Notes under the pieces: generated by a model | Seen by the model: only the letters and a program-made list of their open reading frames with translations | Told to the model about the DNA's origin: nothing | Database searches by the model: none | Program-made: the position numbers and the translations under genes | Shown here: piece after piece, positions 1-64,000 of the stretch | How positions within the stretch are numbered: position 1 is the stretch's first letter | How the letters are laid out: each line of letters starts with the position of its first letter | From: Rickettsiella endosymbiont of Xylota segnis | GTDB taxonomy: Bacteria; Pseudomonadota; Gammaproteobacteria; Diplorickettsiales; Diplorickettsiaceae | NCBI RefSeq assembly: GCF_964019545.1 | Contig: NZ_OZ026451.1 | Coordinates: 558,001-622,000 of the forward strand | DNA length: 64,000 nt | Reading direction: 5' to 3'

Positions 1-1193
1 AAACATAAACTTCTCTATTTTAAAGCAAGCTGGCGAGTTTTTAGCCAATATTCAATCATAACCTGTATGTATGTGTTTTTTTATTCTGTAATTACATTCA
101 TTATAATTAAAATTATTTTTATAAGACAAAAAATTGAAGAAAAATTTTTTTTTAACGTTGAAAAAAATATATTTTTGACTGTTATAATTTTTTTTAGTGT
201 AGCAATAAATATCGTTAGTTTCATTGTATTGGATAAAGATTTAGCCGTCAGGCATTTAGAACCCTTTTTCTACTTTCCAATCGTGACATTTTTTTTTATT
301 GCTTTATTGTTTAAAAAAAATATAAATGCATTTATTTTTTTTAAAACACTTGCTTTTTTGTACATAATATTAAGTATAATTTATTTAATTACAGAGCGTA
401 AAAAAATCGTAATTAAAAAAGACTTTTATCCGTATGAAGTTGCCTGCATTGATAAAGCGTTAAAAAACCAAGGTCATTATGGTGTCGCTAATTATTGGAC
501 AGCTAGACCATTTACTATGTTTAGTCGCCAGAAAATTTATATCACGTCTGTTTTTAACAATTTAGCTCCTTTTAGTATTGCAAGCAATTTAAAGCTAATA
601 AATAGTAAAAATGCTTACAGTTTTGTTATTATGAACGTAACTTCTATGATACCCACTCCCAACGCAATTGAGTTAAATGAAACTGATATTATTAATATAA
701 ATGGAACTCCACAAAAAAAAATAATTTGTGGATCTAAAAAAATACTTGTTTATAAAGATAATAGTTTTAAAATACCTGTTTTAAAAATTAAAGGTGATTC
801 ATTTTATTGGCCTGCGTATTTACTTCCTACCCAATTTTCAAATAGTTCTCCTGCAGAATCCATAGAACGTTTTGTTAAATCAAGAGATGGACAAGGATTT
901 GTTAGTTTTGGACCTTATGTAACTTTACTACGCCGGGTAAATATCAAGTTCACATTGTCTACAAGAGTAATTTACCTACTCATAAAAAGATTGGGTTTTG
1001 TGATATTTCGTCAGGTCTAGGAAATTCAGTTAGTAAGAATTTTGATTTAATGGCAACTAATAATACATATCGAACATTTAGTCAAAACTTTGTAGTTCCT
1101 AAAGAATTAGATAATAATATTTACGAAATTAGATTTTACACTAATGGAACTTCTAACATCTATCTACGGGGAATAAGCTTAAATAAATTGTAA
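1..1193 (+). pseudogene. Frameshifted, 5'-incomplete polytopic membrane glycosyltransferase (GT39/GT-C-like)
   Basis: The frame is open from base 1, so the gene begins left of the window. The first in-frame ATG in the window is at 67. The first ~130 visible residues form about four hydrophobic helices, followed by a soluble domain. The original frame ends at 1020. From about 930 the protein-like signal moves to another frame: after GPYVTL the other frame reads TPGKYQVHIVYKS and continues about 85 more residues to a TAA at 1191-1193. A GPYxxLxPGxYxV stretch fits the C-terminal beta-sandwich found in some bacterial membrane glycosyltransferases. A one- or two-base indel near 927-933 would explain the break. 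It could be a real pseudogene, a sequencing error, or less likely a recoding site. The substrate is unknown. The large gene at 1224-5189 is convergent to it. Confidence 0.7.
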
Positions 1194-1223
1194 AATAATT
1201 TAAAAGTTAGATAGCTATTTATG

Positions 1224-4200
1224 CTAACTTTGAAGCTTACGAAGGGTTTCCATAGTTTTTGAAAGTGCATTAACAATCTCTAATTGATTGAAGCCAGCAA
1301 TTAAATTAAAATATTTTGAGGTTGTTGTTAGATGTTCATGAGCAATATGATAAAAATTGTTTCTGCAGGTAAAATCTAAAAAATTCGGGTATTCTATTGC
1401 ATAGATATATGGAAATATATTACGTAATCTTTCCTGAAATTCAGGCAAACTTATTCTGTGAAAAACATTTAAACACCAATGGTTCATTTCTAGTAAAACT
1501 GTGGGTTTAAATTTTTTTAAGGTTTTTAATCCACCCTCAAGGGCATGCACTTCATAGCCTTCAAGATCCATTTTAATAAAATCTAGTTTATTAAAATTAA
1601 AATCTTCAAAAACTTCATCTAATAAATTAACTTTTACATGGTATGTAAAATGTTTATCATCCGCTTGATATTGATCCGAAATAAAAGCTCCTGCTAAAAA
1701 ATCTTGAGTTGCTTGCATAGTTATTTCAGCATTCTTATTCCCTACGGCAAACTGGTGTAGAGAAATATTCTTTTTATTTGTTCTGCTAATATTTTGTTTT
1801 AAAAAATTAAAAGTAGGTTCTAAAGGTTCAATAGCAGCAATTTTCCCATCAGTGCAAATATCAGCTAAAGCAATAGCAGTAAAACCTATATTAGCTCCAA
1901 GATCTAGAACATATGAATTTGTTTTGCAAAAATTCTGGAAAATAGCCAAAGTTATTGCATCAAAATCTTCAGGTGCACCACTTAAGTATTTTTTGTCACC
2001 ATCAAAGTTATATTTAATTTTATTAATATAAATATCGCGATTTAATGAAAATATTCTTGGGGTTACTATGTCAGTTTTTTTCAATTTTCCCTGCCATTCG
2101 TTGTCTGATATAATCTCAAAAATATTTTGAGACAAATTACCACTATTTACATCATCAATAATTGCAAATTTCAAAGGCTTACTTCTTCGAATATAATTCT
2201 CTTTTAAAAAGCTTTTTAAACTGTAAATATCTTGATTGTTGAAAAAAATACAAGCTTCGGCTATTTCATATAAAAATTTTTTTTGACATTGAATTTTTTC
2301 GATTATACATAAATATACTTTAATATTTTTAGCGGTAAAAATTTCCAAAAATTTTTCATCATCAATTGTTGGAAATATTGATACAAAAATATCATTTTCA
2401 TACACGCTAACCGGTCGATCTTTTATTGCTGGGAGAGATAAGTCGAGCAACCCAAAAATAAACTCATATGCATAAAAAAATTTTTCTTTATTCTTATCAA
2501 AATAGATAAATTCTGGCCTAAAGTTAAGTGAAGATGTATTTACGAATTGTTGAATTAGTTCAGAAATCTTATTTAACTTTGAATTTTTGCTGTTTTCTAT
2601 TAAGTAAGAAATATCTAGTAATAGTTGTTGAGAGGTAGGGGATTGCCGATTTGCAGCAATAATTTCAGAAAAATTTAATAATTCTTGTTGCTTAATGTGG
2701 GTGGAATTACTTTTAATTAAATCCTTAATTAGAGCGGTTTCCGATACTTGGTTATTTTTTAAGAAATGCTCAATTGTTTCATAGAATTTCTGGCCAATTA
2801 TAGCCGGGTGACAATTATTTTTAATATATTGAACACACTTTTCTGAAAGTTCAGTTCTTACTCTAATATTATAACATAATGAATCAATTGCGGCAGATAG
2901 TTCTGAATCTAAAAACTTTTCTGGTAATTTGATTATTACGTTATTTGGAAGTTCATTGATACTTCCATGCGCATTAGCTATCGTGGGTATACCATAAGAT
3001 AGGCAAGTCAAAAGGCAACCTGAGGTTTCGCCTCTCGAATTTGTACGAAGTTGTATTGCAATATCTGCAACGACAAAAAAATTTTTAAAAGTTTGATCAT
3101 GTGTAAAACCTAAAATCTGAATTTGTTTATTTAAATTATACTTATCAACTAGGTCAATAAGTGTATTATGATAATCAGGATACGGTTTTTCTCCTAAAAA
3201 AATTAGATTTAGTTTGTCATCCTTAAGTAAATTGTTAGAGCAAGCTGCTATTACTCGGTGGTTTAATTTATTTGGATTTAAATTTCCAAAACAACAAATT
3301 ATAAAATCATTCTCTTTAAAACCTAATTTTTTTTTTAATAATTTTTTATCTTGATCAGATACTTTTTCATTTTCATGTGCAAGATGATTAATTAATTGAA
3401 ATTTTTTAGTGCTATGCATTCCATACCATGTCTTTGCTAAATCGATAGAGTATTGCGAGTGTACAATTAATCCAATTGCGTTTTTTAAAATTAAAAGATT
3501 ACATGGATATTTTTTATGAGTCTCGATTCGTCCTTCGGCTGCTTGATAAACTAGAGCTGAAATACCATGCGAATATAAAAGAAATTGATTGAAAATTGAG
3601 TTTTTTTTTGGAAAAAAATCACTGATCCAATCTAAAAGGCCGCTTATGTAAAAATCGTGCAATACGATAATTCCTGGATAAATACTAATCAAATCTATCA
3701 TGTAATGGTGATAGGATGAATTACCAAGTTGATATAGAAGTATATCGAATGAATTTATATTTTTTATCAACCACTTCACATTTCGTATTTGAAAATTTGA
3801 TTTTAACCATAAATCACTTACATCATTTTGCTCAGTTATTAAAATTATGTTGTAGAAACAATTTAATTCAGGTATTAATTTAGAACTATAATCTGCTATT
3901 CCTGATTGTTCAGGAGGTAATGGAGAAATAAAGGCCATTTTTTTTCTTTTATATTCCCAAAATTTTATTTGGGTATTCTTTTCATATAATTTCTCAAATG
4001 AATTTAAAATATTTTTGGCTGTATTATGCCAAGTAAATTTTTTAATTTGTTGCTCTCCGTGATTTTTAAGAAAGTTACAAAAATCTTTATTGGCCAATAC
4101 CTCATGGATTTTTTCTGCTATAGATTGAGGATTTTTAGGGTCAAATAAAGCTTCTGAGCATCCAATGGCTTCAGGCATACTACTTATATTTGACGCAAGC

Positions 4201-5189
4201 GTCGGAGCTCCACAAGCCATGGCCTCTATTATAGGTAAACCAAAGCCTTCATGCAGTGAGGGGAATACAAATACACTGCAGGTACTGTAGAGAGTTAATA
4301 AAATTTCCTCTGATACATAACTTATTAGTATGAGTTCGTTCTCTTTTAGTTTATATTTTTCTTTGTAGAAATTATTAAAATTATGGGTAACAGCCTGTTC
4401 AGCGCTTATTATTATAATCAACTGAAGATTTTCTCTATTTGGCAATAAGATAAATGCTTTAATTAACCCTTCAACATTCTTTCTGGAATCTAAAGCTCCA
4501 ATATAGAAAATAAAATCTTTATTAATCCCATAACTAATTTCTAATTGCGATATTTTTTCTCTGTCAATGGTATATTTCTTAAATTTTGGATCTAGACCTA
4601 CGGAGCAATTTATTATTTTATCGCTTGGGAATGCAAGGTGATCTATTGCTTCTTTTTTTCCGGATTCTGATATGGTAATTAATAATTGACTTTTTTTTAA
4701 ATATTGCATTTTCTGATAAAAAAAATGTGAGGCCTTATGTCCTTTTATATATGATTCGGAATTAATAAATGGAATAAGATCATATAACGTTACTGCCGTT
4801 AAGCCCTTATTGCTAAATTCCCCTATTGATATTGGGATATCTTCTACCCAACCCTCAAATATGCTTGTAATATATGTGATATCTGGAGATAAATTTGAAA
4901 TATAGTGTTCTCTTATTTTTTCAGCTGCTTTAAGCTTCCAAAATTCTAAGTCGTGATGGCCTGATGTTACTCTTGGTGTTTTAAATATTTTGATTCTATG
5001 TTGAGGGATTAAGCCTTCAAATAACTTATTTATATTTTCCATTTCAAGCATATTTGCATTAAATAACAAATAGACTTCATGATTATTTGCTTGAAGAATA
5101 AGTTCTCTAGCTACGGATAGGCTATACCGACCTATACCTCGATTACGACTTATTCCTTGTAGACTTTGTAGATCTATTAATATTTTCAT
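1224..5189 (-). CDS. Three-domain protein: GT4 glycosyltransferase - GT4 glycosyltransferase - FkbM methyltransferase
   Basis: This 1321-residue cytoplasmic protein probably elongates the surface polysaccharide and methylates it. The first domain (about 1-400) is a GT-B family 4 transferase: it starts with a GIGRYS loop at 18-23 and carries the EGFGLPIIEAMACG nucleotide-sugar motif at 314-327. A second GT4 module begins near residue 416 with SPLPPEQSGIADYS and has a degenerate donor motif (RGETSGCLLTCLSYG). The last ~250 residues are an FkbM-type SAM methyltransferase, with VLDLGANIGFTAIAL for SAM binding and DFIKMDLEGYEVHALEGG. It lies 9 bases after the 207-residue gene and follows gmd on the same strand, which suggests one operon. 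Sugar specificity cannot be read from the sequence. Confidence 0.85.
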   Translation of the reverse strand: MKILIDLQSLQGISRNRGIGRYSLSVARELILQANNHEVYLLFNANMLEMENINKLFEGLIPQHRIKIFKTPRVTSGHHDLEFWKLKAAEKIREHYISNLSPDITYITSIFEGWVEDIPISIGEFSNKGLTAVTLYDLIPFINSESYIKGHKASHFFYQKMQYLKKSQLLITISESGKKEAIDHLAFPSDKIINCSVGLDPKFKKYTIDREKISQLEISYGINKDFIFYIGALDSRKNVEGLIKAFILLPNRENLQLIIIISAEQAVTHNFNNFYKEKYKLKENELILISYVSEEILLTLYSTCSVFVFPSLHEGFGLPIIEAMACGAPTLASNISSMPEAIGCSEALFDPKNPQSIAEKIHEVLANKDFCNFLKNHGEQQIKKFTWHNTAKNILNSFEKLYEKNTQIKFWEYKRKKMAFISPLPPEQSGIADYSSKLIPELNCFYNIILITEQNDVSDLWLKSNFQIRNVKWLIKNINSFDILLYQLGNSSYHHYMIDLISIYPGIIVLHDFYISGLLDWISDFFPKKNSIFNQFLLYSHGISALVYQAAEGRIETHKKYPCNLLILKNAIGLIVHSQYSIDLAKTWYGMHSTKKFQLINHLAHENEKVSDQDKKLLKKKLGFKENDFIICCFGNLNPNKLNHRVIAACSNNLLKDDKLNLIFLGEKPYPDYHNTLIDLVDKYNLNKQIQILGFTHDQTFKNFFVVADIAIQLRTNSRGETSGCLLTCLSYGIPTIANAHGSINELPNNVIIKLPEKFLDSELSAAIDSLCYNIRVRTELSEKCVQYIKNNCHPAIIGQKFYETIEHFLKNNQVSETALIKDLIKSNSTHIKQQELLNFSEIIAANRQSPTSQQLLLDISYLIENSKNSKLNKISELIQQFVNTSSLNFRPEFIYFDKNKEKFFYAYEFIFGLLDLSLPAIKDRPVSVYENDIFVSIFPTIDDEKFLEIFTAKNIKVYLCIIEKIQCQKKFLYEIAEACIFFNNQDIYSLKSFLKENYIRRSKPLKFAIIDDVNSGNLSQNIFEIISDNEWQGKLKKTDIVTPRIFSLNRDIYINKIKYNFDGDKKYLSGAPEDFDAITLAIFQNFCKTNSYVLDLGANIGFTAIALADICTDGKIAAIEPLEPTFNFLKQNISRTNKKNISLHQFAVGNKNAEITMQATQDFLAGAFISDQYQADDKHFTYHVKVNLLDEVFEDFNFNKLDFIKMDLEGYEVHALEGGLKTLKKFKPTVLLEMNHWCLNVFHRISLPEFQERLRNIFPYIYAIEYPNFLDFTCRNNFYHIAHEHLTTTSKYFNLIAGFNQLEIVNALSKTMETLRKLQS

Positions 5190-5198
5190 GAAAAAGTT

Positions 5199-5822
5199 TT
5201 AATTTTGAATGTTGTAATAAATAGAAAAAAACTTCATTTTATTGTAAATCTCATCCACATCTAAAGATAAATCAGAATTTGTATTGATTAAAAATTCTTT
5301 ATTATTTGTTATTTTATAATTAACAAAATTATTTGAATCTTTATCAGATTTTATTTTGTTCAAATAAAATTGAACGATGTGGTTTTGTTTGAGTTCATTA
5401 TGTAGAATTTTTTGAACTTCTGAATTGCTTAGTAAAATTTTTAATACTGGCAAAAAAAATTTTTTTATAAAAAACTTATAAAATAAAATAAAATAGTCTG
5501 ATTTCATTTCTTTATCAGTTTTTAGCCAGAAAAGAATATATTTTACTATTTTCGTAAAACTAGGATAATTTGAAAGTAATACTTTTATTTTAATCTTTAT
5601 AGAATAAGGTATATAATTTTTTATTAATTTATAAGGAATTATAAATTTAAATAATTTCAAGGAATAGCGTAATGATTCTGTCAAAATAAATTTTATCTTT
5701 ATTTTAACTAAAATAAATAATTTTAAAAAATGATACCTAATATTTTTTTTTATTTCATTTAAGTAATTTATTTGCTTCATATATTCTGACTTTAGATCAA
5801 ATGCATAAAAAATTTGATTCAT
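5199..5822 (-). CDS. Hypothetical lysine/isoleucine-rich protein
   Basis: This 207-residue protein is not recognised. It is strongly basic and rich in Lys, Ile, Phe and Tyr, with amphipathic stretches in residues 25-150 but no clear signal peptide or long transmembrane helix. It lies between gmd and the GT4-GT4-FkbM gene on the same strand, with gaps of 28 and 9 bases, so it is probably co-transcribed. An alternative start is Met15 (5780); neither start has a good ribosome binding site. The unusual composition may reflect strong AT bias in a poorly constrained protein. A membrane-peripheral helper for the adjacent glycosyltransferase is possible but unproven. Confidence 0.5.
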   Translation of the reverse strand: MNQIFYAFDLKSEYMKQINYLNEIKKNIRYHFLKLFILVKIKIKFILTESLRYSLKLFKFIIPYKLIKNYIPYSIKIKIKVLLSNYPSFTKIVKYILFWLKTDKEMKSDYFILFYKFFIKKFFLPVLKILLSNSEVQKILHNELKQNHIVQFYLNKIKSDKDSNNFVNYKITNNKEFLINTNSDLSLDVDEIYNKMKFFSIYYNIQN

Positions 5823-5850
5823 ATTTATATATATAAGTTTTAGGAAAACT

Positions 5851-6834
<984 letters not shown>

Positions 6835-6929
6835 TTAGGAATCTTAACAAAGTCTTCTTGAAAATACTACTGTTATCCAAGAATCCTGTAGCTATAATAG
6901 GGTTTAAAAATGGTAAATGATCATTAAAT

Positions 6930-8084
6930 ATGAATATTATTCTTAATACACAAAGTTTACGCTATCCGTTAACGGGTATTGGTTGGTATGCTCGACATTT
7001 GCTTGAAGGGTTGCTAAAAAATAGTCAAATTAGCCAAATCACATGTATTCCGTCTTTAAATAATTCTAACTTTTTAGCAACTAAAAAAATTATTTTTCAT
7101 GAAGGCTTAAAAAAAATTATAAAATTTTTTCCACCTTCTTACGATTGCTTAGTCGCTTATCGAAATGCTCACTTTACATATAAAACACGTTCTCTTGTAG
7201 AAGATAAATTTATTTATCATGAACCCTGTTACATTTTAAAACCATATCGAGGACCAAAAATCTGTACGATTCATGATTTATCTCATATTCATTACCCAAG
7301 ATATCACCCTAAAGATAGAATACGATTTTTAATACATCATTTACCTGAAAGTATTCATAATGCAGATCACATCATTACAGGATCTGACTTTAATCGGAAT
7401 GAACTTATTAATTTTTTTAAAATTCCATCTTATAAAATAACGCGCATTTATCATGGGGTTTCGAAAATATTTCGACCAAGAAAATTTAATGAGATAATTG
7501 ATTTTTTAACTCATTTTAACTTACAAGAAAAAACTTATCTGCTCAGTGTCGGTACTTTAGAGCCAAGAAAAAATTTAGAACGTTTAATTCAAGCTTTTAA
7601 ATTTTTACCAGAAAATCAAAAAAATAAATATCCTTTAGTTTTGGTAGGAAGCAAAGGCTGGAAGAACTACCGTTTTGATAAATTAATACGCTCGTTGCTT
7701 GAAAAAAAACAATTGTATTGTTTGGGTTATGTGCCAGAAGCCTATTTACCTTATTTATATTCAGGTGCACATGGTTTTATCTACATCTCCATATACGAAG
7801 GTTTTGGTTTGCCTTTATTGGAGGCGATGGCTAGTGGTATACCTACACTTGCCAGTACTGAGTCAGCAATGCCAGAAGTAGTAGGAGATGCAGCTATGCT
7901 GGTAAATCCATTTGATATTGAGCGAATAACAGAGAAGTTAAAGCAATTAATAGATGATTCAACTTTACGTGATAAGTTAAAATTTTTAGGTCCTATACAG
8001 GCGGCTAAGTTTTCTTGGGAATCTTGTATAGAAAATACAATTGCTGTTTACCGTAAAACACTCAATTCTTTTGGAACTAGTTAA
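6930..8084 (+). CDS. Glycosyltransferase family 4
   Basis: This 384-residue GT-B transferase is probably one of the enzymes assembling the O-chain on its lipid carrier at the inner face of the membrane. The N-terminal half carries the LTGIGWYARHL loop. The C-terminal half begins with LSVGTLEPRKNLERLI, a common start of the donor-binding domain, and contains EGFGLPLLEAMASGIPTLAS with the two conserved glutamates. Similar proteins often use GDP-mannose or GDP-rhamnose, which would fit gmd and manC nearby; this is inference. It is divergent from gmd across a 113-base gap that holds a TATAAT at 6893-6898. It overlaps the convergent methyltransferase at 8077 by 8 bases. Confidence 0.88.
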   Translation: MNIILNTQSLRYPLTGIGWYARHLLEGLLKNSQISQITCIPSLNNSNFLATKKIIFHEGLKKIIKFFPPSYDCLVAYRNAHFTYKTRSLVEDKFIYHEPCYILKPYRGPKICTIHDLSHIHYPRYHPKDRIRFLIHHLPESIHNADHIITGSDFNRNELINFFKIPSYKITRIYHGVSKIFRPRKFNEIIDFLTHFNLQEKTYLLSVGTLEPRKNLERLIQAFKFLPENQKNKYPLVLVGSKGWKNYRFDKLIRSLLEKKQLYCLGYVPEAYLPYLYSGAHGFIYISIYEGFGLPLLEAMASGIPTLASTESAMPEVVGDAAMLVNPFDIERITEKLKQLIDDSTLRDKLKFLGPIQAAKFSWESCIENTIAVYRKTLNSFGTS

Positions 8085-8799
8085 AACTTTTCAGCTGAAT
8101 TTTTTGTATATATTGGCCACATGAGAATGCGCGAAGTAAAGGTGTTTTTTCCAAGAATGGTTCAAAGAAATTTAATATTTTAGCTAAAAAATTTGGACAA
8201 AATAAAGGTACGAATCCAACATATAGGGATTCAATTATGATTCCGCCGTTGTTTTTGAACCATTTGTTTAGTTGCCTAGGGGCATATGATTTTTCTTCGT
8301 GAAGAATATGATAAGGCGAAACTTTCTCCATAATTTTCAGCACTGGATTATAGCCATTCGGTTCAGCAACAATAACTTCATCAGCAATATTACATATTAT
8401 TTTGATAGCTTTTTCAACTTGATACAAATGATGTAAGACTCCGCGTATAATGACTATGTCATATTTTTTAATGGGGGGGATTTGATAGACATCCATTACA
8501 TGAAATTCAATATTTTTTATGTGCGCCATATTTTTTTTTGCAACCGAAATAGCCGCATCATTAGGATCGACTCCTGTCACAAACGCAGGATTCAATGCAA
8601 GAAGTTCTTGAGTAAATATCCCATCACCACACCCAATATCTATAATTCGCTTACCCTCTAAGGGACCTAAAACTTGATGAATAGCTTTGCTTGTTCTTGC
8701 ACTGGATAATTTACTTGATAATTTTTCAGTTTTAGAGTAGCGATAGCCGCCATTTTCAATAACATCTGATCTAAAAGTGCCTATGTTTTTTTCTTGCAT
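8077..8799 (-). CDS. Class I SAM-dependent methyltransferase (Methyltransf_11/25 type)
   Basis: It probably methylates a sugar or glycan in the polysaccharide pathway. The SAM motif IIDIGCGDGIFTQELL is followed by VTGVDPNDAAI (acidic end of beta 2) and YDIVIIRGVLHHLY (motif II/post II). I chose ATG 8799, giving 240 residues, because CGGAG lies 9 bases upstream. The open frame extends to a TTG at 8868 that would overlap manC by 10 bases and has no better support. It lies directly downstream of manC on the same strand, probably in one transcript. The acceptor is unknown. Confidence 0.8.
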   Translation of the reverse strand: MQEKNIGTFRSDVIENGGYRYSKTEKLSSKLSSARTSKAIHQVLGPLEGKRIIDIGCGDGIFTQELLALNPAFVTGVDPNDAAISVAKKNMAHIKNIEFHVMDVYQIPPIKKYDIVIIRGVLHHLYQVEKAIKIICNIADEVIVAEPNGYNPVLKIMEKVSPYHILHEEKSYAPRQLNKWFKNNGGIIIESLYVGFVPLFCPNFLAKILNFFEPFLEKTPLLRAFSCGQYIQKIQLKSFN

Positions 8800-8858
8800 A
8801 TTTAATTTCTCCGAGAAATTTTTACATTTTTCTAAATTAATTAGATTAATATCAAAGT

Positions 8859-10346
8859 TTACAAGCAAAGATTAGTTTGTTTTTTATCTATATTATTTTC
8901 ACGTTCATAATTATCCTTAAATCGAATAATATCGTCTTCTTCCAAGTAACTGCCAATTTGTAACTCAATTAAAATTAAATCCTTATTGCTAAAATTACTT
9001 AAGCAATGTTTATTTCCTAATGCAATAAATGTTGATTCATTTTCTTTTAGTATTATTTTCTCGCGATTATTTTCAACTGTGGCAATTCCGGATACAACTA
9101 CCCAATATTCACTACGATGTTGATGCAATTGTAAGGATAAACTTTCACCCTGATGTACAGTTAATCGTTTTAGTTTATAATTGGGTCCTTGATCTAATAT
9201 GGTGTAGTGTCCCCAGGGTCGATAAACCGTTTGATGATAGCGATAAGCTTCGTGTCCATTTAATTTTAATTTCTCTACTAATTGCTTAACTTTTTGAATA
9301 TGTGTATGTTTACAAATAAGTAAAGCGTCACTGGAATCTACAATAGTTAAATTTTCGATTCCAATCGCAGCAATTAATCTTCCTGGTGAATTTTGACTGT
9401 AAATTGTTGTATTATAAGTTTCCTGTAAACAGGCGTTGCCTAGTATTCGATTGCCATTTTCTTCTGGCTGTAATAATGTATTTAACGCATCCCAAGAACC
9501 TATATCAGACCAACCAAAATCAGCAGGTATAACAGCAATGTTTTTAGCTTTTTCCATTAATGCGTAATCAATCGAAATATTTTCTAATCTACAAAAGCTT
9601 TGTTCATCTAAATTTAGCTTATCCTGTGAGGGGTTATTTTTTTTAAAACTTAATTTCCAGCAATTTACAATCTTAAAATAAAGCTCTGGTGTATACTGCT
9701 TTAATGCCTTTAAAAATATTTGAGCACTAAAACAAAAAATTCCAGAATTCCAAAGATAATTACCCTGTTCTATGAAAGATTGTGCTTCTTCAGGCATAGG
9801 TTTTTCATGAAAATTTATAACCTCATAAGCGTAATCCAACTCCGTTGATTCCAGATATTGAATATATCCATACGCTGTTTCGGGTTTGTGAGGAATAATC
9901 CCAAAAGTAGTTAATAATTCTTGTTTTGCTAGCTGATATGCTTTTTCTACATTTAAGTTAAACTTGTCTTGATTCAAAATGATATGATCAGCAGGTAATA
10001 CTAATAATATAGCATCAGGCCCGATAAATTCATTTACAAATAACGCACTGAAAGCAATAGCCGCTGCGGTATTTCGAGAATAAGGTTCTAATATAAAGTT
10101 GAATTTTTTTGCTATATCGGCCTGACCCAAATCGATAAGTTCTTTTTTACTTTGGTAATAATATTCAAAGTTAGTGACGGTAATGATTTTTTCTACATTA
10201 GGTATGTTGATAGCGCGATGATAAGTTTTTTGTATTAATGAATAAGGATCATTATTAAGTCGGATAAAAGGTTTTGGGTGTGCTTCACGGGAAACTGGCC
10301 ATAAACGAGACCCATTCCCACCTGACAAAACAACGGGGATAAGCAT
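8859..10346 (-). CDS. manC: Mannose-1-phosphate guanylyltransferase / mannose-6-phosphate isomerase
   Basis: This bifunctional type II enzyme makes GDP-mannose from mannose-1-phosphate and GTP and can interconvert fructose-6-P and mannose-6-P. The 495-residue length is typical. The N-terminal nucleotidyltransferase has VVLSGGNGSRLWP at 5-17 and HPKPFIRL. The C-terminal cupin has RPWGHYTILDQG, then the metal site QLHQHRSEYWVVVSG. An AAGGAT lies just upstream of the ATG. It feeds Gmd. No phosphomannomutase (manB) is in the window, so mannose-1-P must come from an enzyme encoded elsewhere. Confidence 0.95.
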   Translation of the reverse strand: MLIPVVLSGGNGSRLWPVSREAHPKPFIRLNNDPYSLIQKTYHRAINIPNVEKIITVTNFEYYYQSKKELIDLGQADIAKKFNFILEPYSRNTAAAIAFSALFVNEFIGPDAILLVLPADHIILNQDKFNLNVEKAYQLAKQELLTTFGIIPHKPETAYGYIQYLESTELDYAYEVINFHEKPMPEEAQSFIEQGNYLWNSGIFCFSAQIFLKALKQYTPELYFKIVNCWKLSFKKNNPSQDKLNLDEQSFCRLENISIDYALMEKAKNIAVIPADFGWSDIGSWDALNTLLQPEENGNRILGNACLQETYNTTIYSQNSPGRLIAAIGIENLTIVDSSDALLICKHTHIQKVKQLVEKLKLNGHEAYRYHQTVYRPWGHYTILDQGPNYKLKRLTVHQGESLSLQLHQHRSEYWVVVSGIATVENNREKIILKENESTFIALGNKHCLSNFSNKDLILIELQIGSYLEEDDIIRFKDNYERENNIDKKQTNLCL

Positions 10347-10600
10347 CTTATTTCATCCTTGAATTTTAGTAGCTTTAACAGAGAGTATTTGCTTTTCTTT
10401 TCCTAAGCGCTATCCTTGTTCTTTGATCCTAGGATTATATATAGGGTTATTGAACACCATCTTCTAGTTTGAGTAAAAGGTTGGTCCCAGTGTCTAAAAA
10501 TTAAATACCCAAACAATTTTAAGTGACCATTGAAACACAGCTTTTTTAGTATATCAATATATCTGCTGTGTTCAAACGAGTGAATGATTGAAATGATTTT

Positions 10601-11737
10601 ATGGAAAACGTTTTACATTTAGGTAAATTCTCCAGCGAACGAGCCGGGGGTATCGAGACGGTTGTTGATATGTTACTGCTGGGGTTAAGTCTCGATTTTA
10701 ATTTGTGCAATTTAGTTGCTAATAACACTTTTAAGAACAAAATAACCGAACAAGCAGGATACATTGAATATAGTGCAGCCTTAATGGGTATTTTTGCCCG
10801 AACCCCTTTTTGTCCTACTATGCCTTACTATATAAAAAAACTGTATCAGCGATATCGGTTTTCTATTGTTCATTTACATTTGCCTAATCCTATGGCACAC
10901 CTAGCCTCGGAAATTTTACCTCTCTCAGTGAAGCGAATTATCAGCTGGCATAGCGATGTTATACACCAAAAAAAATTACTACAGATATATCAACCCTTCG
11001 TCAATCGCTTATTAAAACAAGCCAACGCAGTAATTGTATCCACTCCTTACTTGGCTGAACATTCTAGCCAAATTAAAGTTGCTAGAGACCGAAATACTAT
11101 TCATATTATTCCTTACGGAGTAGATTTTGATTATTTTTTAATCAATAAATATCATGAAAGGATTGATCAAATTAAATACCAATATTCTGGTTATTTTCTG
11201 ATATTTGCTTTAGGTAGACATGTTTTTTACAAAGGTTTTTGTTTTTTAATTGAAGCAATGAAACAATTACCTAAAAATATTATTTTATTATTAGGAGGTG
11301 AAGGTCCATTAACCTCTAAATTACAGCAACAAGTCAAAAATTCTCAACTTGAACATCGCGTTTATTTTTTGGGTCAAATCACAAAGCAGGATTTACCAGC
11401 TTATTACCATGCTTGCGATGTGTTTTGCTTGCCATCGATTGATCAAAGTGAAGCATTTGGAATTGCCCAATTGGAAGCGATGGCTTGCGCAAAACCTGTT
11501 ATTTGTTGCGATGTGACTCATGCAGCAAGTAATTTGAATCAAGATGGTGTAACGGGTTTTGTCGTTTCTCCGCGTTGCCCAACTTCACTTGCGGATGCAA
11601 TTTGCAAACTATATCAAAAACCTGCATTACGTCTATCTTTAGGGAGAGCGGCTTATTATTATGCTAATAAGAAATTTACTACCAAAAAAATGGTTAAACA
11701 GATAAAAAATCTTTATCAAGAAATTATTATAAATTAA
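10601..11737 (+). CDS. Glycosyltransferase family 4
   Basis: This 378-residue GT-B protein starts with LGKFSSERAGGIETVV, an acceptor-side glycine loop common in GT4 enzymes. It carries SWHSDVIHQKKLL in the first domain. The donor domain has LLLGGEGPLTSKL and SEAFGIAQLEAMACAKPVIC, the EX7E-type motif. It is followed 27 bases later by a GT2 gene on the same strand, probably the same transcript. It likely adds one sugar of the O-repeat. Donor and linkage cannot be assigned. Confidence 0.88.
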   Translation: MENVLHLGKFSSERAGGIETVVDMLLLGLSLDFNLCNLVANNTFKNKITEQAGYIEYSAALMGIFARTPFCPTMPYYIKKLYQRYRFSIVHLHLPNPMAHLASEILPLSVKRIISWHSDVIHQKKLLQIYQPFVNRLLKQANAVIVSTPYLAEHSSQIKVARDRNTIHIIPYGVDFDYFLINKYHERIDQIKYQYSGYFLIFALGRHVFYKGFCFLIEAMKQLPKNIILLLGGEGPLTSKLQQQVKNSQLEHRVYFLGQITKQDLPAYYHACDVFCLPSIDQSEAFGIAQLEAMACAKPVICCDVTHAASNLNQDGVTGFVVSPRCPTSLADAICKLYQKPALRLSLGRAAYYYANKKFTTKKMVKQIKNLYQEIIIN

Positions 11738-11764
11738 TTTTAAAATACAATATAAGAGAAATTT

Positions 11765-12571
11765 ATGCCGAAAATTAAACTTTCTATCAGTATCGTTGTT
11801 TACCAAGAAATTTTTTTACAAATAAAAGATTGTCTTTCAAGCCTTATCGGTTCAATTCCTGATGATATTTGTTATGAAATTACATTAGTAGATAATGGTG
11901 CTTTAGAATTAAATAAAGATTGTAGTTTCGAAATAGAACTAAAAAAATGTTTTCCAAATTTACCGATTTACTATTTGTTTTCGGCTAAAAATGGAGGTTA
12001 TGGTTACGGGCATAATCAAGTAATTTTAAAAAGCAAGGCAGATTACCATCTTATTCTCAACAATGATGTATACATGATGCCGAATACTTTAAAAAATGCA
12101 TTGGATTTTATGCAGCAACATAAGCATGTGGGTATGTTAGTCCCAGATGTTTACGATATGGATGAAAAACGTGTATATCTGTGCCGGCATAACCCAAGTC
12201 TTTGGATTAGTTTTTTACGGCGTTTTGCCCCTGTATTTTTAAAGAAAATTTTTCAAAAAAAATTAAGTAAATTTCAGATGCAAGATAAAAATTATAATGA
12301 AAATATGTTTAAATTAAGTAATCCCACGGGTTGTTTTATGTTCTGTCGATTGGAGTTACTCAAACAATTAGGAGGGTTCGATGAAAAATTCTTTATGTAC
12401 TATGATGATTCTGATTTGGGTCGACGTATGGCAAAAATTTCCCAAATAGCCTATTCACCTACTGTTAGAATTAAACACGTATGGCGGCGTGCGGCTTATC
12501 AAAACAGACGTATGGCATGGATTGCGAGTAAATCAGCGCTATACTATTCCTGGAAATGGTTGTTAAAATAA
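11765..12571 (+). CDS. Glycosyltransferase family 2 (rhamnosyltransferase-like)
   Basis: This is a GT-A fold inverting transferase of 268 residues. It opens with the beta strand SISIVVYQE. The donor site shows LVDNG, then GGYGYGHNQ and LILNNDVYM, where NND is the DXD-equivalent. The later GCFMFCRLELLKQLGGFDEKFFMYYDDSDLG block is typical of WcaE/RfbF-like rhamnosyltransferases, and dTDP-rhamnose genes flank it. Assignment as a rhamnosyltransferase is family-level inference. It overlaps the convergent rfbC by 9 bases. Confidence 0.85.
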   Translation: MPKIKLSISIVVYQEIFLQIKDCLSSLIGSIPDDICYEITLVDNGALELNKDCSFEIELKKCFPNLPIYYLFSAKNGGYGYGHNQVILKSKADYHLILNNDVYMMPNTLKNALDFMQQHKHVGMLVPDVYDMDEKRVYLCRHNPSLWISFLRRFAPVFLKKIFQKKLSKFQMQDKNYNENMFKLSNPTGCFMFCRLELLKQLGGFDEKFFMYYDDSDLGRRMAKISQIAYSPTVRIKHVWRRAAYQNRRMAWIASKSALYYSWKWLLK

Positions 12572-13111
12572 TAATTCAGACGGAATATTTTTTAAGCAAT
12601 TATATTTTTTATCTTTAGTTGATAATAAGGGGGTTTTGAGAGGCCAATTTATAGCCAGGCCAGGGTCTGACCAAAGTATGCCTTGTTCAGCTTCTGCATT
12701 ATAGTAATCACTGCATTTATAATGAAAATCGACGATTTCACTTAGTACACAAAACCCATGAGCAAAGCCTTTTGGGATAAAAAGTTGATAATGATTTTCA
12801 TCATTTAAAATAATACCAAACCATTGACCGAAAGTAGCTGATTCGGTTCTGATATCCACAGCCACATCGAAAGCACTGCCGCGGATGACCGTGATTAATT
12901 TATCTTGTGGTTGTTGGATCTGATAATGCAGCCCCCGCAAAACATTTTTAGTGGAACGAGATAGATTATCTTGCACGAAATTAATTTTTTTTTTCAGTAA
13001 TCGCTGATAACGTTCTGACTGGAAAGCTTCAAAAAAAAAGCCTCGATCATCGTGATGAGATTTAGGATCAATTATAAGTAAATCTTGAATAGGGGTTTGA
13101 ATAACTTTCAT
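12563..13111 (-). CDS. rfbC: dTDP-4-dehydrorhamnose 3,5-epimerase
   Basis: This is the third step of dTDP-L-rhamnose synthesis: double epimerisation of dTDP-4-keto-6-deoxyglucose. The 182-residue cupin has KNVLRGLHYQ, whose His is the catalytic base, followed by KLITVIRGSAFDVAVDIR and FIPKGFAHGF. The start overlaps the rfbA stop by 4 bases, so the two are translationally coupled. The other two pathway genes (rfbD, rfbB) lie on the opposite strand 2.8 kb away, so the usual rfbBDAC operon is split here. Confidence 0.95.
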   Translation of the reverse strand: MKVIQTPIQDLLIIDPKSHHDDRGFFFEAFQSERYQRLLKKKINFVQDNLSRSTKNVLRGLHYQIQQPQDKLITVIRGSAFDVAVDIRTESATFGQWFGIILNDENHYQLFIPKGFAHGFCVLSEIVDFHYKCSDYYNAEAEQGILWSDPGLAINWPLKTPLLSTKDKKYNCLKNIPSELLF

Positions 13112-13980
13112 AATTCGCGCTTAATAATATCGAGTAAATAATTACCATAACTACAGTTTAATAATTTACGTGCAGAAATCTCTAAAGTTTCAGCATTAAT
13201 AAAACCCTTTCGCCAAGCAATTTCTTCTAAACAAGCTATTTTAAGACCTTGGCGCTTTTCAACGACTTGAACAAAATGTGATGCTTCTAATAAAGCATCA
13301 TGGGTTCCCGTGTCTAACCAAGTGCTACCACGACTAATCAATCGATGAGCAAGTTGTCCTTGTGATAAATATTTCAGATTAACATCGGTTATCTCTAATT
13401 CGCCACGCTGCGAGGGTTTAATATTTTTAGCAATATCAATCACTTGATTATCATAAAAATAAAGACCTGTGACAGCCCAATTGGATTTAGGAAGTTTTGG
13501 TTTCTCTTCAATATCAATCAAGTTTTGTTTTTTATCAAACACAGCAACTCCATATCGTTCTGGGTCATTGACATAATAACAAAAAATCTGCGCGCCATAT
13601 TGTTTTCCAGCAGCGGATTTGACAGTTTCGGAAAATTTCTCTCCATAGAACAGATTATCGCCTAAAATAAGTGCTACCGAATCGTCGCCAATAAATTTTT
13701 CACCTATGATAAAAGCTTGAGCTAATCCTTCTGGATTTTCTTGCGTTAAATAATTAAGATTGATACCCCATTGTTGACCGTTTCCTAATAAACCTTGGTA
13801 TTGCTGCAAGGCTTCAATGCTAGTGATGATTAATATTTCCTGAATACCCGCAAGCATTAGAGCGCTGAGTGGATAATAAATCATGGGTTTGTCATAAATC
13901 GGAAGTAACTGCTTACTAATACTTTTAGTTATAGGATGTAGACGCGTACCAGAACCACCGGATAATATAATACCTTTCAC
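13108..13980 (-). CDS. rfbA: Glucose-1-phosphate thymidylyltransferase
   Basis: It makes dTDP-glucose from dTTP and glucose-1-phosphate, the entry to the dTDP-rhamnose route. The 290-residue length is exactly that of RmlA. Motifs are GGSGTRLHPITKSISKQLLP near the N terminus, GDNLFYG, and EEKPKLPKSNWAVTGLYFYD. It heads a two-gene transcript with rfbC. About 100 bases separate it from the divergent glycosyltransferase pair, a space that must carry promoters in both directions. Confidence 0.96.
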   Translation of the reverse strand: MKGIILSGGSGTRLHPITKSISKQLLPIYDKPMIYYPLSALMLAGIQEILIITSIEALQQYQGLLGNGQQWGINLNYLTQENPEGLAQAFIIGEKFIGDDSVALILGDNLFYGEKFSETVKSAAGKQYGAQIFCYYVNDPERYGVAVFDKKQNLIDIEEKPKLPKSNWAVTGLYFYDNQVIDIAKNIKPSQRGELEITDVNLKYLSQGQLAHRLISRGSTWLDTGTHDALLEASHFVQVVEKRQGLKIACLEEIAWRKGFINAETLEISARKLLNCSYGNYLLDIIKREL

Positions 13981-14081
13981 AGATAACTTTCCTTGTTAGT
14001 ATGGGTTTAAAAGCAAATTCTAATTCCATCGCTTCAATTTTCGCTTAGTGTAAGGTATATTAAGCTTCATTAAAATAGCTG

Positions 14082-14957
14082 ATGAACATGATGTCTAAAC
14101 CTGCTGTATTAATTAATATCGTTCTTTATCATCCAGATAAAAACAAAGTTTTGAATCTAATTAATATTTGTTCTCAATATGAAAAAATAAAAATTTTATT
14201 ATTTGATAATACCGAAGATTCCCAAGTGTTTGAGTTCAATAAAGATAAGGATGTTATCTTAATAAAAAGTGCAAAAAATGTTGGTGTAGGTGGTGCACAT
14301 CATACTGCTTGTCAAATGGCAGAAGCAGAAAATTTCGATTTTGTATTATTTTTTGATCAGGATAGTCAGTTAGCAGATAATTTTATTCATGACATGATTT
14401 TGGCCTTTTATCAATTAAAAAAAATACATCCGCGTCTTTGCGCCATTGGACCAACATGGCATGATCCTGATCTTGTAAACTCAAAAACCAGAGCATTAAA
14501 AAATAAGCTTAGATATTTACTCAAAGCACCGAATCTAAAACATGTGTTAATTAGTTCCGGGATGTTGATTTCGGTTCCTACTTTAAAACATATTGGTTAT
14601 CCAAAAAAAGAATATTTTATAGATTTAGTCGATACCGAATGGTGTTTACGTGCTTTATATAAAAATTATCAGATAGTAATGTCTTCTGATGTTGTAATGA
14701 GCCATAGAATAGGTGAAGTTAAGAAATATAAGAAGTTAAATGTTCAATATGAACAACCCATTCGCTATTATTATTCTATACGCAATAGTTTTTTGTTATT
14801 TCATGAAGAAAATATTTTGTTATCCCATAAGATTTTTATTTTAGCAGGGAACTTATTTAAATTAAGAAAAATAATTTTTTCTCCGAAACCTATACAAAGT
14901 TTAATTGCAGCGGGTCGGGGTATTAAAGATGGATTTTTATTGATAAAGCGATTTTAA
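14082..14957 (+). CDS. Glycosyltransferase family 2 (rhamnosyltransferase-like), copy 1
   Basis: This GT-A protein of up to 291 residues begins with VLINIVLYHPDKNKV. It has LLFDNTEDS, NVGVGGAHHTAC and LFFDQDSQL, where DQD is the metal site, then FIDLVDTEWCLRAL. It is a clear paralogue of the next gene. Comparison with that gene favours the third Met (14091, MSKPAVL) as the true start, because the other copy begins MSGPTVLINIVLY. It lies in a plus-strand run with rfbD and rfbB, which fits a dTDP-rhamnose donor; the donor is inferred from context. Confidence 0.87.
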   Translation: MNMMSKPAVLINIVLYHPDKNKVLNLINICSQYEKIKILLFDNTEDSQVFEFNKDKDVILIKSAKNVGVGGAHHTACQMAEAENFDFVLFFDQDSQLADNFIHDMILAFYQLKKIHPRLCAIGPTWHDPDLVNSKTRALKNKLRYLLKAPNLKHVLISSGMLISVPTLKHIGYPKKEYFIDLVDTEWCLRALYKNYQIVMSSDVVMSHRIGEVKKYKKLNVQYEQPIRYYYSIRNSFLLFHEENILLSHKIFILAGNLFKLRKIIFSPKPIQSLIAAGRGIKDGFLLIKRF

Positions 14958-14994
14958 CTGCATAGTTCAATAGGTAATATAATTAAGGAAAATA

Positions 14995-15897
14995 ATGTCT
15001 GGCCCTACAGTTTTAATTAATATTGTACTTTATAACCCCGATCCATCCAAAGTATCAGAGCTTATTCGTATTTGTTGTATTTATCAACAGGCTAAAATTT
15101 TGTTATTTGATAATTCAGATAATTTCCAATTATTGAATTACAAAAAAACAGAAAAAATAATTTTTTATAAAAGCGCACAAAATGTGGGTATAGCGGGCGC
15201 GCATTATTACGCGTGTAAACTTGCTGAAAAGGGAAATTATAATTTTATACTATTTTTAGACCAAGATACGCAACTTCCTGAATTTTTTGTTAGTAATATG
15301 ATATTAGAATTTTATCAATTACAAAAAATATATTCTCGTCTGGTAGCTATTGGACCTTCATGGAAAGATCCTAGAACTTATGATTGGCATCAAGAGAAAA
15401 ACAATAAATTCACTGTGAAAAATATATTGAAAAAAAAATTTAAAATTGCAATAAAAATAAATAATTTGATAAGATTAAATAATGTTATTATTAGTTCTGG
15501 TATGTTAGTTTTAGTTAAATATTTAAAGAATATTGGTTATCCAAAGAAAGAGTATTTTATTGATTTAGTTGATTTGGAATGGTGTTTGCGCGCACTTTCT
15601 AAAGATTATCATGTTGAAATGGTAAAAAATATTCAGGTTAAGCATACTATTGGTGAAATTAAAAAAAACAAAAATAGACTTATCCATTATCAAAATCCAC
15701 TTCGGTATTATTATTCTATACGAAATAGTTTTTTGCTTTTTCGAGAAAAACAATATCCCCTGGATTTTCGTTTTTTTATATTGATTCGAAATATATTGGA
15801 AATTAAAAAAATTCCTTTTGTTCCTGAATCTAAAAAAAGTTTATTAGCTGCAATCCGAGGCATAAAAGATGGGATTTTTATAAAAAAAAATTACTGA
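14995..15897 (+). CDS. Glycosyltransferase family 2 (rhamnosyltransferase-like), copy 2
   Basis: This 300-residue paralogue of the upstream gene shares the order LINIVLYNPD, LLFDNSDN, NVGIAGAHYYAC, LFLDQDTQL, YPKKEYFIDLVDLEWCLRAL and NPLRYYYSIRNSFLLF. AAGGAA lies 6 bases before the ATG. The two copies probably add successive rhamnose-type residues with different acceptors or linkages. They are far enough apart to have specialised. The copies differ in a central stretch near residues 125-155. Confidence 0.87.
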   Translation: MSGPTVLINIVLYNPDPSKVSELIRICCIYQQAKILLFDNSDNFQLLNYKKTEKIIFYKSAQNVGIAGAHYYACKLAEKGNYNFILFLDQDTQLPEFFVSNMILEFYQLQKIYSRLVAIGPSWKDPRTYDWHQEKNNKFTVKNILKKKFKIAIKINNLIRLNNVIISSGMLVLVKYLKNIGYPKKEYFIDLVDLEWCLRALSKDYHVEMVKNIQVKHTIGEIKKNKNRLIHYQNPLRYYYSIRNSFLLFREKQYPLDFRFFILIRNILEIKKIPFVPESKKSLLAAIRGIKDGIFIKKNY

Positions 15898-15924
15898 AAT
15901 AAGTTAAACATAAGGATTATTTTG

Positions 15925-16809
15925 ATGTCTTATTCTGGAAATATATTATTAACAGGTGCAAATGGTCAATTAGGTAATGAAATTGTTAATGCGGCGAAAA
16001 ATCTTAACTTAAAAATATATCCTGTCACACGGACACAGCTTAATATTACAAATCTTGCACAAATTGAGTATATTTTAGCAACAATTAAACCAAATTATAT
16101 TATTAATGCTGCAGCTTACACGGCGGTTGATAAAGCTGAAAAGGAAAGTGAGCTTGCTTTTAGTATAAATGCATTGGGGGTTAAAAACTTAGCTAAAATC
16201 GCTCAAAAATACGACATACCTTTATTGCATATTTCTACAGATTATGTTTTTGATGGTCAAAAAAAAAATGCTTATAGTGAAGAAGATCAAGCCCGACCCT
16301 TGTCTGCTTATGGTCAAAGTAAATTAAGTGGCGAAAATTTTTTAAGAGATATCTGGTGTAAACATATTATTTTACGGGTCAGTTGGGTGTTTGGAGCGTT
16401 CGGTAATAATTTTGTGAGAACTATTATTCGCTTAGCTAGCGAGCGAAATGAATTAAGGATTATTACTGACCAAAAAGGCGCTCCGACTTACGCGGGAGAT
16501 ATTGCCCAGGCGTTACTAAAAATAATAGAGTGTCTAGATAAGGGGCAGACTGATTGGGGCACTTACCATTATACTGGAACACCCCCTCTAAGTTGGTACG
16601 AATTTGCTAAGAAAATAGTGAATGAAGCAAAACAACATCAACAATTTATTCTAAAAGAAATTATACCTATTACGGCATCAGAATATCCCAGTATTGCACA
16701 TAGGCCTTTTAATTCTGAGCTGGCTTGTCAAAAAATCACACAAACTTTTAACATTAAACCTAATAATTGGTCTGACGGTTTATCCAATGTGATTAAAATT
16801 TTATTATGA
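15925..16809 (+). CDS. rfbD: dTDP-4-dehydrorhamnose reductase
   Basis: This is the last step to dTDP-L-rhamnose: NAD(P)H reduction of dTDP-4-keto-L-rhamnose. It is an SDR with LLTGANGQLGNEI at the N terminus, ISTDYVFDGQ, AYGQSKLSGE (Tyr and Lys of the active site) and VSWVFGAFGNNFV. I chose ATG 15925, which has AGGA 8 bases upstream, rather than the in-frame TTG at 15922. The stop overlaps the rfbB start in an ATGA, so the two are coupled. Confidence 0.95.
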   Translation: MSYSGNILLTGANGQLGNEIVNAAKNLNLKIYPVTRTQLNITNLAQIEYILATIKPNYIINAAAYTAVDKAEKESELAFSINALGVKNLAKIAQKYDIPLLHISTDYVFDGQKKNAYSEEDQARPLSAYGQSKLSGENFLRDIWCKHIILRVSWVFGAFGNNFVRTIIRLASERNELRIITDQKGAPTYAGDIAQALLKIIECLDKGQTDWGTYHYTGTPPLSWYEFAKKIVNEAKQHQQFILKEIIPITASEYPSIAHRPFNSELACQKITQTFNIKPNNWSDGLSNVIKILL

Positions 16810-17807
16810 CTTATACACCCAAGAACGTTTTAGTCACTGGTGGTGCAGGTTTTATTGCCAGTCATTTTGTGCATTATTACCAAAATCATTATCCGGAAAC
16901 ATTTATTGTAAACCTTGATAAACTTACTTATGCAGGATCATTAAATAATTTAAAAAATTTAATTTTGCCAGAACAACATCACTTTGTACAAGGGGATATA
17001 CTTGATAGAGATTTAGTGTTGAAATTATTGAAGAATTTTGAGATAGACACGCTTGTTCATTTTGCAGCTGAAACACATGTTGATCGTTCGATTAATACAC
17101 CCGAAAAATTTATACAAACTAATGTTTCAGGCACGTTCAGTTTGTTAGATTCATGTCGGAAATATTGGTTGGAAGAATTGGGTTTAAGCAAGCGTGATTG
17201 CCGATTTCACCATATTTCTACCGACGAAGTATATGGTAGCTTACAGAAAGATGAGCCCGCATTTACTGAGATTATGCCTTACCGACCAAATTCTCCTTAC
17301 TCTGCTAGTAAAGCGTCTTCAGACTATCTGGTACGCGCTTATTATAATACTTATGGGCTTCCTGTTACTATAACTAATTGTTCAAATAATTATGGTCCTC
17401 TGCAATACACTGAAAAGTTTATTCCAACTATTATAGATTGTTGCTTACGACAAAAACCTATCCCTATCTATGGTAATGGTTCAAATATACGTGATTGGCT
17501 CTATGTAGAAGATCACTGTAGTGGGATCGATAGTGTGATTCGAAATGGCAGATTAGGAGAAAGCTATAATATTGGTGGCAATACTGAATTAAGCAATTTA
17601 GAAGTTATAAACTTCATCTTTGATGGGTTAAGAAAAATTAGATCTGTGAACTTTGAATATAAGGATCTTATATCATTTGTAAAAGATCGTCCTGGGCATG
17701 ATTGGCGTTATGCGATCAATGCTGAAAAAATAAACAAAGAATTAGCTTGGCAACCTAAAGAAACATTTTCTTCAGGAATTTTAAAAACCATAACTGCTTA
17801 TCAATAG
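16806..17807 (+). CDS. rfbB: dTDP-glucose 4,6-dehydratase
   Basis: It converts dTDP-glucose to dTDP-4-keto-6-deoxyglucose using bound NAD. It is a 333-residue extended SDR with LVTGGAGFIASHFV, HFAAETHVDRSI, HISTDEVYGSL (acid/base Asp-Glu pair) and PYSASKASSDYLV (Tyr-xxx-Lys). NCSNNYGP and RDWLYVEDHC are typical RmlB signatures. It closes the GT2-GT2-rfbD-rfbB run and is convergent with the methyltransferase at 17862. Confidence 0.96.
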   Translation: MTYTPKNVLVTGGAGFIASHFVHYYQNHYPETFIVNLDKLTYAGSLNNLKNLILPEQHHFVQGDILDRDLVLKLLKNFEIDTLVHFAAETHVDRSINTPEKFIQTNVSGTFSLLDSCRKYWLEELGLSKRDCRFHHISTDEVYGSLQKDEPAFTEIMPYRPNSPYSASKASSDYLVRAYYNTYGLPVTITNCSNNYGPLQYTEKFIPTIIDCCLRQKPIPIYGNGSNIRDWLYVEDHCSGIDSVIRNGRLGESYNIGGNTELSNLEVINFIFDGLRKIRSVNFEYKDLISFVKDRPGHDWRYAINAEKINKELAWQPKETFSSGILKTITAYQ

Positions 17808-17861
17808 AAAAACACATTTAATTTACCGTATTACCTAAAACTAGGGATAACTTGATCATTA

Positions 17862-18710
17862 TTAATATTGATACCAACCTTCCTCTTTAGCTATGTTAAT
17901 CACAGGAACAACAGGATCCATTTTACCTACCATGATTCTTTCATACGGTGTTTTTCGGGCTTTTGGTAATTTATGTATAACGACAACACTATCGTAAAAA
18001 TAGATAGATCGGAGCCATTGAAATATATATCGATCGTCTGAAGAAAGATTTTTTTGGAAGTGTTGTTCTTTAATATGGTAAAAATTAAGTAGATCAGCAA
18101 ATTTCTTGAAAAACTCAATAGCTGAGTCAGCGCCTAAGTAGGATCCACCATGACTTTGCCAATACGATGTATGTAAATCTTCTATTAAAAAAACTCCACC
18201 CGGTTTCAATTTTGAAAAAAATAATTTAAACGTTTGAATAATATCTGAGCAGATATGAGAACCGTCATCAATGATAATATTAAATTCAATATTTTTAAAT
18301 TGTTGCTTAAGGGTATGCTTATCGGTAATATCAAAATTATAGATATGTATATTAGATTCAAGATTTAGATTAAGCACTCTAGGATCAATATCTACACCAT
18401 AGAGTGTTGCATTTTTTAAATATTTACTAAGAATTTGTAAAAAACCGCCATTTTGTACGCCAATTTCTAAAACATTTGCATTGTTACCGATATGTCGATT
18501 AAAACATTCATCATAAATATCAAAATAGTTAACCCATTTATCTGATACATTTTGCTCGTGTTGATAGAAAATATCTCTGATGCTCATTATTCTTTCATCT
18601 AAGATTGAATAATTAGGTTTTTTTAAAATAGGAAAAAAATTAGTCAGTCTTTTCGGAAGTTGGGCACTCCTCTTTAGAATCTTTTTAAAATATTTGATCA
18701 TTTTCTTCAT
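17862..18710 (-). CDS. Class I SAM-dependent methyltransferase (Methyltransf_24 / MycE-like)
   Basis: This 282-residue protein has ANVLEIGVQNGGFLQIL (SAM loop), ATLYGVDIDPRVL, FNIIIDDGSHICSD and LKPGGVFLIEDLHTSY. The DDGSH plus EDLHTSYW arrangement is seen in sugar O-methyltransferases related to the macrolide enzyme MycE, where these acidic residues help bind metal. A sugar O-methylation role in the polysaccharide is therefore likely but not proven. It sits alone on the minus strand between rfbB and a membrane glycosyltransferase. A slightly later start at Met4 (18701) is possible. Confidence 0.75.
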   Translation of the reverse strand: MKKMIKYFKKILKRSAQLPKRLTNFFPILKKPNYSILDERIMSIRDIFYQHEQNVSDKWVNYFDIYDECFNRHIGNNANVLEIGVQNGGFLQILSKYLKNATLYGVDIDPRVLNLNLESNIHIYNFDITDKHTLKQQFKNIEFNIIIDDGSHICSDIIQTFKLFFSKLKPGGVFLIEDLHTSYWQSHGGSYLGADSAIEFFKKFADLLNFYHIKEQHFQKNLSSDDRYIFQWLRSIYFYDSVVVIHKLPKARKTPYERIMVGKMDPVVPVINIAKEEGWYQY

Positions 18711-18899
18711 CCGGTGAATAAAAAAAAACTAACTTATAAGGTACCTGCATTTAGGAAATACATATTCTACTTTCATTTATATGTAGATAAAAGATATTAA
18801 ATGTAAATCTAATAAAAAAGTTATTGTACTCAATACCTAAGGATTGTAACATATAGCAGCTAAGAACTCGGATTATGTTTATACGCATTTTTTAATAAA

Positions 18900-20708
18900 A
18901 TGGAACTTTGGCAATTGAATCAAAAAACTATATTCCCATCTTTTCAATTAAGTAAAATCGATTACCTTCTTGGAGGAATTCTACTTTTATTCTGTTTTTT
19001 TGCTTTTTTTCAAGGGGATATATTCGCCACTGGATGGAACTCTCTAAACTATTTATATGGAAATCCTTTAGAGTTTTATGAGAATTGCGAAAAAATTCAA
19101 GGACAAGGAATTCTACCTTTTGCTAGTTACCCCCCATCGATATTTGCTGTGTTTGCTATATGGCTTTACCCTTTTAAATTTATAGGATTAATAAAATCGC
19201 CTTTTTATTTTACGCCCTATTTAGTTTATTGGCTTAAATTTTTAACCTTCTTAGTTTACATTGCAACGGGGATGCTTTTTTATCGTGTTACACAAATTTA
19301 TCAAAATGATCAAGAATGGGGAAAGTATTCTACTTGGATTTGGTTAACTTCTCCGTTAGCAATTTTTTCAGAGTTTATTTTTTCTCAATATGATATTTTT
19401 TATACGTTTCTCACCTTATTAGGTTTTTTGTTTTTTATAAAAAAGAAACCTTATTTAGCTTCTTTTTTATTCGGTTTAGCAATTACATTTAAATATTTCC
19501 CTTTTTTTGTTTTTGTCCCTTTACTTTTATTTTTTGAAAAAAAAATATTTAAACTGCTAATATGTGGAGTAATTTTTCTACTCCCAATTTTTTTAGTTCA
19601 GATGTGTTATTTGCATTCACCTGCTTATATTTCTGGTGTATTGGAATTTTCTGCTATAGGTAGAGTTTTCCTAAGTGCTTTAGAAGTTAGTTTTCAAAAA
19701 ATATATTATATATTTGCCATATTTATTATATTAGCTGGTATTGTTTTTTATTTAGATGTAGCTAAAAATTACAAAAAAGTGGCAGCTAATATTTTCCTTT
19801 TTTCAAGTATATATCCATTTTTATTTATTGCCTGGCATCCTCAATGGTTATTATTCATAACCCCAGCTATGGTATTAACAACATGTTTAATTCAAAAAAG
19901 TAAAATATCTAAATTTTTACTTTTCGATCTATGCGGAATGTTATTTTTTATCGCCTATGTTGTTTTATATTTCCAAGACAATGTTGATTTAAGTATGTTT
20001 CAGGGTAAATTATTTCATATCTCTTTTACACAAGTCCAGAATATGAGTGCTTTATTTAATATATTTAAAGGCTTTAGTGCATATGTATATCTTTCTCTAT
20101 TTTGGGGATATTTAGTTTTAAATTTAATACTTAAATATAAGTTTTTGTTTAACGATAACACAGTTGAATCTAATTATTATTCTTACACTAAAGTTCGGCA
20201 GCGATATTATATAGGAATACTTATCTTTATTATTCCAGCGACGATTACATTTATATTAAATTTAAAAAATTCCGATAAATATATTTTAAATCCTGTTAGA
20301 GAGAAGATATTTGGCGAGTTAACTGCTGATAGAATTTTTGAACAAAGCTTTAAAGCAAAAGGAGCAAACCTCAGACAGATTGATTTGTTTTTATCCACAT
20401 TTGCACGAGAAAATACTAAAAAAATTCAATTAGAAGTACTCACTAAAAATTATAAACAACTTTATATAAATAAACGTTCTGCTAAAGTTTTAAAAGATAA
20501 TGCTTGGGAGATTTTCAAGTTACCCAATATCAGAATTCAAACGGGTAATACTTATTTAATAAGATTAACTTCTCCAGCAAGCTTAAGGGGTAATGCCATT
20601 ACTTGGTGGGCTTCGGCCAAGAAAGTTTACAAAAATGGTATTGCTATTGTAGATGGAAAGCAACAAAATTCTGACTTCGCATTTCGCTTAAAATTTGAAA
20701 ATATTTAA
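18900..20708 (+). CDS. Polytopic membrane glycosyltransferase, GT-C (GT87/mannosyltransferase-like)
   Basis: This 602-residue inner-membrane protein has roughly ten hydrophobic segments over the first ~460 residues, then a soluble C-terminal domain (about 465-602) predicted as beta-rich. TWIWLTSPLAIFSEFIFSQYD and LFGLAITFKYFPFFVFVPLL resemble GT87 and related GT-C enzymes, which take sugar from a polyprenyl-phosphate on the periplasmic side. With the GtrB-like gene (26313) and the GtrA-like flippase (23884) it could complete a three-part periplasmic modification system. The C-terminal domain is similar in kind to the end of the frameshifted gene at 1-1193. Confidence 0.72.
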   Translation: MELWQLNQKTIFPSFQLSKIDYLLGGILLLFCFFAFFQGDIFATGWNSLNYLYGNPLEFYENCEKIQGQGILPFASYPPSIFAVFAIWLYPFKFIGLIKSPFYFTPYLVYWLKFLTFLVYIATGMLFYRVTQIYQNDQEWGKYSTWIWLTSPLAIFSEFIFSQYDIFYTFLTLLGFLFFIKKKPYLASFLFGLAITFKYFPFFVFVPLLLFFEKKIFKLLICGVIFLLPIFLVQMCYLHSPAYISGVLEFSAIGRVFLSALEVSFQKIYYIFAIFIILAGIVFYLDVAKNYKKVAANIFLFSSIYPFLFIAWHPQWLLFITPAMVLTTCLIQKSKISKFLLFDLCGMLFFIAYVVLYFQDNVDLSMFQGKLFHISFTQVQNMSALFNIFKGFSAYVYLSLFWGYLVLNLILKYKFLFNDNTVESNYYSYTKVRQRYYIGILIFIIPATITFILNLKNSDKYILNPVREKIFGELTADRIFEQSFKAKGANLRQIDLFLSTFARENTKKIQLEVLTKNYKQLYINKRSAKVLKDNAWEIFKLPNIRIQTGNTYLIRLTSPASLRGNAITWWASAKKVYKNGIAIVDGKQQNSDFAFRLKFENI

Positions 20709-20758
20709 TATCTAGCTAAATGTTGCTTAGATAAAATGTTTAGTACTAAGGATTCTTT

Positions 20759-21565
20759 ATGAAAGCTGTTATTTTAGCCGGTGGAGCAGGAACTCGCATT
20801 AGCGAAGAAACTAGTTTTCGTCCTAAGCCTATGATTGAAATAGGTGGTAAACCTATAATATGGCATATCATGAAAATATTTTCAGCATACGGGATCTACG
20901 ATTTTATTATTTGTTTAGGCTATAAAGGCTATCTCATTAAAGAATATTTTTCTAATTACTATTTACATACGTCAGATGTGACTTTTGACATGACTAAAAA
21001 TCAGACTAAAATCCATCAGAATAAAGCAGAACCTTGGAAAATTACTTTAGTGGAAACGGGTGAACATACCATGACAGGAGGACGACTAAAGAGAATTGCT
21101 CCTTATCTGGATGATGAAGATTTTTGTTTTACTTATGGAGATGGGTTGGGGAATGTCAACCTTAATGCATTGATCCAGTTTCACAAACTTCAAAAGACCT
21201 TAGCTACTTTAACAGCGGTGCAAACCGTCGGAAGATTTGGAGCGTTAGATATTTCTAATAAAAAAGTTGTTGCTTTCAAAGAAAAGCCTCAAGGAGATGG
21301 TGCTTGGATTAATGGAGGTTTTTTTGTTTTATCACCTCTTGTATTGAATTACATAGATAACGACAATACATTATGGGAAAAGCAACCCTTGGAGACCTTA
21401 GCGAAAGAGGGTGAGTTATCTGCTTTTTTTCATCATGATTTCTGGCACCCTATGGATACATTGCGTGATAAAAATATTTTAGAAGAAGTCTGGGCTTCAG
21501 GTAGCGCCTCCTGGAAAATTTGGGAAAATAAATCTCATAGGAAGGAAAGCACAATTTGTACCTAA
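20759..21565 (+). CDS. rfbF: Glucose-1-phosphate cytidylyltransferase
   Basis: It makes CDP-glucose from CTP and glucose-1-phosphate, the first committed step to CDP-3,6-dideoxyhexoses. The 268-residue length fits RfbF/AscA. Motifs are VILAGGAGTRISEETSFRPK, PMIEIGGKPIIWHIMK, NYYLHTSDVTFDM and GRLKRIAPYL, followed by the FTYGDGLGNV metal site. An AAGGAT lies 7 bases before the ATG. rfbG starts just after its stop, so these are one operon. Confidence 0.96.
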   Translation: MKAVILAGGAGTRISEETSFRPKPMIEIGGKPIIWHIMKIFSAYGIYDFIICLGYKGYLIKEYFSNYYLHTSDVTFDMTKNQTKIHQNKAEPWKITLVETGEHTMTGGRLKRIAPYLDDEDFCFTYGDGLGNVNLNALIQFHKLQKTLATLTAVQTVGRFGALDISNKKVVAFKEKPQGDGAWINGGFFVLSPLVLNYIDNDNTLWEKQPLETLAKEGELSAFFHHDFWHPMDTLRDKNILEEVWASGSASWKIWENKSHRKESTICT

Positions 21566-21577
21566 TTGATAATTAAT

Positions 21578-22669
21578 ATGGAATTTTGGCAGGGAAAAAC
21601 AGTATTATTAACGGGTCATACTGGCTTTAAAGGCAGCTGGTTATCTTTATGGATGCAATCTCTAGGTGTTAACCTAATAGGTTATTCATTAGCTCCAGCC
21701 GCTTCTCCTAATCTCTTTGAAATATCACAGCTGCAGAAGGGAATGATAAATATCATAAATGATATACGAGATTATGTAAGCTTACACGCTGTGATCCAAA
21801 AATATCAACCCGAAATTATTATTCATATGGCTGCTCAATCACTAGTACGACATTCTTATCAAGCTCCTTTACAAACTTATTCAACAAACGTTATGGGTAC
21901 AATAAATTTGTTAGAAGCAGCACGATTGACAGAGTCTGTCAAAGTTATAGTCAATGTTACCAGTGATAAATGCTATGAAAACTCCGAGTTAAATAAGAAA
22001 TTTAACGAAAAAGACAGGCTAGGTGGTTATGATCCATACAGTAATAGTAAGGCGTGTTCCGAATTAATTACTCAAACTTATCGGAATGTCTATTTTAAAG
22101 AACGAGGTGTAGGCATTGCTACAGCAAGAGCTGGGAACGTTATAGGAGGCGGAGATTGGGCTAAGGATCGTTTAGTCCCGGATGTACTCATTGCCTGCAT
22201 GAAACAAGAAGATATTTTACTACGCTATCCAGATGCTTTACGTCCTTGGCAGCATGTTTTACAACCACTCTACGGCTATTTAACATTGAGTAAACTCTTA
22301 TATTCATCACCAGAAAATTATTCAGAAAGTTGGAACTTTGGACCAGATTTGGAGGATATAAAATCTGTAAGCTGGATTACTGATTATCTTATTGAAAGTT
22401 GCAATAGCTCAATTAGGTGGATCAAAGATGAAAATAAGCATCTATACGAAGCGAGTACCTTACAATTGGATTGCACTAAAGCAAAAGAACATTTGAATTG
22501 GACTTCGGTATGGAATTTAGAAATAGCGCTTAAAAAAACCGTAGAATGGTTTTCCGGCTATCAAGATGGAGTAAATATGCTTGAAAAGACACTAAGCCAA
22601 ATTAACCAATTTAGTAATGAATGCAGGATATTACAAAAAGAAATAGTTAAGGAAACATTGCATGGCTAA
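21578..22669 (+). CDS. rfbG: CDP-glucose 4,6-dehydratase
   Basis: It converts CDP-glucose to CDP-4-keto-6-deoxyglucose. It is an extended SDR with VLLTGHTGFKGSWLSLWMQ (the RfbG form of the glycine loop), HMAAQSLVRHSY, VTSDKCYEN and GGYDPYSNSKACSEL with the catalytic Tyr and Lys. I place the start at ATG 21578 (MEFWQGK). The open frame reaches a TTG at 21566 directly after the rfbF stop, adding four residues. The stop overlaps the next start by 8 bases. Confidence 0.95.
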   Translation: MEFWQGKTVLLTGHTGFKGSWLSLWMQSLGVNLIGYSLAPAASPNLFEISQLQKGMINIINDIRDYVSLHAVIQKYQPEIIIHMAAQSLVRHSYQAPLQTYSTNVMGTINLLEAARLTESVKVIVNVTSDKCYENSELNKKFNEKDRLGGYDPYSNSKACSELITQTYRNVYFKERGVGIATARAGNVIGGGDWAKDRLVPDVLIACMKQEDILLRYPDALRPWQHVLQPLYGYLTLSKLLYSSPENYSESWNFGPDLEDIKSVSWITDYLIESCNSSIRWIKDENKHLYEASTLQLDCTKAKEHLNWTSVWNLEIALKKTVEWFSGYQDGVNMLEKTLSQINQFSNECRILQKEIVKETLHG

Positions 22670-23879
22670 GGAATTTATTCATGTACCCTATGGAAAATCG
22701 GTCCATGGAGAAGAAGAAATTGATGCTGTTGTTTCTGTATTGCGTCGTTCAACACAGATGGGGCAAGCAGTTCGAGAAATGGAAAAAAAAGTATCAAAAT
22801 TGTTTAGTAAAAAATTTGGAATTATGCTTAATTCGGGTTCTTCGGCAAATTATTTAGCGGTAGAAATATTAAAGTTGCCGAAATTTTCTGAAGTAATCAC
22901 ACCCGCATTAACTTTTTCAACTACGGTAGCACCTTTAATTAAAAATAGATTAATTCCAGTTTTTATCGATGTTGAATTAGATACATTTAATATTGATGTT
23001 GATCAGATAGAGAGTATGATCAGTCCCCAAACTAAAGCTTTAATGATCCCAAATTTACTTGGAAATTTACCCGATTGGAAAAAAATTAGAATAATTGCGG
23101 ATAAATATAATTTAATTGTTATCGAGGATTCTTGCGATACGCTGGGTGCTACTTTTTATGGAAATGCTAGCGGTTTTTATTCGGATGTCAGCACAACAAG
23201 TTTTTATGGCTCACATATCATTAACTGTGCTGGAAATGGTGGTATGTTGTGTGTAAATAATCCAAGTTTTGCAGAAAAAGCTATGTTACTACGGAGTTGG
23301 GGACGTAGTTCTTCATTATATATAGAGTCAGAAAGTATACAAACTCGTTTTCAAAAAAAAATTGAACAGTTCGATTACGACGCTAAATTTATCTTTGAAG
23401 AAATTGGTTATAATTTAGAACCATCTGAGTTAGGAGCGGCATTTGGTTTGGTTCAGCTATCTAAGTTGAAACAAAATATAATAAGTCGTCAAGAAGTATT
23501 CACTTCACATTTAAATTTTTTTTCTGACTATAAAGATTGGTTTATTTTTCCAAAACAATTACCGCATACCCAAACAGCTTGGTTAGCTTTTCCACTGATT
23601 GTGAAAGACGATGCACCATTTAATCGTAAAGATTTGCAAATCTATTTAGAAAACAGAAATATTCAAACTAGAACTATATTTACTGGAAATATTTTACGAC
23701 AACCTGGATTTAAAAAAATTTTGCGGCGTGAAATAGAGTCAGGGTATCCTCATACCGATCAAATAATGCGCGGAGGTATTCTAATTGGTAGCCATCATGG
23801 TATGACAGACGCTATGGTAAAAAATATTTATGAAAGTTTTAAAGACTTTGAAAAAAGTTATACAAGTATTTATATTTAG
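22662..23879 (+). CDS. rfbH: RfbH-like CDP-4-keto-6-deoxyglucose 3-dehydratase (DegT/DnrJ/EryC1 family)
   Basis: This PLP/PMP-fold enzyme is expected to remove the 3-hydroxyl of CDP-4-keto-6-deoxyglucose. The 405-residue protein has NSGSSANYLAVEIL, EDSCDTLGATF (the Asp that binds the cofactor ring) and SFYGSHIINCAGNGG. There His185 replaces the lysine of aminotransferases, which marks dehydratases of the RfbH/ColD type. Unlike classical RfbH, it has no cysteine after C197 and lacks the DCYC-type iron-sulfur ligands; the loop reads RSWGRSSSLYIESESIQT. It may therefore work as ColD does, without a separate reductase. Context (rfbF-rfbG-rfbH) supports the CDP substrate. Confidence 0.85.
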   Translation: MAKEFIHVPYGKSVHGEEEIDAVVSVLRRSTQMGQAVREMEKKVSKLFSKKFGIMLNSGSSANYLAVEILKLPKFSEVITPALTFSTTVAPLIKNRLIPVFIDVELDTFNIDVDQIESMISPQTKALMIPNLLGNLPDWKKIRIIADKYNLIVIEDSCDTLGATFYGNASGFYSDVSTTSFYGSHIINCAGNGGMLCVNNPSFAEKAMLLRSWGRSSSLYIESESIQTRFQKKIEQFDYDAKFIFEEIGYNLEPSELGAAFGLVQLSKLKQNIISRQEVFTSHLNFFSDYKDWFIFPKQLPHTQTAWLAFPLIVKDDAPFNRKDLQIYLENRNIQTRTIFTGNILRQPGFKKILRREIESGYPHTDQIMRGGILIGSHHGMTDAMVKNIYESFKDFEKSYTSIYI

Positions 23880-23883
23880 GAAA

Positions 23884-24303
23884 ATGAAATTAAATATCGA
23901 ACATCAAAAACAATTTATTGTTTTTCTTTTTGTAGGAGGTATTAATACTCTTTTTGGGTATTCGGCTTTCGCTTTTTTTATTTTTTTAAAAATGAGCTAC
24001 TACATAGCTTTTTTATTTGCAGCATCACTAGGATTAATATTTAATTTTATGACTACCGGTAGGATTGTATTTAAAAATAAAGATTTTGGTTTATTTTATA
24101 AATTTATATTTATAAGTATTATAATGTATTTTTTACATATAATTTTAATTAGAATAATTAACGTACATATTAATAATTTTTACATTTCCGGATTGATGAC
24201 GATGTCTCTTACGGCAATAATAGCATTTTATCTCAATAAAAAGGTCTTTACTATTAAAAATACCGCTAATAATAGTGAACAATATTTAAATAAACCAAGT
24301 TGA
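23884..24303 (+). CDS. GtrA-like polyprenyl-phosphate sugar flippase
   Basis: This 139-residue integral membrane protein has four hydrophobic helices. It carries the GtrA/DPMS family pattern FLFVGGINTLFGYSAF near the N terminus and IFNFMTTGRIVFK between helices 2 and 3. GtrA proteins are thought to move polyprenyl-phosphate-linked sugars across the inner membrane. I chose ATG 23884, which has TAGGA just upstream; the longer frame from 23830 would run inside rfbH. The matching GtrB-like transferase is at 26313. Confidence 0.82.
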   Translation: MKLNIEHQKQFIVFLFVGGINTLFGYSAFAFFIFLKMSYYIAFLFAASLGLIFNFMTTGRIVFKNKDFGLFYKFIFISIIMYFLHIILIRIINVHINNFYISGLMTMSLTAIIAFYLNKKVFTIKNTANNSEQYLNKPS

Positions 24304-24336
24304 TTACGAATTACCATGTATTTTTGATCACTGAAA

Positions 24337-25404
24337 ATGAATAGAAAGATTGTAAATAATGATATAGAAAGCATATCTTGTAATGAACTTGCTTGGTATA
24401 GGCTTGCAAATAAAACTATTTTAATAACCGGTGCAAATGGGTTTCTACCCGCTTACATGATAGAAACGCTATGCCATTTAAACGAGGTTAAACGTTATAA
24501 TATAAAAATTTTAGCTTTTGCTAGAAATAAAGAAAAAACCTTAATTCGTTTTACATCCTACTTAAATCGAAGCTATCTAACTTTTTTTTTTCAAGATATT
24601 TGTTTACCCATTGATATATCTTTGAAGATCGATTATATAATTCACGCTGCGAGTCAAGCTAGTCCAAAATTTTATGGTATTGATCCCGTTGGAACTTTGT
24701 CAGCTAATGTATTAGGAACATATCATCTATTAGAATTAGCTAAATCGCAAAAAATTGAAGGATTCTTATATTTCAGTTCTGGAGAAGTTTACGGAGAAGT
24801 TGATTTAGCCCAAACACCTATTAGTGAAAAAAACTATGGATATCTTGATCCGACGCACATCCGATCTTGCTATGCTGAAAGCAAAAGAATGGGGGAAAAT
24901 TTGTGTGTTTCCTATGCACATCAATACCAATTGCATGTTACTATAGCTCGTCCTTTCCATATTTATGGTCCGGGAATGAGTTTAAGTGACGGTCGGGTTT
25001 ATGCTGATTTTGTCGCAGATATATTTTATAACAGAGATATTACGATTTATGGAACAGGTACAGCAATAAGATCATTCTGTTATATAGCTGATGCTACTTT
25101 AGGTTTTTTTACTTTATTATTAAATGGACAAAATGCACAAGCCTACAATATAGGTAATCCTGATTGTTGTTTAAGTATTATGGATCTTGCTATTCGATTA
25201 AGAGATTTATTTTGTGAAAAAGAATTAAAGGTAATAAAAAAAACTAGATCTTTAAAGTCTGTTTATTTAGAAAGCAAAATTACAATCAATACGCCCGATA
25301 TTAAAAAAATTCAAACATTGGGTTGGTTTCCGAAAATTACAATTGAAGAAGGATTTTTAAGGACCATTAGGAGTTTTTATGAGCTTGATTGCATGCAGGG
25401 ATAA
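24337..25404 (+). CDS. NAD-dependent epimerase/dehydratase/reductase (extended SDR)
   Basis: This 355-residue nucleotide-sugar SDR has ILITGANGFLPAYMIETL near residue 35, HAASQASP, YFSSGEVYGEV and SCYAESKRMGENL with the catalytic Tyr and Lys. RPFHIYGPG and SFCYIADAT follow. The ~30-residue extension before the Rossmann fold is unusual for a simple epimerase. In the CDP-dideoxyhexose setting it may reduce a keto group, as paratose/abequose synthases do, or the new carbonyl made by the ThDP enzyme. Epimerase activity is equally possible. It is overlapped by the next gene by 26 bases. Confidence 0.8.
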   Translation: MNRKIVNNDIESISCNELAWYRLANKTILITGANGFLPAYMIETLCHLNEVKRYNIKILAFARNKEKTLIRFTSYLNRSYLTFFFQDICLPIDISLKIDYIIHAASQASPKFYGIDPVGTLSANVLGTYHLLELAKSQKIEGFLYFSSGEVYGEVDLAQTPISEKNYGYLDPTHIRSCYAESKRMGENLCVSYAHQYQLHVTIARPFHIYGPGMSLSDGRVYADFVADIFYNRDITIYGTGTAIRSFCYIADATLGFFTLLLNGQNAQAYNIGNPDCCLSIMDLAIRLRDLFCEKELKVIKKTRSLKSVYLESKITINTPDIKKIQTLGWFPKITIEEGFLRTIRSFYELDCMQG

Positions 25405-26302
25405 ATTTCAAGCAGGCCACCTATCAAAGGCAGATTACGTAGAGGCTATGGGTGATTTCCATGCCTATTTATTTGAATATTCTAAATTTATCAAAAATAC
25501 TGATATTTTAAACATAGAAATACTTGAAGATTGTTTAATCTTTACTTTAAAAAGTTTGGACATAAAGCTGCAATGTCATATTTTAGATAAAAGAATTACG
25601 CCTATTGAAATTTTAAATTTTAACTCTTACGAAAAACAAGATGCTGATATTTTCTTTAGCTTACTTAAAAAAGATATGGTATTTTTTGATATTGGAGCCC
25701 ACATAGGCTTTTACTCAATTAATGCTGCAAAACGTCACGAAACGATAAAAGTATATTCATTTGAGCCGATACCTCAAACCTTTGAATTGTTACAAAAAAA
25801 TATTTATATAAACAAATTGAATAATATTTTTTTTTATAATGTTGGTTTACTTGATAGGGACAAAGAGGTCGACTTTTTTTTTAATCCTACTATGTCTGGA
25901 AATGCTTCGGCCAGAAACTTAGCAGAGGAAACTTCTATAAAAAAAGTTTCGGCAAAGGTTACTTCCTTAGATGATTTTTTACTCGCTCAACAACTTGAGA
26001 GAATTGATATTATTAAATGTGATGTTGAAGGTGGTGAATTGCTTGTTTTTCAGGGAGGAGAAAAAGCTATAAGAAAACATACTCCAATAATATTTACTGA
26101 AATGTTAAGGAAATGGTCGAAAAAATTTAATTATCATCCAAATGATATAATTAGTTTACTAGCGAGTTGTGGCTATCAATGCTATATCAGTCAAAATGAT
26201 AAACTAACCGAATTTAATAAAATGGATGATGCTACAGTAGCGACTAACTTCTTTTTTTTACATCGATATAAGCATCAACAACACATTCAACGATTATCCT
26301 GA
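25379..26302 (+). CDS. FkbM family methyltransferase
   Basis: This 307-residue SAM methyltransferase has MVFFDIGAHIGFYSINAA (SAM loop), VYSFEPIPQTFELLQKNI and IDIIKCDVEGGELLVFQGG, a standard FkbM layout. AGGAG lies 7 bases before ATG 25379, supporting a start inside the previous gene. The family methylates hydroxyls on sugars and other metabolites; O-methylation of the unusual sugar made by this operon is a reasonable guess. T runs of nine lie in the frame near 25828 and 25874. Confidence 0.85.
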   Translation: MSLIACRDKFQAGHLSKADYVEAMGDFHAYLFEYSKFIKNTDILNIEILEDCLIFTLKSLDIKLQCHILDKRITPIEILNFNSYEKQDADIFFSLLKKDMVFFDIGAHIGFYSINAAKRHETIKVYSFEPIPQTFELLQKNIYINKLNNIFFYNVGLLDRDKEVDFFFNPTMSGNASARNLAEETSIKKVSAKVTSLDDFLLAQQLERIDIIKCDVEGGELLVFQGGEKAIRKHTPIIFTEMLRKWSKKFNYHPNDIISLLASCGYQCYISQNDKLTEFNKMDDATVATNFFFLHRYKHQQHIQRLS

Positions 26303-26312
26303 TAAAATTATT

Positions 26313-27242
26313 ATGCAACTAATCTCGGTGGTAACTCCATGTTATAATGAAGAAGCTAATATTTTAGATATTTATCAGACAGTAAAGAATATTTTTAATA
26401 ATATTAATAAATATCAATACGAACATATTTTTATTGATAATTCCTCCAGTGATAATAGTATTAGTTTATTAAAAGAAATAGCCCATCTTGATTCAAACGT
26501 AAAATTGATTATTAATTCCCGTAATTTTGGTTGGATTCGTTCACCTTTCTATGGTCTGTTACAAGCGTCAGGAGATGCCATTATTTATATGGCAGCTGAT
26601 TTTCAAGATCCGCCCAATTTAATAAATAAATTTATAAAAAAATGGGAAGATGGCTTTAAAATCGTAATTGGAACTAAATCACAGAGCGAAGAGTCTTTTT
26701 TTAAATTTTTCATCCGTAGGTTTTATTATAAATTCGCAGATAAAATTTCGGATTTAAAGCTTTTAAAAAATTTTACTGGATTTGGCTTATATGATAAGTC
26801 TGTAATTCAAATTATGCGACAATTTAATGATCCTTATCCTTATCTCCGCGGTATGATTTCAGAAGTTGGTTTTGATGTTGCTGAAATTGAATTTAAGCAA
26901 CCAAAACGCAAAAAAGGTTTATCCTCGGGAACTTTTTTTCGACTTTATGATGTCGCTATGCTGGGGATAACTACTCATTCAAAACTTCCTCTTAGAATTC
27001 TGTCCTTAGTTGGTTTTTCTTTGGCATTTATTAGTCTGCTTATATCGATTATTTACATTATTGCTAAGCTATTATTTTGGAGTATGTTTCCTTTAGGATT
27101 TGCACCGATATTAATTGGCTCTTTTTTCTTTTTTTCTATGCAAATGTTTTTTGTTGGCTTATTAGGTGAATATATTGCTTCCATTCATCATCAGGTGTTA
27201 AAGCGTCCTTTAGTTATTGAGAAAGAAAGGATTAATTTTTGA
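26313..27242 (+). CDS. Polyprenyl-phosphate glycosyltransferase, GtrB/ArnC/DPM1-like (GT2)
   Basis: This 309-residue protein has a GT-A domain and two C-terminal membrane helices (about 230-255 and 265-290). Motifs are SVVTPCYNEEANI, FIDNSSSDNSI and YMAADFQDPPNLI (the DXD-like metal site), followed by GFGLYDKSVIQIMR and YPYLRGMISEVGFD. This family loads a sugar from a nucleotide donor onto polyprenyl phosphate at the cytoplasmic face. It pairs with the GtrA-like protein at 23884. Confidence 0.9.
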   Translation: MQLISVVTPCYNEEANILDIYQTVKNIFNNINKYQYEHIFIDNSSSDNSISLLKEIAHLDSNVKLIINSRNFGWIRSPFYGLLQASGDAIIYMAADFQDPPNLINKFIKKWEDGFKIVIGTKSQSEESFFKFFIRRFYYKFADKISDLKLLKNFTGFGLYDKSVIQIMRQFNDPYPYLRGMISEVGFDVAEIEFKQPKRKKGLSSGTFFRLYDVAMLGITTHSKLPLRILSLVGFSLAFISLLISIIYIIAKLLFWSMFPLGFAPILIGSFFFFSMQMFFVGLLGEYIASIHHQVLKRPLVIEKERINF

Positions 27243-27266
27243 TAATTTATTTTCTGCAGTAAAAAT

Positions 27267-28151
27267 ATGAAAGTTGCAATACTAGGAAGTGGCAACATTG
27301 GTACTGATTTATTAATGAAAATTCTTCGCTCGCCTTATTTAGAATGCGGCGTATTAATTGGTCGAAATCCCTCATCTAAAGGACTACAAAAAGCTCGTCA
27401 ATTAGGTGTTAACACATCAATTTCTGGAATAGATTATATTCAAAAAAATTTGGATTGCTGTGAAATAGTCTTTGATGCAACTTCAGCGGCTGCTCATTTA
27501 ACACATGCTCCGATTTTAAAAAATTTGGATAAATTTACCATTGATCTCACACCGGCAAAAATAGGAGAAATGTGCATACCGATCATAAATTTAGACCACG
27601 CTTTGCAATATAAAAACGTGAATATGATAACCTGTGGTGGTCAAGCCACTTTACCCATAATTTATGCCCTCAGCGCTTCAGGTGTGAAAATTCAATATAT
27701 AGAAGTCGTATCTAGTATTGCTTCAGCAAGTGCAGGACCTGCTACCCGAGTTAATTTAGATGAATATATTCATACTACTGAGCAAGCGATAAAATTCTTT
27801 ACAGGTATTTCGCAAACTAAAGCAATTTTAAATCTTAATCCTGCATTTCCTTGTATCGATATGCAAACCACTATTTTTGCTAAAGTTAAATATTTAGATA
27901 TGCAAAAATTTACTAGATTAGCAGAAGATATTGAGAAAAAAGTTCAGAACTATGTCCCGGGTTATAAAATACTTTTAAATCCTTTAATAGAAAATAAGCG
28001 TATTATTGTGATCGTACAAGTGAAAGGCCAAGGTGATTATCTTCCTGATTATGCTGGAAATCTTGATATTATTAACTGTGCTGCTTTGGCGATAGCAGAA
28101 AAATATGCCTTAAGTAGACTGAGTAAGGAAATTCAATGCGAGCAATCTTAA
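27267..28151 (+). CDS. Acylating aldehyde dehydrogenase (acetaldehyde dehydrogenase, MhpF/DmpF family)
   Basis: This 294-residue protein carries GSGNIGTDL (7-15, NAD loop), FDATSAAAHL and the active-site MITCGGQATLP with Cys123. SSIASASAGPATRVNLDEY and the later LNPAFPCIDMQTTIFA complete the family signature. Known members interconvert acetaldehyde (or another short aldehyde), CoA and NAD+ with acyl-CoA, and form a channelling complex with a DmpG-type aldolase. That aldolase gene follows and overlaps by 16 bases. In a polysaccharide operon it more likely runs in the reductive direction to supply an aldehyde. This is not a usual O-antigen gene. Confidence 0.92.
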   Translation: MKVAILGSGNIGTDLLMKILRSPYLECGVLIGRNPSSKGLQKARQLGVNTSISGIDYIQKNLDCCEIVFDATSAAAHLTHAPILKNLDKFTIDLTPAKIGEMCIPIINLDHALQYKNVNMITCGGQATLPIIYALSASGVKIQYIEVVSSIASASAGPATRVNLDEYIHTTEQAIKFFTGISQTKAILNLNPAFPCIDMQTTIFAKVKYLDMQKFTRLAEDIEKKVQNYVPGYKILLNPLIENKRIIVIVQVKGQGDYLPDYAGNLDIINCAALAIAEKYALSRLSKEIQCEQS

Positions 28152-29146
28152 TCAGTGATCCTACTTTAAGAGATGGAAATCATGCCGTAAAACATCAATT
28201 AAATGCGGATCAGATTGCTAAGTATTGTATCGCCGCAGAAGCTGCAGGTATACCTATCGTGGAGGTAGGCCATGGTAATGGCTTAGGTGCATCTTCTTTG
28301 CAACTTGGAATAGCTAAACTGACAGATAATGAAACCCTTAGCATAGCTAGAACCTATCTTAAAAAATCTCGTTTAGGTATTCATATTATTCCTGGATTTG
28401 CAACCATTGAAAAAGATTTGCGTCCGGCAATTGATGGAGGAGTTGATGTGGTGCGCGTCGCTTCACATTGCTCTGAAGCAGATATCACAGAACGACATAT
28501 ACAATTTGTTCGTATGCGCGAAAAAACCGTTTATGGTGTACTAATGATGGCACATATGCTTAGCAGCAAAGAATTGCTTATTCAAGCTGCTAAAATGGAA
28601 GCTTATGGAGCTCAGGGTATAGTTTTTATGGACTCTGCAGGAAATTTTTTGCCGGAGGATGTGATTGAAAGAGTACAAGTTTTAGTTGATCATCTTTCAA
28701 TCCCGGTAGGATTTCACGCGCATAATAATTTAGGGCTTGCCATTGCCAACTCATTAGCTGCTGTAGAAGCTGGAGCAAGTATTTTGGATGGTTGTGCATG
28801 CGGTTTCGGAGCAGGTGCGGGTAATACTCAACTTGAAGTGCTGGTGGGAATCCTTGAAAGAAAAGGTTATCAGACAGGAATTGATTTTTATAAAATGCTC
28901 GACGCTAGCAAGATAGCTGAACGAGAACTATTGAAAGAAATTCCTTCAATAAAGTCATTAAGTATTATCAGTGGGCTTGCAGGTGTTTTCTCTGGATTTC
29001 TACAACCTGTTTTGCGTATTGCAAAAGAATTTAACGTTGATCCCCGAGATATTTTTATTGAACTGGGGCGACGTAGAATTATAGCCGGGCAAGAGGATAT
29101 CATCATTGAAGTGGCTAGTGATTTGGCGAAAAAACATGCTAAATAA
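28136..29146 (+). CDS. 4-hydroxy-2-oxovalerate aldolase family (MhpE/DmpG/BphI)
   Basis: This 336-residue class II pyruvate aldolase has SDPTLRDGNHAV (8-17) with Arg12, Asp13 and His16 in the positions of the BphI catalytic and metal residues. It also has GFHAHNNLGLAIANS with metal ligands His194 and His196, and GFGAGAGNTQLEVL. The family splits or forms 4-hydroxy-2-oxo acids from pyruvate and an aldehyde. It is translationally coupled to the acylating dehydrogenase and precedes a ThDP enzyme that could use the 2-oxo acid. Degradation of aromatics, the usual role, is not supported: no ring-cleavage genes are present. Confidence 0.92.
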   Translation: MRAILISDPTLRDGNHAVKHQLNADQIAKYCIAAEAAGIPIVEVGHGNGLGASSLQLGIAKLTDNETLSIARTYLKKSRLGIHIIPGFATIEKDLRPAIDGGVDVVRVASHCSEADITERHIQFVRMREKTVYGVLMMAHMLSSKELLIQAAKMEAYGAQGIVFMDSAGNFLPEDVIERVQVLVDHLSIPVGFHAHNNLGLAIANSLAAVEAGASILDGCACGFGAGAGNTQLEVLVGILERKGYQTGIDFYKMLDASKIAERELLKEIPSIKSLSIISGLAGVFSGFLQPVLRIAKEFNVDPRDIFIELGRRRIIAGQEDIIIEVASDLAKKHAK

Positions 29147-29150
29147 TATT

Positions 29151-29185
29151 AACCTAACCTAACCTAACCTAACCTAACCTAACTT
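29151..29185 (+). repeat. Pentanucleotide microsatellite (AACCT)n between aldolase and ThDP-enzyme genes
   Basis: Six perfect AACCT units run from 29151 to 29180, followed by one altered unit, AACTT, at 29181-29185. The array begins 4 bases after the aldolase stop and ends 28 bases before the ThDP-enzyme start. Each unit carries TAA, so it is not coding. Unit gain or loss would change the spacing between two co-directional genes in a surface-polysaccharide operon. Confidence 0.95.
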
Positions 29186-29213
29186 AATTTTAAATTTATT
29201 CTGAAAAGTTTTT

Positions 29214-32398
<3,185 letters not shown>

Positions 32399-32445
32399 TT
32401 AAGCTAAAGAGAAAGATTTTGCCTAATTTTATACTCTATGTGCCA

Positions 32446-33363
32446 TTAACTGATTAATTTGAATTTGCTTTTATTTATTTGAGCTTTTTCTAGTTTGAAG
32501 TGTTCATCTTTTGTAGTTAATAACAAAAAATTATTCATAGAAGATGGTTTAAGTCCTTGTTGAAAGGCTTCTAGGTTGAGAAAAAAAGCAGCAAATTCTG
32601 GATTCTTATTATAAGCTTGATTATATATTTTTGCGGCTTCAGCATCGCCTTGAGCACGAATTTTTGCAGCTTGCTCTTTTGCCTTAGCCAAGATTAAGCT
32701 AGCTGAATTATCCGCATTGGCACGAATCAGTTCGGCATTCGCTTTGCCTTGGGTGCGTTGGGCAATGGCAATATTTTCTTGTTCAATACTCATATTGTCT
32801 AATATTCGCGCATTGGCATCGGCAGAGAGATCTAACTGTTTAAAGCCAATAGTGATAAGTTTAATACCAACTGTTTTAAGCTGTTTATTAACAACAGACA
32901 AAACAGAATCTATTTGCTGAGGGGATCCATTCAGGATGAGTTGGCTAAAAGGCATAGGCGTCTTTTTATCATTAAATAAAGTTGTTATCTGCTGGCTGAT
33001 TAATAATTTAATTTGCTGAAAATTATTTTTGGTTTGTTGGTAATAGCGTACGGGATCACTAATGCGCCAATTGGCAAAATATTCGTTGGTAATCGATTTT
33101 TTGGGTGAATTATCCTCAGCACTGGTATCACTGAACACTAATGTTTGCAAGCGATTATCCAGTAATATGGGTCGCATTAAGAAAGGTACTATAAAATGTA
33201 AGCCAGGTTTAAGAATCGAGTCTGAATAGGGTGTCAATTTTTCTTGAGACAATAATAAACCAGTCTGACCTTCGGGGACGATAGTAGCGCTTTGATAAAG
33301 AATAAATAATATACAGACTAAAAAGCCTAGGATTAAATGAATTTTTTTTCTTAGAATGATCAT
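32446..33363 (-). CDS. hflC: HflC, FtsH protease modulator
   Basis: This 305-residue SPFH/prohibitin-domain membrane protein forms the HflKC cage around FtsH. It has one N-terminal membrane helix (residues 8-26), then VVPEGQTGLLLS. The typical IAIAQRTQGKANAELIRANADN and AKIRAQGDAEAAKIYNQAY coiled-coil region follows. The start overlaps the hflK stop in an ATGA, so synthesis is coupled to its partner. Confidence 0.95.
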   Translation of the reverse strand: MIILRKKIHLILGFLVCILFILYQSATIVPEGQTGLLLSQEKLTPYSDSILKPGLHFIVPFLMRPILLDNRLQTLVFSDTSAEDNSPKKSITNEYFANWRISDPVRYYQQTKNNFQQIKLLISQQITTLFNDKKTPMPFSQLILNGSPQQIDSVLSVVNKQLKTVGIKLITIGFKQLDLSADANARILDNMSIEQENIAIAQRTQGKANAELIRANADNSASLILAKAKEQAAKIRAQGDAEAAKIYNQAYNKNPEFAAFFLNLEAFQQGLKPSSMNNFLLLTTKDEHFKLEKAQINKSKFKLIS

Positions 33364-34529
33364 TCATATCCTCCGGAGATATTATAACTACTGGGGATAG
33401 AGTTATTGGTTTTAAAGCTAAGTTCGTTGTTATCAGTATTTTCTTTCTTATCGTGACTCGTCGAAGCGGCTAATTTATCTGTGTTTACAGAAGCTGTCGT
33501 ATTGGATTGATCGTGTGTTAAGGAATTGATAGTAGAATTATTAGCTACCAGCAGTTTATTGCTATGCACAATCATTGTTTGTAAGGCGGCCAAATAAAGC
33601 TGTTTTTTTGTCAATGTTGGTGAAGCTTCATAAGCTGGGAGTAATGCTAAAAAGCGAATAATTTCTATTTTAGCTTTTAATACTATTTCTTGTTGGTAAG
33701 CGTTGGCATCGACTATAAGTTGTTGTGCAAGCAATTGTGCACGTGGCTCAACTTGAGTAGCATAAACATTGGCTTGCTTTTCGAGTTGTTCTTTATCACT
33801 TTTGGCACTAGTAACATCGGTAAAAGAGGCTTGTAATTGTTCGGGTACTTGAATAGATACTAAATCAATATTTTTGACGGCTAACCCCGTTTGCTCTTTT
33901 ATCAAAGTATTTAGCTGTTTTTGTATGCGTTCTGACAGTGAAAAATGTGAAGTGCTTAATAGCTGATTTAAAGTGAACTGACTGAGCACACGATTTACTA
34001 TGCTATCTATGTTTTCTTGTAAGTTGATTAAAGGATGAGCGGTTGCAAAAAGAAAGTTGCGTGGATCAACGATAGAATAATCAATATTGATATTCACCGC
34101 AATTTTGTTTTCATCGCGCGTTAATAAATTAACGCTAGTGGAAAGTTTATTTATTTTTCCGGAATTGATTATTGTAGCGTGTTGGAAAGGTTTAAGGATC
34201 CAGTGATAACCCGCACCCATCGTAGAGCTATAGGCCCCAAAATGGGTAATAACCGCTGATTCATCCGTATTGACCTTAAAAAAGCCAAGCGCAAGCCATA
34301 CAATTAAGCAAAAGACGGAAATCAGACCCATAGTCTTCGCATTAAGTTTTGCAGGTAAGTAAGGACGGGCAAGCGCCGATTTTTTATGCAATATTCTTAA
34401 CTTAAATAAAGCGACGATTTTTTTATATAAATCACGCAGAAATGCTTCTAGATCAGGCGGAGTCTGTTTGGGTCGTCCTGTCCACGGATCTTTGTTTTTG
34501 CTGGGATCACCCGGTTCGTTCCAGGGCAT
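33360..34529 (-). CDS. hflK: HflK, FtsH protease modulator
   Basis: This is the partner of HflC in the inner-membrane HflKC complex. It starts with MPWNEPGDPSKNKDPWTGR, the usual glycine/proline-rich HflK head. A membrane helix then lies at about 68-86, followed by an SPFH domain (NTDESAVITHFGAY). I chose ATG 34529 (389 residues), which has GGAG 8 bases upstream, instead of the in-frame TTG at 34541. The C-terminal ~60 residues are Ser/Thr/Asn-rich and probably disordered. Confidence 0.95.
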   Translation of the reverse strand: MPWNEPGDPSKNKDPWTGRPKQTPPDLEAFLRDLYKKIVALFKLRILHKKSALARPYLPAKLNAKTMGLISVFCLIVWLALGFFKVNTDESAVITHFGAYSSTMGAGYHWILKPFQHATIINSGKINKLSTSVNLLTRDENKIAVNINIDYSIVDPRNFLFATAHPLINLQENIDSIVNRVLSQFTLNQLLSTSHFSLSERIQKQLNTLIKEQTGLAVKNIDLVSIQVPEQLQASFTDVTSAKSDKEQLEKQANVYATQVEPRAQLLAQQLIVDANAYQQEIVLKAKIEIIRFLALLPAYEASPTLTKKQLYLAALQTMIVHSNKLLVANNSTINSLTHDQSNTTASVNTDKLAASTSHDKKENTDNNELSFKTNNSIPSSYNISGGYE

Positions 34530-34755
34530 AATATGCTCCAATTGTTAGCTTTTTAAGATTTTTTTCAATCTATGATCTTTATAATACAGTTTACCTCTTT
34601 TTGGTGCAAAGCGGTTAACCACATTCCAGGTGACACTCACTGGTCATTGCGTGCATGTAACGCGACAATCCAGGTAAATATCATAGCTATTTAAATATAT
34701 AGCTGTAATTTCCTTAGAGGAGCATTCTAGGCATGCTGAGTCATTCTCGCAACTA

Positions 34756-35937
34756 TTAATTCAGCGACAAGTCGTTATGGTCTGATGAAGAATTTGATAG
34801 TTCAGGGATATGAAGATTAAGCCTATAAGATTTTTCGCTGATTTTTAGATAAGTAAGGCATTCGATGATCGCTTGGCGTAATAAATCGATACCTATTCCA
34901 GACTGAGCAGATATCCAAACTTTAGATGGAAGACCTGCTGCGTTGCGTTCTAGACGCGGTGGCATATCCTCCAGTAAATCAATTTTATTGACAACGATCA
35001 ATTGAGTAATGTGATCGGTGTGTATTTGCTTTAGAACCTTATCTACTGCTTGGTTACATTCATTCTTCTCTGTATTAGTGGCATCCACTACATGCAATAA
35101 TAGGTCAGCCAGTTGTGTTTCTTCTAAGGTTGCTCGAAAAGACACGACCAGATGATGAGGTAGTTGACGTATGAAACCTACTGTATCGGCCAAAATGGCT
35201 ATTTGTCCATCGTTTAGAGACATACGACGTATACTGGGATCTAAGGTAGCAAAAGGCTGATTGGCAACAAAAACTGTTGCGTTGGTTAAACAATTAAATA
35301 ACGTAGATTTCCCGGTATTGGTATACCCAACTAAGGAAATATGCGGTAGTTGAGATCTTCTTCTTGCACGTTGGCTTTGCGCACGCTGTGCACGAACCTT
35401 TTCTAAACGTTTTTTTATAATTTTAATTTGTTGTCGAATCAAACGTTTATCGGTTTCTAATTGCGTTTCACCAGGCCCTCGTAAACCAATACCACCGCGC
35501 TGTCTTTCTAAGTGTGTCCAGCCCCGAATAAGCCGGGTGGAAAGATGTTCTAGTTGAGCTAGTTTAACCTGTAATTTCCCTTCAAAGGTACGTGCACGTT
35601 GCGCGAAAATATCTAGAATTAATCCAGTACGCCCTAATACTCGACATTGTAATTTATGTTCTAAATTACGTTCCTGAGCTGGACTAAGATCGTGATTGAA
35701 CAAAATTAATTGTGCTCGATGAGCAATTGCAGCGGCGATTATTTCTTCAAGTTTACCCAAGCCAATGAAATACTTTACTTGTGCTTTACGTTGTCGCCCA
35801 GTGATGAGAGCCATCGCTTGGGCACCCGCTGCTAGAGCTAGCTCCTGAAATTCTTTTACTATTTCTTCTGATTCATATTTTTTAAAATAGATATGAACTA
35901 ATAGTGCTAGCTCACCGCGTTGGGGACGTTCAAGCAT
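34756..35937 (-). CDS. hflX: HflX, ribosome-splitting GTPase
   Basis: This 393-residue GTPase rescues or splits stalled 70S ribosomes. The N-terminal HflX domain includes GLGKLEEI and [15 protein letters not shown], then a coiled coil and [19 protein letters not shown]. The G domain has [13 protein letters not shown] (G1), [13 protein letters not shown] (G3) and VVNKIDLL (G4). Its start overlaps the hfq stop by 8 bases, the normal arrangement. Confidence 0.96.
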
Positions 35938-36211
35938 TACTGATTTCTAGTTCCTCGTCAGTTGCATTACAGCTTTGTAGATCATTACTTTCATCAATAC
36001 TTGCTAATTTAACATTCTTTGCTGGAACGACTGTTGAAATAGCATGTTTGTAGACCATCTGGCTAACTGAGTTTTTTAATAAGACCACGAACTGATCAAA
36101 TGATTCTACTAAACCCTGAAGTTTAATCCCGTTAACAAGATAGATTGAAACCGGAACTTTATCTTTACGCAATGCGTTTAGAAAAGGATCTTGTAGTTGC
36201 CCTTTAGACAT
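35930..36211 (-). CDS. hfq: Hfq RNA chaperone
   Basis: This is the Sm-like hexameric chaperone that pairs small RNAs with mRNAs. The Sm core shows [20 protein letters not shown] (proximal-face Gln and Phe), [20 protein letters not shown] and the Sm2 motif [11 protein letters not shown] chose ATG 36211 (MSKGQ, 93 residues). The upstream in-frame ATG at 36226 actually forms part of the GGAG Shine-Dalgarno for this start. The acidic/Ser tail after residue 70 is short. miaA, the usual upstream gene, is absent; polA lies upstream instead. Confidence 0.96.
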
Positions 36212-36532
36212 AATTAGCTTCTCCATGCAAATTTTAAATATAAATATAATCTCAAAAAGCCTTGGTCTTAAATTTATTTAGCTTATAACCAAGCGCAGTA
36301 AGTTTAGCATGGGAAATGCATAGGGCATAGCCCTGAACGTTAAGAGTTTGTCTAATCAAAGGGGAGTCAGAGAGAATCTAAGTGTGTAGTCTATAGGTCC
36401 GTCAATGCACTAATATAAGATATCTCCACAAAAAATAGTGAAAAAAAAAGAATAATTGTATCTTAAAGACCGAACTATTTTATACCTAATGGGTAATTTT
36501 TTTGGTAATATAGTTAAGTAAACCTTTTTTGG
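36212..36532. other. Intergenic region between polA and hfq
   Basis: About 320 bases separate the polA stop from the hfq start, both on the minus strand. The hfq-hflX-hflK-hflC promoter should lie here. I see AT-rich stretches but no promoter good enough to place with confidence, no open frame of note and no tRNA-like fold. In most gammaproteobacteria this position is occupied by miaA and mutL. Confidence 0.5.
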
Positions 36533-39232
36533 TTAAAGGGCTTTGTCCCAATTTGAACCTATCTGAATATCGACCATGAGTGGCACGGATAGCTGAGTGG
36601 TATTGACCATTAAATCTTCAATGAGTTGTTTTGCTGAGTTTATATCAGCATCGGCGACTTCAAATACCAATTCATCGTGTACTTGCATAATCATATGTGC
36701 TTGAAGCTTATGTTGAGTTAAAGCTTGGTCAATAGTGATCATGGCTTTTTTGATGATATCTGCTGCGCTACCTTGTAAAGGTGCATTAATGGCAGCACGT
36801 TCGCTGGCGCGACGTTGTAAAGGATCACTGGAATTAATGAAAGCCAAGTTTAAACGACGTCCAAATAACGTGGTGACATAAGCCTGTTCATGCGCTTGTA
36901 AGCGCGTCCGTTCCATATACTCTTTTACACCAGGGTAACGAGCAAAATAGCGATCAATATAATTTTTAGCTTCTTCACGCGAGATGCCTAATTGTCTGGC
37001 TAAGCCAAAAGCGGACATCCCATAAATGAGGCCAAAATTAACGGCTTTAGCACTGCGACGTTGTTCATGCGTGACTTGATTTAAGGGAATGTTTAAAACC
37101 TCTGCGGCAGTAGCTTGGTGAATATCGAGATTTTGCGCAAATGCATCCAGTAAGCCTTTATCTTGCGAAAAGTGGGCGACAATGCGTAATTCAATCTGAG
37201 AATAATCCGCTGCAATAATTTTATAACCCGATGGAGCAATAAATGCTTGACGAATTTTTCGGCCTTCTTTAGTGCGTGCAGGAATATTTTGTAGATTAGG
37301 ATCAGACGAAGAAAGTCGCCCTGTAACTACTGCGGCTTGGTGATAAGAAGTATGGATACGACCGGTTTTTGCATTAATTTGTTGGGGAAGTTTATCCGTA
37401 TAAGTTGATTTTAATTTACTCAAACTACGATGTTTTAAAATGACTTTAGCTAGCGGAAATTTTATAGCGAGTGCTTGCAAAACACTTTCTGAGGTTGATG
37501 CTTGACCTTTCGGAGTTTTTTCTAAAATAGGTAAGCCTTGTTCAATAAATAATACGGTTTGTAATTGTTTAGGTGATGCTAAATTAAAAGTTTTACCCGC
37601 CAATTGATAGGCTTCTTCTTCAAGCTTTATTAAGCGTTTCGCAATAGAACGACTTTGTTTTTGCAATAATTGTGCATCGATTAATACACCATGACGCTCG
37701 ATATGAGATAATACTGAGACTAATGGCATTTCAATGTGCGTGAAAACTTTAGATAAACCTGGCAATGTATCTAATTGAGGCTTGAGTATTTCGTGTAAGC
37801 GTAAAGCAATATCGGCATCTTCAGCGGCATACGGACCCGCTTCTTGGATATCGATTTGGTTAAACGTTTTTTGTTTAGCGCCTTTGCCAGCAATTTCTTC
37901 AAAATGTATAGTTTTATGATCCAAATGTTTTATTGCTGCGCTATTCAGACTATGTGAATTACTCGCGCTGTCGAGTAAATAAGATTCCAGCATGGTATCA
38001 AAACTTAATCCTTGCAGCTGGATCCCATAATTGGCGAGAACACCCATATCATATTTTAGGTTATGACCTATTTTTAATTGTTTAGGATCTTCAAATAGCG
38101 GTTTAAGTTGTTGCAAAACCCAATTTCTATTTAATTGTTCGGGCGCCCCTATATAATCATGAGCTAAAGGAATATAAACAGGTTTTTCACCTTTTATGGC
38201 AAAAGATAGGCCGACAAGTTCTGCTTGCATGACATCTAAACTCGTCGTTTCGGTATCGAATGCCCAGATTTTTATTTTAGTTAATTGTTGCAAAAAGAGT
38301 TGAAAAGATTTTTTGTCGAGAATTAACGAGTAAAGTGTTCGATTGGTTTCAGATTTATCAATAGTTTGGCTGGATGGATCCAAATTTTTTTCTAATTCTC
38401 TAATCCATCCTTTGAATTCTAATTTCTTGTAACTTTCCATTAAGGCAGAAGTATCCGGAGCTTTGGGTCGGAATTTTTCTAAGTCAAATTCCAGATCCAC
38501 ATCGGTTTTAATAGTGACTAATTGACGAGATAAAGGGAGCTTATCGAGATGTGCTTTAAGATTTTCTCCTATTTTACCTTTAATTTCATCTGCGTTTTTT
38601 ATCAGTGATTTAAGGTTTCCATATTGATTAAGCCATTTTGCTGCGGTTTTTGGTCCTACGTTGGGAATTCCAGGAACATTATCTACAGCATCACCAATTA
38701 AACTTAAATAATCAGTTATTTGTTCTGGCCTGACGCCAAATTTATCGATGACACCTTGATGGTCTAGACGTGTGTTCGTCATGGTATTTACTAGAGTGAT
38801 ATCTTCGCAGACTAACTGTGCAAAGTCCTTATCGCCTGTGGAAATTAAAACCGGTAGATGTTGTTGTATGGCTTTTGAGGCTAAGGTACCTATCACATCG
38901 TCAGCTTCAACGCCAGGATGGATGATAAGCGGCAATCCTAAGTCACGAACGATGGTGTAGAGAGGTTCTATTTGTGGTTGTAAATCATCTGGCATGGAAG
39001 GGCGATGCGCTTTATATTCTGTATATAATTCTTCACGAAATGTTTTACCTTTAGCATCGAAAACCACCACCATATATTCTGGATTAGTATCCTTAATTAA
39101 TTTGCGTAGCATATTAATGACCCCATACACGGCGCCAGTAGGCTCTCCTCTAGAATTACTTAAAGGTGGAAGCGCATGAAAGGCACGATAAAGATAAGAA
39201 GTGCCATCGACTAAAACTAAGGGTTTTTTCAT
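36533..39232 (-). CDS. polA: DNA polymerase I
   Basis: This 899-residue repair and Okazaki-fragment polymerase has all three domains. The 5' nuclease comes first (LVDGTSYLYRAFHALPP, VFDAKGKTFREELY, GVEADDVIGTLA). Next is a 3'-5' exonuclease domain that looks active (WAFDTETTSLD, KIGHNLKYDMGVL, YAAEDADIALRL). The polymerase follows with motif A (DYSQIELRIVAHFS), motif B (RRSAKAVNFGLIYGMSAFGL) and motif C (MQVHDELVFEV). It is divergent from guaC across a 95-base gap. Confidence 0.97.
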   Translation of the reverse strand: MKKPLVLVDGTSYLYRAFHALPPLSNSRGEPTGAVYGVINMLRKLIKDTNPEYMVVVFDAKGKTFREELYTEYKAHRPSMPDDLQPQIEPLYTIVRDLGLPLIIHPGVEADDVIGTLASKAIQQHLPVLISTGDKDFAQLVCEDITLVNTMTNTRLDHQGVIDKFGVRPEQITDYLSLIGDAVDNVPGIPNVGPKTAAKWLNQYGNLKSLIKNADEIKGKIGENLKAHLDKLPLSRQLVTIKTDVDLEFDLEKFRPKAPDTSALMESYKKLEFKGWIRELEKNLDPSSQTIDKSETNRTLYSLILDKKSFQLFLQQLTKIKIWAFDTETTSLDVMQAELVGLSFAIKGEKPVYIPLAHDYIGAPEQLNRNWVLQQLKPLFEDPKQLKIGHNLKYDMGVLANYGIQLQGLSFDTMLESYLLDSASNSHSLNSAAIKHLDHKTIHFEEIAGKGAKQKTFNQIDIQEAGPYAAEDADIALRLHEILKPQLDTLPGLSKVFTHIEMPLVSVLSHIERHGVLIDAQLLQKQSRSIAKRLIKLEEEAYQLAGKTFNLASPKQLQTVLFIEQGLPILEKTPKGQASTSESVLQALAIKFPLAKVILKHRSLSKLKSTYTDKLPQQINAKTGRIHTSYHQAAVVTGRLSSSDPNLQNIPARTKEGRKIRQAFIAPSGYKIIAADYSQIELRIVAHFSQDKGLLDAFAQNLDIHQATAAEVLNIPLNQVTHEQRRSAKAVNFGLIYGMSAFGLARQLGISREEAKNYIDRYFARYPGVKEYMERTRLQAHEQAYVTTLFGRRLNLAFINSSDPLQRRASERAAINAPLQGSAADIIKKAMITIDQALTQHKLQAHMIMQVHDELVFEVADADINSAKQLIEDLMVNTTQLSVPLMVDIQIGSNWDKAL

Positions 39233-39327
39233 AATGATATGATAACATATGCCATCTTTATGCTAGTCATATCACTTAAACAATCTAGTCAATAAAGAAG
39301 CCAAAATTAATGAGTCATGAGGTTATT

Positions 39328-40392
39328 ATGCGTATCGAGCAAGAAATAAGATTAGATTTTAAGGATGTATTAATTCGCCCGAAGCGTAGCACCTTGCAAA
39401 CACGCGCGGATGTTGACTTAACCCGCGAATATACGTTTAAACACTCAGGATTTTCATGGAAAGGGATACCTATTATTGCTTCAAATATGGATCATACCGG
39501 TACTTTTGCCATGGCTAAAAGTTTAGCTAAACATAAGTTACTCACTTCGATTGATAAATTTGCAAGCTTACAAGATTGGAAAAAATTCTATAATCAACAC
39601 CCCAAGTCTATTGCTTACTGTTTTCCAACAATAGGAATTAAAACAAAAGATGCCGATATGCTGGCAAAAATAATTAAAATAGCACCAAGTCCTTTTATTT
39701 GCATCGATGTTGCCAATGGCTATACGCAACGTTTTGTAGATAGTATTCGTGCCTTACGAAAAAAATATCCGAAAAAAACTTTAATTGCAGGCAATGTGGT
39801 GACTGCTGAAATGGCTGAAGAGTTGGTTTTAGCTGGCGCAGATATTGTCAAAGTAGGAATTGGTCCGGGTTCTGTTTGTACCACACGCTTGAAAACAGGT
39901 GTAGGTTATCCACAATTGTCCGCTATCATAGAATGTGCAGATGCTGTGCATGGTTTAGGTGGACTTTTATGTGCAGATGGTGGTTGCGTTTCACCGGGTG
40001 ATGTTGCTAAAGCGTTTGCGGCAGGTGCCGACTTTGTTATGCTAGGAGGCATGTTGGCCGGTCATGAGGAATGCGCTGGCGAAAAAGTAGAGGAAAATGG
40101 CAAATGGTTTATGCGATTTTATGGAATGAGCTCGAGTGAAGCTATGCATAAACATCATGGTAAGATGAATGCTTATCGTGCTAGCGAAGGTCGTTCTGTA
40201 AATGTTCCTTACCGAGGTAAGGTAGAAAATACGGTACTTGATATTTTAGGTGGATTGCGTTCTACCTGTACCTATGTGGGTGCACAGCGTTTGAAAGAAC
40301 TTTCTAAACGAACCACTTTTCTACGTGTTACTCAACAATTAAATGAAGTTTTTGCGGCGTTACAAGTTAACGAATTGGTTAATAATAGCTAG
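39328..40392 (+). CDS. guaC: GMP reductase
   Basis: It reduces GMP to IMP with NADPH, returning guanine nucleotides to the adenine branch. It is an IMPDH/GMPR barrel with [15 protein letters not shown] at the N terminus, [27 protein letters not shown] with the catalytic Cys, and [13 protein letters not shown] chose ATG 39328 (MRIEQEI, 354 residues) because GAGG lies just upstream and the product then begins as E. coli GuaC does. ATG 39310 adds six residues. Confidence 0.94.
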
Positions 40393-40460
40393 AATGTGGT
40401 GACACAATCTCGTTAGTTCTTTCATGAAACTTCCTGTGAAATTAGGGCAGCAAAAATGCA

Positions 40461-40859
40461 ATGAATGCACTCCAAAAAAAACGTTTAAATTTCGTTTTGC
40501 TCATGTTATTGGTGGCTGGTTTTGTTATTGGTTTATCTCTCTATGCGTTAAAACAAAACATTAATTTGTTTTATACACCCACGCAACTTGCTGAACAGCA
40601 TTTAACACCTGGCCGACCGTTTCGTTTAGGGGGTCAAGTTAAAAAAGGCACGGTAAAACAAAATGAGCAGCATTTGTTAGTTTCTTTTGTAGTGAGTGAT
40701 GCGTCGCATAACATTCTGGTTGAATATCAAGGTGTACTACCGGATTTATTCCGAGAAGGACAGTCTGTGGTTATTGAAGGAAGTCTGGATCAAGCAGGTA
40801 TTATGCAAGCCAAACAAGTACTTGCGAAACATGATGAACGATATCGAGCCGTTAAATAA
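40461..40859 (+). CDS. ccmE: CcmE, cytochrome c-type haem chaperone
   Basis: It holds haem covalently in the periplasm and passes it to CcmF for cytochrome c maturation. The 132-residue protein has one N-terminal anchor (residues 9-29), YTPTQLAE, RPFRLGGQVKKGTV and VVIEGSL. The VLAKHDERY motif contains the haem-binding His. No other ccm gene is in the window, so this member is detached from ccmABCDFGH. Confidence 0.93.
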   Translation: MNALQKKRLNFVLLMLLVAGFVIGLSLYALKQNINLFYTPTQLAEQHLTPGRPFRLGGQVKKGTVKQNEQHLLVSFVVSDASHNILVEYQGVLPDLFREGQSVVIEGSLDQAGIMQAKQVLAKHDERYRAVK

Positions 40860-40896
40860 CAGTTTTTCATCTTCTGTTGCAACATAGGGAAATAAA

Positions 40897-41442
40897 ATGA
40901 GCAAAATGACTAGCTTAAAAGTATTGATAGCCGTTTTGTTGGTGACGATAGCCTGTCTAGCTTATATCTTATTAACGCGGTTTTTCCCCAGTGAAGAAGT
41001 GTTTTTTATGGGATCAAAAGCCATAAGCCGGGCTTTGGTGTTGGATTTAAGTATCAAAAGTAATAAAGATTATGCGACTTTTTTACCTGAAAATTCAGGA
41101 TTTTTGGTAGTGCATCCAGCGAAATCCGCTGAAGATCATCGTGATGATATTCTTGAAACGCGTGATATTTTTGCTTTAGTTGAAAAAACTAACAAAAATA
41201 CTTTACTAGATTCAGATCCGCTTTATCCAGAATTAGAATTAATGTTTTTGAGAAAAACACCTTTAGGAATACGTGGTAATTATGTGACTTTATCCAGTTT
41301 AGGTATAAAAAGTATTGTTTTTAACCCCGAATATCTCCAACATTTTTTGCAAATCTATCAGGATAAACTTCCTCATGCTGCAGGTTATGCCATTATGGGC
41401 GATAGTAGCCAAAGGCAAATTCGTGATATTCTAGTGAACTAA
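40897..41442 (+). CDS. Hypothetical membrane-anchored protein
   Basis: This 181-residue protein is not recognised. Residues 9-27 form one hydrophobic helix near the N terminus. No lipobox is seen, so it is probably a signal anchor with the remaining ~150 residues outside the cytoplasm. The rest has no cysteine and no catalytic motif I can name. AGGGAAA lies upstream of the ATG. It lies between ccmE and sdhE on the same strand with gaps of 37 and 29 bases, which suggests co-transcription and perhaps a link to respiration. Confidence 0.6.
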   Translation: MSKMTSLKVLIAVLLVTIACLAYILLTRFFPSEEVFFMGSKAISRALVLDLSIKSNKDYATFLPENSGFLVVHPAKSAEDHRDDILETRDIFALVEKTNKNTLLDSDPLYPELELMFLRKTPLGIRGNYVTLSSLGIKSIVFNPEYLQHFLQIYQDKLPHAAGYAIMGDSSQRQIRDILVN

Positions 41443-41471
41443 TTTTTGTTAGAGCCTATGACTCCTTAGCG

Positions 41472-41720
41472 ATGAAGAACTTGCAAGAAAAATTAAAACG
41501 TTTACGATGGCAATGTCGGCGCGGCATGCTCGAATTAGATCTTCTTTTATTAACTTTTTTAGATAAAAATTACCTAAATTTAAGCGCTGCCGATCAAGAG
41601 TTATTTGAGCAATTATTAACGTATTCGGATCAAGAGCTTTACTGTTATTTAATTAAACGCCAGCCTATAGAAAATGGAGCGATGCAGATTTTAATAGAAC
41701 GGGTAAGTTGTGGCCGCTAA
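41472..41720 (+). CDS. sdhE: SdhE, succinate dehydrogenase flavinylation factor
   Basis: This small (82-residue) helical protein helps attach FAD to SdhA and FrdA. KRLRWQCRRGMLELDLLLLTF contains the RGxxE motif needed for this activity. FEQLLTYSDQELYCYLIKRQP fits the rest of the family (YgfY/Sdh5). It overlaps the next gene by 11 bases, as in the conserved sdhE-ygfX pair. Confidence 0.93.
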   Translation: MKNLQEKLKRLRWQCRRGMLELDLLLLTFLDKNYLNLSAADQELFEQLLTYSDQELYCYLIKRQPIENGAMQILIERVSCGR

Positions 41721-42135
41721 TTTCTATCGTTTAAAATCCTCTAATTATTTTGCTATTTTTCTCCTAGTGGTGCATGGTGGCGCTATTGCTTGTTTATGTT
41801 TTTTACCTTGGCCATGGTGGACTAAATTATTATTAAGCTTGGCTTGTTTAATGAGCTTTGTGACTCTTTTTTGTCAACATGTTTTATTAAATAATCCGTG
41901 TTCAGTGATTGAATTTTGGCAACAAAGTTCAGGTTCTTGGCAATTGAGAAATAATCTAGGTGAAGTAAAGTTATTCAAATTAGTGGACGATAGTATTTGT
42001 ACCCGTTATTTTGTCCTACTAAACTTTGTTTCCTTAGACAAGAAAAAAAGCAAAATTTCCTTAGTTTTATTGCCGGATAGTTTAAATCCTAAGGACTTTA
42101 GACAGTTACATAGGCAATTACACGGTGTTGGCTAA
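41710..42135 (+). CDS. ygfX: YgfX family membrane protein
   Basis: This 141-residue protein has two close hydrophobic helices near residues 14-30 and 35-53, then a soluble tail. The start is a GTG inside sdhE. E. coli YgfX (CptA) is encoded after sdhE and has been described as a toxin acting on the cytoskeleton or as a regulator; the physiological role is unsettled. The assignment rests mainly on gene order, size and the two-helix layout. Confidence 0.75.
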   Translation: MAANFYRLKSSNYFAIFLLVVHGGAIACLCFLPWPWWTKLLLSLACLMSFVTLFCQHVLLNNPCSVIEFWQQSSGSWQLRNNLGEVKLFKLVDDSICTRYFVLLNFVSLDKKKSKISLVLLPDSLNPKDFRQLHRQLHGVG

Positions 42136-42253
42136 ACAGCCCTTAATGTTACTTTTTAAGAATTAGCCGATTACGCCAAATAATATTCGTGCTATAGGCT
42201 TAGCACTTGGAATAATGTATAATTTTTAAGCAATTTTCACGCAGTAGGTTCTT

Positions 42254-42673
42254 ATGTCAGAAATATTATCACAGCAAAATTTAGTTTCAGAGACGTCCTT
42301 CCCAGAGATACAGCCGATTACTCTTACTGAAAATGCGGCCAGAAAAATAGGAGAATTGATCGCTGAGGAAGAGAATTTACAGCTAAAATTACGTGTCTTT
42401 ATTACCGGTGGTGGTTGTTCTGGTTTTCAATATGGATTTAGTTTCGATGAGACTATTAATGAAGATGATACGCTGATAAGCAAGACTATCGCTACAAAAG
42501 ATGCTGAAGATTGCGATTTTATCAAGGTTCAACTACTCGTGGATCCCATGAGCTTAGTTTATTTAGTAGGTGCAGAAATTGATTATAAATCTGACTTAAC
42601 CGGGGAACAGTTTATCATTCGTAATCCAAACGCTAAAACCACTTGCGGTTGCGGCTCTTCTTTTGTTGCTTAA
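42254..42673 (+). CDS. erpA: ErpA, iron-sulfur cluster insertion protein
   Basis: This A-type carrier delivers Fe-S clusters to targets such as IspG/IspH. The 139-residue protein has [11 protein letters not shown] at the domain start, [17 protein letters not shown] with the first ligand Cys, and TTCGCGSSF with the other two. The ~20-residue N-terminal lead is longer than in E. coli ErpA. A TATAAT at 42219-42224 may be the -10 of its promoter. Its stop overlaps the convergent anmK stop by 4 bases. Confidence 0.93.
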
Positions 42674-43788
42674 GCTTTTAAGTATATTCCACCCAGTATG
42701 GTTGCATTTTTAGCGCCGGTTACTTCAGGAAGATTACTGGATTTGCCCTCTAAAGTTTGTTTTGCAATCCATGCAAATGCCATAGCTTCTACCCAATCAC
42801 TGGCAACGCCTCGGTCATCGGTTAACAATACTTGATGCGGTTCGCAATGTTGTTGTATCCGTTTTCTTAAATAGATATTCTTACTTCCTCCTCCACACAG
42901 TAAAATGACGCCATGAAAACTTTTAACGGTCTGGATAGCTCTGCTAATGCTGATTGCAACCAGTTCACAAAGTGTTGTTTGCACACTAGCGGGTGATATA
43001 TGTCGATTTAGCATCGCTAAATGAGTTTGTATCCATTTAAAATTGAAATATTCACGTCCGGTACTTTTGGGCGGTTTTAATTGAAAATAAGGATCGGATA
43101 AAAATTGGCGTAATAACGCTTCGTCATAAGTAGCACTCGCTGCCCAAACGCCATTTTCATCAAACCATTGTTGGAGGTGAGCGTGTATCCATTGATCCAG
43201 TAAACAATTTGCTGGGCCGATATCGAAACCTAAAATAGTTGCATTTAAATCGGCAGGTAAATAAGTGATATTAGCGATCCCACCAAGATTTAACACGATA
43301 GTATCTTCTTTTTCAGTGCGAAAAATAGAATTGTGAAAAGCAGGGGTTAGCGGTGCACCTTGACCGCCTGCAGCAATATCGCGTCGACGAAAATCTGCAA
43401 TCGTTGTTATTCTGGTTTTTTCGGCAATAATATTCGGATCGCCAATCTGAATTGTAAAAGGGCAATTGGAAAGATGGGGATAATGAAAAACGGTTTGACC
43501 ATGACTACCTATGGCTAAAATATCTTTGGCAGAAAATTTACTTTCTGCTAATAATTTTTTTATCGTTTCCACTGAAATTAATGCTATTTTTTGATCGAGT
43601 TCAGCAAATTTTATAATGTTGATTGTGTCTGTAGTGTATAGTTTGGTGAGATCTTCACGCAAAGTATTGGGTAAAGGAGATTTGTAGCTCGCAAGTAAGC
43701 TGGGTCGGTCGCTAGAAAAATCAATTAATGCAGCATCTACTGCATCCATACTCGTACCTGACATTAAACCGATATACAATTTTTTCAT
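42670..43788 (-). CDS. anmK: Anhydro-N-acetylmuramic acid kinase
   Basis: It phosphorylates and opens 1,6-anhydro-MurNAc from peptidoglycan recycling to give MurNAc-6-P. The 372-residue protein has [15 protein letters not shown] at the start, [37 protein letters not shown] and LLCGGGSKN. All fit the ASKHA-fold AnmK family. It is a single minus-strand gene upstream of rnpB. Confidence 0.96.
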
Positions 43789-43952
43789 TGACAGTTTTTC
43801 CTAAATTGCTTCGCGATCGCACCATCAATACCTTTTGACGCGCAATAATTAATGATATGCAAAAAAAGACTAGATTTTTAATAAGCTGTATTCGCGAAAT
43901 ATTTTTAATTGTATTGCAATGCACAGCCAAAAAATAGTACGCTAAGCTTAAG

Positions 43953-44318
43953 TAGAGTTGGCTAGACAGTCGCTGTAGTTTCTACAGAGGAAAGTCCGGG
44001 CTCCATCGGGCAAAGTGCCAGGTAATGCCTGGGAGGTGTAAGCCTACGGAAAGTGCCACAGAAAATATACCGCCTATAACTAATTTCACCGTCTTTGGCG
44101 AAAATAGAATGAGGTAAGGGTGAAAAGGTGTGGTAAAAGCACACCGCATCGTTGGTAACAGTGATGGCAGGGCAAACCCCACTTGGAGCAAGACCAAATA
44201 GGAACCTTTTAGGCGTGGCCCACGCTAGGTTCGGGTAGGTCGCTTGAGATGTATGGTGACGTATATCCTAGATGAATGACTGTCCACGACAGAACCCGGC
44301 TTATCGGCTGACTCTCTT
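43953..44318 (+). ncRNA. rnpB: RNase P RNA (type A)
   Basis: This is the catalytic RNA that trims tRNA 5' leaders. The core is recognisable: GACAGTCGC near the 5' end, GAGGAAAGTCCGGGCTCC, a middle GGGTGAAAAGGTG segment, GGCAAACCCC, and a 3' AGAACCCGGCTTATCGGC. The ends pair into a P1 helix: AGAGUUGGCU at 43954-43963 with the GGCUGACUCU region at 44306-44315. Small apparent reading frames across it are shadows. End positions are estimated to within a few bases. Confidence 0.95.
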
Positions 44319-44421
44319 TTCTAAACTATTACCATTCAGGTAATTAATTCGCCAAATTTATAGTCTGTCTGCTCGTTTTGTATTTATAAAACACATTTAT
44401 TCAAGCTCCTCCAGCTAATGC

Positions 44422-44451
44422 TTGACAAGAAGCAATTCTAATTCCTATAGT
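44422..44451 (+). promoter_or_regulatory. Sigma-70 promoter of the mraZ operon
   Basis: TTGACA at 44422-44427 and TATAGT at 44446-44451 are separated by 18 bases. The expected start of transcription is near 44458, just before the MraZ boxes and about 45 bases upstream of the mraZ ATG. Confidence 0.8.
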
Positions 44452-44460
44452 GTAATTAAG

Positions 44461-44494
44461 TGGCAAAAAGTGGGTAAATGTGGGCAGAAATGGG
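44461..44494 (+). promoter_or_regulatory. MraZ operator: 10-bp phased TGGG boxes
   Basis: TGGG occurs at 44471, 44481 and 44491, each exactly 10 bases after the last, and a weaker TGGC sits at 44461. MraZ is known to bind repeats of this kind upstream of its own gene and repress the dcw operon. The last box lies 8 bases before the mraZ start codon, so bound protein might also block translation initiation or transcript elongation. Confidence 0.85.
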
Positions 44495-44501
44495 ATAAAT
44501 T

Positions 44502-44957
44502 ATGTTTCGGGGTATAAATTTGGTAGTGCTCGATGCGAAAGGCCGGATCAAGTTACCGGTACGCTTTCGACAGTTGCTACCTGCAGATAAAGAACCTCAG
44601 CTAGTACTCACCATCGATACCGAGTCTCCTTGTTTATTGCTTTATCCGATACAGGAATGGGAAATCATTGAAGAAAAATTGCAGGCTTTACCGAGCTTTA
44701 ATCCCGCAGTACGACGTATTCAGCGTTTACTGATAGGTCATGCAACGGATTTGGATTTAGATACGAATGGTCGAATTTTATTGCCAGCACTGTTAAGAAA
44801 TTATGCGCATTTAGAAAAAGAAATTATGGTCGTAGGTCAAGGTAGAAAAATTGAATTGTGGGGCGCTAGTGAATGGGACGATTATCGTACTCAATGGATT
44901 TCAGAAACGGTTAAGCCTGGTGAGATACCTGATGAGTTACAGACTCTAGCGTTGTAG
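44502..44957 (+). CDS. mraZ: MraZ transcriptional regulator
   Basis: This 151-residue AbrB-like regulator has two swapped-hairpin repeats, seen as VLDAKGRIKLPVRFR and LDTNGRILLPALLR, each with the DxxxR signature. MraZ forms ring-shaped oligomers that bind direct repeats and repress its own operon. The phased TGGG boxes just upstream are its expected target. First gene of mraZ-rsmH-ftsL-ftsI. Confidence 0.96.
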   Translation: MFRGINLVVLDAKGRIKLPVRFRQLLPADKEPQLVLTIDTESPCLLLYPIQEWEIIEEKLQALPSFNPAVRRIQRLLIGHATDLDLDTNGRILLPALLRNYAHLEKEIMVVGQGRKIELWGASEWDDYRTQWISETVKPGEIPDELQTLAL

Positions 44958-44967
44958 GCGATTAGTG

Positions 44968-45903
44968 ATGCAAAAACAAGAACAGCATCAACCGGTTTTA
45001 CTTGCAGAGGTGGTTGAATATTTAGCTATTGATGCCGATGGAATATACATTGATGCCACATTTGGGCGGGGCGGCCATGCCGGAGAAATTTTACGGCATT
45101 TAGGAAACAAGGGAAGATTAATAGCAATTGATAAAGATCCAGCAGCCGTTGTTTGTGCGCAACAGCAGTGGGGTCATGATAAACGTTTTAAGATTTATCA
45201 GGGTTCATTTAAATGTATTAAAGAAATTACTGCATCCGAAGAAATTACAGGACTGGTGTCGGGACTTTTATTAGATTTAGGTGTTTCTTCACCCCAATTA
45301 GATCAAGCGGAAAGAGGATTTAGTTTTTTACGAGATGGGCCATTAGATATGCGTATGGATCCGAAAACAGGAATCAGCGCAGCAGAATGGCTAGCTTGCG
45401 CACAAGAGAAGGAAATTGCACAAGTATTAAAGGATTATGGCGAAGAACGTTATGCAAAACGTATTGCTCGAGCAATAGTAGAAGAACGAAAGTTAAGACC
45501 TATTGTCACTACGGTTCATTTAGCGAATGTGGTGAAGTTAGCTCACCCGCGATGGGAAAGGCATAAACATCCTGCTACGCAAACCTTTCAAGCAATACGC
45601 ATTCGAATTAATAATGAATTGGAAGATTTAAATTCCTGCTTAGAACAAAGTCTAGAAGTGTTGAAGATAGGTGGGCGTTTGTTAGTCATTAGCTTTCATT
45701 CATTAGAAGATCGAATCGTAAAACGTTTTATTCGTCAGCATGCTCATGAAGCGGTGGAATTAAAAAAGCTACCTTTCATGCCAGCTGAATGGAGGCCTAA
45801 ATTAAAAAATTTGGGTCGCGGGATTAAACCGGATGCGTATGCGATTAAAGCCAATCCACGATCGCGTAGCGCAGTGTTACGAATTGCGGAGAAAATATCA
45901 TGA
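44968..45903 (+). CDS. rsmH: 16S rRNA (cytosine(1402)-N(4))-methyltransferase RsmH
   Basis: This SAM enzyme methylates N4 of C1402 in the 16S P-site region. It has HQPVLLAEVVEYL at the N terminus and YIDATFGRGGHAGEIL (SAM loop). GLLLDLGVSSPQLDQAERGFSF, DMRMDP and VISFHSLEDRIVK all fit the family. ATG 44968 is preferred over a GTG three bases earlier. Its stop overlaps the ftsL start in an ATGA. Confidence 0.96.
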   Translation: MQKQEQHQPVLLAEVVEYLAIDADGIYIDATFGRGGHAGEILRHLGNKGRLIAIDKDPAAVVCAQQQWGHDKRFKIYQGSFKCIKEITASEEITGLVSGLLLDLGVSSPQLDQAERGFSFLRDGPLDMRMDPKTGISAAEWLACAQEKEIAQVLKDYGEERYAKRIARAIVEERKLRPIVTTVHLANVVKLAHPRWERHKHPATQTFQAIRIRINNELEDLNSCLEQSLEVLKIGGRLLVISFHSLEDRIVKRFIRQHAHEAVELKKLPFMPAEWRPKLKNLGRGIKPDAYAIKANPRSRSAVLRIAEKIS

Positions 45904-46241
45904 ATATGGCGGCACGTGCTTTAACACAAAGTACCTTGACATGGGAACATAGGCAAAGCTGGGTTATTTCCTTAAAAATGATAGGACTCATTTTATTAAT
46001 ACTAGCAGTTTTGTCTTCGGCACTTTCAGTTATTTATATAAAAACTGTACAACGTAACTTATATAGTCAATTACAAGCAAGCCAGCAAGATTCTGATAAT
46101 TTAAAAACAGAATGGAGCCAACTACTACTCGAGGAAAATACTTGGGTGGCGCCCGTTCGAATACAAACCTTAGCTCAACAAGAATTAGGAATGCGAATTC
46201 CCGAAATGAAAAACACGGTTTTATTAACGAAGTCTGTTTAA
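45900..46241 (+). CDS. ftsL: Cell division protein FtsL
   Basis: This 113-residue bitopic protein has a short cytoplasmic tail and one membrane helix at about residues 27-46. A periplasmic leucine-zipper-like coiled coil (QLQASQQDSDNLKTEW) follows. FtsL joins FtsB and FtsQ and activates FtsWI. The primary sequence is poorly conserved, so the call relies on layout and on its position between rsmH and ftsI. Confidence 0.9.
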   Translation: MNMAARALTQSTLTWEHRQSWVISLKMIGLILLILAVLSSALSVIYIKTVQRNLYSQLQASQQDSDNLKTEWSQLLLEENTWVAPVRIQTLAQQELGMRIPEMKNTVLLTKSV

Positions 46242-46306
46242 ATGCTATTCGACTGTTCGCCTCCGACTCAAGCCCTTAATTTGGTTTAGCAAGAGGTGTA
46301 GCTTAC

Positions 46307-48061
46307 ATGCAGGGTCGTCAGGTCAAAAAAAATAAATCTACTTCTATTGCTACGAAATACCAATGGCGCTTAATAATCGTGATTTTCATATTAACGATCA
46401 TCGCTTTGGGTTTAATTGGTCGACTTATCAATTTAACGGTTATTAACCGTCAGTTTTTGCGTAATCAAGGTAATGCAAGAACAGTACGTACTTTAAATAT
46501 TCCTGCACATCGCGGTATGATTTTGGATCGCCAGGGTGTGCCTTTAGCTATCAGTACACCCGTCGATGCTGTTTGGATCGATCCTGCTTACTTTAGACCT
46601 AATCGACAACAACTTTCTTTGTTAGGTCATTTTTTACAAATCAATCCGCAAACCATTCATGAAATACAATTACATGGTCAATTCAAAGAATTTATTTATT
46701 TAAAGCGTGGTTTGAATCCGAGTTTAGCAAAACAAATCAAGGATCTAAAAATACCGGGCGTATTTTTACAAAATGAATATCATCGTTATTACCCAGAAGG
46801 CCCAGTGATGGCGCATGTCGTTGGTTTAACCAATGTAGATGATAAGGGTCAAGAAGGTTTAGAGTTAGCTTATAATAATTGGTTAGAAGGCCAATCCGGT
46901 TTAAAGAAAGTTATCAAAGATCGATTAGGACATGTCGTGGCGGATATACGATCCATTCGTAAGCCAAGACCTGGACATGACTTACAATTAAGTATCGATA
47001 AACGTATCCAATATGTTGCGTATAGAGAACTGAAGACCGGCATTGAACGATATCAAGCCGAATCAGGATCGGTTGTTGTACTCGATGTTAAAACCGGTGA
47101 AGTTTTAGCGATGGTAAATTGGCCCTCTTATAACCCTAATGACAGGTTAACGGCGCAGGATGGCCATACACGTAACCGTGCATTAACTGATCTATTTGAA
47201 CCTGGATCCACCATTAAAAGTTTTAGTATGGCCAGTGTACTAGCGAACGGCCAATTTACTCCTACTAGTCAAATCGATACATCACCTGGTTGGATGATTG
47301 TTGCTGGTAAGCGAATTATGGATGAACATAATAATGGTGTGATGGATTTAACTAAGATATTACAGATCTCGAGTAACATGGGAATGTCAAAGCTTATTCT
47401 TTCGCTTCCCGCAGAAAATCTGTGGAATACTTTACACCAAATGGGTTTTGGTCAAATTACACAAAGTGGTTTTCCAGGAGAGCGAACCGGCAGTTTGCCA
47501 AACTTTAAAGTGTGGAACCCTTTTGTACTGGCCACTTTATCGTTTGGTTATGGAATCTCAGTCACTGCTTTACAATTGGCTCAAGCTTATGCAGTGCTAG
47601 CGCATGGCGGTATCAAAGTTCCAGTTACTTTTCTTAAAGTTCAAGGTGATCCGCCGTTAGGACAACAGGTGATGGATAAAACTATCAGTAGAGAAGTTTT
47701 GGATATGTTGGAGTCAGTACTGACTAAAGGAGGAACAGCCCCATTAGCGCGTGTTCCAGGTTATAGAGTGATAGGCAAAACAGGTACGGTGCGTATAGTC
47801 GGTGTACATGGTTATGAAAAGCATCGCTATAATAGTATTTTTATTGGTATCGCTCCTGCAAGTCATCCACGTTTAGTCGTGGCTGTCATTTTGCATGATC
47901 CAAAAGGTCGCTTATATTATGGCGGTTATACGGCTGGACCTATTTTTTCCCATGTGATGAATAATGCTTTACACTTGTTAAATATTGTACCGGATGACTT
48001 AGCCAGTCTTAATCAACCGCTTCCTAAAGTAATGCTACCTTCACTTGGCATGCAAGATTAA
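46307..48061 (+). CDS. ftsI: Penicillin-binding protein 3 (FtsI), septal transpeptidase
   Basis: This inner-membrane class B PBP cross-links septal peptidoglycan. The 584-residue protein has an N-terminal anchor (about 22-42) and a pedestal domain with RGMILDRQGVPLA. The transpeptidase domain has STIK with active-site Ser301, SSN (ISSNMGMS) and KTGT (IGKTGTVRI). It is the last gene of the operon: murE does not follow, and a terminator-like hairpin starts 8 bases after the stop. Confidence 0.96.
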   Translation: MQGRQVKKNKSTSIATKYQWRLIIVIFILTIIALGLIGRLINLTVINRQFLRNQGNARTVRTLNIPAHRGMILDRQGVPLAISTPVDAVWIDPAYFRPNRQQLSLLGHFLQINPQTIHEIQLHGQFKEFIYLKRGLNPSLAKQIKDLKIPGVFLQNEYHRYYPEGPVMAHVVGLTNVDDKGQEGLELAYNNWLEGQSGLKKVIKDRLGHVVADIRSIRKPRPGHDLQLSIDKRIQYVAYRELKTGIERYQAESGSVVVLDVKTGEVLAMVNWPSYNPNDRLTAQDGHTRNRALTDLFEPGSTIKSFSMASVLANGQFTPTSQIDTSPGWMIVAGKRIMDEHNNGVMDLTKILQISSNMGMSKLILSLPAENLWNTLHQMGFGQITQSGFPGERTGSLPNFKVWNPFVLATLSFGYGISVTALQLAQAYAVLAHGGIKVPVTFLKVQGDPPLGQQVMDKTISREVLDMLESVLTKGGTAPLARVPGYRVIGKTGTVRIVGVHGYEKHRYNSIFIGIAPASHPRLVVAVILHDPKGRLYYGGYTAGPIFSHVMNNALHLLNIVPDDLASLNQPLPKVMLPSLGMQD

Positions 48062-48068
48062 AGTGCTG

Positions 48069-48107
48069 CCGAATAATATCCCTGCTCATTATAATATTTG
48101 GTTTTTT
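48069..48107 (+). terminator. Rho-independent terminator after ftsI
   Basis: An 11-base arm at 48069-48079 (CCGAATAATAT) can pair with 48091-48101 (ATAATATTTGG), with one wobble and one mismatch, around an 11-base loop. Six T residues follow at 48102-48107. The stem is AT-rich, so efficiency is uncertain. Confidence 0.6.
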
Positions 48108-48337
48108 GAAATTACTTATAAATAAAATATAAAAAACCGCTCATACATTATCATCATGAATGTCAACAAAATCCATTTTATCAGTTTATTCTGAGCTTAA
48201 CTCTATATTATCCAATTTTAGCTTTTTCATTTAAAAGATAGAATTTTCGAGAAAGTTTAAAATCGTTTTAATCTTTCCAGTACGGCTTAGCAGTCGTCAG
48301 AAATTAGCCATTTAAAATTATATTTTAAGGAGATAAT

Positions 48338-48751
48338 ATGTTAAACGCTAATTTATCGTTTGATGGTTCCACAGGTCAGATATTAAATTACATAGGAAAT
48401 AAAAAAGCTATTGAGGCGCCCGATATTGTACGGATAGGACCAGGAAGATACACTGTAACGTTTTTATCAGGTCGTCAGATTGATGCAGCCAGAATAGGAT
48501 CATCTATCGTGACAGTCCAATGCCAAAGTCCAGTAGGGAGCGGAACAATTACCAACGTTATTGCGAGTCCAAAGGCAGTATATAATCCTACTTCCATCCA
48601 ATATCCCTGGAGTATTAGTTTTCAAATCGAAACACAAAATATTGTTCCTGCTTTATTATTATTGGGCCCGATATTAAGTTATGTCGATAGATCAGTAGTA
48701 ATGGTCGCGTTTCGAGCAAAAAATAGGATGCAGAGATATCCAGGTATGTAA
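48338..48751 (+). CDS. Hypothetical beta-rich protein
   Basis: This 137-residue protein is not recognised. AAGGAG lies 6 bases before the ATG, the clearest ribosome binding site in this part of the window, so expression is likely. It lacks a signal peptide and membrane helices. Glycine-spaced strands (GPGRYTVTFLSGRQIDAARI) and the end pattern VVMVAFRAKNR look beta-sandwich-like, reminiscent of trimeric phage-fibre tips. That resemblance is impression only. It is bordered by non-coding DNA on both sides. Confidence 0.6.
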   Translation: MLNANLSFDGSTGQILNYIGNKKAIEAPDIVRIGPGRYTVTFLSGRQIDAARIGSSIVTVQCQSPVGSGTITNVIASPKAVYNPTSIQYPWSISFQIETQNIVPALLLLGPILSYVDRSVVMVAFRAKNRMQRYPGM

Positions 48752-49290
48752 AGTTTGGTTAGGACTGAAGATCACTTTCTGCAGTTTTAATGTTACAAGG
48801 GGAACTGGAGAGAAGTCGTGCCAGCTAGATAAATTCCTCGGTATAACGGAAATGCTATCGTAACAAACGGGTTAAAATGTTACTATTTATCAAATAACGG
48901 AATGACGAGGATAGTTTTTTATAGGGGTAAGAAGTATATAATAATACATACATAAAGATTTGATAATTAACTCGTTTGTTACTGTCACGGCATGTATGCG
49001 CTAATTTAAATCTGCACCGATTAGAGAGGAAAAAAATCGTAATCCACCATAGCTAGATGCAACTAATTCTGCGCAAATACAGATGATTTGATAGATTACC
49101 GTTACAGGTGATTTGACTTTGCAAGTAACGGAAGGCTCTAATATTTCATTCGATCGGTTAGTTGTATGCTCATTACCAATACAGCTAGTTGTTAATTTTT
49201 AAAAAAACTATACTATTATTGGGATGGCCATCGGTTGTGCGGCTTTAAGCTTTAAGCTTTAAGATTTCTTAATATTTAAAGGTATAGACG
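48752..49290. other. Long intergenic region upstream of the autotransporter-like gene
   Basis: I see no gene in these 539 bases. It holds an inverted pair CCGTTAC/GTAACGG around 49099-49130. Three tandem GCTTTAA units lie at 49242-49262, directly before the ribosome binding region of the gene at 49291. Repeats of TAACGG-like words occur elsewhere in it. It probably contains the promoter for the surface protein; I cannot place it precisely. Confidence 0.4.
49242..49262 (+). repeat. Heptanucleotide repeat (GCTTTAA)3
   Basis: Three perfect GCTTTAA units end 28 bases before the start of the autotransporter-like gene. A change in unit number would shift promoter or leader spacing of a surface protein gene. 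Confidence 0.85.
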
Positions 49291-51093
49291 ATGCATAAGG
49301 AAATGCAGTTTCAGTTCATTTTTCTTAGTATATTTGTTTTTTTTATATTTTTTACTTCAAGTATAGAAGCTCGCGAGCCTTTACCGTCGCGCTTTTCAGC
49401 GGCAGCATATACGGGTGTGTATACGGTTGGACAAGCGGATCTGATGGTATCACTTGATGGCGACGAACAACATAATCTGTATGTGAATCCACAAGGCGCC
49501 TACGGTAGTGATCAACAATGGTACGGTGATGTGGGTTTAGGTTATCGCTGGATCAAGAATGATGCCGCGATATTGGGTTGGTATTTATTCGCAGGACATA
49601 GCCGTGTCGAGAATAGCAGTGGATTTTGGATAACCAATCCCGGGTTAGAAGTGATGGGAAGTCGTTGGGATGCGCGGATTAATGCGTATATTCCGGTGGC
49701 TGGGCGAAGTAATGAATTAGGTATAAAAGACTTTAATATCGTCAGCACCCCTGTTTTTACGGGTCATACCGAAACAATTAATAGTGTATTTAATGAAGTA
49801 AATGGGATCCAACAAATCGGTAATGGCGCAGATGCCAGAGTGGGGTATCAATTTTTTTATCAAGTACCGTTAAAAGGCTATATAGGAGCATATTTTTTTG
49901 ATATAGCTAATACGGATAATGTGCGAGGTGGTGCAGCAGGATTAGAATATTGGTTTGATGATAATATTCGCGTATTCGCAAATTACAGTTATGATAATTA
50001 TCAGCATAGTAAAGTAGTCGGTGGTTTAGGCATTAGTTTTGGAGGGGTGAGAAAGCATTGGGCGGATCCCAGTTTATCAGAGCGTTTAACCGATCCCATA
50101 GAACGTTACCTAGCGAATCTAGGTCATGGTTCAGGGATACCAAGTAAAACGCTTTTATATGCTATGGGTCGCGGTAGCAGCAGTGAGGTTATCAGTAATA
50201 ATATTGCGTTTTTTAGTCAAACGGGTACACCTAACACCGGAGGTAATTTAACTATAGCAAATTGCACGTTTGAAAATCCGTGTGGACCGAATGATTTTAC
50301 ACAAACGGGCGTGGATAGTTTAAACACTATATTACTTAACACAATGTTTTATTTTAATGGTGGAACCTATCCAGCGAATAATATTGGAAATGCACTCACC
50401 TTAAATGTTGGTCAAAGTGTTTTTTCCAGAACAGGAGACTACAGTGCCGCAGCAACTGGTGCTGCGCGTTCTACATTTAATGGTGGGTTTATTTTAAATG
50501 GAAATAACACATTGGATAGTGTTATTTTGAATAATACTTTAGTTGCACCAACTAATGGTATTTCTAGCACTGGCGGCCAAAATATAATGATTAATAACAG
50601 CCAAATAGGCAGTGCCGGTAATCCTTATACTACTGGAGTAAATCTTCTAAATGTTTCGAATGCCAGTATAACAGGTGATACGATTGAAGCGAGCTTAATA
50701 GGCCTCAATGTATTAAATTCAACCTCAATCAACGTTGATAATACTGTGATTAATGCAAATGGGGCAAACGCAGCAGGTGTTGTAGGGGCTGGTTCTCAGA
50801 TTAATTTAAATAATGGAGTTATTACAGTTACGAGTAATGCAGCATCGTCAAGTGCTGGAATATCTTCTTTAAGTAATGCAACCGTAACCGGCGATGGTAT
50901 GCAAATTACGGTAACTAATAATGGCACGGGTCCAGCTTTAGATCTTTTTACATTTTCTTCAGGTAGTATTGTTGTAGTTAATAACCAATTAGTTGCTAAT
51001 GGAACTAATGCAGCGATAGCCAGTGGAGCTAATATTGTTGTAGGCTTAACCAATACATGTACTTTGAATGGTGTAGCAGTTCCCTGTCCTTAA
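49291..51093 (+). CDS. Inverse-autotransporter-like outer-membrane protein with beta-helix passenger
   Basis: This 600-residue protein has an N-terminal signal peptide (hydrophobic core about 9-24, then SSIEAREP). Residues ~30-260 alternate as in an intimin/invasin-type barrel: YTVGQADLMVSL, WYGDVGLGYRWI, AILGWYLFAGHS, RWDARINAYIPV and AAGLEYWFDDNIRVFANYSY. From about 300 the protein is Asn/Gly/Thr-rich with repeated short strands (VSNASITGDTIEA, NSTSINVDNTVI). That fits a right-handed parallel beta-helix, and it ends with a Cys pair. It is probably a surface-exposed adhesin-like protein. No LysM or Ig-like repeats are seen, so it is not a classical intimin. Confidence 0.75.
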   Translation: MHKEMQFQFIFLSIFVFFIFFTSSIEAREPLPSRFSAAAYTGVYTVGQADLMVSLDGDEQHNLYVNPQGAYGSDQQWYGDVGLGYRWIKNDAAILGWYLFAGHSRVENSSGFWITNPGLEVMGSRWDARINAYIPVAGRSNELGIKDFNIVSTPVFTGHTETINSVFNEVNGIQQIGNGADARVGYQFFYQVPLKGYIGAYFFDIANTDNVRGGAAGLEYWFDDNIRVFANYSYDNYQHSKVVGGLGISFGGVRKHWADPSLSERLTDPIERYLANLGHGSGIPSKTLLYAMGRGSSSEVISNNIAFFSQTGTPNTGGNLTIANCTFENPCGPNDFTQTGVDSLNTILLNTMFYFNGGTYPANNIGNALTLNVGQSVFSRTGDYSAAATGAARSTFNGGFILNGNNTLDSVILNNTLVAPTNGISSTGGQNIMINNSQIGSAGNPYTTGVNLLNVSNASITGDTIEASLIGLNVLNSTSINVDNTVINANGANAAGVVGAGSQINLNNGVITVTSNAASSSAGISSLSNATVTGDGMQITVTNNGTGPALDLFTFSSGSIVVVNNQLVANGTNAAIASGANIVVGLTNTCTLNGVAVPCP

Positions 51094-51220
51094 TTAAGGA
51101 GTGATAGAAATTGCTTTGTGTAAATAGGTGAAGGAATTTATAGCGTTAGCACCTCTGGCTTGCTAATTGGAAGATAGTGGTTTAGTTTTCCTGATAAAAA
51201 TTACTCAAATTATTTAAGAA

Positions 51221-52204
51221 ATGCTACAAAAAAATTGGCAAACATTACTTAAGGAAGTTATTACTGATCCGGCAGAATTGCTCGACAAATTGGAATTAAA
51301 TCCTAATTTATTATCTGCAGCGCAACGAGCCGCACAATTATTTCCGTTACGCGTGCCCGCAAGCTTTGTGGCGCGCATGCAAAAAAGCAATCCCTATGAT
51401 CCTCTATTACAACAAGTCCTGCCTTTAGCCGCAGAAGAAATAATGAGTTTTGGTTATAGCCAAGATCCTCTTCTAGAACAATCCGTTAATCCATTACCTG
51501 GTTTATTACATAAGTATCATGGCAGAGTATTGCTAACCATTACCGGTGCGTGCGCTATAAATTGCCGTTATTGTTTTCGCCGCCATTTTCCTTACGCCAA
51601 AAATATTTCTGGTGGCAAGGCCTGGCAGAATATTTTAGCCTATATCCAATCTGATACTTCAATCAGTGAAGTCATTTTTAGTGGCGGCGATCCCTTATTA
51701 GCCAGTGACGAGTATTTACGGCAGTGCGTAGAAGACCTGGCCTGTATAGCGCATGTAAAGACTTTACGCATCCATTCGCGTTTGCCCATAGTCTTGCCTG
51801 AACGTATTAGCGCTGAATTGGTAAATTGGCTAACGGCAAGCCGTTTGCAGCCGATTTTGGTGACACACACCAACCATGCGAATGAATGTAATGATTCTGT
51901 GCAACAGGCCATAGAAAAATTACGCCATAAAAACGTGCATGTTTTAAATCAGACAGTGTTACTAAAAGGTGTGAATGATAATGTTGCAGCTTTAGTTAAT
52001 TTAAGTGAACGTTTATTTGCTAGTGGAATTTTACCTTACTATTTACATTTACTCGATAAAGTGCAAGGAGCTGCGCATTTTGCCGTGCCCGAAGAACAAG
52101 CGAAGCAACTGATAACAACATTGCGTGATAGATTACCGGGTTATTTAGTACCGAAATGTGTGTATGAACAAGATGGTGCTTCATCCAAATTGCCGGTGTT
52201 ATAA
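51221..52204 (+). CDS. epmB: EpmB, EF-P lysine 2,3-aminomutase
   Basis: This radical SAM/PLP enzyme isomerises (S)-alpha-lysine to (R)-beta-lysine, which EpmA attaches to elongation factor P. The 327-residue length fits YjeK rather than clostridial KamA. The radical SAM motif is CAINCRYCFRRHFPY (CxxxCxxC). FSGGDPLLASDEYL, IHSRLPIVLPERI and HLLDKVQGAAHF follow. epmA and efp are not in the window. Confidence 0.94.
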   Translation: MLQKNWQTLLKEVITDPAELLDKLELNPNLLSAAQRAAQLFPLRVPASFVARMQKSNPYDPLLQQVLPLAAEEIMSFGYSQDPLLEQSVNPLPGLLHKYHGRVLLTITGACAINCRYCFRRHFPYAKNISGGKAWQNILAYIQSDTSISEVIFSGGDPLLASDEYLRQCVEDLACIAHVKTLRIHSRLPIVLPERISAELVNWLTASRLQPILVTHTNHANECNDSVQQAIEKLRHKNVHVLNQTVLLKGVNDNVAALVNLSERLFASGILPYYLHLLDKVQGAAHFAVPEEQAKQLITTLRDRLPGYLVPKCVYEQDGASSKLPVL

Positions 52205-52319
52205 CCAAGTTAATTTTGAAAAATTATGTAGCAGTAAAAACTAGCCAATTGTAAACAGACACTTTATACTTTCTCAGCCAATTTTTTCCAAATTCCTTGA
52301 GTCACTTCGTGGGTGTTGT

Positions 52320-53738
52320 ATGTCAGAAAAGCCAAAAAAGATGCGTATTGAAACGGATAGTATGGGACCGATTGAAGTCCCAGCCAATCACTATTGGGGC
52401 TCACAAACACAACGTAGTTTGCATCATTTTGACATAGGTCACGAACAGATGCCTTTGGCAGTCATTCACGCATTTGCTATTTTGAAAAAAGCCACTGCTA
52501 AAGCCAATCAAGAATTGGGGTTATTAACCAAAGACAAAGCCGATTTGATTATTCAAGTTGCCGACGAAATAAAATCTGGACAACTTGACGCTGAATTTCC
52601 ATTACGCGTCTGGCAAACCGGTAGTGGTACACAAACAAATATGAACGTGAATGAAGTGATTGCTAATCGCGCTATAGAACTTGCTGGAGGACAGCGTGGT
52701 AGTAAAAATCCTATTCATCCCAACGACCATGTCAATAAATCACAGTCTTCTAATGATACGTTTCCGACGGCGATGTATATTGCGGCGGTATTAGCCATCG
52801 CCAAACAATTGCTGCCAGCGCTACAAACCTTATATGTTGCTTTAAACGAAAAAGTTCATGAATTTATAGATATTATTAAAATCGGCCGTACACATTTACA
52901 AGATGCTGTGCCTTTGACCTTAGGCCAAGAGTTTTCGGCATATATGGATCAATTAGAATCGGCTTTGGCAAATATCGAACAAACATTACCAGGTCTTTAT
53001 CAGCTGGCAATTGGTGGTACGGCGGTTGGAACGGGTTTAAATACGCATCCGAAATTTGCTGAGTTAACCGCAAAAATTATTGCTGAAGAAACCAAATTAC
53101 CTTTTGCTTCAGCAAAAAATAAATTCTCCGCTTTAGCGGCACATGATGCATTAGTGTTTTCCAGTGGGGCACTAAAAACCTTAGCCTGTGCTTTAATGAA
53201 AATGGCGAATGATATTCGTTGGTTAGGTTCGGGTCCGCGTTCAGGTTTAGGTGAGCTTATTTTACCTGAGAATGAACCCGGTTCTTCGATAATGCCGGGA
53301 AAAGTAAATCCCACACAATGTGAAGCGATGACCATGGTGTGTGTGCAAGTGATGGCAAATGATACGGCGATCAGTATGGCAGGTAGTCAAGGTAATTTTG
53401 AATTAAATGTATTCAAACCCTTGATGATTTATAATTTTTTACAATCGGTCGATCTATTAAGTACTGCATGCCAATCATTTGCACATTATTGTGTTAAAGG
53501 TTTAAAAGCCAATCAAGCTAAGATTAAGTATTTTCTTGAAAATTCACTCATGCTAGTAACCGCATTGAACCCTATTATAGGTTATGATAAAGCTGCTAAA
53601 ATTGCGCATAAAGCGTTGCATGAAGAAACCAGTTTACGCGCAGCCTGTTTGTCATTGGGTTATCTTAGCGCTGAAGAATTTGACAAAGCCGTGGATCCGA
53701 AAAATATGTTAGGTCCTTTATCTAGACAAATAGAGTGA
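52320..53738 (+). CDS. fumC: Fumarate hydratase class II
   Basis: This is the iron-independent fumarase of the TCA cycle. The 472-residue protein has [51 protein letters not shown] and [16 protein letters not shown]. The superfamily signature [16 protein letters not shown] is present. A single gene, with a long non-coding stretch after it. Confidence 0.96.
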
Positions 53739-54148
53739 AATCATTAATTTTATAATAAGATTACTGAGAAGTTTATCGACTATGTCGTATAAATCATGGT
53801 CACTAATTTTCAATGGTACGCGTAGTTATTGTTACGCTTTTATATTTACTTATTACTTGTATTCCAGAACTTCTGTTTAAACAGCATGAACGACTATAAA
53901 AATTTCAGAATAATTTTTTAAATGAATTTTTTATGAGCGCTTCAACTTATTTTAACAACAGAGTAGTGAGACTTTTTTGAGGTAAATTCTTAGAACATCA
54001 ATTAATACTTGTGAATAATTATAAAGCTGTTTTTTTTATAGAAAAATAAGTTAGTTGTTCTATGCAAAAAGTTGTATTTTTACTAACTTAATGTTAGATT
54101 TTTATTTGATCAGTGCAATTAAAATATTAAATAATAATGGAGTGTAAG
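53739..54148. other. Intergenic region between fumC and the amidase gene
   Basis: These ~410 bases are AT-rich and show no open frame worth naming. An inverted repeat AAGTTAGT (54048-54055) / ACTAACTT (54082-54089) could form an 8-bp stem upstream of the amidase gene. It lacks a following T run, so it is more likely regulatory than a terminator, or chance. Confidence 0.4.
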
Positions 54149-54928
54149 ATGAGTTATTGTAGTAATGACAACCTGATTATCGACTCAACTATTGTTTCTC
54201 CTAATCATAATCCTCGTGTACTATTTTTAGTTTTGCATTATACAGCGGATAATCTGGAAGGGTCATTAAAAACTTTAGCAACACCTGAACCACCGTCAAT
54301 CAATCCTGTGAGTGCACATTATGTAGTTCCAGAAACGCCTATTGATAATCAACGTAAAGTTTATCAGTTAGTACATCAAGATCAACGTGCTTGGCATGCA
54401 GGAGTGAGCAGTTGGCAAAACAGAAGCAACATTAATGATACTTCTATCGGAATTGAAATTGTTAATTTAGGATATACTGATGACAAGCAAGGGAATAGAA
54501 CTTGGTATCCATTTCCAGATTATCAAATTGATACTGTTATTGAACTGACCAAAAATATAGTTGATCTCTATAAAATTATTCCTACGCGAGTTGTTGGTCA
54601 TCTAGATATTGCACCAGGTAGAAAAGTAGATCCAGGTCCTCTTTTTCCATGGGAAAAACTTCATAAAAATGGGATAGGCGCTTGGTTCGACGAAGAAGAA
54701 GTTAAGCTTTCAATGCTTAGTAAAAAAAATCAACACATAGATATTAAACAACTACAAACAAACTTAAAAAAATACGGTTATAATATAGCCATTACTGGAG
54801 CATTAGACGAAGTAACACGTAACGTTATACAAGCATTCCAGATGCATTTTAGGCCAAGTGATTATTCTGGCAACCCGGATTTAGAAACGATAGCAATTCT
54901 TGAAAATTTAATTAAAAAGTATTTTTAA
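54149..54928 (+). CDS. N-acetylmuramoyl-L-alanine amidase (Amidase_2) with peptidoglycan-binding domain
   Basis: This zinc amidase probably cleaves MurNAc-L-Ala bonds. It has FLVLHYTADN (first Zn His), SAHYVVPE, QRAWHAGVSSWQ, IGIEIVNLG and RVVGHLDIAPGRKVDPGPLFPW, with the remaining zinc and catalytic residues. A C-terminal PG_binding_1-like domain (about 190-258) follows. The layout is that of AmiD. E. coli AmiD is a lipoprotein, whereas this protein has no signal peptide or lipobox. I chose ATG 54149 (MSYCSN, 259 residues) because GGAG lies 6 bases upstream; the in-frame ATG at 54137 overlaps that site. Confidence 0.9.
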   Translation: MSYCSNDNLIIDSTIVSPNHNPRVLFLVLHYTADNLEGSLKTLATPEPPSINPVSAHYVVPETPIDNQRKVYQLVHQDQRAWHAGVSSWQNRSNINDTSIGIEIVNLGYTDDKQGNRTWYPFPDYQIDTVIELTKNIVDLYKIIPTRVVGHLDIAPGRKVDPGPLFPWEKLHKNGIGAWFDEEEVKLSMLSKKNQHIDIKQLQTNLKKYGYNIAITGALDEVTRNVIQAFQMHFRPSDYSGNPDLETIAILENLIKKYF

Positions 54929-54971
54929 CTCGTTCGCTAGATCTCAAAAATAGCAACGGATAAATTTAATA

Positions 54972-55805
54972 TCAATCAATTTCACCTTGAAAAACAGCAA
55001 TAGGGTTACCGCGCAAAAAGACCGGGGAACCTTCACCTTCCCAGCGTACAGTGAGGAGCCCACCAGGTAATTTGACATTGACTTTTTTAGCGAGTCGATT
55101 CAACAAACGTCCGGCAATGACAGCTGCACAAGCACCACTACCACACGCTTGAGTTTCTCCGACACCACGTTCATAAATACGCAAATCAATTTGTTTCGGA
55201 TCGCGAATTTTCATAAATTCAACGTTACTACCTTGCGGAAAATAAGGATGGGGATGTTGATTAAGGTATGTACCTAAATCTTCTACAAGTACTTGTTCTA
55301 AACTATTTACTTGTATTACACAATGTGGATTGCCTAATGATAAAACACAACAATCAAAGCGGCCGAAAGGTGTTTCGATAGGATGAATGGGCGGTGTAGA
55401 CATACTGATGAAAGGAATTTTTTCCGTATCAAAAATGGGTAAACCTAAGTTTGCAGTGACTTTACCACTTTTTTCAATATTCAGTTCCAAGATATTATTC
55501 ATGGTCATTAGATGGATAGTGTTTTCTGTGCAAAGTTTTTTTTCTAATAAAAATTTTGCAACACATAATGCGCCATTACCACATTGTGCTACTTCATTGC
55601 CATCAGCATTAAAAATGCGATAATAAAAATGCATAGACTTCGGTCGAGGTTTTTCAACTAACAACAATTGATCAAAGCCAATACCACGATGTCGATTAGC
55701 CCACTGACGTATTAATTTACCACTAGGTTTGAAGCTTTGTTGTATTGTATCGATAACTACAAAGTCATTACCCAATAAATGCATTTTCGTAAATTTAGTT
55801 TTCAT
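54972..55805 (-). CDS. dapF: Diaminopimelate epimerase
   Basis: It interconverts LL- and meso-diaminopimelate for lysine and peptidoglycan. The 277-residue protein has the two catalytic cysteines in ADGNEVAQCGNGALCVA and GVGETQACGSGACAAV, plus KMHLLGNDFVVID at the start. It lies 11 bases after lysA on the same strand and is part of lptM-lysA-dapF. Confidence 0.96.
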   Translation of the reverse strand: MKTKFTKMHLLGNDFVVIDTIQQSFKPSGKLIRQWANRHRGIGFDQLLLVEKPRPKSMHFYYRIFNADGNEVAQCGNGALCVAKFLLEKKLCTENTIHLMTMNNILELNIEKSGKVTANLGLPIFDTEKIPFISMSTPPIHPIETPFGRFDCCVLSLGNPHCVIQVNSLEQVLVEDLGTYLNQHPHPYFPQGSNVEFMKIRDPKQIDLRIYERGVGETQACGSGACAAVIAGRLLNRLAKKVNVKLPGGLLTVRWEGEGSPVFLRGNPIAVFQGEID

Positions 55806-55816
55806 TCAAAAAATTT

Positions 55817-57070
55817 TTAGTTTGTAGAGAGAAGCTTTTCGTTTTGCCATAATTGCTCTAAGGTTTCACGTGAACGAATTAAAAAGCGTTGATTTTTATC
55901 GACCAGAACTTCTGTGGCTCGCGGTCTGGAATTATAGTTGGAACTCATAGAAAAACCATAGGCGCCACTATCCATAATAGCTAAAAAATCGCCTGCTTGT
56001 ATAAGCAATGGACGGGTTTTACCTAAAAAATCGCTGTTTTCACAAATAGGGCCAACAACATCATAATTCTTTTCAGGTAGATCGCAACGTTGGATTATAG
56101 GGAATATATTTTGTTCAGCATGATAAAGCGCAGGGCGAATAAGATCGTTCATGCCGGCATCAACAATAGCAAAGTTTTTATCGCTATTTGTTTTAAGATA
56201 TTCAACTTTTGTTACAAGTATACCAGCTTGCGCGGTAATAATGCGGCCTGGCTCGATGATTAATTGCAATGTAGCGTTTCTTTTTTTTAATGCACCTAAA
56301 ATTTGCTGACAATATTCTTGCGGCGTTGGAACTTTTTCTTGTTGATAGGGGACCCCTAAACCTCCACCTAAATTAATGGTTTTTAAAACAATATTTTCCT
56401 TTTCTAATTGTTCGGTAAGATCTAACAACTGCTCAATAGCTTGTAAAAAAGGGTCGAGTGTGGTGAGTTGAGAACCTAAATGACAGCTAATACCCTGGAT
56501 TTTTAGATACTGCGATGTTGCTGCGTGACGATAAAGTGTTAAGGCGTCATTTGCACTCATGCCAAACTTGGTTTCTTTTAAACCAGTGGTAATATACGGA
56601 TGAGTTTTTGCGTCTATATTAGGGTTGATACGTAAGGCAATGTTGGCCAATTTATGCAAATCTTTTGCAATGGCTTCGATTCGGAGTAATTCTGACGGGG
56701 ATTCAACATTGAAACAGCCAATATTCGCCTGTAGGGCCGTTTTTATTTCTTCGCTGGTTTTACCTACGCCGGAAAATACTGTTTTTTTAACGTCTCCACC
56801 CGCTTGCATGACACGAGCGAGTTCTCCACCTGAAACGATATCAAACCCTGCTCCCCATTTTGCTAGATTCGCTAAAATGGCAAGATTAGAATTGGCCTTA
56901 ACTGCATAACAAATTTGCTGTGAGTTTTGCAATAGTTGCTTAAATGCATACCATTGTCGCTGTAAAATAGCCAGTGAATAGATATAACATGGCGAACCAA
57001 ATTCGGCCATTATGTTTGTAATAGGGACTTCTTCTACGTGTAATTCTCGGTTTGAATAATGAAAAGACAT
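55817..57070 (-). CDS. lysA: Diaminopimelate decarboxylase
   Basis: This is the last step of lysine synthesis: PLP-dependent decarboxylation of meso-DAP. The 417-residue protein has CYAVKANSNLAIL with the PLP lysine, HLGSQLTTLDPF, NLGGGLGVPY, EPGRIITAQAG and GPICENSDFLG with the active-site Cys. The start codon overlaps the lptM stop in TAATG, so the two are coupled. Confidence 0.96.
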   Translation of the reverse strand: MSFHYSNRELHVEEVPITNIMAEFGSPCYIYSLAILQRQWYAFKQLLQNSQQICYAVKANSNLAILANLAKWGAGFDIVSGGELARVMQAGGDVKKTVFSGVGKTSEEIKTALQANIGCFNVESPSELLRIEAIAKDLHKLANIALRINPNIDAKTHPYITTGLKETKFGMSANDALTLYRHAATSQYLKIQGISCHLGSQLTTLDPFLQAIEQLLDLTEQLEKENIVLKTINLGGGLGVPYQQEKVPTPQEYCQQILGALKKRNATLQLIIEPGRIITAQAGILVTKVEYLKTNSDKNFAIVDAGMNDLIRPALYHAEQNIFPIIQRCDLPEKNYDVVGPICENSDFLGKTRPLLIQAGDFLAIMDSGAYGFSMSSNYNSRPRATEVLVDKNQRFLIRSRETLEQLWQNEKLLSTN

Positions 57071-57213
57071 TATGATGAAGATTTAGCAAAATGATGAGGG
57101 ATATAAACCGGTGGTTTTTGATCAGGTAAATATAAAGGCCCCATTTGTCCGCAGCCGGTTAAGAGAAATACAATACTTAGATAAAAAATACATCGATAAT
57201 ATTTTGTTGACAT
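57070..57213 (-). CDS. lptM: LptM (YifL)-type small lipoprotein
   Basis: This 47-residue lipoprotein has a basic start (STKYYR), a hydrophobic core (CIFYLSIVFLL) and the lipobox LTGC at 18-21. The hallmark CGQMGPLYLPDQKPP follows. E. coli LptM supports oxidative maturation of the LPS transporter LptD. The position directly before lysA-dapF matches other gammaproteobacteria. Its TAA shares one base with the lysA ATG. Confidence 0.88.
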   Translation of the reverse strand: MSTKYYRCIFYLSIVFLLTGCGQMGPLYLPDQKPPVYIPHHFAKSSS

Positions 57214-57613
57214 AATGGTTAAAAGTTAAAAGAAGCTATAAAAAAAATAATTTTTTGAAAAACTCGCCTTAGATAAAAAATTTTTGTATTAAGTCCTCAT
57301 GAGAGGATAAGAACTTAAGAAAAATAGTATAAAAATTTATCGTTATTATAGGGGATTTTTTTTGTGAAACCCAAACAGTATACTTAATCTTATGACGGCC
57401 GCCAACCAAGTCCAGTTCAATCTAGCTTATTTTTTTGAACAAAACGGCAAAAAAAATTATGTGGGTGGAGATGAAGGAAATATTTTTAGACTTGAGGGTA
57501 ATGCGACTACCGTGATAAAAAAGAGAGCATGACATTACAGTTTTTTAGCTAAGTTCGCTAGATGCAGGCCTCTTGAATGCATAGCATAAATTAGTTTAGA
57601 ACCTGCTTTTCAA
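57214..57613. other. Intergenic region with a possible 46-codon remnant
   Basis: No firm gene is seen in these 400 bases. A plus-strand frame at 57392-57532 encodes 46 residues with a protein-like composition (FNLAYFFEQNGKKNYVGGD). It has no good ribosome binding site and no recognised family. It may be the remnant of a lost gene. Confidence 0.3.
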
Positions 57614-58117
57614 TTATAAAGTTGTTTCTTTTAAATCAGCTGAAGTAATGAGTTGTGAAAATGAAACACACCAAATAACAACGGATTTTATTTCGGATAG
57701 ATTGACATGATTTGGAATCGAATAAATCTGACTACCTTGAAAGCTTTTTAACATACCTAAATCATATTTTTTTGAATTTTTAAAGGCGGTATTGGTTTTA
57801 ATATTTTTAGCATCAGATAAAAAAATATGGAAAGCAGGCCCAGGACCGACTTTAAAATCCTTATTAAGAAAGATCTCATACTGATTCTTTGCTTTATAAA
57901 CATTGACAGACCCTTTGCCATAATGGATAAAATCTTTTGGATTGGGATGAATAAAATTACCTTTAGCGATTAAAGTTTTAGTTTCGGCATGGATAAGTTT
58001 TTCATTTAAGATAGGAGGTGGAAAAATAAAAGGGTAGGCAATAACCATGGCTGCGAGTCCAGCCAGAAAACCAAGCAGACAAGCAATGAATAAGCGAACA
58101 TTAGCTTTTTTAGTCAT
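57614..58117 (-). CDS. DM13 domain membrane-anchored protein
   Basis: This 167-residue protein has an N-terminal helix (about 9-30), probably a signal anchor, then a DM13 domain. The recognisable stretches are GNFIHPNPKDFIHYGKGSV, YEIFLNKDFKVGPGPAFHIFLSD and the end VVIWCVSFSQLITSADL, with the conserved Cys. DM13 domains are proposed to take part in redox or electron transfer; the partner is unknown here. I chose ATG 58117, with AGGAGA upstream, instead of an in-frame TTG at 58132. Confidence 0.82.
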   Translation of the reverse strand: MTKKANVRLFIACLLGFLAGLAAMVIAYPFIFPPPILNEKLIHAETKTLIAKGNFIHPNPKDFIHYGKGSVNVYKAKNQYEIFLNKDFKVGPGPAFHIFLSDAKNIKTNTAFKNSKKYDLGMLKSFQGSQIYSIPNHVNLSEIKSVVIWCVSFSQLITSADLKETTL

Positions 58118-58602
58118 TATTTCTCCTGACAATGCTGAGTTTGAGCCCTAAAAATACAGAGCATTTAACCGCCCATCCAAAATATTTTAATGGAATATTC
58201 AAGCTTTTACTATTTTCTTAGATTAGCCCTCCATAGTTCATTCTTTAGGGGATGGTTAATTTTTATAAAGCTGTCATTATTACGCAGATTTGTCTGTGGC
58301 TGGACTTATAGATTGACCTTTATTTGATTTCTGTTTTGCATCAATTCAGATCGATGAAAACGTTTGTTTTTTTCGAGCGCAATCAGGATTGGAATTGGCT
58401 AATTCAATTGCAGCAGGTTATTAAATATACGATTTCGATCTAATTTGAAAGTGATTACTGTGTTTTTTATGCTTACTTGCTCATTATTGACCCAAATAGG
58501 GAAAATTTAAAAATATTAAGGAGCAGTATATACTGAAAATATAAGTGATTTTTTATTCTAAACAATATAGTAAAAAACAGTCTTAATTTTATGAGGTTCA
58601 CA
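58118..58602. other. Intergenic region between the DM13 gene and the carboxylesterase
   Basis: These 485 bases carry no convincing gene. ATTAGCCCTCC at 58222-58232 can pair with GGATGGTTAAT at 58250-58260, followed by a short T run. This is a weak terminator-like or regulatory hairpin. A 28-codon plus-strand frame near 58353 (starting MKTFVFFERNQDW) has no recognisable family. Promoters for the two divergent genes should lie here. Confidence 0.35.
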
Positions 58603-59274
58603 ATGGAAAACCAAAAGCCATTAGATTATTTAGAGTTTAATCCGATCCAAACTCCTTCTGCCAGTATCATTTGTCTACATGGCTTAGGAGCCAGTGGTCA
58701 TGATTCGGCCAATATGGCTAGAGCTGTTGCCTTAAGCACAGGCTTTCGTTTTGTTTTTCCTCATGCACCCGTGAGGCCAATAAGTTTCAATGGTGGCGTG
58801 AAAATGCCAGCTTGGTACGATATACATGGTCTAACGTTTGGTTCGCCTGAAGATGAGAGTGGTATTCGTGCTGCTGCAGAGAGTTTATTTGAATTAATGC
58901 AAAAAGAAATGGCACGAGGTATTCCTGCTAGTCGAATTGTTTTAGCAGGTTTTTCTCAAGGTGGGGCAATGGCATTATATACTGCTTTACGTTATCCGCA
59001 TGCTTTGGCAGGTATTTTGGCTTTATCAACCTATTTACCTTTACATCACTTTTTAGAAAAAGAAGCCAGTGACGCGAATAAATCAACACCTATTTTTATG
59101 GCACATGGTGATGAAGATAATGTGGTTGCACCGGCCTTAGGCGAATTTTCTTATAATTGCTTGAAAAAATTAGCTTACCGTGTGCAGTTTAATCGTTACC
59201 CAATAGGTCATAGTGTTTGTCCACAAGAAATTATGGATATTACGCAATGGTTACAACAACGATTACAAAAATAA
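58603..59274 (+). CDS. Carboxylesterase / phospholipase (alpha/beta hydrolase, EstB family)
   Basis: This 223-residue serine hydrolase of the acyl-protein thioesterase/carboxylesterase family has ICLHGLGASGHDS (oxyanion loop) and FVFPHAPVRPISFNGG. The nucleophile elbow is GFSQGGAMALY, and the acid and base are in MAHGDEDNVV and YPIGHSV. I chose ATG 58603, with GAGG 6 bases upstream, over ATG 58591. It likely acts on short or medium acyl esters; the natural substrate is unknown. Confidence 0.9.
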   Translation: MENQKPLDYLEFNPIQTPSASIICLHGLGASGHDSANMARAVALSTGFRFVFPHAPVRPISFNGGVKMPAWYDIHGLTFGSPEDESGIRAAAESLFELMQKEMARGIPASRIVLAGFSQGGAMALYTALRYPHALAGILALSTYLPLHHFLEKEASDANKSTPIFMAHGDEDNVVAPALGEFSYNCLKKLAYRVQFNRYPIGHSVCPQEIMDITQWLQQRLQK

Positions 59275-59399
59275 TATACTCTTCGCACTTAAATTTTTGA
59301 CTGTGTTGCCGCTCAATTCGCAATCCTCATATATCTTGAATACACTGCGGTTGTTCATTTTCTCGGCGCCTAGTCAAAAATTCGATTGCTGTGAGTATA
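59275..59399 (+). repeat. MITE-like repeat, copy 1
   Basis: A 125-bp element begins directly after the carboxylesterase stop. Its ends are imperfect inverted repeats of ~28 bases: TATACTC, a variable ten bases, then AATTTTTGACT at the left, and the reverse complement of the same pattern at the right. It has no coding capacity. It is followed head-to-tail by copy 2, sharing TATA at the junction. Confidence 0.85.
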
Positions 59400-59519
59400 T
59401 GCTTCGCACTTAAATTTTTGATTGTATTGCTGCTCAATTTATAATTTCATGTACCTTGAATACATTGCGGGTTGCCTATCTTCGCGGCACATGACAAAAA
59501 TCCGATTGCTGTGAGCATA
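59396..59519 (+). repeat. MITE-like repeat, copy 2
   Basis: This is a diverged direct copy of the preceding element. It shares CTTCGCACTTAAATTTTTGA at the left and CCGATTGCTGTGAGCATA-type sequence at the right. Just after it, TATACTCTTTCGCCTTA at 59527-59543 looks like the start of another truncated unit and may act as the -10 region for lepA. Confidence 0.82.
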
Positions 59520-59593
59520 AATCCGTTATACTCTTTCGCCTTATCGAATAAATAAGCGACATTTAATATAGTTTAAGGCGTTATCACACTATT

Positions 59594-61387
59594 ATGCAAA
59601 ATATTCGTAACTTTTCTATTATTGCTCATATTGATCATGGAAAATCGACCTTGGCCGATAGATTAATACAAGTTTGCGGGGGCTTGACGGAAAGAGAAAT
59701 GTCCGAGCAAGTACTCGATTCAATGGATCTAGAACGCGAACGCGGAATTACTATCAAAGCACAAAGCGTGACGCTTTATTATACTGCTCTCGACGGACAG
59801 CGTTATCAGTTAAATTTTATCGATACGCCAGGGCATGTGGATTTTTCTTATGAAGTATCGCGTTCTTTAGCCGCTTGTGAAGGGGCGTTGTTAGTTGTGG
59901 ATGCCGCTCAAGGGGTTGAAGCGCAAACCGTGGCTGTTTGTTATACCGCTGTTGAACAAGGTTTAGAAGTTTTACCGGTATTAAATAAAATAGATTTACC
60001 GCAAGCTGATCCAGAAAGCGTTATTCAGGAAATTGAAGAAATTATTGGCATACCTGCTCAAGATGCAGTTAGAGTAAGTGCAAAACAAGGTCTCGGCATT
60101 TTAGAACTGCTAGAACGACTCATACATGTTATTCCACCACCGCAAGGTGATGTGCAGGAACCTTTACAGGCACTCATTATCGATTCGTGGTTTGATACTT
60201 ACTTAGGAATCGTTTCTTTAGTACGCATAAAAAATGGCAGGCTTAAAGTAGGTGACAAGATCCAAGTAATGTCTACTGGGCGCAGTTACATCGTGGATAA
60301 ATGCGGAATTTTCACGCCAAAACGACAAGAAATGGAAGGATTAAATGCCGGCGAGGTGGGGTTTGTTATTGCGGGTGTTAAAGATATTCATGGTGCGCCC
60401 GTCGGAGATACCTTAACCCATACTTCGAAACCTGCCAGTGCGCCTTTACCTGGTTTTAAACGCGTTCACCCACAGGTATTTGCCGGTTTATTTCCGGTCA
60501 ATACCGAAGCTTTTACTGATTTTCGCGAGGCTTTAGAAAAACTTAGTTTAAATGATTCATCCCTGTTTTATGAACCTGAAACTTCCGAAGCCTTAGGTTT
60601 TGGTTTTCGCTGTGGTTTTCTTGGTTTGTTGCACATGGAGATAGTTCAAGAGCGTTTAGAACGAGAATATGGTCTCGATTTAATAACTACCGCGCCCACT
60701 GTTGTTTATGAGATAGTGACAACGCGGGGAGAAACATTACTTGTCGATAATCCTGCCGATTTACCAATGGCCAATTTGATTGCGGTGATGCGTGAACCTA
60801 TAGTTTTGGCGAATATTTTAGTGCCACAGACTTATTTAGGCGCAGTAATAACGCTTTGTAATGAGCGTCGTGGCGTGCAAACCAAATTACTCTATACGGG
60901 TAAACAGGTATCTATCGCTTATGAATTACCAATGAGTGAAGTGGTTTTAGATTTTTTCGATCGCTTAAAATCTTTAAGCCGGGGTTACGCCTCGCTGGAT
61001 TATCATTTTATTCGCTTTCAAGAAGCGGATTTAATCAAGTTGGATATTCTAATTAATGGTGATAAAGTCGATGCCCTTGCCTTAGTGGTACATCGCAGTC
61101 AATCACAATATCGAGGCCGTCAATTGGTGGCTAAACTTAGAGAGCTCATTCCTCGTCAGATGTTTGAAGTCGCATTACAAGCCGCGATAGGTGGTCATAT
61201 TATTGCAAGGGAAACCGTTAAGGCCTTACGTAAAAATGTTATTGCTAAATGTTATGGCGGCGATATCTCGCGTAAGAAAAAATTATTAGAAAAACAAAAA
61301 GCCGGTAAAAAACGCATGAAACAAGTGGGTCGAGTGGAGATACCACAACAGGCATTTTTAGCGGTGTTACAACTCGAGAAGAAATAA
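59594..61387 (+). CDS. lepA: Elongation factor 4 (LepA)
   Basis: This ribosome-associated translational GTPase can back-translocate ribosomes and aids ribosome assembly. The 597-residue length is typical. The G domain has [15 protein letters not shown] (G1), RGITIKAQ (G2), [12 protein letters not shown] (G3) and [10 protein letters not shown] (G4). The LepA-specific C-terminal domain ends [18 protein letters not shown]. It begins the lepA-lepB-rnc-era group. Confidence 0.97.
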
Positions 61388-61407
61388 TCCTAATTAATAG
61401 AGTAACT

Positions 61408-62187
61408 ATGATGAGCTTAAATTTTGAATTTTTTTTGACGACGGCGGTAGTCATTTCGGGTGCGATTGCTTTGGTGGATATACTGATTTTTGCACCCATA
61501 CGAAAACGAAAAAAAATTGCTCATCCTTCGGTGCTCATTGAATATGCGCGTTCTTTTTTCCCAATTTTACTCTTGGTTTTATTGTTGCGATCTTTCTTGG
61601 CCGAACCTTTTCGTATTCCTTCTGGTTCAGAAAAACCCGATCTACTGATAGGTGATTTTATTGTTGCAAATAAGTTTAGTTATGGCATACGCTTACCCGT
61701 ATTACATAAAAAAATCATTTCCATCGGTGAACCTAAACGTGGTGATATTGTAGTGTTTTTATGGCCGAGAGATACATCAACTTATTTTATTAAACGCGTG
61801 ATTGGTTTACCTGGCGACCTTATAAGCTATAAAGATAAAGTCTTAACCATCAATGGTCAGCTTGCTCCACAAACCTTACTCGGAAAGCAAACCGATCAAG
61901 ATGGTGCGAATGAAAAATGGTCGGTGTTGTTAAAGCGTGAAAATTTATTAGGTGTGCAACATGATATTTATTTACGTCCTGACCAATTAGCGACGGATTT
62001 TTCAGTATATGTACCACCAGGCAATTATTTTGTTATGGGTGATAATCGAGACAATAGTTTAGATAGCCGTTATTGGGGTTTTGTCCCTGAAAAAGATCTT
62101 ATCGGCAAAGCTATGTGGGTATTTTTTAGTTGGGATAACGAGCAGCACCGGGTACGTTGGAATCGATTGGGAATGCATATCCATTAG
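61408..62187 (+). CDS. lepB: Signal peptidase I
   Basis: This inner-membrane protease removes signal peptides. The 259-residue protein has two N-terminal helices (about 9-29 and 50-63). The catalytic Ser74 lies in RIPSGSEKPDLLIGD and Lys129 in YFIKRVIGLPGDLI. MGDNRDNSLDSRYWG is boxes D/E. The box B sequence is unusual: after the catalytic Ser the common Met/Leu is Glu75 and the usual PT is PD. It lies 20 bases after lepA. Confidence 0.95.
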   Translation: MMSLNFEFFLTTAVVISGAIALVDILIFAPIRKRKKIAHPSVLIEYARSFFPILLLVLLLRSFLAEPFRIPSGSEKPDLLIGDFIVANKFSYGIRLPVLHKKIISIGEPKRGDIVVFLWPRDTSTYFIKRVIGLPGDLISYKDKVLTINGQLAPQTLLGKQTDQDGANEKWSVLLKRENLLGVQHDIYLRPDQLATDFSVYVPPGNYFVMGDNRDNSLDSRYWGFVPEKDLIGKAMWVFFSWDNEQHRVRWNRLGMHIH

Positions 62188-62216
62188 TTGGAGTTTTTTA
62201 ATTTTAAGAGGCCATA

Positions 62217-62906
62217 GTGAGAGCAGAAATAGAAACCTTATGTGAAAAATTAAATTATCGATTTAAGAATCCTGAACTATTGGAAGATGCACTTAGCCAT
62301 CGTAGTTTTCGTGGCAATAAAAATAATGAACGATTAGAATATTTAGGCGATGCCGTACTTAATTTTGTTATTGCCGCCGCTTTATTTCGTCAAAACATTA
62401 AAGCCCGTGAAGGTGAGTTAAGCCGTTTGCGTGCTAATCTGGTGCGTGGCGAAACCTTGACCGATCTCGCAAAAGAATTTGAATTAGGAAACTATTTACG
62501 TTTAGGCGCTGGAGAATTAAAAACGGGAGGCGCGCAGCGTAAGTCTATTTTAGCCGATGGTATGGAAGCGGTTGTCGGTGCTATTTATCTTGATGGTGGC
62601 TTTCAGGCTTGTGAAACCTGCATACTACGTTGGTATGAAAATCGCTTGGAAAATGTCGAAACCATTCCAGATCTTAAAGATCCTAAAACTCGTTTACAAG
62701 AGTATTTGCAAGCAAAAAAATTAGCTTTACCTGTTTACACTATTTTAGCCTTAGATGGTCCTGCTCATAATCAATCCTTTAAAGTAGAATGTCAACTGCA
62801 TGGGTTGCCTAATAAAGCCGTAGGAATAGGCAGTAGTCGGCGTCGCGCCGAGCAAAAAGCCGCAGAAAAAATTTTAGCTGAATTGGAATCAATCTATAAA
62901 GCCTAA
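62217..62906 (+). CDS. rnc: Ribonuclease III
   Basis: This double-strand-specific endonuclease processes rRNA precursors and some mRNAs. The 229-residue protein has NERLEYLGDAVLNFVIA, the nine-residue catalytic signature with its acidic residues, and ADGMEAVVGAIYLDGG. A C-terminal dsRBD follows (KTRLQEYLQAKKL to SSRRRAEQKAAEKIL). The start is GTG 62217 with AGAGG upstream. A repeat element separates it from era. Confidence 0.96.
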   Translation: MRAEIETLCEKLNYRFKNPELLEDALSHRSFRGNKNNERLEYLGDAVLNFVIAAALFRQNIKAREGELSRLRANLVRGETLTDLAKEFELGNYLRLGAGELKTGGAQRKSILADGMEAVVGAIYLDGGFQACETCILRWYENRLENVETIPDLKDPKTRLQEYLQAKKLALPVYTILALDGPAHNQSFKVECQLHGLPNKAVGIGSSRRRAEQKAAEKILAELESIYKA

Positions 62907-62914
62907 TACAATGA

Positions 62915-63037
62915 TATACATACAGCAATTGAATTTTTGGTAAATGCTGCGTTGTTAAACGAGATTCTTTATATAATAACCATGAGGATTGCGAATTGAG
63001 CGGCAACACAGACAAAAATTCAAGTACGAAGAGTATG
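62915..63037 (-). repeat. MITE-like repeat, copy 3 (inverted), reaching the era start
   Basis: This is a reverse-orientation copy of the elements at 59275-59519. It runs from TATAC and CAGCAATTGAATTTTTGG at the left to AAAAATTCAAGTACGAAGAG at the right. The segment GAGGATTGCGAATTGAGCGG is a perfect reverse complement of copy 1, and the middle is more diverged. Its right end reaches the ATG of era at 63035. Confidence 0.85.
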
Positions 63038-63913
63038 AAACACTTAGAAGACACTCATTGTGGCACCATAGCCATTATTGGTCGTCCAAATGTCGGTAAG
63101 TCTACTTTACTGAATAAAATCTTAGGTGAAAAATTAACCATTACTTCATCTAAACCACAAACGACTCGGCATCAAATTTTAGGAATTAAAACTGAAGCGC
63201 AGACGCAATCAATTTATATCGATACGCCTGGAATACATCCTAATACTCAACGTCGTTTAAGTCGAGCGATGGTACGATCGGCTATTAATGCCTTAATCGA
63301 TGTCGATATTATTGGTTTTGTTGTCGAAGCCAATCGTTGGACTGCTGACGATGATGCTATTCTAGAACGTATAAAGCAACAAGAACATCCAGTGATACTA
63401 ATTGTTAATAAGATAGATAAAATAAAAGATAAGACTCGTTTACTCCCTTTTTTACAATCCTGTTCTGAGAAAATGTCTTTTTTAGCTATCGTTCCTGTTT
63501 CAGCACAAAAAGATAAAAATATTGATGAATTAGAAAAAGTGATAGCGCTTGCGTTACCCATCGCTGAATTTATTTATCCAGCGGATCAGTTCACGGATCG
63601 AAGTCAACGTTTTTTAGCAGCAGAATTTATCCGTGAAAAATTGATGCGTAGTTTATACGAAGAGTTACCTTATTGGTTAACGGTCAGTATTGAACAATTT
63701 GCTGAGCAAAAAAAAATCATTAAAATTTCAGCCATCATTTGGACAGAACGATCCAGTCAGAAAGCCATTATTATCGGTAAAAATGGTGAGCTGCTCAAAA
63801 AAGTTGGCACTGAGGCACGCATGGATATGGAAACATGTTTTGGCAAAAAAGTTTATTTAGAGCTCTGGGTAAAGGTAAAAGCAGGATGGTCAGAAGAAGA
63901 AGGGAGTTTATAA
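63035..63913 (+). CDS. era: GTPase Era
   Basis: This essential GTPase for 30S maturation binds the 16S 3' end. It has IIGRPNVGKSTLLNKI (G1), SKPQTTRHQILG (G2), DTPGIHPN (G3) and NKIDKI (G4). A KH domain follows (KAIIIGKNGELLKKVG). I prefer ATG 63035 (292 residues) because it leaves eight residues before CGTIAIIG, as in E. coli. A longer form from TTG 62996 has GAGGA 7 bases upstream, but its 13 extra residues lie inside the repeat element. Confidence 0.95.
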   Translation: MKHLEDTHCGTIAIIGRPNVGKSTLLNKILGEKLTITSSKPQTTRHQILGIKTEAQTQSIYIDTPGIHPNTQRRLSRAMVRSAINALIDVDIIGFVVEANRWTADDDAILERIKQQEHPVILIVNKIDKIKDKTRLLPFLQSCSEKMSFLAIVPVSAQKDKNIDELEKVIALALPIAEFIYPADQFTDRSQRFLAAEFIREKLMRSLYEELPYWLTVSIEQFAEQKKIIKISAIIWTERSSQKAIIIGKNGELLKKVGTEARMDMETCFGKKVYLELWVKVKAGWSEEEGSL

Positions 63914-64000
63914 CTGGACTTACGCGAAAAACTCTCTTTTGCGGTATGGCTTTGTTGTCAACTTTATCTGCGGTACGCATTTATCCTTGAATAAACTCTG

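Follow-up and report, generated by a model that had tools for sequence, protein, structure and literature searches.

How does a nucleotide-sugar 3-dehydratase resembling E1 (RfbH) work when most ligands of the E1 [2Fe-2S] cluster are missing from it? The question is raised by a gene of the Rickettsiella endosymbiont of Xylota segnis, within a stretch of 64,000 nucleotides (positions 558,001 to 622,000 of contig NZ_OZ026451.1) referred to here as the window. A 2022 review of nucleotide-sugar dehydratases contains only two routes: E1 and SpnQ depend on a reductase and on electron transfer via an iron-sulfur cluster, while the GDP-sugar enzyme ColD proceeds by hydrolysis, after which glutamate restores PMP (PMC8987622). 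ColD-type C3-dehydratases need PLP and glutamate but no reductase (PMC10440746).

Active site and predicted fold

The gene is an intact and complete open reading frame (Table 1), the first 8 bases of which are shared with the end of the CDP-glucose 4,6-dehydratase frame. Its product matches PF01041 (DegT/DnrJ/EryC1/StrS) with 247.7 bits against a cutoff of 19.8, whereas the NCBIfam equivalog for E1/RfbH, NF011936, scores it at 322 bits, below the curated cutoff of 423. The closest solved relatives are E1 dehydrase (PDB 3bcx, E=5e-66) and ColD (E about 5e-50). A further entry, PDB 9wvy (‘putative NDP-4-keto-6-deoxyglucose-3-dehydratase’), matches weakly, and no paper describing it turned up in the literature search.

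Table 1. Features of the dehydratase gene and its neighbours, in window coordinates.
Feature	Coordinates	Strand	Remarks
Glucose-1-phosphate cytidylyltransferase (RfbF)	20759..21565	+	TIGR02623 above cutoff
CDP-glucose 4,6-dehydratase (RfbG)	21566..22669	+	TIGR02622 above cutoff
Fe-S-free His-type nucleotide-sugar 3-dehydratase, DegT family, 405 aa	22662..23879	+
Cys158 codon	23133..23135	+	aligned with E1 ligand C193; Ala in most relatives, Cys in ColD
Ser184 codon	23211..23213	+	Ser187 in ColD, Ala219 in E1
Catalytic His185 codon	23214..23216	+	aligns with E1 His220, ColD His188 and Lys of aminotransferases
RSWGRSSSL signature, residues 211-219	23292..23318	+	E1 has RDWGRDCYC with ligands C251, C253
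SDR / NAD-dependent epimerase-dehydratase, branched-sugar cassette	24337..25404	+
FkbM-family methyltransferase	25379..26302	+
Acylating acetaldehyde dehydrogenase	27267..28151	+	TIGR03215 above cutoff
4-hydroxy-2-oxovalerate aldolase	28136..29146	+	TIGR03217 above cutoff
ThDP-dependent YerE/ErwE/JanthE-type carboligase, CDG ThDP motif	29214..31082	+	8rph (JanthE) E=1.7e-237

The dehydrase residues His185, Asp159 and Tyr182 are retained and the catalytic lysine is absent. An earlier note, made from the letters of the window, had placed a dehydratase histidine where aminotransferases carry lysine, and alignment with His220 of E1 bears this out: the column of the PLP-binding lysine that marks DegT aminotransferases holds His185, in the context SFYGSH against SFYPAK in PLP aminotransferases. 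With Ser184 it forms a Ser-His pair equivalent to Ser187-His188 of ColD, whereas E1 has Ala-His. A PDB entry, 3gr9, is titled ‘ColD H188K S187N’.

The protein contains only three cysteines, C158, C189 and C197, and none beyond the last, as the same note had stated. The E1 ligand columns 193/251/253/261 are occupied by C158/S217/L219/I226, so that three of the four [2Fe-2S] cysteines are missing. These columns fit the published C-X57-C-X1-C-X7-C motif. The ligand loop reads RSWGRSSSLY, just as quoted, and the description ‘without iron-sulfur cysteines’ holds for the replaced C251, C253 and C261; what it missed is the alignment of C158 with C193, a match of no diagnostic value, since cysteine occurs there in ColD as well and alanine in most close relatives. 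The combination by which ColD is recognized, a His-type active site free of Fe-S ligands, is present in the window enzyme. The GNGG loop and Ser triad of its clade differ from both E1 and ColD.

An initial structural model from 9 sequences (pLDDT 75), weak around the active-site loops, gave way to a second one built from 43 sequences, with a mean pLDDT of 94. VIA-align of this model gives Z 51.8 for E1 (rmsd 2.4, 383 residues) and Z 50.0 for ColD (rmsd 2.1, 375 residues), with aminotransferases close behind at about 49. The comparison with E1 and ColD that had been suggested thus returned both as best matches, but with Z scores so close that the fold cannot choose between them.

Distribution and phylogeny of the clade

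Eight close relatives, with 57-73% identity, came from one scan of about 85,000 species genomes; they belong to Coxiellaceae, other Gammaproteobacteria, Alphaproteobacteria and a Verrucomicrobia MAG. Relatives carry the public annotation ‘DegT/DnrJ/EryC1/StrS family aminotransferase’ or a comparable name. Searches by class and phylum across 767 genomes added more members along with many E1 and ColD types. Scoring of the four ligand columns in the main census, an approach that the earlier note had recommended together with a phylogeny, separates the groups beyond what chance would give: all 38 E1-type proteins read CCCC, while all 15 members of the window group lack the three loop cysteines and carry RSWGRSSS[L/I]. 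None of C158, C189 and C197 is conserved across the clade, and in every member examined the catalytic lysine is replaced by histidine. The wider signature RSWGR[ST]SS[LI] is common to close homologues in Gamma- and Alphaproteobacteria, the Verrucomicrobia MAG and viral contigs; alphaproteobacterial plasmids of Roseibium, Palleronia, Ensifer and Sinorhizobium, including pSymB of S. meliloti, carry the form RSWGR[S/T]SSL. Within the genus of the window the dehydratase was found in only 5 of 10 genomes, some complete genomes being without it, a patchiness to be expected of a variable surface-polysaccharide locus.

Three viral contigs (L099-L101) encode true members of the clade within a complete rfbF-rfbG-dehydratase triad. 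Another 77 (L102-L178) carry a related clade of cluster-free His-type dehydratases, 39-44% identical to the window enzyme, with the motifs TTSFYASHxITAGGxGG and RDWGRxG..SE. A YerE-like ThDP gene is also present in 23 of 80 viral loci, and one viral contig with a cluster-free dehydratase (L166) also has homologues (48%) of the acetaldehyde dehydrogenase and 4-hydroxy-2-oxovalerate aldolase at positions 15214-17053.

A quick tree left E1, ColD and the window clade unresolved; they were resolved by a careful rooted tree with more rows. There the window group (98/99), E1 (100/100), ColD (99/96) and the viral-contig group (100/100) are each single supported clades. E1 is sister to the window and viral-contig groups together, with ColD outside (98/87), and the window enzyme is placed outside both the E1 and the ColD clades. 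Rooting support is moderate, the outgroup being distant, cluster-free aminotransferases. Given this cluster-free outgroup, a single gain of the Fe-S cluster, probably in E1, is the simplest history. The earlier note had presented the window enzyme as an RfbH homologue without iron-sulfur cysteines; the tree favours a lineage in which the cluster was never present over an RfbH from which it was lost. Recent loss in a single host-associated lineage is ruled out by the spread of the clade and its separate, supported position. A broader scenario, which we put forward tentatively, is that C3 deoxygenation of CDP sugars exists in two interchangeable forms of which the Fe-S-free form is the older: a cluster-free ancestor would have given rise to E1 by one gain, and the window clade and the large viral-contig clade would have retained chemistry that needs no cluster, perhaps with regeneration unlike that of ColD.

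Gene neighbourhood and reductases

The dehydratase gene lies directly downstream of RfbF and RfbG. In 22 of the 23 clade loci (the window included, and with L100 and L101 as near-copies) rfbF-rfbG adjoin the dehydratase, and therefore the substrate of the window enzyme is almost certainly a CDP sugar. Genes of dTDP-rhamnose type flank the locus (12563-17807 of the window), and two similar glycosyltransferases lie in tandem at 14082-14957 and 14995-15897.

The ThDP enzyme of the window is very closely related to JanthE, with which it has the unusual CDG motif in common. ErwE combines 4-hydroxy-2-oxo acids with CDP-4-keto-3,6-dideoxyglucose as acceptor to give erwiniose (PMC12247030), and JanthE accepts 4-hydroxy-2-oxovalerate (PMC12188165). 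With the aldolase and acetaldehyde dehydrogenase that would make the donor, also shared with erwiniose/JanthE-type pathways, the gene neighbourhood resembles a branched-sugar pathway of erwiniose type; such a pathway requires CDP-4-keto-3,6-dideoxyglucose. Where the pathways differ is the 3-dehydratase step. The cluster-free enzyme takes this step in the window and its Coxiellaceae-type relatives, and it is also the enzyme carried by L003, L079 and L080, whereas in a genome of another class (L089) the same cassette contains an Fe-S E1 (CCCC), alongside a ThDP enzyme with the CDG motif (58% identity), aldolase (70%), acetaldehyde dehydrogenase (63%), SDR (57%) and FkbM methyltransferase (45%). 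A related acetaldehyde dehydrogenase-aldolase-ThDP set (L088; ThDP enzyme only 33% identical) is accompanied by E1 and a linked E3. The Fe-S-free enzyme and Fe-S E1 appear interchangeable, performing the same step, and for this reason the swap within the cassette is the strongest functional argument. On plasmids of Roseibium and Palleronia (L182, L186) a class I methyltransferase and an SDR come after the triad, with no ThDP enzyme, an arrangement pointing to a different branched sugar; the methyltransferase of L186 is a sugar C-methyltransferase (PF08484).

No E3 gene is present in the operon, as had been noted, and no E3-like reductase was found in any of the 23 clade loci. A genome-wide search of the complete genome of the window (99.98% complete) likewise gave no E3-type fusion: its sole PF00175 match is a 247-residue FAD/NAD reductase that lacks a ferredoxin domain, and its sole Fer2 match lies in an 804-residue frame. 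PF00175 was absent from 6 of the 8 other carriers of the first scan, all of them draft assemblies; in better assemblies it occurs at least once in 20 of 20 genomes (1-3 times in carriers), counts that do not separate the groups cleanly. The missing E3 was nevertheless rejected as strong evidence, although the earlier note had relied on it. In the same search only 3 of 12 Fe-S E1 loci had a linked E3 and 9 (L092-L098 and others) had none, which makes linkage an unreliable marker of E1 pathways. The case for the predicted cluster independence rests on the missing ligands.

Proposed function and comparison with known systems

To our knowledge, the ColD route is the only characterized option for an enzyme of this kind without a cluster. 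It is likely that the window enzyme is a cluster-free CDP-4-keto-6-deoxyglucose 3-dehydratase that uses ColD-like PMP/glutamate chemistry and has no dedicated reductase. PMP would form a ketimine with the C4 ketone of CDP-4-keto-6-deoxy-D-glucose, His185 would take the C4' proton and the C3 hydroxyl would depart. Hydrolysis of the resulting PLP-bound 3,4-hexoseen would then yield PLP and an enamine sugar, which would tautomerize and lose ammonia to give CDP-4-keto-3,6-dideoxyglucose, the most likely acceptor for the neighbouring JanthE/ErwE-type ThDP enzyme. With 4-hydroxy-2-oxopentanoate, provided by the adjacent aldolase and acetaldehyde dehydrogenase, as donor, the ThDP step may lead to an erwiniose-like branched sugar of 10 carbons (6+4). 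By analogy with ColD, L-glutamate would return PLP to PMP. The regeneration half-reaction is not readable from the sequence, and this glutamate cycle is the least certain step. The proposal of ColD-like chemistry on a CDP sugar, already made in the earlier note, agrees with the His-type site, the absence of a [2Fe-2S] site, the CDP context and the Ser-His pair, whereas regeneration by glutamate is carried over from ColD.

Against this reading, no assay was found for any clade member, the sequence is a little closer to E1 (35% identity) than to ColD (30%), and E1 rather than ColD is the sister group in the tree. The same placement (98/87), the three cysteines of the window copy and the generic FAD/NAD reductase encoded elsewhere in the genome could favour an enzyme of E1 type that remains dependent on an outside electron supply, whether straight from a flavin reductase or flavodoxin or via a cluster ligated in another way. 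This is very unlikely, as the loop cysteines are missing throughout the clade, C158, C189 and C197 are not conserved, and several carrier genomes, in draft form, contain no reductase of the PF00175 family.

An ordinary aminotransferase producing a CDP-4-amino-4,6-dideoxy sugar would suit the DegT family (PF01041) and the public annotation of relatives, and SpnQ, a His-type dehydrase, can transaminate without a reductase; ColD and E1 did not do so, however, in the reductase-free conditions used for SpnQ (PMC8987622). Since the catalytic lysine is histidine in all members examined and the same cassette elsewhere carries E1, such an activity is highly improbable. The clade-specific GNGG loop and Ser motif, unlike those of both characterized dehydratases, and the loci with a C-methyltransferase (PF08484) in place of the ThDP enzyme, the products of which must differ, would leave room for an enzyme that acts on the CDP-4-keto sugar with no net C3 deoxygenation, for example by C3 epimerization or to another elimination product. 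We consider this unlikely, because the window enzyme takes the place of E1 in an otherwise shared cassette, and 4-keto-3,6-dideoxyglucose is the sugar used by ErwE, a member of that ThDP family.

The preferred reading, a cluster-free CDP-sugar 3-dehydratase, would, if true, represent a third type, and no description of such an enzyme was found in the open-access papers searched. It would also ease a problem of production: one group failed to obtain active recombinant E1/E3, suspected dysfunctional Fe-S clusters and dropped that route to CDP-3,6-dideoxy sugars (PMC7851689). The clade is accessible to study through cultured carriers such as Roseibium, Ensifer adhaerens and Sinorhizobium meliloti, and it is relevant to the question of why E1 contains a cluster in the first place.

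The enzyme belongs to a widespread, unstudied branch of the 3-dehydratase family that occurs in bacteria and on some viral contigs. With E1/RfbH/AscC, the CDP-4-keto-6-deoxyglucose 3-dehydrase, it shares the fold, the histidine in place of lysine, the rfbF-rfbG linkage, a sister-clade relationship and the same or a related downstream cassette; it differs in the absence of three cluster ligands, in Ser-His for Ala-His, in one extra residue in the GNGG loop and in having no linked E3. SpnQ of the spinosyn pathway is likewise a His-type 3-dehydratase that does not depend on a reductase of its own, but it has a [2Fe-2S] motif, uses general ferredoxin/flavodoxin reductases and acts on a TDP-sugar (PMC8987622). 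ColD (PDB 2gms), the GDP-4-keto-6-deoxymannose 3-dehydratase, has in common the fold, the Ser-His pair and the lack of an Fe-S cluster; it forms a separate clade and uses GDP-sugars, and ColD-type genes adjoin GDP-mannose 4,6-dehydratase in L188 and L089, whereas the window clade adjoins rfbF-rfbG. The window enzyme thus stands outside E1/RfbH by score, ligands and clade, and outside ColD by clade and nucleotide context; it probably works like ColD on the substrate of E1.
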